Source of the DNA: a virus
Reading direction: 5' to 3' (one strand)
IMG/VR virus record: IMGVR_UViG_3300022925_000122
Span: 1 to 29,740 of that record
Length of the DNA: 29,740 nucleotides
The position numbers and the translations under genes are program-made. Of the stretch, positions 1-29,740 are shown in pieces; positions within the stretch are counted from its first letter, which is position 1, and the number at the start of each line of letters is the position of its first letter. The notes under the pieces are model-generated. The model saw only the letters and a list, made by a program, of their open reading frames with translations, ran no database searches and was not told the DNA's origin.

Positions 1-368
1 TTGATACATTCTAGGTTTTGAGCACTTAACTTTCCCGCAGCACCTCCACCCATGTGGCGGGCACCATCCATAGTATACTCTTCTTCTCTTATAATTACTG
101 AATTGCCACCGATTCCAAAGAAACCATTGTTCTTATCGACATGCTTACGCACACCAAGCACCTTTGGATCATTGGCATTATATTGTATTCTATATCCATC
201 TTTACCTGCCTCTACACTATAAGAAGTGTAGTCTCCTACAGGCAAGTTTATAATGGGAAGGTCATTCCTGTTTATCAGATGTCCTAATATACCAATGTGG
301 GCAACACCAAACAGTGTACCCACACTCAGAACTACCCACTTAAATGGTTGGTTTGACTGGTGGTTCAT
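1..368 (-). CDS. Membrane-anchored cyanophage protein, 3'-truncated by window edge
   Basis: An open frame begins at ATG 368 (MNHQSNQPFKWVVLSV...) and stays open to base 1, so only the first ~122 residues are visible. A hydrophobic segment at about residues 10-31 suggests one N-terminal membrane anchor, followed by a soluble part with a Gly-rich stretch (HMGGGAAGK). The start is supported by a GAGG ribosome-binding sequence five bases upstream and by a 29-base overlap with the end of the preceding membrane-protein gene, the packing style used throughout the window. I do not recognise a function. It is the last visible member of the exported/envelope gene block, so an envelope or virion role is only a guess. 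Confidence 0.7.
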   Translation of the reverse strand, partial: MNHQSNQPFKWVVLSVGTLFGVAHIGILGHLINRNDLPIINLPVGDYTSYSVEAGKDGYRIQYNANDPKVLGVRKHVDKNNGFFGIGGNSVIIREEEYTMDGARHMGGGAAGKLSAQNLECI

Positions 369-777
369 CACTACCTCTTCCAATAGTAATAGGTGCCTGT
401 TCGATACGAATCGTTTGAGCAGGAGCAGTTGCCGATGCCTTCTCAATCAGTTTCTCCATGTCTGCCTTGGAGATTCCTCCTCCACCACCAGCAGCACCAC
501 CATTCTTGCCTTTCGCAGTCTGAACCCCGAAGGTAGCTAAAACCCCAGTGAAGACACTGGCGATGAATGTGGGATCAAGTTTCTGTTCTGGGATACCGAG
601 TGCTGGTGGGAGTTTGATGTATGCCAGCGTAAGTATACCCCCAGACCACACAAGAATACCAAGGCGGACAAAGGTACTAAGAATAGCCAGTTGCTCTTCA
701 GAGTCCTCAACTTTTTCCTTGAGTTTTCCCAACGGACCCTTCTTTTTGGGTTCATCTTTCTTGACTTCCTCGGACAT
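340..777 (-). CDS. Two-TM membrane protein, holin-like candidate
   Basis: This 145-residue protein has a charged Lys/Glu-rich N-terminus (MSEEVKKDEPKKKGPLGKLK), hydrophobic segments at about residues 33-55 and 68-87, a Gly-rich linker (GGAAGGGGG) and a hydrophilic C-terminal tail. Small size, two membrane helices and a charged tail resemble class II holins. It lies in the same operon as a signal-peptide lysozyme and a secreted metallopeptidase, which fits a lysis role. Conserved proteins of this kind occur in cyanophages, but I know of no proven function. No good ribosome-binding site precedes the ATG. The holin idea is an inference from topology and context. Confidence 0.8.
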   Translation of the reverse strand: MSEEVKKDEPKKKGPLGKLKEKVEDSEEQLAILSTFVRLGILVWSGGILTLAYIKLPPALGIPEQKLDPTFIASVFTGVLATFGVQTAKGKNGGAAGGGGGISKADMEKLIEKASATAPAQTIRIEQAPITIGRGSDEPPVKPTI

Positions 778-801
778 TTGCAGAAAGCATGGCAGCTTTA
801 T

Positions 802-1044
802 TTAGCGTCTTGGATATCTATCTTCGGGAAAATACAAATCATATGGAAGACTATAATGTCCCATATTCATATAATAACAGTCAAGAGTTCTTAATTCTTC
901 GATGGGAGTTTTGTTTTCTTTATAGACACTAAACTCCATGATATTCTGACATTTTTGAACCACAGAAGTGGGAACCTGAACAGGTTTTTTCGTGATAGGA
1001 CTAGTGATAAACACTGGTGCCAGTGCAGCAATCAAAAAATTCAT
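802..1044 (-). CDS. Small secreted protein
   Basis: This 80-residue protein starts with a hydrophobic segment (MNFLIAALAPVFITS) that looks like a short signal peptide or membrane anchor. The rest is a Tyr- and Pro-rich hydrophilic part containing two Cys residues (QKCQN and LDCYY) that could form a disulfide outside the cytoplasm. Its ATG overlaps the stop of the metallopeptidase gene in ATGA, so translation is probably coupled. The stop codon lies in CGCTAAATA, a weak relative of the late promoter motif upstream of the next gene. Function unknown; the context suggests it acts in the periplasm or envelope. Confidence 0.75.
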   Translation of the reverse strand: MNFLIAALAPVFITSPITKKPVQVPTSVVQKCQNIMEFSVYKENKTPIEELRTLDCYYMNMGHYSLPYDLYFPEDRYPRR

Positions 1045-1712
1045 TTAATGTACCCATTTTCACGCAACCACTCACCAGTCATAGGAGTTGGTTCATAATC
1101 AGTCCACATAGTTCCAGCGGCACAAGATTCAAGAGCTGCTAATGTCATCCCTTCAGTTCTACCTGCCCATTGTGCTTCTGCTTCCCATGGCACAGCATTA
1201 GCAGGATAAGTGCGTTCAGCCATCACACGCCACAACATCGGAACAGCTTCTTCAGGTTTAATGATGGCAATCATATTGTTCTTGATAGAACCTGCCATAC
1301 AGTCCTGTGCAGCGTGCCAACCCTCATGACGCATTACCATCATTAGTGCAGAAGGAGTATCCATATACTTTTTGTTCAAATAAAAGTTATTAGATACTGT
1401 ATGATAGACACCACGATGTCCTACAGGAAAATACTTCTCTGGTGCTAGAAACACTTTAACTCCGACTGCGTTAAGGGAGCGAAGCATGTTGTTGAACTCA
1501 TTAGTAACAAAAGTAAACTCATCAACATTAGGATAATTACTAGAGATGTCCAAAAGACTAGTGACTTCTTCGACTCCATCGGTACATTCGCGAACTAACA
1601 TACACCCCATAGCGTCCATTGTATTGTAACCCTTGGTGATTCTAGAGTCATCTGCAAGTGCAGGAACAGAAAGTGATGCTGCTGCCAGCATACCCATAAT
1701 AATTTTTTTCAT
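1041..1712 (-). CDS. Secreted HExxH metallopeptidase-like protein
   Basis: I start this 223-residue protein at ATG 1712 (MKKIIMGMLAAASLSVPALA), because it overlaps the preceding stop in ATGA and gives a textbook signal peptide with probable cleavage after residue 20. The longer in-frame start at 1775 would bury the signal sequence behind 21 residues. Residues 129-133 read HEGWH, matching the zincin HExxH motif, and an acidic segment at 176-180 (WEAEA) could supply the third zinc ligand as in gluzincins. Four Cys (residues 37, 43, 138 and 197) fit an oxidising compartment. The likely role is proteolysis in the host periplasm or envelope during lysis, or immature-virion processing. The substrate is unknown and the peptidase family is not established. 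Confidence 0.82.
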   Translation of the reverse strand: MKKIIMGMLAAASLSVPALADDSRITKGYNTMDAMGCMLVRECTDGVEEVTSLLDISSNYPNVDEFTFVTNEFNNMLRSLNAVGVKVFLAPEKYFPVGHRGVYHTVSNNFYLNKKYMDTPSALMMVMRHEGWHAAQDCMAGSIKNNMIAIIKPEEAVPMLWRVMAERTYPANAVPWEAEAQWAGRTEGMTLAALESCAAGTMWTDYEPTPMTGEWLRENGYIK

Positions 1713-1921
1713 GAATAATAAGCTTGATAATACTTTACGATTCCAGATGTGCTGACATGCCCTTGAGAAACCCAATCATGACAGCAAGTAGTGATACTCT
1801 CCATAGTATAGCGTGGTTCACCGTTTTCTGCAGTTACACTACCAAATTTATTTAAAAGGATTGCATAAACCTTTCGACGAAGTTCCATGCGTTCCTCATT
1901 ATAGCGCCAGTCTTCATTCAT
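1709..1921 (-). CDS. Small hypothetical protein
   Basis: This 70-residue cytoplasmic-looking protein (MNEDWRYNEERMELRRKVYA...) has a charged helical N-terminal half and two adjacent Cys (TTCCHDW). It has no signal peptide, unlike its neighbours. It is tied into the chain by ATGA overlaps on both sides. I do not recognise the family. Membership in the lysozyme/metallopeptidase operon is the only functional hint. Confidence 0.7.
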   Translation of the reverse strand: MNEDWRYNEERMELRRKVYAILLNKFGSVTAENGEPRYTMESITTCCHDWVSQGHVSTSGIVKYYQAYYS

Positions 1922-2358
1922 CGAAACTGTCCCATACCATTACCAGAGTTCCAACCACCTTCTTGGAAATTTTCAGAACCACCTTGCGATTCTTTCACAG
2001 TATTCCAACTTCTGGTTGCAATCTGATACATACGTTCATGAATATCCTCAGGTTCACCACCCTGTTCAATACGACGTTGTTCTTCTTGTTGTTTCACTTC
2101 CATTTCTTTTTCCATATAATCTATTTGCTTTTCGGTTCTCGTTGGTGTTGAAAACCAAGGATCTTCTTTTTGAACTACAGGTGCAGGAACAGTTCTGTAT
2201 ATATTTTTTTCTGGAATCTTACCATAAGGACTGATGCCATGACTGAAATGACTTGGACCTACACTACCTGCGGGTGCCTCTAATTCATCTACTTTCTTTT
2301 GTTCAGGTTGAACTGCCTTTACAGCAGATTGGAGAAGTTTTTTAAATTTACTAATCAT
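1918..2358 (-). CDS. Hydrophilic hypothetical protein
   Basis: This 146-residue protein is rich in Gln, Glu and Gly. It has a basic N-terminus (MISKFKKLLQSAVKA) that could form an amphipathic helix, a central coiled-coil-like stretch (EKQIDYMEKEMEVKQQEEQRRIE) and a Gly/Asn-rich tail (GGWNSGNGMGQFR). It has no transmembrane segment. It is coupled to the upstream lysozyme gene and the downstream gene by ATGA overlaps. The composition suggests a structural or adaptor protein, but no function can be assigned. Confidence 0.72.
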   Translation of the reverse strand: MISKFKKLLQSAVKAVQPEQKKVDELEAPAGSVGPSHFSHGISPYGKIPEKNIYRTVPAPVVQKEDPWFSTPTRTEKQIDYMEKEMEVKQQEEQRRIEQGGEPEDIHERMYQIATRSWNTVKESQGGSENFQEGGWNSGNGMGQFR

Positions 2359-2918
2359 GCCCAGACAAGTTGTTTACTATAGTTATATGAGTAATATTCT
2401 CTATCACCCTTGATTCCCCATCCTAACCAATAATAGGCAGGAACCATGTATTGATGCACACCATATCCACGTCCCTCAAACTCTGGTAGAAGTTTTTGAA
2501 ACTGATTTTCATTAATCATATATCGTGTCTGTCCCTCAATGGTACTGGGATTACAATCATACTTCTTACAAAAACTTCCCAGTCCAAGATATCTTGCTTT
2601 AGTAGTCCATTGAATTAAACCATATCCTCCACTATGACACTGTTCATAAGGGACTCTAGCACCTCCTTCACAGATATCAGGATGGAACATACTCTCTTGT
2701 TTGATATTGCCCATAATAGTAGCAAGGGCATTCTTATCAGAAATCTTTGTTTGTTCTTGAAGTTGTGCCAAGACATACTTTTCGTTGTCATTACATCCAG
2801 GGCACTTCCAAGTTTTTCTTACAACTTCAATCGCTACAGGTGGACTTTTTATCTCACTCGGATATGCACAAGCAGCACCAGCAGCAAGGACGGTTGCGAT
2901 AATAGCTTTATTCAACAT
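2355..2918 (-). CDS. Signal-peptide phage lysozyme (Phage_lysozyme2-type)
   Basis: This 187-residue protein starts with a signal peptide (MLNKAIIATVLAAGAACA). The body resembles the phage tail-lysozyme/peptidoglycan hydrolase fold: ATIMGNIKQESMFHP carries the probable catalytic Glu in KQES, followed by the substrate-side signature SGGYGLIQW. It should cleave host peptidoglycan. The signal peptide implies export by the host Sec system rather than holin-dependent release. CPGC and the other Cys could form disulfides after export. A sigma70-like promoter lies ~30 bases upstream, and the gene heads a run of five ATGA-coupled genes. Whether it acts in lysis or as a virion entry enzyme cannot be told from sequence. 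Confidence 0.85.
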   Translation of the reverse strand: MLNKAIIATVLAAGAACAYPSEIKSPPVAIEVVRKTWKCPGCNDNEKYVLAQLQEQTKISDKNALATIMGNIKQESMFHPDICEGGARVPYEQCHSGGYGLIQWTTKARYLGLGSFCKKYDCNPSTIEGQTRYMINENQFQKLLPEFEGRGYGVHQYMVPAYYWLGWGIKGDREYYSYNYSKQLVWA

Positions 2919-2949
2919 TAGTCAATTGAGTCTCATCACAAGTTATGTT

Positions 2950-2978
2950 ATTGTAGCATCAAACTGGAACTGAGTCAA
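2950..2978 (-). promoter_or_regulatory. Sigma70-like early promoter for lysozyme operon
   Basis: On the minus strand TTGACT and TACAAT are separated by exactly 17 bases. Predicted transcription would start near 2943, about 25 bases before the lysozyme ATG. The -35 box overlaps the last codons of the 53-residue gene. Confidence 0.6.
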
Positions 2979-3120
2979 ATTTGTCAGGAGTTCCATATCC
3001 GTGCTCTGGAAAATATGTATGGAACAGATTGTTTGCTTCTATGTGCTTTCCTTCAGAAGTCATCTTCTTACATATTTCCAAAATTTGTTTTTTGAAATTA
3101 CTTGAAGGTCCGTTAGTCAT
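2959..3120 (-). CDS. 53-residue hypothetical protein
   Basis: A short open frame encodes MTNGPSSNFKKQILEICKKM...EANNLFHTYFPEHGYGTPDKFDSVPV. It begins inside the end of the upstream gene (8-base overlap) and has a strong AGGAGA ribosome-binding site eight bases before the ATG. The frame fills an otherwise empty 190-base gap and ends inside the -35 region of the promoter for the lysozyme operon. Function unknown. The helical N-terminal half followed by an aromatic/Pro-rich tail suggests a folded mini-protein. Confidence 0.7.
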   Translation of the reverse strand: MTNGPSSNFKKQILEICKKMTSEGKHIEANNLFHTYFPEHGYGTPDKFDSVPV

Positions 3121-3319
3121 CCGCATCTCCTAGGTATTCTAGTGAATAGATTTCATGATCATCTATTTCTGGATTTAACCACTCACTAAATTCGGATTTT
3201 AAAGCGTGTGCGTCTTCAATGGTATCTAAAACATCATATGTGGGGATATCACAAAGAGTATGTATACGATCTATTGCCCAGTCATGTGTCAATTTTAGGG
3301 TGTCTTCCAAAGTTTCCAT
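3113..3319 (-). CDS. Small acidic hypothetical protein
   Basis: This 68-residue, strongly acidic protein (METLEDTLKLTHDWAIDRIH...LEYLGDADD) is predicted to be mainly helical and has no membrane segment. Its start lies 38 bases inside the end of the GIY-YIG nuclease gene, with an AAAAGA-type weak ribosome-binding site. The acidity and size recall small phage inhibitors or DNA mimics, but nothing specific supports that. Function unknown. Confidence 0.65.
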   Translation of the reverse strand: METLEDTLKLTHDWAIDRIHTLCDIPTYDVLDTIEDAHALKSEFSEWLNPEIDDHEIYSLEYLGDADD

Positions 3320-3755
3320 AATCTTTTCGCATATAGCGTCCTAGAATATTGCTATTATAGTATGCTGGCGAACCGTCGTCAAGAGCTTCAGATAAGACGT
3401 TATTTAAGAATAGTTGTTTTGTTTCCTCAAAGTTACAATTACCCTTGGTGGTATGGAGACTTATTATTTCTCTATTGAAAGTCTCTTTACCGTATCTTTT
3501 TAAATCTTCTTTTAATTCTGGGCAAGAACCGTAGTACCGCTTCCAATCCGATTCTTGTTTTAATTTTCTTTTTTTACCCGGTGGTTTCCTAAACGACCAG
3601 AAATACTTTCTACCAATGTAACGTCGTGAGTTGGACTGATTGGTAATGAGATAAACAAACCCGAAGTAATCCCCAATATCGTCGCTATCAAAAGGTTTGT
3701 TATCAAACGTCCATGGATTCTCATAACTTACTTCATTATTTATATCCTGGCTCAT
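3282..3755 (-). CDS. GIY-YIG family endonuclease, Seg/homing-like
   Basis: This 157-residue protein contains a GIY-YIG nuclease core. FGFVYLITN supplies the first strand, NSRRYIGRK the YIG strand, WKRYYGS the segment with a conserved aromatic, and FEETKQLF the probable catalytic metal-binding Glu. The family cuts DNA with a single metal ion. In T4-type phages such enzymes are usually Seg-like homing endonucleases, or debranching/degradation nucleases. No C-terminal NUMOD or other obvious DNA-binding module follows, so target recognition is unclear. It sits free-standing between blocks, behind both a sigma70-like and a late-type promoter, which is typical of a mobile intruder gene. Confidence 0.8.
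   Translation of the reverse strand: MSQDINNEVSYENPWTFDNKPFDSDDIGDYFGFVYLITNQSNSRRYIGRKYFWSFRKPPGKKRKLKQESDWKRYYGSCPELKEDLKRYGKETFNREIISLHTTKGNCNFEETKQLFLNNVLSEALDDGSPAYYNSNILGRYMRKDYGNFGRHPKIDT
3737..3744 (-). promoter_or_regulatory. TATAAATA late-promoter match inside GIY-YIG codons
   Basis: This is a perfect match to the T4 late promoter box, but it lies within codons 5-7 of the nuclease gene (encoding DINN). It could drive the downstream small genes late or be coincidental. Confidence 0.25.
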
Positions 3756-3777
3756 CTTAAAGAATTCAATGAGCTAT

Positions 3778-3785
3778 TATTTATC
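3778..3785 (-). promoter_or_regulatory. Late-type promoter GATAAATA before GIY-YIG gene
   Basis: GATAAATA on the minus strand ends 22 bases before the nuclease ATG, at the usual distance for a T4-type late promoter with a short leader. It lies downstream of a sigma70-like promoter, so this block may have tandem early and late promoters. Confidence 0.5.
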
Positions 3786-3804
3786 CTTCAACCCGGACAA
3801 AGCT

Positions 3805-3833
3805 AGTCTAAACAAAAAAAGGGGACTTGTCAA
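3805..3833 (-). promoter_or_regulatory. Sigma70-like promoter with -35 in terminator hairpin
   Basis: TTGACA and TAGACT are separated by exactly 17 bases. The -35 hexamer is formed by the loop and 3' arm of the terminator that ends the preceding transcript. The promoter faces the GIY-YIG gene. The design matches the promoter early stem-loop (PeSL) cassettes described in T4-type phages. Confidence 0.65.
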
Positions 3834-3839
3834 GCCCCC
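3814..3839 (-). terminator. Rho-independent terminator after Lys/Ala-rich protein gene
   Basis: The minus strand reads GGGGGCTTGACAAGTCCCC followed by seven T. The stem has about eight pairs including one G-T. It closes the transcript of the 398-residue protein. Confidence 0.85.
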
Positions 3840-3861
3840 TGTGTATTATGTGAGTTTTGTA

Positions 3862-5058
3862 TCAACCTCTACCAGTGAGTTGATCTTTAGTTTGCTTCTT
3901 TCTTAAGTTCTCAGAGGACTTGTCAATAACAGTACTCATTTTACCCATCTTCATTCTGTTGGTTCCAGATGCTTCACCCGAATCACGAGCATCTTGCATA
4001 GCAGCCTTGCTGAGTTTCTTATATCTGTCATACATGCGACCGTGCTTTTTAGCATCAATCTCCTTATAACCCTCTTCAACCTCAACTTCCTCTCTACGGA
4101 GAAGTTTTTTTGCAGCAGACTTAAGTCTGCCTTTAATAGAGCGGGCTTCTTTTTCTTTCTTTCTTTTAGCATCATAAGCATCAATAGCCCTTTGTCCTGT
4201 CATATGATGTGTATGATGCTTACCAGTTTTAGGATCTACCCTTTGATGCGATCTTGAAGGTGGTCCGAACCTAGACTTCTTTTCATCATCGGTGGATTGA
4301 TCATCATGAGTTTCAGAATAATTAGGATTTGGATTTACTTTTTCCATGATTGCTTCAATCTCCTTCTCGGAGAACAATCCGGTTGCTTCTAACTCTTCCT
4401 TAACACTAGGAACCAGTTGCTTCATATGTTTATCATACTTTACGTTAGTCTTCTTAGCAGGTTTGGCATCCTTAATTGAAGGAGCACCAGTCATGTCTGC
4501 TTCAGAAACAACCTCCTCACTCATACGCTTCACAACCTTCTGTGCTTGGCGTTTAATGAATCCTTTGATTCCACCCTTGACTTCTTTCTTCTTCCTTTCA
4601 ACTGCTGCCTTTGCCTTACCAGGAGCGCTGGCAACCGCCTGTTTTGCGCTTCTACCTGCTCTCCTTACTTCATCCTTAGCAATGTCCTTAGCGATGCCTC
4701 CAACTGCCTTTGCTGTCTTGACAGCAGTCTTTGCCTTACCTACAGCACCCTTAACTGCCTTAACTGCTTCACCTGCCTTTCTCATGCCATATCTTCTTCT
4801 GGATCCTACAGGAGAACCATCTGCCTTTCTAGGAGCAGTGTCATGACCGAAGGTAACCTTTGCCTCTTCAAGATAGGCGTCGGTTGCCTCTTCAGCCAAA
4901 TCTAATGCTTCCTCTTCCCCATATCCCTCTTCAATAAGTTCATCGACAATCTCATCAAAAGTTTCATCAAGGAGTTCTTCAGTGAGTTCTACTTGCTCAT
5001 AAATTGCCAAATAGAGATCTCTAAGTTCTCCATACTGGGACTGTGATAAAGATTTCAT
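3862..5058 (-). CDS. Probable internal virion protein with histone H1-like Lys/Ala segment
   Basis: This 398-residue protein has strongly segregated composition. Residues 1-66 are very acidic and helical. Residues 77-180 are Lys/Ala/Arg-rich with H1-like phrases such as KAVKGAVGKAKTAVKTAK. The rest is charged and disordered-looking, with a His cluster (HHTHH at 281-285) and a conserved-looking C-terminal segment (KHGRMYDRYKKLSKAAMQDA). T4 prohead protease gp21 cuts after (L/I)-x-E, and several such sites occur in the acidic part (LTE at 25-27, LAE at 54-56, LEE at 63-65). Cleavage would release a basic DNA-binding core. A perfect TATAAATA late promoter precedes it and a terminator follows, so it forms a single-gene late unit. 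Head-internal location is an inference. Confidence 0.8.
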   Translation of the reverse strand: MKSLSQSQYGELRDLYLAIYEQVELTEELLDETFDEIVDELIEEGYGEEEALDLAEEATDAYLEEAKVTFGHDTAPRKADGSPVGSRRRYGMRKAGEAVKAVKGAVGKAKTAVKTAKAVGGIAKDIAKDEVRRAGRSAKQAVASAPGKAKAAVERKKKEVKGGIKGFIKRQAQKVVKRMSEEVVSEADMTGAPSIKDAKPAKKTNVKYDKHMKQLVPSVKEELEATGLFSEKEIEAIMEKVNPNPNYSETHDDQSTDDEKKSRFGPPSRSHQRVDPKTGKHHTHHMTGQRAIDAYDAKRKKEKEARSIKGRLKSAAKKLLRREEVEVEEGYKEIDAKKHGRMYDRYKKLSKAAMQDARDSGEASGTNRMKMGKMSTVIDKSSENLRKKQTKDQLTGRG

Positions 5059-5083
5059 TTTTTCTCTGTATTTCCTATATGGA

Positions 5084-5091
5084 TATTTATA
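5084..5091 (-). promoter_or_regulatory. T4-type late promoter TATAAATA
   Basis: This perfect late box overlaps the T-tract of the terminator closing the nrd transcript and lies ~26 bases before the ATG of the 398-residue protein. This is the ideal position for a late start with a ~20-base leader. Confidence 0.75.
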
Positions 5092-5117
5092 AAAAAAGAG
5101 GGCTCCTAAGAGCCCTC
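5091..5117 (-). terminator. Rho-independent terminator of gp61-nrdA-nrdB unit
   Basis: GAGGGCTC-TTAG-GAGCCCTC forms a perfect 8-bp stem with a four-base loop, followed by seven T on the minus strand. The TAG stop codon of the 44-residue gene is in the loop region. Confidence 0.88.
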
Positions 5118-5240
5118 TAGTTCTTCAAATGCTTTGTATCCATCGTAGTCGCCAAACAGGAAGGAATCAGCTTTGGCTGCCTCCCTGTATGCCTGATATG
5201 AATCAGAGACTAAATCCTGCGAAGGTGTCTTCTTCGACAT
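5106..5240 (-). CDS. 44-residue peptide gene overlapping nrdB end
   Basis: The open frame starts at ATG 5240 (MSKKTPSQDLVSDSYQAYREA...) inside the last codons of nrdB and ends LEGS-stop within the terminator hairpin. A GGAGG sequence lies 11 bases upstream of the ATG, a somewhat long spacing. Only the 3' two-thirds lies outside nrdB. The sequence is acidic and helical with an aromatic tail (FLFGDYDGYKAFEELE). Glutaredoxin often follows nrdB in T4-type phages, but this peptide has no CxxC motif, so it is not one. Function unknown; it may be a real small gene or chance. Confidence 0.5.
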   Translation of the reverse strand: MSKKTPSQDLVSDSYQAYREAAKADSFLFGDYDGYKAFEELEGS

Positions 5241-6387
5241 CTTGCTTGATGCCTCCAACGATGTACGACTCAACCTCCGTCTCTTGGGGAGCAACTTGTA
5301 AACCTTTCGACGAAATCCAATGTTCGGTCCAGGGAAGTGGGTTATTTTTTGCGGGTATGTCATAGAGTGGTTTTAATCCGATTGCTTTCATTCTGCGATT
5401 GGCAATCCATTCTACGTACTGCTGCAGTAGTTTATCGTTCAAACCAATCATAGAACCATCTTTGAACAGATATTCTGCCCAATACTTTTCTTGATTGACA
5501 GCGTTCTCAAACGCCTTGTAAGTCCATTGTTCCTCTTCCTTGACAATCCTTTGCATTTCAGGATCGTCACCCGCTTTCCACTTATTCAGAATATTCTGAG
5601 TGATAACCAAGTGCTGATTCTCATCTCTAGAAATCAGAGAGATGATTTTTGCACTTCCTTCCATAAGTTTGAGTTCGCCAAAAGCAAAACTGCAAGCAAA
5701 TGAGACGTAAAAGCGAATGCCCTCAAGGATGTTGACGTTTGCAACAGCTCTATAGAGTTTGCGCTTGAGTTCATAGCGTGCTTCTTTGGCATAGGGGACT
5801 TGTTCTACTGCGTGCAACCACTCAGCGGAATTATCATACTGATGTGCTGAGTTGATAAAGTCATTATACGCCTGAGTAACAGTCGTAGCACGCTCCATAA
5901 TCCTATCCTCTTTGAGGATGGTATCAAATACTTCAGAGGGATCTGAATATACATTCTTGATAATGTAGGTGTATGAGCGACTATGAATCATCTCCATAAA
6001 CTCCCATACCTTCATGCAGGCTTCCAGTTCAGGCAGTGAGCAGTATGGAGCAAATGCCATACCAGGTCCACGTCCCTGAACAGAGTCCAACATAATCTGA
6101 TACTTCAGATTACTGGTAAAGATATGCTTCTGCTCTGGACGCAACGTATGATAATCGCTACGATCTTTCTGCAGTGAAACTTCTTCTGGACGCCAGAAGT
6201 AACCAAGTTGTTGTGTGGTTAACTTGTCGAAGACTGGATACTTGTAAGAATCATACCTCTGAATTCCTAATGGTTTGCCAAAGAACATTGGTTGTTTTTT
6301 AGTGTCAACTTCTTCTGAGTTGAACACTGTCATGGACTCTACCATGGGTTTACTATCGCTATTTGTCTTAAATCTTACAAGACTCAC
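5203..6387 (-). CDS. nrdB: Ribonucleotide reductase class Ia small subunit NrdB
   Basis: This 394-residue beta subunit generates the tyrosyl radical used by NrdA to make deoxyribonucleotides. Iron ligands and radical site are visible: D101 in LDSVQGR, E132 and H135 in MEMIHSRSY, the radical Tyr139 in the same segment, and the second ligand set in SRDENQH. The C-terminal tail (EEDTFAGFSL) is the usual docking peptide for the large subunit. I chose the GTG start because a perfect AGGAGG lies six bases upstream, encoded in the nrdA C-terminus. An alternative ATG at 6333 (MTVFNSEE) matches where many phage NrdB proteins begin but lacks a ribosome-binding site. The gene overlaps nrdA by 20 bases, ensuring coupled synthesis. 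Confidence 0.97.
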   Translation of the reverse strand: MSLVRFKTNSDSKPMVESMTVFNSEEVDTKKQPMFFGKPLGIQRYDSYKYPVFDKLTTQQLGYFWRPEEVSLQKDRSDYHTLRPEQKHIFTSNLKYQIMLDSVQGRGPGMAFAPYCSLPELEACMKVWEFMEMIHSRSYTYIIKNVYSDPSEVFDTILKEDRIMERATTVTQAYNDFINSAHQYDNSAEWLHAVEQVPYAKEARYELKRKLYRAVANVNILEGIRFYVSFACSFAFGELKLMEGSAKIISLISRDENQHLVITQNILNKWKAGDDPEMQRIVKEEEQWTYKAFENAVNQEKYWAEYLFKDGSMIGLNDKLLQQYVEWIANRRMKAIGLKPLYDIPAKNNPLPWTEHWISSKGLQVAPQETEVESYIVGGIKQDVEEDTFAGFSL

Positions 6388-8665
6388 AATCTTCCTCCTC
6401 TGAATTTTCTAGTTCCGAAACTAAACTTTCAAGTGATTGAGTGGTTTCCTCAACCTCGTCATCCTTCATATCATACGTATTCTGATAATAAGAAGTCTTC
6501 CAACCGTACTTATATGTAGTTAAAAGGTCTTGTGCCCAAACCGAAATGGGAATCTCATTGTTAGGATAATGAGTTGGATTGTAAGACCAGTTACCACTAA
6601 TTGCCTGATCGAAGAACTTTTGCATCACAGCAACAATATTAATATAACCACGATTAGACTCCATCTCCCAAAGAAGAGTATAATTGTTCTTAAGAGTTGC
6701 ATATTGTGGAACAATCTGCTTAAGGACTCCCTTCTTCGACTTCTTAGAGGACAAGTATCCTCTAGGTGGTTCGATTCCATTTGTTGCGTTTGACACAACG
6801 GAACTGCTCTCTGATGGCATCTGTGCGGACAGTGTTGAGTTCCTAACTCCGTATTTTTTGACAGACTCCCTAAGACTATCCCAATCATATTTTAACACAT
6901 TCGGGACAATTTCATCAACGTCCTTCTTGTATGTATCAATTGGAAGAATTCCCTGAGCATACTTTGTGCGATTACTGTATTCGCACGCACCTTTTTCCTT
7001 AGCAAGGTTTACAGTTGACTGAATAAGATAATATTGGAACGCCTCAGTCAGTTCATGTACCGCACTCCAAGCATCAGGAGAGTCATAAGAATGCCCGTTC
7101 TTGGCAAGATAGTGTGCCAGTCCGATGAATCCAATACCAAGGGAACGACGTGCCTTGGTGGCGATTTCTGCCGCCTTGATTGGATAACCTTGGAAGTCAA
7201 TGAGTTCGTCTAGAGCACGAACCGACAAGTCACAAAGAGATTCAAGATCTTCAATCCTGAAAATTTTACCAACATTTACAGCAGAAAGAATGCACAGAGC
7301 GATTTCACCATCAGTGTCATCGATGTGTTGTAGTGGTTTTGTTGGCAGAGTAATCTCTTGGCACAAGTTGCTCATCTCAACTTTATCCAAGAAGGATGAG
7401 TGAGAATTGCAGTGATCGATATTCATGATATAGAGGCGTCCAGTCTCTGCACGCTCCTTCAGAATATCAAGAATAAGTTTCTGAGCCCCGATAGTTTTTC
7501 TCGGAATAGAGTCATCTCGTTCATAGCCCACATAGAGATCATCAAATGAATCAGTACCAAAAGCATCATAGAGTCCCGGAACATCATGCGGTGAGAACAG
7601 GCTAATCTCTCCATTCTGGATGAAACGTTCATAGAAAAGTTTTGAAATCTGGATGGAGTAATCAAGTTTCCTTACGCGATTATCTTCTGTACCCTTGTTG
7701 TTCTTGAGAACAATGATATCTTCTATTTCTTGGTGCCAGATTGGGAAGTGGACAGTCGCTGAGCCACCTCGTATTCCATTTTGTGTACAGCACCTGACAG
7801 TCGATTCAAACTTTTTAAGGAATGGTACAACACCTGTGTGTTGAACCTCTCCGCCTCTGATTTTAGCGTTGATGCCACGGATTCTGCCTGCGTTGATACC
7901 GATGCCCGCCCTTTGTGCAACATATCTGCCGATAGCCATATCAGAACTAAAGATGCTATCGAGGGTGTCATCAGAATCAATAAGAACACAGCTAGCATAT
8001 TGTCTAAGTGGAGTTCGCACTCCTGCCATGATAGGTGTGGGGATGTTGATTTTGTGCTTGCTGATTGCGTCGTAGTATCGCTTGACATAATCGAGCCTAG
8101 TTTCCCTTGAATATTTAGAGAAAATAGTGGCGGCAATCATCAAATACATGAACTGTGGCGTCTCATAAAGTCCACCACTACTACGATCCTGAACCAGGTA
8201 CTTATCAACTACCTGACGCAAACCCGCATACGTGAACAAATAGTCACGTCCATGATCGATATATGACTGAAGTTTATCAAACTCTTCCTCACTATAGAGA
8301 TTTAAAATCTCTGCATCATACACTCCACGATTAACACAATTTTCAACATGCTTCTTCAGACTAGGCACCTCGTGCATACGTCCATAGATTTGTTTACGCA
8401 CTGCGAACAATAAAAGTCTTGCAGCAACAAACTGATAATTAGGGTGCTCCAAGTCAATTAAGTCAGAAGCAGAACGAATCAAAATCTCCTGAATTTCTGC
8501 TGTGGTAATACCATCATAAAATTGAATACCAGATTGCATTTCAACTTGAGAAGCAGACACACCAGCAAGATCTTTACATGCTTCCTCCACCATCACATGG
8601 AGTTTATTCAAATCAAGAGATTCAGTATTACCATTTCTCTTGACTACCTTTGTCCCATTGCTCAT
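6368..8665 (-). CDS. nrdA: Ribonucleotide reductase class Ia large subunit NrdA
   Basis: This 765-residue alpha subunit reduces ribonucleoside diphosphates for phage DNA synthesis. It has an N-terminal ATP-cone (TKVVKRNGNTESLDLNKL). The active-site cysteines are present: C226 in YASCVLI, radical C435 with Glu in NLCQEITLP, and C458 in ALCILSAVN. The radical-transfer Tyr pair is at 726-727 (TSYYQNT), and the C-terminal CESC pair at 760-763 serves for re-reduction by glutaredoxin or thioredoxin. The length matches the class Ia family, so all key residues appear intact. The gene starts in an ATGA overlap with gp61 and ends overlapping nrdB, forming a primase-reductase transcription unit. Confidence 0.98.
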   Translation of the reverse strand: MSNGTKVVKRNGNTESLDLNKLHVMVEEACKDLAGVSASQVEMQSGIQFYDGITTAEIQEILIRSASDLIDLEHPNYQFVAARLLLFAVRKQIYGRMHEVPSLKKHVENCVNRGVYDAEILNLYSEEEFDKLQSYIDHGRDYLFTYAGLRQVVDKYLVQDRSSGGLYETPQFMYLMIAATIFSKYSRETRLDYVKRYYDAISKHKINIPTPIMAGVRTPLRQYASCVLIDSDDTLDSIFSSDMAIGRYVAQRAGIGINAGRIRGINAKIRGGEVQHTGVVPFLKKFESTVRCCTQNGIRGGSATVHFPIWHQEIEDIIVLKNNKGTEDNRVRKLDYSIQISKLFYERFIQNGEISLFSPHDVPGLYDAFGTDSFDDLYVGYERDDSIPRKTIGAQKLILDILKERAETGRLYIMNIDHCNSHSSFLDKVEMSNLCQEITLPTKPLQHIDDTDGEIALCILSAVNVGKIFRIEDLESLCDLSVRALDELIDFQGYPIKAAEIATKARRSLGIGFIGLAHYLAKNGHSYDSPDAWSAVHELTEAFQYYLIQSTVNLAKEKGACEYSNRTKYAQGILPIDTYKKDVDEIVPNVLKYDWDSLRESVKKYGVRNSTLSAQMPSESSSVVSNATNGIEPPRGYLSSKKSKKGVLKQIVPQYATLKNNYTLLWEMESNRGYINIVAVMQKFFDQAISGNWSYNPTHYPNNEIPISVWAQDLLTTYKYGWKTSYYQNTYDMKDDEVEETTQSLESLVSELENSEEEDCESCKI

Positions 8666-9633
8666 ATCTTTTTCCAGTTGTTAAACTTAATTTTTGCTTC
8701 TAAACCTGAGTATGTATTTGATTTTAACATAGTCTGTACATCATGTCCAGAGAGAACCATATCATTGATATCTTTCTCCAAAAGACTGTTTGCCCAGATA
8801 ACTACCTTTTCTCCTCTATCGATAAGTTTGGCAATTCGGTTGACGATTTCTCGGTTGCGTGGTTCATTATCAAGAACCCAAATATAATCGCGCCAGCCAA
8901 GCGCCCCAACATCAACATCGGACCCGCACATAGCAACAGCGTTTTCCACGAACGTGGAGTCAAACGGTCCTTCGACAATGTAGATTGATTTTTCTTCATC
9001 GACTTTTTCAAGCCCGTATAGTTTCGGAGAATCATCTCTCAACATCACAGTGATATATTTAACAGAGTTAGGAGTTAGACTTCTACCCTGAAAACCGATG
9101 AGATTATTGTCCCCATCATACATTGGTATGATAATACGAGGTTCATCCCTATATGTGGAGTCAAACGTTTGTTTTTGTGTGTTTGTCCACTGTTTAAACT
9201 TGTCAGTAAAATAAAACTTTTCTGGATTTAGTTTACGTTTCTCTAAGTATTCTTTAGCAACTGGATTTGTGGACGCCTTAGGCAGTCCCAAACTTTTTTT
9301 AAATGTTGGTTTCTTGAATTCTAACTTTGGTGTATCAACAACAAAGTTTCTACCAGTGTGTCCTTCCTTAAATTTCTCAAGCGTATACTGTTTGTGAAGC
9401 GTGGTGTCTAATGTCTTCAAAAAATTATTCAAAGACATACTGGCACCACAATTATGGCACTTGTAGTTAGTGTTGTTCTTCACAACATAGATATACCCTC
9501 GCGCCTTGTTCTTTTGCTTTTGTGAGTCCCCACAGATAGGGCAGCGGAAGTTGTAGAGATCCGACTTAACCCTCTTAAATTTTTGCAGGCGTGAAGAAAT
9601 TAATCCAACGTACTTGGAATCAACCAGATCCAT
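8662..9633 (-). CDS. 61: DNA primase gp61
   Basis: This 323-residue protein (T4 gp61 is 342) is the primase subunit of the gp41/gp61 primosome. An N-terminal zinc-binding domain is shown by CPIC at 31-34 and CHNC at 59-62. The toprim catalytic domain follows: IYIVEGPFD with catalytic E221, and WVLDNE with the metal-binding acidic site near D255. It makes RNA primers for lagging-strand synthesis. A strong sigma70-like promoter lies just upstream inside the end of the previous gene, and the ATG has no clear ribosome-binding site. It is translationally linked to nrdA by ATGA. Confidence 0.95.
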   Translation of the reverse strand: MDLVDSKYVGLISSRLQKFKRVKSDLYNFRCPICGDSQKQKNKARGYIYVVKNNTNYKCHNCGASMSLNNFLKTLDTTLHKQYTLEKFKEGHTGRNFVVDTPKLEFKKPTFKKSLGLPKASTNPVAKEYLEKRKLNPEKFYFTDKFKQWTNTQKQTFDSTYRDEPRIIIPMYDGDNNLIGFQGRSLTPNSVKYITVMLRDDSPKLYGLEKVDEEKSIYIVEGPFDSTFVENAVAMCGSDVDVGALGWRDYIWVLDNEPRNREIVNRIAKLIDRGEKVVIWANSLLEKDINDMVLSGHDVQTMLKSNTYSGLEAKIKFNNWKKI

Positions 9634-9645
9634 CGTGAAAGAACA

Positions 9646-10062
9646 CTACTTGGTTCTCTCTATTGTAGTCTGTATGTCTGGTGGTGTCAAGAAGATGGGT
9701 GCAATTCTGCTACCTGCACCAATGATGAGTGCTGTTACCACTAGCACTCCACCAACTTGCCATCTAAATTTTGAAAGAGATTTTATTTCTAGTTGTATTT
9801 TATCAATTCGTTCATGAATAATCTTATGATCATTTTCACTTTCTGCCTTTAACTCATCAATCATCTTTATGATGAGAGCATCAGTCTTCATACTCTGCTC
9901 AATTCTCTCATCGTGCTTGGTGAGAATCTGAGCAATACGATTATTACCTTCGGATATCTTTTCTACGGCATTCTCTAACTTGGAGAGCATTTCCTTAGAA
10001 AGCTCTTCATACATATCAAGTTTTGATTCCAACACTGCTACTTTGGAACTATCGTTAAACAT
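9646..10062 (-). CDS. Coiled-coil protein with C-terminal membrane anchor
   Basis: I start at ATG 10062 (MFNDSSKVAVLESKLDMYEEL), which overlaps the preceding stop as TAATG and has AAGGGA upstream, rather than at an in-frame ATG six codons earlier. The ~138-residue product has a long heptad-type helix (about residues 10-100). A transmembrane segment (VGGVLVVTALIIGAG) follows near residues 105-120, then a short Pro/Thr-rich tail. The topology suggests a membrane-tethered coiled coil. Similar proteins are frequent in cyanomyoviruses and have no known function. Confidence 0.8.
   Translation of the reverse strand: MFNDSSKVAVLESKLDMYEELSKEMLSKLENAVEKISEGNNRIAQILTKHDERIEQSMKTDALIIKMIDELKAESENDHKIIHERIDKIQLEIKSLSKFRWQVGGVLVVTALIIGAGSRIAPIFLTPPDIQTTIERTK
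9662..9690 (-). promoter_or_regulatory. Sigma70-like early promoter for gp61-nrdA-nrdB
   Basis: TTGACA and TACAAT are separated by exactly 17 bases on the minus strand. The predicted start near 9655 gives a ~22-base leader before the primase ATG. The boxes are embedded in the last codons of the coiled-coil membrane protein gene. Confidence 0.7.
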
Positions 10063-10274
10063 TATCCCTTGCCACTCCAACGCTTTCTAGCACCAGGAAA
10101 TTTTCCTCTACCGATTATTGTTGGTAAATCTTTCTTTTTCTTCTTCTTTAAATTAACAGGAGGATCTCCAGTGATTCCTGCAACACCGCCGCCACCTACC
10201 GAGTTCGCAATCTCCTCTTTAAGACTTAGAGAGCGAATCATTCTCTTTATATTTTCTAAACGCTTATCGTCCAT
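10062..10274 (-). CDS. Small basic hypothetical protein
   Basis: This 70-residue protein has a helical N-terminus (MDDKRLENIKRMIRSLSLKEEI), a Gly-rich hinge (GGGGVAG), a poly-Lys run (NLKKKKKKDLP) and a basic tail (GRGKFPGARKRW). The high positive charge suggests nucleic-acid binding, but no family is recognised. It overlaps the preceding stop by one base (TGATG) and the following gene as TAATG, so all three genes here are coupled. Confidence 0.78.
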   Translation of the reverse strand: MDDKRLENIKRMIRSLSLKEEIANSVGGGGVAGITGDPPVNLKKKKKKDLPTIIGRGKFPGARKRWSGKG

Positions 10275-10645
10275 CAGATTTTATACAACTGTTGTAGGCA
10301 GTAGGTATCCTCTTCCAATTCTGTGATTTCAGTTTTTGGATATTCGGGAAGTCGTTTCAAAAATATCAGAAAACTTTTAATGTAACACCAAAGATCACGC
10401 TCAAGATTATAAAAAAGTAAGGGAACAGCAGCGTCATTAAAGACGTTGAACAATACTGTTAAATGATTAAGTATGAGGTGTGTCTTAAGTTCCCCAGTAT
10501 TCTTATACCGTTTCAATAATCTCTTGATGTACTTAATTCGTTTTAAGTCATCTTCAAAATCATCTTTGGTAACCGCTTGGGGATTATCGTAGAATTTTAT
10601 AGCGAAGAGCAGATAGTTGCTCTCATTCAATTCGTCAAATCTCAT
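10274..10645 (-). CDS. Conserved phage protein, 123 aa, helical
   Basis: This protein (MRFDELNESNYLLFAIKFYDNP...) is rich in Leu, Phe, Tyr and Lys and predicted to be all-helical. It has a characteristic internal segment (LKTHLILNHLTVLFNVFNDAAVPLLFY). From memory, similar proteins are widely conserved in T4-type cyanophages as proteins of unknown function. It has no membrane segment and no catalytic motif I can see. It lies nine bases after a virion-type gene and is coupled to the next gene. Confidence 0.82.
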   Translation of the reverse strand: MRFDELNESNYLLFAIKFYDNPQAVTKDDFEDDLKRIKYIKRLLKRYKNTGELKTHLILNHLTVLFNVFNDAAVPLLFYNLERDLWCYIKSFLIFLKRLPEYPKTEITELEEDTYCLQQLYKI

Positions 10646-10654
10646 ACCATATTA

Positions 10655-11206
10655 TCAGCTATCAGGGTATCTATGGTCGTCACCCGCATCACCAGTAATG
10701 CTGCTAGAAGCAACAAAGGTTTCAGACTTAACTCGGAAGTTTCCGTGGGCATCAACATATGTTGTAACACCAACCCAACCAGAGTGTGCTACTGCATACT
10801 TGGTAGCGGTTGCAATGCCAGCTTCAGTATTATCTACACCGAATACACCAGTGAAGAGATTACTGGTTGAGAATCCAGTTGTCTTGGCTTCTGGTGCCTT
10901 ATAGTGTGAGTCACCGAGAACAACATAAATTGGTTCTTGCGAAATATTATATGTTGTGGCGGTTACTGTTGCAATCCCCTGGAATCCTTCTGTCGATGCA
11001 ATCGACATAGCACCAGCAGAATCCACTGAAGCGATGGCAGCGTATCCAAAAGTTACGCCAGCACCAACCGAAATTATATTGCCAGTCGAAATACCAGCAG
11101 TGTTAAAGGTTGCACTAGTTCCTACTCTCTCAACCTTTTTCGTAGTAAGATTGACGGTAATTGTCCCGTCAGAATACACCGAATCGTTATTGCCCCAAAG
11201 AGCCAT
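10655..11206 (-). CDS. Probable virion structural protein (MALWG family)
   Basis: This 183-residue protein (MALWGNNDSVYSDGTITVNLTTKKVERVGTS...) is rich in Gly, Ser, Thr, Ala and Val with alternating beta-strand patterning. This is typical of small cyanophage virion proteins that begin MALWGN. There is no signal peptide and no Cys. A perfect TATAAATA late promoter lies 31 bases upstream, supporting late expression. The precise virion location is unknown. Confidence 0.82.
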   Translation of the reverse strand: MALWGNNDSVYSDGTITVNLTTKKVERVGTSATFNTAGISTGNIISVGAGVTFGYAAIASVDSAGAMSIASTEGFQGIATVTATTYNISQEPIYVVLGDSHYKAPEAKTTGFSTSNLFTGVFGVDNTEAGIATATKYAVAHSGWVGVTTYVDAHGNFRVKSETFVASSSITGDAGDDHRYPDS

Positions 11207-11236
11207 GTTCCCTTACCCTATAATTCTTTATAATGA

Positions 11237-11244
11237 TATTTATA
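11237..11244 (-). promoter_or_regulatory. T4-type late promoter TATAAATA
   Basis: This perfect late box lies in the short gap between the 68-residue gene and the MALWG-type gene, 31 bases before its ATG. Confidence 0.72.
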
Positions 11245-11245
11245 A

Positions 11246-11452
11246 TTATTCAGATTCTTCTCTATTACGAATCGCCTTAGTGACAACTTCGAGAAGTTGA
11301 TCGTCCATGTCAGTCTTGGTTAGCTTAACCGCCTTACCCAAGATAACAAGACAGATCTCAACCATCTTTTCACCGAGTTCTTCGTTTTCTGGAATCCTTT
11401 CGACTGCATCTCTAATAATTTTAGACGCTAATGGAAGTAAAAATGCAAGCAT
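11246..11452 (-). CDS. Small helical hypothetical protein
   Basis: This 68-residue protein begins with a hydrophobic stretch (MLAFLLPLASKII), followed by charged helices (ENEELGEKMVEICLVILGKAVKL). It may be amphipathic rather than membrane-spanning. Its gene lies between two genes of the late-type island and has only a weak ribosome-binding site. Function unknown. Confidence 0.7.
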   Translation of the reverse strand: MLAFLLPLASKIIRDAVERIPENEELGEKMVEICLVILGKAVKLTKTDMDDQLLEVVTKAIRNREESE

Positions 11453-11472
11453 GACATTATCGCGTACTTACA

Positions 11473-11676
11473 TTATATAGACTCTAAGAATTCTTTTAAT
11501 GATTTCTTCTTATCTGGAAGATTTTTATGCTTAGTTGACGCAAATTTCTTTACGTCGGATTTGGACATGGAGGAAGCAGCTTGGGAAACCTCAGGCGACG
11601 GGGAATCCATTTCCCCTTTTTGAGCCGCTCTAACCATCCCGAAGAATCTTTGTTGCGCTTTGGAGACTGCTGGCAT
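11473..11676 (-). CDS. DUF3008-like small protein
   Basis: This 67-residue protein has the sequence pattern of the DUF3008 family: MPAVSKAQQRFFGMVRAAQ at the start, PSPEVSQAASSMSKSDVKKFASTKHKNLP in the middle, and a helical LKEFLESI end. Family members are common in phages and some bacteria without known function. The gene has a very strong ribosome-binding site (AAGGAGGAGGA) immediately before the ATG, suggesting abundant product. Co-location with virion-type genes suggests a head or packaging association, but that is inference. Confidence 0.85.
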   Translation of the reverse strand: MPAVSKAQQRFFGMVRAAQKGEMDSPSPEVSQAASSMSKSDVKKFASTKHKNLPDKKKSLKEFLESI

Positions 11677-11689
11677 TCCTCCTCCTCCT

Positions 11690-13141
11690 TCACTTTACAG
11701 AATCTTTACCGTACTTTGCACGCACCTGACTCTTTACGATATCAACTGCAGATTTACCCTGCATTTGTTTCTGAACAGCAGTCTTTCCAGGTTTGATACC
11801 AAGTTCAGCATTGCTTAGTTTTCTACCAGCAGAGCGCTTATTGGCATCCATACCACCACGCATTTGACGTTCGTCTCTTGCAGTATCTGATGCTTCTTCA
11901 TCTACAGTCTTTCTGCGACCACCACTTGTAGGTTGATCGTGTTGAATGGGTCTACCAGTCTTTTTCTTGGCAACAGCTCTCTTAGAACCATCAGGATTGA
12001 TAAAGTCTGAAGGATAGGTTGCTTCAGTCATCTCACCTTCCATATCATAAGACATCTTAAGTCCCATTGCCCTCAACTTATTTCTTGCCAGATTCATTTT
12101 CGTGGGAACTTCTCTTGAATCTACAACTTTGTCATGATCTTTAGTGTCATGATCTCCATCACACTTTTCACATGCTTCATTGTAATTCAAAGGAAGTTTA
12201 CCTTGCTTTTGCATCTGCAGTGCCTGCTTCTGCATCATAATTTTTCTTTTGAGCATCTTGTCCTTATTGGCAAGTTGTCTTTTTTCTTCTGGTGTAGGAC
12301 CTGCTGCTGCTTTTGCTGCCTCTTGCTCCTCAAGTCTTTGTGCCGATAAAGCAGCAAGTTCTGCCTTAATTGATTCTCCAAGGGAAGGATTAACCTTGAC
12401 AGTATTCTTGCCCTTCATTATATCAATTCTCTTTTCATTAGCATCAGGATTATCATTTTCAGTGTTTACTTCACCAATGAACTCTTCATTACGAGTATCC
12501 TGTCCATCGGGAGTTCCACCTTTCTTTTTCTGAATCGCATTATGAACTACACCAGCATGTTCCTTAGAACCACTCTCAACTTTACCGTCACCATCATAAT
12601 CCTTAGAAGCTTTCTTGCCCTTGCTACCAGTCTTATCGTAGGTGTCAGATTCTTTTCTTCCAGTTATTTCAACAGAAGAAATATTTGGATTGCCTCTTAA
12701 TTCCGAAATCTTAGCGCGATCTGCCTTTCTATAATAAGTTCTCTTTGTTTTCTTATCAGTAACTCTAATCGTATACTTAGTATCAGCAGCCTCTTCTATT
12801 TCCTCTACTTTTTGTCCGCCACCTTCTACAAATACTTTAGCAAAAACATCAGAAGTTGAAGACTTGATATTCTCTTCAATGTCAAACACATCATACTCTT
12901 CACCAATGAGCATCTTCTTGGCAAGTGCCTTGACAGGTCCAGGTGCAGATGATGAGCCTAACTGTTGCATATACGCACGCTTCAGAGAAGCAGGATCAGC
13001 TTTCTGCCCATCCTTAAACTTCTGCTTTACCTTATAACGTGTGTCATAAGCAAGTTGTCTAGCAGCTTTTCTTACCTTATCTGTAGCAGCGGCACCGCCT
13101 TGTTGAGGTTGGGGTGCCTCCTCAAATACTTTATCGCTCAT
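11690..13141 (-). CDS. Probable virion protein with EF-hand-like loop
   Basis: This 483-residue, highly charged, low-hydrophobicity protein contains a calcium-type loop (DYDGDGKVES at 181-190) of the form D-x-D-G-D-G. It also has a Cys pair followed by an acidic/His cluster (CEKCDGDHDTKDHD, ~324-337), a Gln/Met/Lys-rich helix (~297-315) and a basic C-terminus. The loop motif and composition are common in uncharacterised cyanophage structural proteins. Two late promoter boxes sit in the 3' end of the upstream gene, 32-36 bases before this ATG, supporting late expression. No strong ribosome-binding site is seen. It may be a scaffold or internal head protein. Confidence 0.8.
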   Translation of the reverse strand: MSDKVFEEAPQPQQGGAAATDKVRKAARQLAYDTRYKVKQKFKDGQKADPASLKRAYMQQLGSSSAPGPVKALAKKMLIGEEYDVFDIEENIKSSTSDVFAKVFVEGGGQKVEEIEEAADTKYTIRVTDKKTKRTYYRKADRAKISELRGNPNISSVEITGRKESDTYDKTGSKGKKASKDYDGDGKVESGSKEHAGVVHNAIQKKKGGTPDGQDTRNEEFIGEVNTENDNPDANEKRIDIMKGKNTVKVNPSLGESIKAELAALSAQRLEEQEAAKAAAGPTPEEKRQLANKDKMLKRKIMMQKQALQMQKQGKLPLNYNEACEKCDGDHDTKDHDKVVDSREVPTKMNLARNKLRAMGLKMSYDMEGEMTEATYPSDFINPDGSKRAVAKKKTGRPIQHDQPTSGGRRKTVDEEASDTARDERQMRGGMDANKRSAGRKLSNAELGIKPGKTAVQKQMQGKSAVDIVKSQVRAKYGKDSVK

Positions 13142-13159
13142 CGGAAGATCTGATAATTC

Positions 13160-14404
13160 TTACTTTTTCTTATATTTATTTATAAATTGCTTACCCCATT
13201 CTGAACCTGGAACTAATTTCTCAACATACTTCCTATGAGCATCGGTTCCAACAAGTCTTTGCTCTGGTGGAACACCCGATGGAGCATTGCTATTGGTGAC
13301 TTCTTCATTCACATCTTTAATCCAAGACTTGAACATAATCTTATCTTCCGTGACACAAATAAGATAGTTGGTTCCTCTGCGAATAATCTTACCGATCAAT
13401 CCAGTATTCAAGTTTTCTACCAGTTGTCCAACGTTGAAGATGTTGCCATTGACATAGTTTTCACGAAGTCCAATGAAGTCAAGTTTTGGAGCAATCTCCC
13501 AAAGGTTCCAACCTTCCTTGATATTCATTGCCGCACGAACTTGATTATAAAGTTCCTTGGCATCTTTATCAGACAAATCTTTAGGAAGGAAAGATCTAAA
13601 ACTTTCAAAATCTCCCTCTGCGGCAAAGCGTCGTTGAGATGATGCTTCTGCTCTTTCTACTTTAGTCTTAGATTTTGTGTCTCTCTTTCCAGCCTCAACA
13701 ACTTCTATATTATCGAACTGATAGAGTTTTCCATTATAATCAGTGGTGAGTTTTTGAAAATCTGGAACCCTATCAGCACCACCATAGATTTTTACATTCG
13801 TATATCCATCCATGTGTGCTTTCTTCAGCACATCAAAAATGGTTCTGTTCTGAGCATCATTTATAATCTTTTCACTGTGTTGCGGGAACATCTTTCTTAG
13901 GAAAGATGTTTTAGTATCAGCATCCAGAGGATTCTTTTTCTTATCCTGAGTTCTGGACGGAACAATAATATAGTCACCATCTTCAGAACCAGAAGCTGCC
14001 ATATCCATCAACTTCTGATGTCCGATATGTGGAGGATTGAATCTACCAAATCCAATTGTCAGTGTTCCTTTAGTTTTTTCAACTTCAGGAGGAACCATTG
14101 GTGGTTTCTCTGCTGCTGATTTCTGTTGTTGTACTGGTGCTTGCTGTTGTGGAGCAGGTTCTTGTTGTGGTGCTGGTGCCGATGATGGTGCAGAAAGATT
14201 CTTCTCCTTATCAGTCTGTGGAGGATCTTGCTTACCTACTCTTTGGCGCTTGTTATAGAACTTCAGTCTTCCCTTTTCTGTCTTAGCGACGAACTCACCA
14301 GTCTTACGATCGAACCATCCACCATGTCCGTCTCCCTCCAACCCAAGGCGTGCCGCCTGCTGAGTTGCAGTAGTCTCAGATAAAAATTGGAAGAAATTCT
14401 TCAT
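13160..14404 (-). CDS. HIGH-motif nucleotidyltransferase with capsid-targeting-like N-terminus
   Basis: This 414-residue protein has several parts. Residues 1-10 (MKNFFQFLSE) resemble the T4 capsid-targeting sequence MKTYQEFIAEA and end in an L-x-E site of the type cut by prohead protease. Residues 13-50 form a basic conserved-looking module. Residues 60-110 form a Pro/Gln linker. A nucleotidyltransferase domain follows with GRFNPPHIGH at 120-129, a second motif SRTQDKKKNPL, and ASSQRRFAAEGDFESFRSFLP near 255-273, in the place of the ISSTxxR motif. A ~110-residue C-terminal domain of unknown type ends the protein. The family transfers nucleotidyl groups, for example to NMN or phosphopantetheine; the substrate here is unknown. 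It starts in TAATG and lies in the late-type island. Confidence 0.88.
   Translation of the reverse strand: MKNFFQFLSETTATQQAARLGLEGDGHGGWFDRKTGEFVAKTEKGRLKFYNKRQRVGKQDPPQTDKEKNLSAPSSAPAPQQEPAPQQQAPVQQQKSAAEKPPMVPPEVEKTKGTLTIGFGRFNPPHIGHQKLMDMAASGSEDGDYIIVPSRTQDKKKNPLDADTKTSFLRKMFPQHSEKIINDAQNRTIFDVLKKAHMDGYTNVKIYGGADRVPDFQKLTTDYNGKLYQFDNIEVVEAGKRDTKSKTKVERAEASSQRRFAAEGDFESFRSFLPKDLSDKDAKELYNQVRAAMNIKEGWNLWEIAPKLDFIGLRENYVNGNIFNVGQLVENLNTGLIGKIIRRGTNYLICVTEDKIMFKSWIKDVNEEVTNSNAPSGVPPEQRLVGTDAHRKYVEKLVPGSEWGKQFINKYKKK
13173..13184 (-). promoter_or_regulatory. Double late promoter TATAAATAAATA
   Basis: Overlapping TATAAATA and AATAAATA boxes on the minus strand are encoded by the last codons (FINKYK) of the nucleotidyltransferase gene. 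They lie 32-36 bases before the EF-hand-loop protein ATG. Confidence 0.65.
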
Positions 14405-14628
14405 TACTTACTCAGTTTTTTAATTATAGATTTTTCGTTTGCAACAATATACTTGAGGACTTCTACCCTCATTTTCTTATATTTATTCATCATTCGATCT
14501 GTCCTACACATAGTAATCTGTTTATCAAAGACATGATAGACATGAGCAAGAAACTCATTATACCTGCCTCTGGTTATTTTTGTGCTTGTTTCAAAGGACT
14601 GTATCAATTCATCAATTTGTGGGTTCAT
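14404..14628 (-). CDS. Small basic helical protein
   Basis: This 74-residue protein (MNPQIDELIQSFETSTKITRGRYNEFLAHVYHVF...) appears to be entirely helical and is basic in its C-terminal half. It is coupled upstream by ATGA and downstream by TAATG to the two larger genes. An AATAAATA late-promoter-like box is encoded by its MNKYK segment. No family is recognised. Confidence 0.75.
   Translation of the reverse strand: MNPQIDELIQSFETSTKITRGRYNEFLAHVYHVFDKQITMCRTDRMMNKYKKMRVEVLKYIVANEKSIIKKLSK
14480..14487 (-). promoter_or_regulatory. Late-promoter-like AATAAATA within small gene
   Basis: This matches NATAAATA on the minus strand, 76 bases before the nucleotidyltransferase ATG. It lies wholly inside coding sequence, so it could serve that gene or be a by-product of Asn-Lys-Tyr codons. 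Confidence 0.3.
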
Positions 14629-15746
14629 ACTTGAAAAAATCCGTCTCCAGCTTCCATTAATTGTCTAAGCATAATCTTATATGTCTTGTTTGTCCCACTA
14701 CCACTCGACGCAGAATCAATTCTTGCTCTAAATTGTAGTAAGAGTTTTCCCTTTTCCCCATTAGATCTATCAACTAAGAAAAGTTTAATGGTTGGATTAT
14801 CATCTACCGATGTCTCAACCATAAACTTTTGTCTTGCCAGTGAATTTTTAAATGAAGCATCAAACGTTTGAACAGCAAAACTTCCTCCACCTTTAAGTTT
14901 TAAGAGTATAACTCCATCTTCGTTTCTAGTGGCTCCAAACTTAATTGCTTCATACAAGTTTTCAGCGAATTCTGGTTGTCCTTTTATTCTATTGATTGCT
15001 TTTGCAGCAGCTTTATAATATACTGTCGCACACTGTTTTAAAAGATCAGCCTCATCACTTTCAGTCACATCTTTTCTTCCTGGAAATTTTATAGAGAATG
15101 CTTGAGTGGCATTAAACTCATTAATCATTCCATTACATTTATTTTTAGCAACTTGACTAACATTAAGTCCCAGCAAATCTTTGAAGAGTTTATCAAATTT
15201 ATCAACACCAAATCCAACAACCTGAGCAAACTGCTCCCCACCAGTAACTTTTAAAGATATTTGATTTCTAGTTTGTTTTCCATTAACTGTAATCTTAATA
15301 TCAACCTTAGTTCCTTTTTGATCTGCAGTTCCTGCCGAATCTACAACAATGTTATCAACTTTCCCATTTTGAGCAAAAAATTGAGATTGAAGCGCCAGTC
15401 TTCTATCCTGATTTACATATCTAATTGCACTAGTAATGAAATCAGAAACATCATCTCTATTACTTTTTACTCTCAAAAAATCCATGGCATTTTGAGGAAG
15501 AGCCAATTTAAATGTTATATTATCCTCAACTTGTTTCGTTATCACTCTCAAATCTTTTACTGTTCTTGTTATAGAACCAGTAGTCAATACGTCATCCAAC
15601 AAATCATCAATATCTTTTCTATTAACAGCATCCAAAGTTCTAGATGTTTGTCCCTTTATTCTTTTGGCATATCTGGCAGCGACCGCAGCTCCAACAAATG
15701 CCTCAGCAACATCCCCTTTGTTGGCACTAATTTTTTTATTTGCCAT
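14625..15746 (-). CDS. Unknown protein, possible PD-(D/E)XK-type fold
   Basis: I start this 373-residue protein at ATG 15746 (MANKKISANKGDVAEAF), because a longer in-frame start would run through the tRNA gene. An N-terminal helix with a conserved-looking Glu (KGDVAEAF, E15), a strand with D149 (KVDIKITVNG) and QISLKVTGGEQFAQV at 162-176 together resemble the E, D and xxK arrangement of PD-(D/E)XK nucleases with K166. This assignment is tentative because the residue before the Lys is hydrophobic and the usual acidic/polar residue is replaced by Ser164. The C-terminal half is beta-rich. Related proteins occur in cyanophages. A TCTAAATA box lies just upstream. Role unknown. Confidence 0.8.
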   Translation of the reverse strand: MANKKISANKGDVAEAFVGAAVAARYAKRIKGQTSRTLDAVNRKDIDDLLDDVLTTGSITRTVKDLRVITKQVEDNITFKLALPQNAMDFLRVKSNRDDVSDFITSAIRYVNQDRRLALQSQFFAQNGKVDNIVVDSAGTADQKGTKVDIKITVNGKQTRNQISLKVTGGEQFAQVVGFGVDKFDKLFKDLLGLNVSQVAKNKCNGMINEFNATQAFSIKFPGRKDVTESDEADLLKQCATVYYKAAAKAINRIKGQPEFAENLYEAIKFGATRNEDGVILLKLKGGGSFAVQTFDASFKNSLARQKFMVETSVDDNPTIKLFLVDRSNGEKGKLLLQFRARIDSASSGSGTNKTYKIMLRQLMEAGDGFFQV

Positions 15747-15769
15747 CAGACTTTTATTTTTATTTAGAA

Positions 15770-15843
15770 TGGAGAATAGGAGACTCGAACTCCTGACATT
15801 TTGCTTGCAAAGCAAACGCTACTACCAACTGAGCTAATTCCCC
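15770..15843 (-). tRNA. tRNA-Ala (anticodon UGC)
   Basis: A 74-base cloverleaf starts GGGGAATTAGCTCAGTTGG. It has the anticodon arm TTTGC-TTTGCAA-GCAAA with anticodon TGC, and the T-arm GGAGTTCGAGTCTCC. The acceptor stem GGGGAAT/ATTCTCC contains the G3-U70 pair that defines alanine identity, and the discriminator base is A. CCA is not encoded. It lies between the small MazG-containing block and the late-type island. A sigma70-like promoter and a UUCG-loop hairpin lie directly upstream. It reads GCA codons, likely supplementing the host pool. Confidence 0.95.
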
Positions 15844-15847
15844 AGAA

Positions 15848-15861
15848 AACCCCGAAGGGTT
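15848..15861 (-). terminator. UUCG-tetraloop hairpin before tRNA
   Basis: AACCC-TTCG-GGGTT forms a 5-bp stem closed by C-G on a UUCG loop, followed by TTCT. It overlaps the stop codon of the 64-codon frame and precedes the tRNA by four bases. It could be a weak terminator, an RNA-stability element or a processing signal. Confidence 0.5.
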
Positions 15862-16030
15862 ATTCAGATTCTAACTCTGATTCAATCTGTTTGTCAAGTT
15901 CAACAATAATCTCACGAATATTATTGACTCGTGGGGGAGTGCATTTCTCATCATATGTGAAATGCTTTGTAGTTTCAAACAGTGCTGAACGAACTGCCAC
16001 TGCTTGCATTAAGTTCATTTCAATGTTCAT
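15860..16030 (-). CDS. Small hypothetical protein
   Basis: I start at ATG 16030 (MNIEMNLMQAVAVRSALFETTKH), because AGGAGG lies six bases upstream and the ATG overlaps the previous stop as ATGA. The earlier in-frame ATG at 16054 has no such site. The ~56-residue product is helical with an acidic tail (ELDKQIESELESE). Function unknown. Its 3' end carries promoter boxes for the tRNA. Confidence 0.72.
   Translation of the reverse strand: MNIEMNLMQAVAVRSALFETTKHFTYDEKCTPPRVNNIREIIVELDKQIESELESE
15868..15897 (-). promoter_or_regulatory. Sigma70-like promoter upstream of tRNA-Ala
   Basis: TTGACA and TAGAAT are separated by 18 bases on the minus strand, inside the last codons of the small gene upstream of the tRNA. 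The predicted start near 15861 is ~18 bases before the tRNA 5' end. Confidence 0.5.
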
Positions 16031-16266
16031 TTCCATCCTCCTTTCAAAACCCACTCATCATGGTATTGGTTTTTCCAATTTTTATTGATACCGTAGGAAG
16101 GTTGAATCACTTGCTCAATGTACCTACGATTTTCTTTGGCAATATTTAGACTCTGCTCCTCTAGAGTTTTGACTCGTCCATCTATTTGTGAAGACCACCA
16201 TACTGCACCTGCTCCCTGAACTAACAGGAAGGATACGATTGCGAATGGGATTTTAAAATCTTTCAC
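16027..16266 (-). CDS. Small membrane-anchored protein
   Basis: This 79-residue protein has an N-terminal transmembrane segment at residues 7-24 (PFAIVSFLLVQGAGAVWW), then a coiled-coil stretch (VKTLEEQSLNIAKENRRYIEQ) and a Trp/Tyr-rich tail. It starts with GTG, supported by GGAGG eight bases upstream and a GTGA overlap with the mazG stop. Function unknown. The arrangement resembles spanin-like or tethered adaptor topologies, but it has no lipobox. Confidence 0.75.
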   Translation of the reverse strand: MKDFKIPFAIVSFLLVQGAGAVWWSSQIDGRVKTLEEQSLNIAKENRRYIEQVIQPSYGINKNWKNQYHDEWVLKGGWK

Positions 16267-16673
16267 AAATCACCCTCCGCACGATTCTCGGAGAAATAAA
16301 CATCAAAGGTTCCTTCAGGATAACGTGATTCCAGTTTCTTGACGTTACGAGCAATTACGTCCTCAAAAGAAACATCAAGTGCCATACATGCCTGAGCGAC
16401 ATACCATAGCAAATCGCCAAGTTCAATAACCATGTGCTCATGATTTTCCTTGCTGAAAGGTTTTCCTTGGAAAATCATCTTCTTGATAATCTCCAAAAAC
16501 TCACCACCCTCAGCATTGATACCAACACCAGCAGTCAGAAGACGTTCGATGTTCGCACCCTTTTCATCCAGTTCAACCAGACGATCGGAGAGTGCAAGAA
16601 AGTCAGTAGATGGTTCGCTAGTGACAGCATCTACAAACCTTTCATAACGCTTAAAGTCAATATGTTTAGTCAT
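16263..16673 (-). CDS. mazG: MazG-type nucleotide pyrophosphohydrolase
   Basis: This 136-residue all-alpha NTP pyrophosphohydrolase has the metal-binding pattern ExxE...ExxD: E55 and E58 in GINAEGGEF, and E84 and D87 in IELGDLLWY. The spacing is normal for the family. Cyanophage MazG proteins were first proposed to lower host ppGpp, but biochemical work points to dNTP substrates, so a role in recycling nucleotides for phage DNA is more likely. It is coupled to its neighbours by ATGA and GTGA. The nearest upstream promoter is the consensus sigma70-like site at the end of gp41, consistent with early expression. Confidence 0.9.
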   Translation of the reverse strand: MTKHIDFKRYERFVDAVTSEPSTDFLALSDRLVELDEKGANIERLLTAGVGINAEGGEFLEIIKKMIFQGKPFSKENHEHMVIELGDLLWYVAQACMALDVSFEDVIARNVKKLESRYPEGTFDVYFSENRAEGDL

Positions 16674-17017
16674 TTTAAATCAATTGGTTGTGCATTAGAT
16701 TGTGGAAGTTTTTGTTGCAATGGTAGTTTTTGTCCACCAATCTCAAGAACTTCTGGTTCAAGTTGTTTTTCTTCCCATGAACCACCAACTCCACCGTCCA
16801 TGTTTACGACGATTTCATTTGTGGGAAGTGCAGGGGGTGGAGTAATATCAACAGTCTGTCCATAAAGATGATGATCGTTACGAACATGAGTTCTGTTTTG
16901 AGGATCCATGTTTACCATCATAATGGCATCTGTTTCCCATCCACACTCGCAGATTTTTTTACCAGTAGTCTTATTGAGAACTGTGTAACTTACTCTATCT
17001 ACGTATCCTTCACTCAA
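16670..17017 (-). CDS. Hypothetical protein with CxC motif
   Basis: This 115-residue protein starts at TTG, supported by GAGGGG upstream and overlap with the gp41 stop as TTGA. It contains KKICECGWETD and a His pair further on (RNDHHLYGQ), so zinc binding through Cys/His is possible. The second half is Pro/Gln-rich and probably disordered. I do not recognise a family. It is the first gene after the consensus promoter embedded in gp41 and begins the mazG block. Confidence 0.75.
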   Translation of the reverse strand: MSEGYVDRVSYTVLNKTTGKKICECGWETDAIMMVNMDPQNRTHVRNDHHLYGQTVDITPPPALPTNEIVVNMDGGVGGSWEEKQLEPEVLEIGGQKLPLQQKLPQSNAQPIDLK

Positions 17018-18390
17018 AACTTAAACCCCTCAAATGATTTTTTTGGTTTGTGTTCCTCATTATTATACTCTTCATCCTGCCCACTGTCAAGAATATCATT
17101 CTGTGCAGACTGTTCACAATCATACAGACGCATCTTAGAGCGATCGATGCCAACTACAAATCTCTTGTTTACGGCAAGATCGTTATATCTATTCTTCAAC
17201 TGCTTCACCATAATTTGTCCCAACTCCTCAAGCTCATCTGTAGAAATAAGGGCAAGCATAAGATCAGCAGTAGCAGGCAAACCAAAGGATTCACTAGTAT
17301 CAGTAAGATCAATATCACTGCTACCATAACCAGAACGAGTGGTCTGCGTGGCAGAAACGATAGGGACATTTGCTTCAACAGCCAACCCTCTAAGCTCTTC
17401 TGCAATAGACTTAATATAGCTATATGAGTTGATAGAACCACCTTGCTTATAGCGGGAGGAAGCGCATATATTAAGGTAATCAATGAAAATAATATCAGGG
17501 TGGAATGACTTCTTAAGTGCAAGCTCATTAAGAAGTGCCTTAAAGTGTCCACTGTGGGCAGATGCTGTAGGATATTCTTTAATTATAAGAGTTCCTTGAG
17601 TTTTTGCCGCCAACTTATTAATCTTGTTTTCAAAGGTTGACTTAGGCAGTTCAGTCAAATCCTGAATAGGAACATTCAGGAGGTTTGCGTCAATTCGTTC
17701 AGCAATTTTTTCTTCTGCCATTTCCATTGTAATGTATAGAACGTTCCGTCCCTGGAGCAGCACGGAGCTAGCCATGTGGCACATGAATAAAGACTTGCCG
17801 ACGCCTGTACCAGCAAGCGCGATGTTAAGAGTCTTGTTAGGTAAACCACCTTTGGTAATTTTGTTAAGGTATTCAAGATCAAATGGGATTTTATCTTCCT
17901 TGGTGTGATAGAAGTCATATCTTTCCTCGTAGTTTTGTAAGTAATCATGTCCAATATTATTATCAAAAGAAACTGCTAGCGCCTCAGAAAGAATACTAGG
18001 AATAGCATCCCGACTTTTATCTTTACTACCACCATCGGCAATACCGATAGATTCCATCAGTGCAAGATAAATCGCACGATCACGACACCACTTTTCAGTG
18101 GAGTCTAGTAACCACTGATAATCTACTTGAGAGTCATCAAAAGAATGACAGATATCTCTCGTCTCTTTGATTTCACTCTCGTTTAAATCAGTTCTGTTCT
18201 CAACCTCAATATTTAGTGCTTCCGTTGTGATAGCAGAACCATAATCAACAATGAACTGAGTAATCTCTTCAAAGATTACTCTTTCAGTTCTCTGTTCAAA
18301 ATAGTCAGGTTGAATAAATGGTATTACTTTGCGAGAGTATTCTTCATTATATACTAGGTTTCTAAGAATTGTTGTTTCAATTCGTTCCAT
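17014..18390 (-). CDS. 41: Replicative DNA helicase gp41 (DnaB-like)
   Basis: This is a 458-residue hexameric helicase that unwinds the phage replication fork and partners with primase gp61. The N-terminal domain (RNLVYNEEYSRKVIPFIQPDYF) matches T4 gp41. The RecA-like ATPase core has Walker A GTGVGKS at 194-200, YITMEMAEEKIAERIDAN downstream, and Walker B FIDYLNIC. I favour ATG 18390 (MERIETTILRN), which fits the T4 N-terminus. A TTG at 18411 with GGAG upstream is an alternative adding seven residues. It overlaps the uvsX end. Its own 3' end contains a consensus promoter for the next block. Confidence 0.96.
   Translation of the reverse strand: MERIETTILRNLVYNEEYSRKVIPFIQPDYFEQRTERVIFEEITQFIVDYGSAITTEALNIEVENRTDLNESEIKETRDICHSFDDSQVDYQWLLDSTEKWCRDRAIYLALMESIGIADGGSKDKSRDAIPSILSEALAVSFDNNIGHDYLQNYEERYDFYHTKEDKIPFDLEYLNKITKGGLPNKTLNIALAGTGVGKSLFMCHMASSVLLQGRNVLYITMEMAEEKIAERIDANLLNVPIQDLTELPKSTFENKINKLAAKTQGTLIIKEYPTASAHSGHFKALLNELALKKSFHPDIIFIDYLNICASSRYKQGGSINSYSYIKSIAEELRGLAVEANVPIVSATQTTRSGYGSSDIDLTDTSESFGLPATADLMLALISTDELEELGQIMVKQLKNRYNDLAVNKRFVVGIDRSKMRLYDCEQSAQNDILDSGQDEEYNNEEHKPKKSFEGFKF
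17062..17090 (-). promoter_or_regulatory. Consensus sigma70 promoter inside gp41 3' end
   Basis: The minus strand carries TTGACA, exactly 17 bases, then TATAAT, a perfect match to both hexamers. It is encoded within the last ~25 codons of gp41 (segment LDSGQDEEYNN). It faces the 115-residue protein, mazG and the small genes leading to the tRNA. Confidence 0.72.
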
Positions 18391-19384
18391 AAGAGAATTC
18401 AGTATTTGCAATTTGATCTAGTTTCTCCATAATGTCAGGAGTGAAGTACTGCTCGGGATCTTTAAGTATTGCTTTGGCATAGACCTTCTTTCCGTTGATT
18501 TCATATCGACCTGCGACATTTTTCCAAAGTCCGCCAATCTCACCGAGTTCAAGAAGACCGTAATAACGATCAAGACCACGCTCATCGTAATACAAACGCA
18601 CCGTAACATCTTGGTTCTCCTTGCTTAAACGCGACTTAGCAGTCTTTGCCTTGATAAGGTTTCCGACAACATCTGTTCCGTCTTTTTCTTTTTTCTTGCT
18701 GAGATGGATGATAGTAGAAGCAGCATACTTAAGACCAGAACCGCCTCCCATCTCTTTTGTAGGAACATAAGCGCCAATGACATCGTAGGTGTGGTTGGTA
18801 ACAATCATAGGAATGTTAGCCTGCCCCAGTTTAAGTGTCAACATCCTGAACGCACCTTTAATCAGTTGTGATTTTGTCATATCACGAACTTGTTTGTCGT
18901 TGAGTGCGTCAGTAATCTCCTTCTCTGTGGAAAGCATACCCAGAGAGTCTAACACAAACATGCAGGGTTTGCGTTCGTCTTCAGGTTTTTTTAAGTAAAT
19001 GTCTACTGCCTTGAGTGCCTTGCTACGGAACTCCTCAACGGTAACAACATTGACTACTACCAAACGAGAGGTGTCAATAGCCCTAGACTCAAGTAGGGAC
19101 TTAGTGATAGCTGCCTCAGTATCAAAATAGAGACAATAGCCATCGGGATTGGTATCGAGAAAATTCTTAACAACGGCGAGGCTGAAGAAAGTCTTTCCAG
19201 TAGAAGACTCTCCAGCAATAGCAGTAATCTTATTCCCAGATACACCACCAAATAAACTACCTGAACACAGTCCATTAAGAATGTACGAACCCGTGTCAAC
19301 AAAACTTTCATTTTCATCTATATCTGAAGCGAGTTTGGTAAAGTCATCACCAATCTCTTTTACAATATCTTTGAGGAAATCCAT
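18377..19384 (-). CDS. uvsX: UvsX RecA-like recombinase
   Basis: This 335-residue strand-exchange protein is the T4-type RecA homologue needed for recombination-dependent replication and repair. Walker A is GESSTGKT at 58-65, Walker B-like is MFVLDSLGML at 142-151, and the DNA-binding loop region includes KEMGGGSGLKYAASTIIHL. The length is shorter than T4 UvsX (about 390), as in cyanophages. It starts in TAATG overlap with the gp43 C-half. A sigma70-like promoter inside that gene about 90 bases upstream could give independent early expression. Confidence 0.97.
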   Translation of the reverse strand: MDFLKDIVKEIGDDFTKLASDIDENESFVDTGSYILNGLCSGSLFGGVSGNKITAIAGESSTGKTFFSLAVVKNFLDTNPDGYCLYFDTEAAITKSLLESRAIDTSRLVVVNVVTVEEFRSKALKAVDIYLKKPEDERKPCMFVLDSLGMLSTEKEITDALNDKQVRDMTKSQLIKGAFRMLTLKLGQANIPMIVTNHTYDVIGAYVPTKEMGGGSGLKYAASTIIHLSKKKEKDGTDVVGNLIKAKTAKSRLSKENQDVTVRLYYDERGLDRYYGLLELGEIGGLWKNVAGRYEINGKKVYAKAILKDPEQYFTPDIMEKLDQIANTEFSYGTN

Positions 19385-20550
19385 TATCCAAAAAATAGTT
19401 CAAGGTTTACTGTTTTTTCAACATTCCATCCAATCGAATCGAGAATGGATTTGAGAGGTTCTACAAAACTTTTCTCAAATTGTAATTCATAATCAATGTA
19501 CTTGTCAAGTCCAAGTTCCGTAGGAAAATCCTGAATGAAGGAGATTACATTCTCCTGAATAATGTTTGGTTTCTTCAGATAAATGAACTTAATTTTTTCA
19601 CCATTATTAATAAGTGAATACTTGTTATCAAGTTTTTTCTCCTTAATATAGTGATTAAAGAGAAGTGCTCCACGACAATGAATGGGAGTTCCCTTTACAT
19701 AGATGTCTGAGTGGGAACGGTATTTTACCACATCTGAAACTGATCTGGGGAAAGCAATTTCCTCTGGAGAAAGTGATTTGAATTTGGTTCTACAATCATC
19801 AATGAACTCAATAACTTCTTCCTCAGTTCCATTCATCATCAACTTGAGTCCATCCTTAATCATCTGACGACAGGGAGCAGGTGTAGAAGATTTAACTGCT
19901 TCAATTCCCATCATCTTTAGTTTAGGATCGTCATACCGAACTCCTTCACTATCCCATACGTTGAGAATATATCGCTTCTTCGCGGTCCAGATACCACGTT
20001 CAGCAATATTCTCACGCTTCATTTGCATTTTCTGATCATACGCCGATACATAATCCGCAAGTTCTTGATATGAACGTTCAATAAAAGGTTCCAGTTTCTC
20101 TTGGCAGATCTTGTCAAGTATCCCCACAACTGCTGTTTTGTCGCCAGACTTAGCACTAAAAAATTTAGTAACAAGAGGTCCGAGATTAAGATAAATCGAA
20201 TCAGTGTCAGATGCGATGACATAATCTTCGCCTTCTGTTTTTAAAAGATTATTTAGATATCCGTTCATTTTATTCTCAATCCAGCGGATTGATACCTGAC
20301 CAGATAACGTAATCGCTTCCGCGTTGGCAAGCTTGTAATACCTGAAATACTGATTGCCAATAGCACCGTAAGCACTGTTAAGTTGAATCTTACGCGCCAT
20401 CTGGATGTTATTACATCTAGAAATTTCTTTCTCAGCATTAGTTCGCATCCTCCACAATTCATTGTCAGAGAGTTTCGCATACTTACTATTGCCAGAGACA
20501 ACAACTTCTTCCTGGTGTTCTTCTTTATTACCACCAATAAGATAACCCAT
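19384..20550 (-). CDS. 43B: DNA polymerase gp43, C-terminal half (fingers/palm/thumb)
   Basis: This 388-residue half of the family B replicative polymerase carries motif B (KIQLNSAYGAIGN at 54-66), catalytic motif C (SDTDSIY, D115 and D117), KAKKRYILNVWD, and the thumb. It ends in LELFFG, equivalent to the T4 gp43 tail LDFLFG that docks on the sliding clamp. It lacks exonuclease and motif A, which are in the gene immediately upstream. Its ATG overlaps that stop as TAATG and has AAGAGG about ten bases upstream, encoded in the end of the N-half. The two chains must assemble to give an active enzyme. Confidence 0.95.
   Translation of the reverse strand: MGYLIGGNKEEHQEEVVVSGNSKYAKLSDNELWRMRTNAEKEISRCNNIQMARKIQLNSAYGAIGNQYFRYYKLANAEAITLSGQVSIRWIENKMNGYLNNLLKTEGEDYVIASDTDSIYLNLGPLVTKFFSAKSGDKTAVVGILDKICQEKLEPFIERSYQELADYVSAYDQKMQMKRENIAERGIWTAKKRYILNVWDSEGVRYDDPKLKMMGIEAVKSSTPAPCRQMIKDGLKLMMNGTEEEVIEFIDDCRTKFKSLSPEEIAFPRSVSDVVKYRSHSDIYVKGTPIHCRGALLFNHYIKEKKLDNKYSLINNGEKIKFIYLKKPNIIQENVISFIQDFPTELGLDKYIDYELQFEKSFVEPLKSILDSIGWNVEKTVNLELFFG
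19479..19508 (-). promoter_or_regulatory. Sigma70-like promoter for uvsX inside gp43 C-half
   Basis: TTGACA and TACAAT are separated by 18 bases on the minus strand, encoded within LDKYIDYELQ near the polymerase C-terminus. They lie about 100 bases before the uvsX ATG. Confidence 0.5.
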
Positions 20551-22019
20551 TACAAAATGCCTCTTCGCTTCATTTCCTCTTCAATATCAACTAACTGCTG
20601 CTTAGCAGAAAGCATTTTTTTCTTAAAGACTGTTCTATCCTTATAAATCTTCTCCATCAATTCTGGCAGAAATCCACGGACATCTTTACGATACATGGCA
20701 CCATTAGCACATACCGCATTGTCTTTATACATCTCAAATGTCAGTTCCTCATTAAGTATCTTATCAACTGTTGCTGATGGGTGCCTGGTATCCCTGAGCG
20801 TTTCTGGTGAGATATTATACTGCATGATAAGGTGAGGATACAGACTGTTGAGGTCAAAAGACACAACCCAATCATACTTTCCAGGAATCGGTTCCTTGAC
20901 ATACGCCCCCGCATACTTAGAGTCTTTATCAGAACGTTCTTTAGGAGGAATAACAATATTCCTTTTCTTCAAATAGTTATAAATGATAGTATCCCACATG
21001 CGGACTTGTGAGAACACATCAGTATAGTTTACCTTAGCGTCATATGCCATGGTAATCGCAAGTTCAATCAGTTTCATCTTGTCTTCCATACGGTCGACAA
21101 GTTCCACGTCAATGATGTTGTATTCTACAAACTTCTGCCAACCCTTTGTATAAAAGTCCTTGAATGTATCGTACTCAGAGTGATCGAGTTTCTTCTGCCC
21201 AAGTTCTACACTAGCAATATAATCCAGGCGATAGGATTCTTGTGCTTTGTATGTGAACTTCTTATAGAGATTGAGATAGTCTAACTGGCTGACACCACCA
21301 ACATCGTAGGAAATATGTTTACGTCCAACAATGTAAGTTTCTTTCTCAGTCACAAGTCCCCAGGGAGAAAGACGCTTCATCAACTTCTCACCAAGGATTC
21401 TTTCAATCCTACGAACAAGATAAGGAATATCATACAGTTCACTATTCCAACCAGTGATAACTTCGGGAGTATTTTCCTCAATCATCCACCAGTCTATGAA
21501 ACTGCTCAGAAGTTCATACTCAGTTCTGAAACCTTTGTAGATAACATTCTCTTGCTTGTTCTTGAAAGGTCCACGTCCCCAGGTACGAATCTGCTTTGTT
21601 GCATAATCCTGGATAGTAATTAGTAGAACTTCCTCAGCGGCAGATTCCACATCAGGGAATCCGTTTTCAGAAGCAACCTCAATATCAAGTGTGGTAATCT
21701 TTACTTTAGTTGTATCAAACTTGATTTCCTCTTCCTTATACATCTCAGAGATGTACTGATAGATGTATCCAGTGTTGCCATGAACTTTGAAGTTTTCTAC
21801 ACCATCATACTTTTTGATGAACTCACGACAATCACGAACTGAACCAGGTTTAATTGGTTCGACATGTTCTCCACTGAGAGTTTGATATTTTGTTTTTTTA
21901 TTTGATGGAACAAAAAGAGTTGGATTAAACGTTTCACGAGTCATGAAATGTTTACCGTTCTCATAACCACGTACCAAAAAGTGATTTCCAACCATTTGGA
22001 CGTTTGTATAAAATCGCAT
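20550..22019 (-). CDS. 43A: DNA polymerase gp43, N-terminal half (exonuclease/palm A)
   Basis: This 489-residue half contains the N-terminal domain and the 3'-5' exonuclease: LDIEVAS with D112/E114, GWNSELYDIPY with D197, and YNIIDVELVDRM with D304. The first palm segment with motif A is FDLNSLYPHLIMQYNISPET (D389). It ends within the fingers after FLPELMEKIYKDRTVFKKKML. Together the halves give 877 residues against 898 for T4 gp43, so little or nothing is lost. The exonuclease residues are intact, so proofreading should be kept. The start overlaps the stop of the second Sm-like gene as TAATG. Confidence 0.95.
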   Translation of the reverse strand: MRFYTNVQMVGNHFLVRGYENGKHFMTRETFNPTLFVPSNKKTKYQTLSGEHVEPIKPGSVRDCREFIKKYDGVENFKVHGNTGYIYQYISEMYKEEEIKFDTTKVKITTLDIEVASENGFPDVESAAEEVLLITIQDYATKQIRTWGRGPFKNKQENVIYKGFRTEYELLSSFIDWWMIEENTPEVITGWNSELYDIPYLVRRIERILGEKLMKRLSPWGLVTEKETYIVGRKHISYDVGGVSQLDYLNLYKKFTYKAQESYRLDYIASVELGQKKLDHSEYDTFKDFYTKGWQKFVEYNIIDVELVDRMEDKMKLIELAITMAYDAKVNYTDVFSQVRMWDTIIYNYLKKRNIVIPPKERSDKDSKYAGAYVKEPIPGKYDWVVSFDLNSLYPHLIMQYNISPETLRDTRHPSATVDKILNEELTFEMYKDNAVCANGAMYRKDVRGFLPELMEKIYKDRTVFKKKMLSAKQQLVDIEEEMKRRGIL

Positions 22020-22276
22020 TAGGCAATCATCTCAAGATATTTTGCAAGTATATCCTTATTAGGATCTGCAATAGTCATAATAGAATCAGAATGAATCATA
22101 AGTTCATTCTGCTCAGTAAAATCTAACCATACTCCCAACTGTTTCTTTACAGTATCTAATAGGAATGGATTGGTTAGTTTACAATCAGGTTCACCAAGTT
22201 CAGAACCAACCTCTGTAATTTCAGAAACAACTACTTGATTATTCTTCAGTAGAAGACACTTCACCATCTTGTCCAT
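22019..22276 (-). CDS. Sm-like small protein, second of tandem pair
   Basis: This 85-residue protein (MDKMVKCLLLKNNQVVVSEITEVG...) aligns with its upstream neighbour. Shared positions are the start (VKxxLLKxxxxVxxxI), the middle (xLxNPFxL / xFKNPYIV) and the end (SDSIMTIADPNKDILAKYLEMI / HDWLVSIVNPLNDITALYEEML). The pattern fits a short five-stranded beta barrel of Sm/LSm type, and an Sm-like protein of cyanophage origin is known structurally. The ATG has AGGAG seven bases upstream and lies 38 bases inside the first paralog. Its stop overlaps the polymerase start. RNA binding or a replisome role is inferred only. Confidence 0.82.
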   Translation of the reverse strand: MDKMVKCLLLKNNQVVVSEITEVGSELGEPDCKLTNPFLLDTVKKQLGVWLDFTEQNELMIHSDSIMTIADPNKDILAKYLEMIA

Positions 22277-22571
22277 TTAACATCTCCTCATATAGTGCTG
22301 TAATATCATTTAGGGGGTTAACAATTGAAACCAACCAATCGTGACTGACTGGAACCTCCTTATCAGATGTAAAAGGAATCCAAGGATTGAAGTGAACGTT
22401 TACTTCACTATCACTAGAAACTTCTTCCGACAAAAACATTTGCTTGGGAGAGTAAGTTACAATATAAGGATTCTTAAACAGATATCCACACACCTTATCC
22501 TCTAACACCAGTTCTTTAAGATCTGCAATAACAGACTCGCCCGATTTTAGCAATGCAACTTTAACAGACAT
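22239..22571 (-). CDS. Sm-like small protein, first of tandem pair
   Basis: This 110-residue protein (MSVKVALLKSGESVIADLKELV...) resembles the Sm1 pattern of a strand, KSGE turn, strand and hydrophobic NPYIV strand. It continues with a longer loop (FLSEEVSSDSEVNVHFNPWIPF) than its paralog, and a last strand with helix (WLVSIVNPLNDITALYEEML). Related cyanophage proteins exist. It is the first gene after the composite terminator/sigma70 promoter, with GAGGA about 11 bases upstream, so it leads the replication operon. Possible roles are as an RNA-binding or host-RNA-regulating protein, or a polymerase-associated factor. Confidence 0.82.
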   Translation of the reverse strand: MSVKVALLKSGESVIADLKELVLEDKVCGYLFKNPYIVTYSPKQMFLSEEVSSDSEVNVHFNPWIPFTSDKEVPVSHDWLVSIVNPLNDITALYEEMLNGQDGEVSSTEE

Positions 22572-22592
22572 AATTAATTTTATCCTCGATAC

Positions 22593-22621
22593 ATTCTATC
22601 AATAAAAAGGGGAGGCGTCAA
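22593..22621 (-). promoter_or_regulatory. Sigma70-like promoter of replication operon, -35 in terminator
   Basis: TTGACG and TAGAAT are separated by exactly 17 bases on the minus strand. The -35 box is in the 3' part of the hsp20 terminator stem. The predicted start near 22586 leaves a ~15-base leader with GAGGA before the first Sm-like gene. Confidence 0.65.
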
Positions 22622-22645
22622 CTGGATTGTGCCAGTTACCTCCCC
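22604..22645 (-). terminator. Two-part-stem terminator after hsp20
   Basis: The outer stem GGGGAGG/CCTCCCC and inner stem ACTGG/CCAGT are separated by small internal loops and followed by five T on the minus strand. Confidence 0.85.
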
Positions 22646-22664
22646 GTCTACGGCGACGACTACT

Positions 22665-22672
22665 TATTTATA
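22665..22672 (-). promoter_or_regulatory. TATAAATA motif over hsp20 stop codon
   Basis: This perfect late box has the hsp20 TAA stop inside it. A terminator lies just downstream, so activity toward the polymerase operon would need readthrough. It may be a decoy or remnant. Confidence 0.3.
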
Positions 22673-23102
22673 GATAGTCTTTACGTTGATGATGCTCTGG
22701 AACAATTCTACCCATAAGAACTGTCAGAAGCCCATCCTCAAAATCAACTGATCTAACTTCCGTGTCATCAGCGAGTGTCCAGGCTCGTGTAAATGACCGT
22801 TGAGCCACACCCTTGTGGATGTAGTTAGTTTCCGTTTCTTTATCTTCTTTCTGACCCTCAACAAACAATTTACCGTCTTGGGTATAGACATTGATTTCTT
22901 TTTTCTTAAAACCAGCAAGTGCAATCTCAAGCCGAGATTGTACATCAGTGAGATGAACTAAGTTGTATGGAGGATAGTTACTTGTCGTTTCGTGAAGTGC
23001 AAACAGTCTATCGAAATACTCATCCATACCAATGCTGTTTTTGGTAATACGTTCCAACAGTTGATTCATGTTGGCAGCATTGTACCTCGTAAGGTTAGTC
23101 AT
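22668..23102 (-). CDS. hsp20: Hsp20 small heat-shock chaperone
   Basis: I start this 144-residue protein at ATG 23102 (MTNLTRYNAANMNQ), with AGGAGC seven bases upstream, rather than at an in-frame codon 18 residues earlier. The alpha-crystallin domain is visible from LTDVQSRLEIALAGFKKKEINVYTQDGKLFVEG through YIHKGVAQRSFTRAWTL to DGLLTVLMGRIVPE. Such proteins hold unfolded proteins and are near-universal in T4-type cyanophages, where they may aid capsid assembly or protect replication proteins. A TATAAATA late box lies 58 bases upstream, and terminators lie on both sides, so it is probably expressed as its own unit. Confidence 0.94.
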   Translation of the reverse strand: MTNLTRYNAANMNQLLERITKNSIGMDEYFDRLFALHETTSNYPPYNLVHLTDVQSRLEIALAGFKKKEINVYTQDGKLFVEGQKEDKETETNYIHKGVAQRSFTRAWTLADDTEVRSVDFEDGLLTVLMGRIVPEHHQRKDYL

Positions 23103-23159
23103 TATTGTAGCTCCTATTAAGCGAGTTTGTGTTTTGTGATCCCCGAAGGCAATCAACTA

Positions 23160-23167
23160 TATTTATA
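23160..23167 (-). promoter_or_regulatory. T4-type late promoter TATAAATA before hsp20
   Basis: This perfect late box on the minus strand lies just after the terminator of the ParB-like gene. The predicted leader before the hsp20 ATG is about 50 bases. Confidence 0.65.
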
Positions 23168-23178
23168 GCACAAATCAT

Positions 23179-23202
23179 AAAAAAACGGGGTAGTAAACCC
23201 CG
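23179..23202 (-). terminator. Rho-independent terminator after ParB-like gene
   Basis: CGGGGT-TTACT-ACCCCG forms a perfect 6-bp stem with a five-base loop, followed by seven T on the minus strand. Confidence 0.88.
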
Positions 23203-23209
23203 CTCATTT

Positions 23210-24244
23210 TTATTCGGTTACCATCCGTGCTTTACCAGACTTGGTGGTAATAGTATGATCACGTTCAACAGGAATCAAAGATGTCTCAACGTCAATAATT
23301 TGAGGCATCATATAACTGATATCAAGCAGTTTAAAATTAGCACCCCTTTTCATACGAACTTGAAATGCCGCCTCAAACAAATCATTGATATCTTCAATTT
23401 TCTTCAAACCTTCCTCACGAACCGCATTCATCTCTTCTGCAGGGATGTCTTTGGTGTATCCAACACCAATCCTCATATCCTTTTTAGGATTTGAAATTGA
23501 TTCAAGAACATCAAAAGCAGCTCTCTTGAAATATGTGGAATTACCACTTACATTAAAAGGAATGATATCTACACGATTAGTAAGTGTATTCATTTCCTGG
23601 CGAACCTTTGAAACGACACCTTTACTATCAACAGATTCAACTGTATTAGTAGCACGTTGAGTCTTCAACACCTTTTCAGCAATGTTGGTTACAATCTCTT
23701 GTGAAAAAGAATGTGGAATGTTGTTGATCCAATCAACACATTGTCCCTGAGTAGGTTCTTGCTCTTGAGTAGCAACCCAACGTGCAAGTGCTTTGCTAAA
23801 ATCTCCACGAGTGGCAGACTTACTGGGTGGGTGGTTGTTGGCACCAAGACCAATCTCATCCCACACATCACTCCAAGTAAAACCCTCCTTAGGTTTTACG
23901 ACGTTGAATACCCAATACTCCAAACCCATACCGATGATTGCCTCAATGCGAGTAAATCCATCAAAGAGTTGAAAATTAGTTCCCACAAATGGAGGTTGAG
24001 CATCAAGAAGAACACCGTTGATCTTAATGTTATTGGCTAAGTCTTGGACGTTCTCTTTGTTCGTTCCAAGCTCACGCGCAATGTTTACGACTTGTCCCTC
24101 TGCATTAGTTCGTTCAATTTGATCAAGTTTGATCTTTTCACGACCAATGCATACAAAGGTCCGTCCCTCAGGAAGAGAAAGATCCTTAAACCAATCATCA
24201 TCAGGACAAGAAGATGCTGTCGGCAGTTTACGAAAATTAGACAT
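23210..24244 (-). CDS. ParB-like nuclease-domain protein
   Basis: This 344-residue protein has an N-terminal ParB/Srx-type domain: NIARELGTNKENVQDLANNIKINGVLLDAQPPFV at about 54-87 and FQLFDGFTRIEAI at 91-103, standing in for the GERR box of ParB. The fold binds nucleotides, and in phages it appears in DNA-binding regulators, nucleases and nucleotide-dependent enzymes. A middle region (DFSKALARWVATQ) may be helical, and the last ~130 residues are unassigned. It has its own sigma70-like promoter and terminator. Its leader contains an 18-bp perfect palindrome that could be a binding site for the protein itself. No clear ribosome-binding site precedes the ATG. Confidence 0.82.
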   Translation of the reverse strand: MSNFRKLPTASSCPDDDWFKDLSLPEGRTFVCIGREKIKLDQIERTNAEGQVVNIARELGTNKENVQDLANNIKINGVLLDAQPPFVGTNFQLFDGFTRIEAIIGMGLEYWVFNVVKPKEGFTWSDVWDEIGLGANNHPPSKSATRGDFSKALARWVATQEQEPTQGQCVDWINNIPHSFSQEIVTNIAEKVLKTQRATNTVESVDSKGVVSKVRQEMNTLTNRVDIIPFNVSGNSTYFKRAAFDVLESISNPKKDMRIGVGYTKDIPAEEMNAVREEGLKKIEDINDLFEAAFQVRMKRGANFKLLDISYMMPQIIDVETSLIPVERDHTITTKSGKARMVTE

Positions 24245-24267
24245 AATTAAGTAGCAGTTTGCTTTGC

Positions 24268-24285
24268 GTAGAGAATATTCTCTAC
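24268..24285. promoter_or_regulatory. 18-bp perfect palindrome, candidate operator
   Basis: GTAGAGAATATTCTCTAC is a perfect inverted repeat with no central gap, located between the predicted transcription start and the ATG of the ParB-like gene. Two further 14-bp palindromes in the window share its AGAATATTCT core. It may be an operator or a parS-like site. Confidence 0.5.
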
Positions 24286-24323
24286 TGGATCAGATGTCGC
24301 TCACGCTTGTCTGACTTGTTCAT

Positions 24324-24352
24324 ATTATAAGGCATAAAAAAGGGGGCGTCAA
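24324..24352 (-). promoter_or_regulatory. Sigma70 promoter of ParB-like gene, -35 in terminator loop
   Basis: TTGACG and TATAAT are separated by exactly 17 bases on the minus strand. The TTGAC of the -35 box is precisely the loop of the upstream terminator hairpin. Confidence 0.7.
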
Positions 24353-24358
24353 GCCCCC
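24336..24358 (-). terminator. Rho-independent terminator after 1157-residue protein
   Basis: GGGGGC-TTGAC-GCCCCC forms a perfect 6-bp GC stem with a five-base loop, followed by six T on the minus strand. Confidence 0.9.
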
Positions 24359-24362
24359 AGTT

Positions 24363-27300
24363 TTATTCAGTTTCCTCTACTCTCTTCTTCAAATAGTTTG
24401 GACGTTTCTTCTCATACTTTTTCATATATTTTTTAATTGACTTATGCTTAATCTCTGGTTCATCAATGTCTACATGTCTCATCGGTGGTGGAGTAACTTT
24501 AAAACTCTTAGGATCTGTAAGTTCAATATTCTTCCTAATGGATTTATTTACTTTCTTGAATAGTTTTTCATTCTCTACAAAAGTATTGTCAATATAAACT
24601 TGGTTCGCATTAAGCATCGATTGAACCTTAACCATCTTAGGATCTAAGCGTTCATTCGGAGGTAATAGCAGTTGCTCAAGTTGCATCTTAAGTTCAACTT
24701 GTATGTAAGTTTTTGCAACCGATGGTAAAGAAGATAATGCATTCAAGAAAAACTCATATTCACCTTGATAGAGACGGTTTTCTGGATTTGTTCTTCTTTT
24801 CCACTTACTCATCATACTCTCTTTAACATTCTCTGGACTTCTCAAATAACTGTTCTTTGTGTAAAGATGTGCCTGATCGAATGGTATTTTCATAACCACA
24901 TTAAGAACTGGCATCTCTTTATCTACATCGTTCAATCCAGAAAAAGCATCTTCTATATCTTTTTGATAAAGATTGTTCCACTCCTCACTAAATCCATCAA
25001 TACTAAATCCTAGAGTCTCGGTTATTCCAGTGATAGCACTTAGAACCTGAGTCATGATGGAGTATTCGATTCCCTGCTTAGAATTGAATAAGTAAATTTT
25101 TCCCAACATAACAATATTTTCACTGTCGTCAATTAACACTTCGGGAGTTTGAATGAAATTATCCATCACACACTTGGCGGCAACATTGCCACCATGATCT
25201 ATATGTGTGGTTGCATTCTTAACCAAGAAATCGGATAATCTACCATCCTGTTCTGGATTATATGGTTCACCAGTGAATTGATTTGTGAGAAGATATTCGT
25301 TGGTGCTATCAGAGAAAGTTATCTCTAATGGTTTTTCTTGAGAACCTTCCTCTCCCTTTGGAATTTCATATCTTTTATTATTAGATTTACGAATCCATGT
25401 GTTGCGTGTCAGAATGAGACTATCGATACAATTTCCCAAAACGTCAACGGCATCAGCAATACCATCCATCACATTAGCAACATGATCGACAGGTACGCCA
25501 GTCTGTTGTTCAAACTCTATTGATTCTTGCAGGTAAGATTCTACTACTCTAGCTCTATCAACAACACCTTTATTGATAAGTTGATTGTAAAATTTCGGAT
25601 TACTCTTTTTAATATCACTAAGCTTCAACTTTACCTCACCAGGTCTTCCCTTTGCTCCTCCAAGTTTCTCTGCCTTTTCAATATACTTACTAGCAAGAGG
25701 AACGGGAAGTGAGTCAAACTTATACTTTTCACCACCACTGAATGCCGAAGCTATAGGACTAAGAGCGTTATAAAATGTTTCCATAGCGGTTCCTTGAGCA
25801 CCAGACATAACAGTTTTGGTGTCTTGGAAATTGTAGTTAAATCTTACAGAAACCTCATCAGTTAATGGATTGTAATCATCAGGAGTTATTGGTTGTCCTG
25901 TGGCAATAATAAAATCACCAAAAGGCATTTTAAACTGAGCGTCATCAGAAAGTATTCCTTTCTCCAAAACTTTATTTACATAATCATTACCAAGATAAGC
26001 ATTATCAATAGTGGGAGGTAAGTCTCCGGTAAGGAAATCAAGAAAAAGTTTAGCGGTTGTTGGAGCAGAATATTCTGCAAGATTTTTTCCAACTCTAAAC
26101 AGAGGATCTTTCATCAACTCTTTGAGAATTGCTTCTTTGTTAGAAGAAAATTCCTTCTGTGCTTTATCAAAGTTATCATTAACTGCTTTTTCTACTACCT
26201 TATCAGTTTCTGCTGGATGACTATCCTTATAAGTATCAACATAATCAATAACACTACCACCCTGCTCAAAATCATTCTTTGCATTTAAGTATAATTGATT
26301 AACTTCTCCTTGTGTTTGTATAATTCTTCTCTGCAACTCAAATACTTCTGCTTGCCTATTAGATGTTTCTCTTTCAAGGTGTGCTCTTGCCATCCTCGCA
26401 GCAAAAGAATCTCCCGAAGGTGGAATCATATTTCTATAGCTTTTAAGAAGTTCTTCTGCTTTGGTTAATTGTTCTGCCAGTCTAATTACAAGGCCCTTGT
26501 AGCTCCTCTGCACCGTCTCTGATCCCGATGTCGGAATTTTTGTTCTACTGAATGCCTTATCAACATAATCATTACCAGTCGATTCAAAAGTTCCTGTATA
26601 GTAATCATCAAAGAACTTCCCTCTATCACCATATCCTTTTGGTGGAGGTGGAGTTTTTGCGCCTATATTTGTAAGATCATCTGGTGATGGAGTGTAAGTT
26701 GCTCCTCGCCCAGGAGATCTCCTAGGAGGTGTAGGAGTCGGTGTGGGTTTAGGCGTTGGTGTTGGAGTTGGTTTAGGTGTTGGAAGTGTTGGAAGTGGAG
26801 TTGGTGTTGGAGTTGGTTTAGGATCTGGTTCAATCTGTGGCATGTCCACAGGAGCATCGTCATATCCTGGAAGATCTGGTGGGACTGGAGAAACTTGTCT
26901 TGGGATATCTAATTGTGGTGGTCTATCACGCTTAGGGGGAGCAGGTGGATGTCCCATGAAAATTCTTGTCGCTTGATTGATATCACCAACAGGGATACCT
27001 GCCTTAGCAGCGTTTCTTAAGAATTTTCTAAAGTTCTTTCCTGTAAATCCCCCAACAAAACCGCCCATACCACGAGCAGCATTGCTAAGTCCACCAAGAC
27101 GACCTTTGATGCGGCGGCCGCCACCGCCGCCACCGCTGCCTCTATATCGAAGATACGGTCCCCCATAATAACTGGGATCACCCATACCAAATCTAGTGAA
27201 TGATGGTGCAATATATTTTTGATTTACAAAGTTTGGATTCTTAATTACAAGTAAACTACAACCCCAAAGTGTAAAATTACCACCAGGTCCAACATTTCTA

Positions 27301-27836
27301 GCAATTGGAGTAAAAGCAGCATCTGCTAGTCCAGGATTTCTATAAAAATGCCATTGCACCGCCGTCCATTTATTAAAGTTTGCTTCTACCCAATCACCAA
27401 CCGCTGGATCACCGCCATTTTCAAAAACACTACCAGTAATCCAACTAGAACCTTCTCTGTTATTTGATTGTAATACCGCATATACTGCGCCGCCGCCTGC
27501 ACCGAAACTACCATATCTGATTACACCAACTCCACCACTATTTTCTGCACCTGCTGGAACCGACAAAAGGTTTGTAACATTTCCATTAGCATCTGTTGCA
27601 GTCAATTGACTCATATCTGGACTACTTCCAGTCTGATCTGGAACCTCAAAATTATCAAGATCTGCAAGATCTCCCAGATACTCGTCAGTGGGTTCTCCCT
27701 GTATCTCTGGTTGACCAGGATCATCTAACTGGTTATAAAAACCAGCAACCGTCATTCTCTCTTCCAACTGACGGATTTTGCCATCAATATCCGTCAGTGG
27801 TTTTCTATATTTCTTTACGTTCGAAAATATGCTCAT
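24363..27836 (-). CDS. Very large probable virion protein of unknown role
   Basis: This is a 1157-residue multi-part protein. A short helical start (MSIFSNVKKYRKPLTDIDGKIRQLEERM) leads into a Gly-rich beta domain to about residue 225 (VGVIRYGSFGAGGGAVYAVLQ). A poly-Gly basic hinge (RGSGGGGGGRR) and GGLSNAARGMGGFVGGFTG come next. Pro/Thr repeats (TPTPTPKPTPTPTP, about 335-372) act as a stiff linker. A long helical and mixed region from ~390 contains two GNDYV(D/N)K phrases (FESTGNDYVDK and YLGNDYVNK), and a basic tail (KYMKKYEKKRPNYLKK) ends the protein. Only two Cys (near CIDSL and KCVMD) and the Gly-rich hinge I noted stand out. No enzyme motif is seen. A late promoter precedes it and a strong terminator ends it. 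Tail, baseplate or internal injected roles are possible. Confidence 0.85.
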   Translation of the reverse strand: MSIFSNVKKYRKPLTDIDGKIRQLEERMTVAGFYNQLDDPGQPEIQGEPTDEYLGDLADLDNFEVPDQTGSSPDMSQLTATDANGNVTNLLSVPAGAENSGGVGVIRYGSFGAGGGAVYAVLQSNNREGSSWITGSVFENGGDPAVGDWVEANFNKWTAVQWHFYRNPGLADAAFTPIARNVGPGGNFTLWGCSLLVIKNPNFVNQKYIAPSFTRFGMGDPSYYGGPYLRYRGSGGGGGGRRIKGRLGGLSNAARGMGGFVGGFTGKNFRKFLRNAAKAGIPVGDINQATRIFMGHPPAPPKRDRPPQLDIPRQVSPVPPDLPGYDDAPVDMPQIEPDPKPTPTPTPLPTLPTPKPTPTPTPKPTPTPTPPRRSPGRGATYTPSPDDLTNIGAKTPPPPKGYGDRGKFFDDYYTGTFESTGNDYVDKAFSRTKIPTSGSETVQRSYKGLVIRLAEQLTKAEELLKSYRNMIPPSGDSFAARMARAHLERETSNRQAEVFELQRRIIQTQGEVNQLYLNAKNDFEQGGSVIDYVDTYKDSHPAETDKVVEKAVNDNFDKAQKEFSSNKEAILKELMKDPLFRVGKNLAEYSAPTTAKLFLDFLTGDLPPTIDNAYLGNDYVNKVLEKGILSDDAQFKMPFGDFIIATGQPITPDDYNPLTDEVSVRFNYNFQDTKTVMSGAQGTAMETFYNALSPIASAFSGGEKYKFDSLPVPLASKYIEKAEKLGGAKGRPGEVKLKLSDIKKSNPKFYNQLINKGVVDRARVVESYLQESIEFEQQTGVPVDHVANVMDGIADAVDVLGNCIDSLILTRNTWIRKSNNKRYEIPKGEEGSQEKPLEITFSDSTNEYLLTNQFTGEPYNPEQDGRLSDFLVKNATTHIDHGGNVAAKCVMDNFIQTPEVLIDDSENIVMLGKIYLFNSKQGIEYSIMTQVLSAITGITETLGFSIDGFSEEWNNLYQKDIEDAFSGLNDVDKEMPVLNVVMKIPFDQAHLYTKNSYLRSPENVKESMMSKWKRRTNPENRLYQGEYEFFLNALSSLPSVAKTYIQVELKMQLEQLLLPPNERLDPKMVKVQSMLNANQVYIDNTFVENEKLFKKVNKSIRKNIELTDPKSFKVTPPPMRHVDIDEPEIKHKSIKKYMKKYEKKRPNYLKKRVEETE
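26730..26825. repeat. Degenerate tandem repeat encoding Thr-Pro linker
   Basis: Short imperfect repeats of the GGTGTTGGAGTTGGTTTAGG type on the plus strand encode the (P/K)TPTPTP linker of the 1157-residue protein in the opposite direction. Such arrays vary in length by slippage. Confidence 0.7.
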
Positions 27837-27841
27837 GCAAC

Positions 27842-27867
27842 AAAAAAGGAGGCATCTTTACCTCCTT
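27842..27867 (-). terminator. Hairpin with T-tract after regA
   Basis: AAGGAGG-TAAAGATG-CCTCCTT forms a 7-bp stem with an eight-base loop, and the minus strand continues with T. It could end the regA transcript. The stem and loop also contain an AGGAGG-ATG pair that looks like a translation start. Confidence 0.7.
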
Positions 27868-27868
27868 A

Positions 27869-27876
27869 TATTTATT
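27869..27876 (-). promoter_or_regulatory. Late-type promoter AATAAATA over regA stop
   Basis: AATAAATA on the minus strand includes the regA TAA stop and lies ~33 bases before the ATG of the 1157-residue virion-type protein. The predicted late transcript would begin at the hairpin just downstream. Confidence 0.55.
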
Positions 27877-28312
27877 CAGTTTCTTGAACCTTCTTTTTCT
27901 TAGAACCAATATTATATTTTGTTTCCAAAATCCAATCTTGCTTGTCTTTATATGCCAGAACTTTAATCTGATTCAATGGTGCAATGTCTTGAATCTTAGT
28001 GGCATCAATAATCTCAATTAATCCCCAGTCAGCAAGGAGTTGAGCGATGCGATTGCGACGCTGAACATCATTGATAGTCAGGTTTGCATGTTTACCATCC
28101 AGTGCAAACAATTCTTTAAAGTGAACAAGATAGTATCTACCCTGCTTATGCAAAATGTGACAGGACTGATAGATTTTCTTTTCTTTCCGTGATGCCACTC
28201 CGATACGAGTCAAAGTTTCACGCACTTTCAAAAAGTCATCTGGTTCACTAAGAGCGACCTCAACCATTTGTTCAGGCGACCACTTTACTTCGGGTTCCTT
28301 AACAACGCTCAT
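27872..28312 (-). CDS. regA: Translational repressor RegA
   Basis: This 146-residue homologue of T4 RegA (122) binds early mRNAs near their start codons and blocks ribosomes. The match is clear through PDDFLKVRETLTRIGVA, YQSCHILHKQGRYYLVHFKELFALDGK and RRNRIAQLLADWGLIEII. The N-terminus is about 15 residues longer than T4, starting MSVVKEPEVKWSPEQ. This longer start has a strong GGAGG six bases upstream and an ATGA overlap with gp62, whereas an internal ATG at residue 16 has none. The C-terminus has a Lys-rich tail. It keeps the T4 order 62-regA, although the polymerase gene is several genes away here. Confidence 0.95.
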   Translation of the reverse strand: MSVVKEPEVKWSPEQMVEVALSEPDDFLKVRETLTRIGVASRKEKKIYQSCHILHKQGRYYLVHFKELFALDGKHANLTINDVQRRNRIAQLLADWGLIEIIDATKIQDIAPLNQIKVLAYKDKQDWILETKYNIGSKKKKVQETE

Positions 28313-28689
28313 TTTTTTCCTCCAGTTTCAAATTTCGATTTAATAAAATTAAGTTGTTCTTCTGTGAGAATCTTCAAAGCTTGCTTTGCCTTTTCATTAC
28401 TATAACCATAGTATCGTTTGACATAATCAAGATCTTTGACTTTATCTTGTCGGAGCCAGGGAGAAAATCTCTTCTTTTTCCTCAGACTATTTAGATAAAA
28501 ATCATATTGCAACTTCTTAGGAAGGAAATGATGTTGATTCATTTCATTTGCAAACATGATGGCATCAAGATGTCCAGAGAAACAACGGTTGATAATATAA
28601 GGAGGATATTCTTTCTCAAGTGAAGAATCTTCTTCAATCAGATTCTCTTTCGTCTGATTGATACTGTTCAACCAATCCTTCAATTCCAT
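28309..28689 (-). CDS. 62: Clamp-loader small subunit gp62
   Basis: This 126-residue protein resembles cyanophage gp62, the single small subunit of the gp44/gp62 sliding-clamp loader. It is shorter than T4 gp62 (187). The N-terminal DWLNSINQTKENL, the centre HHFLPKKLQYDFYLNSLRKKKRFSPW and the YYGYSNEKAKQAL segment are recognisable. Identification also rests on the adjacent regA, as in T4. The partner gp44 is not in the window. The start lies 56 bases inside the upstream methylase gene and lacks a ribosome-binding sequence, so translation probably depends on coupling. Confidence 0.85.
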   Translation of the reverse strand: MELKDWLNSINQTKENLIEEDSSLEKEYPPYIINRCFSGHLDAIMFANEMNQHHFLPKKLQYDFYLNSLRKKKRFSPWLRQDKVKDLDYVKRYYGYSNEKAKQALKILTEEQLNFIKSKFETGGKK

Positions 28690-29515
28690 AATTAAAAAGC
28701 AGTAGTTCTTTACGTTTTTGTTGTTCTCTCATATACTCACCAACTGAGCGCATTGTATAAGTTAAATCAAACTCAGCGGCATTCCAATCCTTAAATCTAT
28801 CCTTCACTAACTGATCGGAATTATAACTTACTAATTGATGCAACCCACAATTAGAACAATCCTCAGCAAACTTGTCATGATTGAATCTCTTGTGCATTGA
28901 ACCTTTGTGTCCATAGAGATTATCCTTAATATCATAAGGAGGATCTAAGTACACAAAAGCATTCTGTTCTGAACCTTCATCAAGTAGATAATCATAAGAA
29001 TAATTGGAAATTCTCCAATGTGCTATCAGTTCAGCGTAGGCGGGCAGTTTGTCGATTCCTCGCATTGAGAAGTTGGAATCACTTGCTTGTCTGCTGAATG
29101 ATGATGACTCAGTAAGACCTGAGAAGGAACATTTGTTGACAACGTAAAAAGCGATAGCACGCCAGAAATGATCAGTGTTGTTTTCATCGTTTAAATACTC
29201 TTTTGATTCTAAAAATAGTCCTCTTGCAGAACCTTGATCTGGATAACGGGACTTCAACTCCACGAGTTTGTTTCTCATCTCAGGTCCAAACATCTGGAGT
29301 TGTTGCCAGAAGTTCACCAAAGGTTCATATAAGTCATTAACCCAAATCTTTAGATTGGGATACTTCTTGGTAATATGAATTGCTACGCTACCACCGCCCA
29401 AAAACGGTTCACGGAATTCATCATACTCCCTAAGATCAGGAAAGTATGAATCCATCTTAGTACAGGCGCGGGATTTACCCCCCGGATACCTGAGGGGCGT
29501 CTTCAGTGATTTCAT
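28634..29515 (-). CDS. dam: DNA adenine N6-methyltransferase, Dam-like (D12 class)
   Basis: This 293-residue protein has the D12-class motifs in order: LRYPGGKSRA near residue 10 for SAM entry, FLGGGSVAIHI near residue 38 for SAM binding, VNDLYEP, and the catalytic YLDPPYD near residue 193. It should methylate adenine in phage DNA, perhaps at GATC, to resist restriction or mark DNA. GATC is common in the window, so avoidance is not evident. The frame ends well inside gp62, and its start overlaps the preceding gene by 41 bases. Confidence 0.93.
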   Translation of the reverse strand: MKSLKTPLRYPGGKSRACTKMDSYFPDLREYDEFREPFLGGGSVAIHITKKYPNLKIWVNDLYEPLVNFWQQLQMFGPEMRNKLVELKSRYPDQGSARGLFLESKEYLNDENNTDHFWRAIAFYVVNKCSFSGLTESSSFSRQASDSNFSMRGIDKLPAYAELIAHWRISNYSYDYLLDEGSEQNAFVYLDPPYDIKDNLYGHKGSMHKRFNHDKFAEDCSNCGLHQLVSYNSDQLVKDRFKDWNAAEFDLTYTMRSVGEYMREQQKRKELLLFNYGIEGLVEQYQSDERESD

Positions 29516-29711
29516 AATCTTTAGGATGATACTTCAAATATTCAAAGAAGGTTAGTTTCATTTCCTTCTCAGTCATACCACAGTGTTTTGCAGCAGCAGG
29601 TAGGTTTAGTCTAGCACGATATAGTGCTTGATTTGCTTCTTCTACATTTTCAGGAGTAGTCTTTACTTTAGGATCTACAAGATTCTCTTTGTTAATTTTT
29701 AGTAATCCCAT
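29475..29711 (-). CDS. Small conserved phage protein, possible helix-turn-helix
   Basis: This 78-residue protein (MGLLKINKENLVDPKVKTTPEN...) has a helical central part reading LNLPAAAKHCGMTEKEMKLTF, which resembles a helix-turn-helix (AAKHCGMTEKEMK). The evidence is weak. It overlaps the methylase start by 41 bases, including the segment coding for the methylase YPGGK motif. No ribosome-binding sequence is obvious. It might be a transcription or replication accessory factor, but no function can be given. Confidence 0.72.
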   Translation of the reverse strand: MGLLKINKENLVDPKVKTTPENVEEANQALYRARLNLPAAAKHCGMTEKEMKLTFFEYLKYHPKDYEITEDAPQVSGG

Positions 29712-29740
29712 TAGCGTAAGGGGTTAGACAATACACTTTC

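What the first reader, a model, noticed from the sequence alone, without database searches (positions are those of the whole stretch)
13160..14404. Nucleotidyltransferase probably packaged into the head
The N-terminus MKNFFQFLSE closely follows the T4 capsid-targeting sequence MKTYQEFIAEA and ends in an L-x-E site for the prohead protease. Behind it lies a HIGH-motif nucleotidyltransferase with GRFNPPHIGH and a likely ISSTxxR-equivalent segment. The gene lies in a late-type island. If packaged, an enzyme acting on NMN or a similar nucleotide precursor would be injected with the DNA and could affect host NAD metabolism or an NAD-based defence at time zero.
Basis: inference. Interest (0 to 1): 0.7.

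Follow-up and report, generated by a model that had tools for sequence, protein, structure and literature searches.

The report
Enzyme tagged for phage-head packaging
A virus of ocean cyanobacteria carries an enzyme whose first ten amino acids look like the address tag phage T4 uses to load proteins into its head, and unrelated enzymes of related viruses bear the same tag, which suggests a shared kit of enzymes delivered together with the viral DNA.

Summary
In detail: a 414-aa protein on the minus strand (14404..13160) begins MKNFFQFLSE|T, followed by a HIGH-type nucleotidyltransferase domain. The tag matches T4's capsid-targeting sequence (CTS) at the residues reported as critical (4, 7, 8, 10). 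These positions are kept in nearly all of 78 orthologues, and its end, FLSE, equals the presumed capsid-protein processing site of close relatives. Virion presence of this family is already published; all four virion-detected orthologues whose sequence I checked carry the tag, and the S-PM2 orthologue, reported as undetected in virions, does not. In seven complete phage genomes the tag marks 18 open frames, against a mean of 0.11 for permuted controls; in T4 it picks ipII, ipIII and gp61.1. In cyanophages it also marks a SAM-lyase-type enzyme, kinases, small proteins and, internally, an annotated Cas9-like nuclease. A second ~36-aa module links transferase, kinases and nuclease. I conclude: a late-made, CTS-targeted, probably ejected adenylyltransferase-like enzyme, one of a cyanophage set of packaged enzymes. 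My open-access searches found no paper on CTSs in cyanophages. Cleavage, ejection and substrate are untested; the NAD link is only a lean.

The parts
13160..14404 (-). whole gene: CTS-tagged HIGH-type nucleotidyltransferase, 414 aa (T4-GC 190 / PHROG 395 family)
14375..14404 (-). capsid-targeting-like tag MKNFFQFLSE, residues 1-10; predicted cut after E10
14249..14374 (-). residues 11-52, shared module (LGLEGDGHGGWFDRKTGEFVAKTEKGRLKF) also found in packaged kinases and a nuclease
14072..14248 (-). residues 53-111, linker rich in P, Q and E, mostly of low model confidence
13529..14071 (-). residues 112-292, nucleotidyltransferase core
14018..14047 (-). GRFNPPHIGH motif, residues 120-129
13631..13642 (-). 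SSQR (residues 255-258), ISSTxxR-equivalent segment
13304..13468 (-). residues 313-367, C-terminal beta-rich module that also occurs alone or on other cyanophage proteins (phrog_4808)
14480..14487 (-). AATAAATA, conserved late-promoter-like element 82 nt before the start codon, inside the preceding frame
13177..13184 (-). TATAAATA, late-promoter-like element 36 nt before the next gene
   Evidence: 26 of 77 loci have it within 60 nt of the transferase stop
11690..13141 (-). next gene, 483 aa, unknown; 30% identical to P-SSM2_195, which sits in the same place
11473..11676 (-). 67-aa protein, 72% identical to S-SCSM1 gp279, labelled virion protein
10655..11206 (-). 183-aa protein, 44% identical to S-SCSM1 gp277, labelled tail fiber protein (virion protein)

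Best explanation
A T4-like cyanophage makes a HIGH-superfamily adenylyltransferase-like enzyme late in infection. Its first ten residues act as a T4-type capsid-targeting sequence: they bring the protein into the prohead core, the phage's gp21-type prohead protease removes them after E10, and the mature enzyme (from Thr11) stays in the head and is ejected with the DNA, so it can act before any phage gene is expressed. It belongs to a set of CTS-tagged enzymes and small proteins in cyanomyoviruses; several, this one included, also carry a shared ~36-aa module behind the tag. Shown here: motif, register, conservation, enrichment, shared module, fold class, intact catalytic motifs. Published for orthologues: presence in virion preparations. 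Inferred: cleavage, ejection, catalytic activity, substrate.
For: Register with T4 ipII/ipIII at the residues reported for targeting (4, 7) and processing (8, 10). Conservation in 78 orthologues: K2 78, F4 76, F7 78, L/F/I8 77, E10 76. 18 tagged frames in seven genomes against 0.11 (maximum 2) in 300 permuted controls; reversed DNA pattern 0 in 9 records. S-CREM2: tag on 4 to 6 of 52 virion proteins and 0 to 1 of 167 others, depending on the rule. Virion-detected orthologues of S-SM1, S-SCSM1, S-SZBM1 and S-CREM2 all tagged; S-PM2's, reported undetected, untagged. The gp23 of seven phages carries [FIL]LxE|A at the matching place. Module shared with kinases and nuclease. Late-promoter-like element in 74 of 77 loci. 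PF01467 above cut-off and PPAT/NadD/NMNAT fold.
Against: No virion data exist for this phage, and the window is a fragment without gp21, gp22 or gp23. Peptide counts for orthologues are low (3 in S-CREM2, 2 in S-SZBM1), and the S-CREM2 and S-SCSM1 authors warn of co-purification. No cleaved N-terminus has been seen. S-CREM1's NMNAT is not mentioned among its 14 detected proteins, and the tagged 105-aa protein of S-SZBM1 is not in its virion table. S-PM2's negative comes from another laboratory and method. Residue 8 is F in 16 of 78 orthologues, a departure from the T4 L/I at that position. Some S-CREM2 rules were tuned after a first look.
Confidence: 0.8

Rival explanations
1. The enzyme is abundant late in infection and merely co-purifies with virions; it works only in the infected cell, and the N-terminal motif has another role or none.
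For: Authors' own caution; low peptide counts; tag-less forms exist in S-PM2, S-RSM4 and S-RIM44, so the enzyme can serve without packaging.
Against: Four separate proteomes found it, all with tagged forms; the tag is shared by unrelated virion enzymes and its end equals the gp23 site.
Confidence: 0.12
2. It is packaged as above and its reaction is NMN or NaMN adenylylation, so that injection raises NAD or counters NAD-depleting defence.
For: Best NCBIfam hits are NMN/NaMN adenylyltransferases (nadR 4.9e-6, TIGR00482 2.5e-4; PPAT only 0.013). Tag-less relatives carry AISGTKMR, which I recall as close to the NMNAT form of the motif. The S-SCSM1 authors proposed NMNAT.
Against: Scores lie far below curated cut-offs (26 against 341 bits). 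PPAT structures rank first by VIA-align, with NadD and NMNAT close behind. No NAD-pathway gene was identified among the window proteins searched.
Confidence: 0.4
3. The transferase fold has lost catalysis and serves as a structural or DNA-binding head protein.
For: Fused to disordered linker and two non-catalytic modules; virion location of orthologues.
Against: Catalytic positions G120, R121, H129, S255 and R258 are invariant in 39 sequences, and similar motifs stay intact in tag-less and jumbo-phage homologues.
Confidence: 0.08

Closest known systems
T4 internal proteins ipII/ipIII (ipI) and their capsid-targeting sequence
   Same: Ten-residue N-terminal tag in the same register with the same key residues, predicted cut after E10, late-made head cargo.
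   Different: Cargo is a 400-residue enzyme rather than a small basic protein; a second shared module follows the tag; found in cyanophages, which are reported to lack alt, modA and modB (PMC2984593, passage).
Cyanophage T4-GC 190 'cytidyltransferase' / S-SCSM1 NMNAT (PHROG 395)
   Same: Same family, same gene position, published virion presence of members.
   Different: The published passages I read name no import signal or processing site; S-PM2, S-RSM4 and S-RIM44 members lack the tag.
NMN/NaMN adenylyltransferases and PPAT (HIGH superfamily)
   Same: Fold, (H/T)xGH motif, SxxR segment.
   Different: Low sequence identity (12-19% in structural alignments), extra N- and C-terminal modules, substrate unknown.
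SPN3US and phiKZ-type head propeptides
   Same: Head proteins with N-terminal propeptides removed after Glu by a gp21-related protease (PMC5694885, passages).
   Different: Propeptides there are mostly over 100 residues with an AxE site; here ten residues with LxE, as in T4.

Membership tests
T4-type CTS cargo | N-terminal tag with aromatic 4, F7, aliphatic 8, E10 in register | tested here: met
T4-type CTS cargo | Removal of the tag by the prohead protease | not testable with these tools
   only site identity with gp23 of relatives
T4-type CTS cargo | Presence inside the head of this phage | not testable with these tools
   orthologues reported in virions
T4-type CTS cargo | Phage has gp21 protease and gp22 scaffold | tested here: inconclusive
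   window is a fragment without them; S-CREM2 is annotated with both
T4-type CTS cargo | Ejection with the DNA | not testable with these tools
   none
HIGH nucleotidyltransferase superfamily (PF01467) | Pfam score above cut-off | tested here: met
   33.2 against 21 bits
HIGH nucleotidyltransferase superfamily (PF01467) | (H/T)xGH and SxxR catalytic segments | tested here: met
HIGH nucleotidyltransferase superfamily (PF01467) | Nucleotidyl transfer activity | not testable with these tools
   none
NMN/NaMN adenylyltransferase (NadR, NadD, NadM) | Curated NCBIfam cut-off | tested here: not met
   best 26 bits against 341; so not filed as NMNAT
NMN/NaMN adenylyltransferase (NadR, NadD, NadM) | Closest fold among solved structures | tested here: inconclusive
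   PPAT, NadD and NMNAT nearly tied
Cyanophage T4-GC 190 / PHROG 395 | Sequence orthology and position between mazG/gp41 and gp61/nrdA | tested here: met
   PHROG 395 3.6e-97; same position in P-SSM2 and S-SM1

The most novel reading that the evidence does not exclude
Cyanomyoviruses, which are reported to lack T4's Alt and Mod enzymes, use the T4 address tag plus a shared second module as a cargo code and load the head with an exchangeable set of counter-host enzymes (SAM-lyase-type enzyme, protein kinases, Cas9/HNH-like nuclease, GNAT-like protein and this adenylyltransferase), so that the incoming DNA is defended at time zero; this transferase would rebuild NAD or modify a defence nucleotide before the host can respond.
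Probability: 0.22. Interest if true: 0.85.

Novelty: new variant of a known kind. Interest (0 to 1): 0.64.

Why it matters
Proteomics papers found a 'cytidylyltransferase' or NMNAT, kinases, a SAM hydrolase and a nuclease in cyanophage virions and could not tell cargo from contamination. A ten-residue sequence rule with a known T4 mechanism could settle it and predicts, from sequence alone, which proteins marine T4-like phages inject. Because the S-PM2, S-RSM4 and S-RIM44 enzymes lack the tag, they are natural controls, and the value of pre-loading an enzyme becomes directly testable. It would also give a defined set of candidate counter-defence proteins acting at time zero in Synechococcus and Prochlorococcus.

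Tried and rejected
Chance match of the tag: rejected by permuted-position controls (0 of 300 reach 18) and reversed-pattern controls (0 in 9 records).

Plain orthologue conservation as the only reason for the N-terminal pattern: rejected, because unrelated proteins share it.

Real cytidylyltransferase: not supported; the NCBIfam leads are adenylyltransferases, but this is a lean, not a test. Profile search of the PDB with the 39-sequence alignment found nothing at E 0.1. PADLOC found nothing for P0001.

No late promoter: an exact TATAAATA is absent just upstream of the gene, but a conserved [AG]ATAAATA is there. It lies in coding sequence ([ND]-K-Y codons), so part of the conservation could be protein-level; codon use predicts about 0.37 for these exact codons (product of fractions) against 74 of 77 loci observed, but the loci are related.

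Led nowhere: a scan for relatives of the S-CREM2 kinase found no match; scans with the ACG-2014f nuclease and S-CREM2 gp154 gave one locus each. The paper on S-CRM01 is not held. Table S8 of Sullivan 2010 (supplement) was not read. The S-CBWM1 NMNAT, named as virion-detected in PMC10665884, was not examined for the tag.

Dropped rows: 2 of 80 orthologue loci were partial (L039, L047), leaving 78; one more lacked 200 nt upstream, leaving 77; 3 of the 78 are 100% identical to the window protein; 63 of 78 are unique over the first 150 aa, and 61 of these 63 have E10. In the SAM-lyase set 2 of 80 loci were partial; 45 of the remaining 78 match the strict tag, 33 do not. The start-codon scan used seven complete genomes; S-SM2 and ACG-2014f were searched only by DNA pattern, and ACG-2014f had no exact match there.

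Regex history: the first S-CREM2 regex gave 4 of 52 virion proteins and 1 of 167 others (gp175); a looser one added gp37 (not virion). Later ones, adjusted after seeing these data, gave 4, 5 and 6 of 52 against 0, 0 and 1 of 167. The regex was also chosen after seeing S-CREM2, S-CRM01 and window sequences.

Full report
1. What is there. The window is a 29,740-base IMG/VR virus record from a T4-like cyanophage: UvsX, DnaB-type helicase, split DNA polymerase, NrdA/NrdB, with best hits to Synechococcus and Prochlorococcus myoviruses. The finding is a 414-aa gene on the minus strand, 14404..13160. tblastn finds relatives in 534 phage records, mostly cyanophages: S-SKS1 72%, P-SSM2 62%.

2. The tag. 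The protein starts MKNFFQFLSE|T. T4 ipII and ipIII, translated from the T4 record, start MKTYQEFIAE|A; ipI deviates, MKTFKEFTST. A review of T4 head assembly states that residues 4 and 7 mainly govern targeting and 8 and 10 processing (PMC9026906, passage read). All four agree here. In 78 orthologues from metagenome viruses (2 of 80 loci were partial and dropped), K2 is kept in 78, F4 in 76, F7 in 78, L/F/I8 in 77 and E10 in 76, while positions 3, 9 and 11 vary most within the tag.

3. More than chance. Over all ATG-started frames of at least 50 aa in seven complete phage genomes (9,777 starts, summed from the call), ^M[KR].[FLYW]..F[LIMF].E finds 18; 300 versions with the same residue classes at other positions average 0.11 with a maximum of 2. 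In T4 it finds ipII, ipIII and gp61.1, a 54-aa hypothetical protein. A DNA version of the tag occurs in 8 of 9 phage records, the reversed pattern in none. In the window it marks only this gene.

4. Link to virions. For S-CREM2, whose virion proteome is tabulated with coordinates (PMC10665884, section with Table 3 read), all 219 coding sequences were translated. The tag is on the SAM hydrolase (MKDFDSFLEE), the APH/ChoK kinase (VKRFDAFLTE), the cytidylyltransferase (MKNFSSFLTE) and hypotheticals gp13 (MKDLHSFLTE) and gp136 (MQTFSMFFSE); the nuclease annotated as Cas9/Csn1 has it internally (LRFASFMAEA). Depending on the rule, 4, 5 or 6 of 52 virion proteins and 0, 0 or 1 of 167 others match (p 0.0029, 0.00065, 0.00081). 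The rules were tuned after a first look (4 of 52 and 1 of 167), so these p values are optimistic. I did not verify the nuclease annotation; Pfam found nothing in it.

5. The same enzyme in other virions. Sullivan et al. 2010 report the putative citidylyltransferase T4-GC190 in S-SM1 virions and list it among proteins encoded by S-PM2 but not detected in its virion (PMC3037559, passage). The NMNAT of S-SCSM1 (PMC9602691, passage), the cytidylyltransferase of S-SZBM1 (PMC9146016, Table 1; 2 peptides) and that of S-CREM2 (3 peptides) were also detected. N-termini: S-SM1 MKKFSAFLNE|A, S-SCSM1 MKSFLQFLKE|A, S-SZBM1 MRFRQFIIE|A (one residue shorter), S-CREM2 MKNFSSFLTE|A. S-PM2's orthologue has another N-terminal region without the tag. 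S-RSM4 and S-RIM44 start at the catalytic domain, and 5 of 5 jumbo-phage homologues examined have no tag. So tagged and detected: 4 of 4 examined; untagged and reported undetected: 1 of 1; methods differed between laboratories. Against this, S-CREM1's NMNAT gene is not mentioned among its 14 detected proteins, and the authors of the S-CREM2 and S-SCSM1 studies warn of co-purification.

6. Processing site. The major capsid protein gp23, found in all seven genomes, contains FLTE|A in T4, FLSE|A in S-SKS1 and P-SSM2, FLAE|A in S-SCSM1 and S-CRM01, LLTE|A in S-CREM2 and ILTE|A in S-SZBM1. That this is the gp23 cleavage site is recalled from T4 knowledge, not looked up. The window tag ends QFLSE|T.

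7. A second shared module. Directly behind the tag lies LGLEGDGHGGWFDRKTGEFVAKTEKGRLKF. A tblastn with the first 70 residues hits the transferases and also the S-CREM2 nuclease and a 980-aa ACG-2014f protein. A profile from 13 seeds finds, in 8,528 frames of seven genomes, seven proteins with E below 1e-7 and then nothing before E 1.2: three transferases, the S-CREM2 kinase (two copies) and nuclease, S-CRM01 g128 and S-CRM01 kinase g130. Only the S-SKS1 transferase and g130 were not seeds. By reading, all seven carry a tag-like stretch at or near the N-terminus.

8. Other tagged families. The N-terminal domain of the S-CREM2 SAM hydrolase matches PF23780 S-AdoMet_lyase (2.3e-19); 45 of 78 usable metagenome relatives (of 80 loci) start with the strict tag, for example MKTFKEFISEA, and 33 do not. 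S-CRM01 has a tagged 131-aa protein with GNAT matches just below the Pfam cut-off (23.6 against 27 bits). A family of about 105 aa is tagged in S-SKS1, S-SCSM1 and S-SZBM1 (the S-SCSM1 member is phrog_1742), but in S-SZBM1 no protein of that length is in the virion table.

9. Late expression and setting. ATAAATA is found within 200 nt before the start codon in 74 of 77 loci, at 79-88 nt in the 40 listed (background 0.10 per 200 nt on that strand). It overlaps [ND]-K-Y codons of the preceding frame; the codon fractions predict about 0.37 for these exact codons. That cyanophage late promoters read NATAAATA is recalled, not looked up. Window genes 11473-11676 and 10655-11206 match S-SCSM1 proteins labelled virion proteins.

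10. The enzyme. PF01467 is above its cut-off. GRFNPPHIGH and SxxR are intact; H129, S255 and R258 are invariant in 39 sequences. AlphaFold2 gives a confident core, residues about 112-292. Foldseek and VIA-align place it with PPAT, NadD and NMNAT without separating them (Z 13.8 to 12.0 for the 50 entries shown). NCBIfam leans to NMN/NaMN adenylyltransferases but far below cut-offs. I therefore call it adenylyltransferase-like, NAD being a possibility.

11. Literature. Searches pairing capsid targeting with Synechococcus, cyanophage, prohead protease, T4-like and marine, and related searches, listed no paper that I recognised as describing capsid-targeting sequences of cyanophages. Only open-access papers under certain licences are held, and most of those listed I judged from the listing.

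12. Verdict. Packaging of this family was known; the probable import signal, its processing site and its sharing by several cargo enzymes are what this adds. Cleavage, ejection and substrate remain to be shown.

Noticed in passing
T4 NC_000866 18966-19130 (L237 467-631, minus): T4 gp61.1, a 54-aa hypothetical protein, starts MKTFKEFIKED and fits the CTS rule, so it may be an unrecognised T4 head protein.
   Followed up: partly
window 19384-22019: The T4-type DNA polymerase gene is split into two abutting frames (489 and 388 aa), as annotated subunits A and B in S-CREM2, while S-SKS1 has one polymerase gene.
   Followed up: no
L087 6645-11812; L082 5245-10313: The tagged nuclease-like protein lies next to phage DNA adenine methylase genes in ACG-2014f and near one in S-CREM2, which suggests a packaged nuclease paired with self-protection.
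   Followed up: no
window 11473-11676 and 11690-13141: Both neighbours match parts of phrog_26015, whose far end matches the SAM-lyase domain: a fusion family linking these genes with the SAM-lyase-type enzyme.
   Followed up: no
window 11473-11676: The 67-aa protein ends in KKSLKEFLESI, and its S-SCSM1 relative in RTFKEFLEYIE: a tag-like stretch at the C-terminus instead of the N-terminus.
   Followed up: no
L086 15001-16232 (S-SKS1): The transferase gene of the closest isolate appears broken in its record: tblastn needs two pieces, the first open frame has 111 aa and no gene is annotated.
   Followed up: partly
window about 15769-15842, minus strand: A tRNA-like sequence with a TGC anticodon lies just before the gene 14625-15746, where S-SM2 and S-SCSM1 have an annotated tRNA-Ala; seen by eye, ARAGORN not run.
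   Followed up: no
L238 22296-23270 and relatives: In several cyanophages the gene before the transferase (T4-GC 71 in S-SM1 and S-PM2) carries KWDGAPA or KWDGAPS, a KxDG ligase-like motif by eye; I did not see it among the window genes.
   Followed up: no

Follow-up and report, generated by a model that had tools for sequence, protein, structure and literature searches.

The window, by which we mean the whole stretch of 29,740 nucleotides of marine cyanophage DNA analysed here, encodes the replicative DNA polymerase gp43 in two genes, which like all features of the locus given below are located on the minus strand. The N-half (positions 20550 to 22019, 489 residues) comprises the N-terminal and exonuclease domains, motif A of the palm (FDLNSLYP, 20835 to 20858), and the first (N) helix of the fingers. 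The C-half (19384 to 20550, 388 residues) continues with the second (P) helix of the fingers, motif B (KIQLNSAYG, 20365 to 20391), motif C (DTDS, 20197 to 20208), the thumb, and a C-terminal LELFFG (19387 to 19404), a clamp-binding-type tail that presumably has the same role as in T4-type gp43. Both halves together have 877 residues. They belong to family B and to the T4-type gp43 according to the matches to phrog_262 and the Pfam domain DNA_pol_B, which extend over both halves, the alignments to RB69 gp43, and the motifs, and the T4-type context is given by the replication-operon neighbours gp62, RegA, UvsX, and a gp41-type helicase in the window. In the PHROG and Pfam matches, the N-half covers the exonuclease and the beginning of DNA_pol_B and the C-half the remainder, and the PHROGs database already contains a family for each half (phrog_2062 and phrog_1918, respectively).

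The two genes overlap by 1 nt, and the overlap reads GAAGAGGCATTTTGTAATGGG. The stop codon of the N-half and the start codon of the C-half, TAA and ATG, have one A in common within a TAATG (20548 to 20552; wider junction sequence GAAGCGAAGAGGCATTTTGTAATGGGTTAT) that is found again in relatives. A Shine-Dalgarno-like GAGG (20560 to 20563) is located 9 nt upstream of the ATG within the KRRG codons of the N-half tail. The junction is flanked by two segments specific to the split form, the N-half tail LVDIEEEMKRRGIL (20553 to 20594) and the C-half head MGYLIGG...KLSDNELWRM (residues 1-45, 20416 to 20550). A TAATG is not special to the break in gp43. The small gene upstream (phrog_483, 22019 to 22276) is connected to the N-half, and the C-half to uvsX (18377 to 19384), by further TAATG junctions, and the split of gp43 therefore resembles an ordinary boundary within the operon. 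Elsewhere in the window, the primase region (8662 to 10080) is seemingly split as well. Separate genes are present there in the cultured phage S-SKS1 too, and this is probably an ordinary arrangement.

In the alignment to RB69 gp43, residue 481 of the N-half corresponds to RB69 residue 501 and residue 23 of the C-half to RB69 residue 529. The break corresponds to RB69 residues ~502-528, which places it at the fingertip, after the first fingers helix and before the second, and between motifs A and B. When each half is modelled singly with AlphaFold, a helix reaches residue 485 of the N-half and another one begins at residue 29 of the C-half. The confidence is low between these helices and in the palm; the exonuclease and the helices are usable. 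The poor palm model of either half alone would fit a mutual dependence of the halves.

Recurrence and conservation of the split

A search of metagenomes for the same TAATG junction, as proposed in the preliminary description, found 105 matching stretches in IMG/VR. The pattern (TAATGGGNTAYYTNATHGGNGG) selects TAATG and GYLIGG by design, and nearly all viral matches are gp43 according to the fetched loci that were inspected. The same pattern matched 11 times in a collection of prokaryote genomes, and judging by the sequence following the pattern these matches are unrelated. In a table of 100 distinct split loci, which includes the window's own copy and six isolates of the cultured Synechococcus phage ACG-2014f, the halves are joined by an exact TAATG in 74 cases and separated by inserts of 70 to 1657 nt in 26. 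A protein search independent of the junction pattern retrieved about 16 split loci among the best 80, all with GYLIGG and 13 with a direct TAATG. Three loci from other samples (L004, L133, and L179) are ~100% identical to the window and have the same junction. In addition, the full length of the split region is matched by 45 records of ACG-2014f, which have the break at the same position of the fingertip. ACG-2014f (GenBank KJ019xxx) belongs to the same phage lineage and has a homologous tail and head, with 66-68% identity per half. In contrast to the window, its halves are separated by two small ORFs (377 nt), and ATT or ATC takes the place of the window's ATG. Other cyanophages that were read through encode an intact gp43 of about 830 residues. 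Among contigs of marine cyanophages a split gp43 is common. The division of gp43 into two genes within the fingers, as first described, is borne out by the ORFs, the RB69 alignments, and the recurrence in about 100 loci, while the accompanying view that this is unusual for cyanophages has to be corrected given the many marine contigs and the 45 ACG-2014f records.

The window is a metagenomic contig that is known without its reads, and the two genes could therefore be the product of a frameshift in sequencing or assembly of a gp43 that is really one chain. We regard this as practically out of the question. The identical architecture is present in other samples, in about 100 divergent loci, and in cultured isolates, the tail and head specific to the split form are conserved, and the junction has a Shine-Dalgarno sequence. 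In particular, a base error at the junction is ruled out by L004, L133, and L179, the roughly 100 further contigs, and the 45 ACG-2014f records. A fused chain could also be made, at least part of the time, by programmed -1 frameshifting at the overlap, and the near-identical L004 indeed has no stop codon in the C-half frame over about a dozen codons before the ATG. However, a slippery site (XXXYYYZ) is present within the last 11 codons at only 6 of the 74 direct junctions, and up to 1657 nt of other genes separate the halves in relatives, which makes frameshifting very unlikely.

Both gp43 halves are under purifying selection. Compared with nine split relatives, pN is 0.05-0.17 and pS 0.55-0.77 in both halves, and the N-half tail and the C-half head are constrained too, the head somewhat less. 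The residues of motifs A, B, and C are invariant, and the catalytic positions are so among 54-55 aligned sequences, in agreement with the initial observation that the motifs are intact in the halves. A decaying pseudogene whose function is being taken over by another polymerase is hard to reconcile with this selection and these motifs, and in tblastn and blastn searches each phage record, those of ACG-2014f among them, had essentially a single gp43 locus. Given that the window is a 29.7-kb fragment, a second copy of gp43 could be located outside, but we consider decay to be extremely improbable.

Most of the direct junctions share the Shine-Dalgarno sequence. At least 4 nt match at a suitable distance in 61 of the 74 direct junctions, compared to ~5% of the positions inside the gene; the other 13 have no clear match. 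The proposal that the junction has evolved and is not the result of decay is supported by these matches together with the purifying selection, and translational coupling is probable. In most of the loci with additional genes between the halves the C-half again starts at a TAATG overlapping the last of these genes, and the coupling of the C-half to whatever gene is upstream seems to be kept. The loci bearing a nuclease gene or its scar (see below) and the six ACG-2014f genomes examined do not have an ATG at the usual place of the C-half. All 12 non-ATG starts are ATT or ATC located exactly 5 nt after GGAGG or GAGG, and initiation in these loci most likely happens at AUU or AUC. Initiation of the AUU type is known from infC of E. 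coli. Because some of these loci have an in-frame GTG a few codons upstream, we infer rather than observe the AUU/AUC starts.

Two alleles and gene traffic at the junction

Intact cyanophage gp43 have a short fingertip (e.g. KKKMLAAKQDYEKTPTKALEKEIARCNN). The tip of the split form consists of the tail given above and the head MGYLIGG...KLSDNELWRMRTNAEKEISRCNN, has ~40-45 residues more, and is close to the tips of T4 and RB69 in length. The initial comparison of 877 residues with the 898 of T4 gp43 was correct in its sum, but it hides that the intact cyanophage gp43 has only ~830 residues and that the split tip is longer. Because of this short intact form and the T4-like length of the split tip, the split form is an allele of its own rather than a divided version of the usual cyanophage gp43. 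The tail LVDIE.E.K, the head GYLIGG, and the long fingertip, by which we recognise the cyanophage split, are all found in the window. BLAST had suggested unsplit cyanophage gp43 with a long tip in P-HM2, S-CAM1, and sequences of the L013 type, but when read through these have the short tip.

The trees of gp43, from either half alone and from the two combined, were built without the tip; these are quick trees, in which single branches are often weak. For each half as well as for the combination the state changes 7-8 times between split and intact. A single clade of all split forms is rejected (log-likelihood difference of 201, p-AU 0.006), and split and intact sequences interleave also within the window's own clade. 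The nearest cultured relative of the window, S-SKS1, has an intact gp43 that is 87-88% identical to both halves at the protein level. As the split forms are not one clade, gp43 could have been split repeatedly and independently at the same place. However, tail and head are the same (LVDIE.E.K.RG / GYLIGG) in all tabulated cyanophage split forms, also in the loci retrieved independently of the junction pattern. This speaks for a single origin of the tip and makes repeated splitting unlikely. Each of the tips, the long split one and the short intact one, looks to be of single origin, and the simplest explanation is that recombination has exchanged the alleles. The split fingertip probably represents an old gp43 allele of the cyanophages, with several exchanges between it and the short one-chain allele.

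As stated in the preliminary description, there is no homing endonuclease gene at the junction in the window, nor any insert, but some relatives do have one. An HNH endonuclease (phrog_374) is located between the halves in four loci (L055, L083, L196, and L202), preceded by TATAAATA, which we take to resemble a T4 late promoter, and scars of 70-77 nt of the endonuclease are found in L195 and L201. Other inserts contain purM (L060, L148, L161, and L172), purS (L148, L157, and L161), and small ORFs with no assigned function. Rfam detected neither group I introns nor other known RNAs in the region of the window or in the insert-bearing loci tested. Empty and occupied junctions are found in closely related sequences: the flanks are 99.9/99.4% identical between the empty L048 and the scar-bearing L201, and 96.4/97.6% between the empty L152 and the nuclease-bearing L202. 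Judging by these pairs, the nuclease comes and goes at a gene that is already split, and by this comparison at least some of the homing endonuclease insertions entered already split genes. L196, whose N-half is 99.9% identical to L055 and whose C-half is 99.7% identical to L195, is either a natural half-swap or an assembly chimera.

We tentatively combine these observations, at somewhat less than even confidence, into two interchangeable cyanophage alleles, one chain with a short tip and two chains with a long open tip, that would be switched by recombination. Homing nucleases and nucleotide-synthesis genes would insert at the junction of the two-chain allele, and some lineages would start the second subunit at AUU or AUC, which may limit its supply.

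A probable two-chain polymerase and its precedents

The two genes very likely encode a functional two-subunit family B polymerase expressed from one operon. Ribosomes would complete the N-half, re-initiate at the overlapping TAATG, aided by the Shine-Dalgarno sequence within the last codons of the N-half, and then translate the C-half. The two chains would associate non-covalently to form a palm to which the N-half contributes motif A and the C-half motif C, and fingers in which a helix of each chain runs antiparallel to that of the other, the loop at their tip being open. For re-initiation, non-covalent association, assembly, and activity of the cyanophage gp43, the model is gp43A/43B of Aeromonas phage 25, whose split products co-purify and have polymerase activity (PMC2988022). 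As an alternative to non-covalent association, the halves could be joined by a split intein. Phage genes with split inteins and a free-standing nuclease exist, and split inteins have been proposed for the PolB of Pseudomonas phage MIJ3 (PMC6892783) and are known in Nanoarchaeum (PMC4104785). Here, no intein family matches either half (Pfam, E of at most 0.001), and tail and head add only ~45 residues over the intact cyanophage gp43, reaching about the length of T4 gp43, which leaves no room for an intein. We therefore give this possibility next to no credence and retain the non-covalent complex.

The gp43A/43B of the Aeromonas phages 25, 44RR2.8t, and Riv-10 (Biquartavirus) are, like the cyanophage gp43, interrupted between motifs A and B in the loop of the fingers, with halves of similar size (~490-500 residues for the N-half and ~390 for the C-half). 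In contrast to the overlapping genes and the MGYLIGG head of the window, the genes of 44RR are separated by 49 untranslated nt, and its C-half begins with MELELFRDFNEEEL. A split gp43 is also found in the Acinetobacter phage ZZ1 (PMC4177764). In Acinetobacter phage Acj9 small ORFs separate the halves as in the cargo-bearing cyanophage loci, but in Acj9 and ZZ1 the head sequence and the cargo differ from the cyanophage form. The analogy to Aeromonas drawn in the preliminary description is therefore appropriate with respect to the position of the break, which is close to that of the Aeromonas and Acinetobacter phages, and does not extend to a shared splitting event. The C-half heads are unlike, as is the N-half tail, and intact lineages are placed between the distant gp43 lineages on the tree, in which 44RR is a long branch; because of this, the cyanophage split probably arose separately.

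Essential enzymes in two chains are known from other systems. NrdA with mobE in phage Aeh1 and the T4 topoisomerase 39/60 are functional and associated with homing endonucleases (PMC2988022), whereas most cyanophage loci are without a nuclease, which is a polymorphic insert at a pre-existing gene boundary. The replicative family B polymerase of the archaeal Methanobacteriales consists of two chains as well, which has been attributed to erratic intein excision (PMC4104785), but according to Pfam the cyanophage gp43 has no trace of an intein.

Thus, the splitting of gp43 itself is already known, while its abundance in cyanophages, the switching between alleles, the cargo, and the likely starts at AUU/AUC are new. 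We found no paper discussing a split gp43 in cyanophages, with subscription papers and preprints outside the search, and the polymerase is absent from the main text of the paper describing the ACG-2014 isolates. The split gp43 of these isolates is apparently annotated but undiscussed. The GenBank calls of the C-half start vary among the isolates, with some cutting off motif B, and annotation-based surveys accordingly distort or miss the split gp43.

The polymerase gp43 is a core gene that is usually treated as encoding one chain. A widespread two-chain gp43, if true, would imply that a replicative polymerase remains able to work when its fingers are cut open. Close relatives with split and with intact alleles provide a natural experiment in which to ask if the splitting is adaptive or neutral, and they offer ready pairs for biochemistry.

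Interruption of gp43 past motif A

A second breakpoint was found in the polymerase gene gp43 of four cyanophage contigs with the short fingertip of intact-type enzymes, in which the gene is broken directly past motif A (L024:1333-4562, L025:2258-5044, L031:1813-5047, and L036:1293-4079). The upstream part reads ...DLNSLYPHLIMQYSISPETL...NNRIAELEKML followed by a stop, and the polymerase resumes 3' of the interruption as an open frame of about 450 residues. Between the two parts lies an HNH-type reading frame or a remnant of one, and an Rfam search found no intron at the interruption.

Further features of the window

In the window at 8662-10080, a 144-residue ORF and the 323-residue primase ORF match neighbouring stretches of phrog_451, which gives the appearance of a split primase as well. 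This arrangement may be ordinary because S-SKS1, the nearest cultured relative, likewise has separate genes there. Between regA and hsp20 lies an ORF of 1157 residues (24363-27836) that had no match in PHROGs, and a tRNA-Ala (TGC) gene is located on the minus strand at 15769-15844.

Starts, neighbours, and possible exchange of polymerase halves

GenBank records of the cultured phage ACG-2014f disagree on the C-half start (L003:4709-4723, L210:3498-3690, L212:3498-3654): some place it at a TTG three codons inside the gene, whereas others, such as AIX21784.1, begin 50-62 codons further in than expected and so lose motif B. The calls are apparently inconsistent because the start is likely ATT or ATC.

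Genes of purine synthesis sit between the polymerase halves in some loci: purM in L060:2787-3754 and L172:1474-2949, and purM together with purS in L148:2829-4288 and L161:2531-4190.

In L196:333-3514, the N-half and the nuclease are of the type of L055, a split relative with an HNH nuclease between the halves (99.9%), while the C-half is of the type of L195, which carries a nuclease scar (99.7%). The switch falls at the nuclease. L196 may represent a natural swap of gp43 halves, although the contig could also be an assembly chimera.
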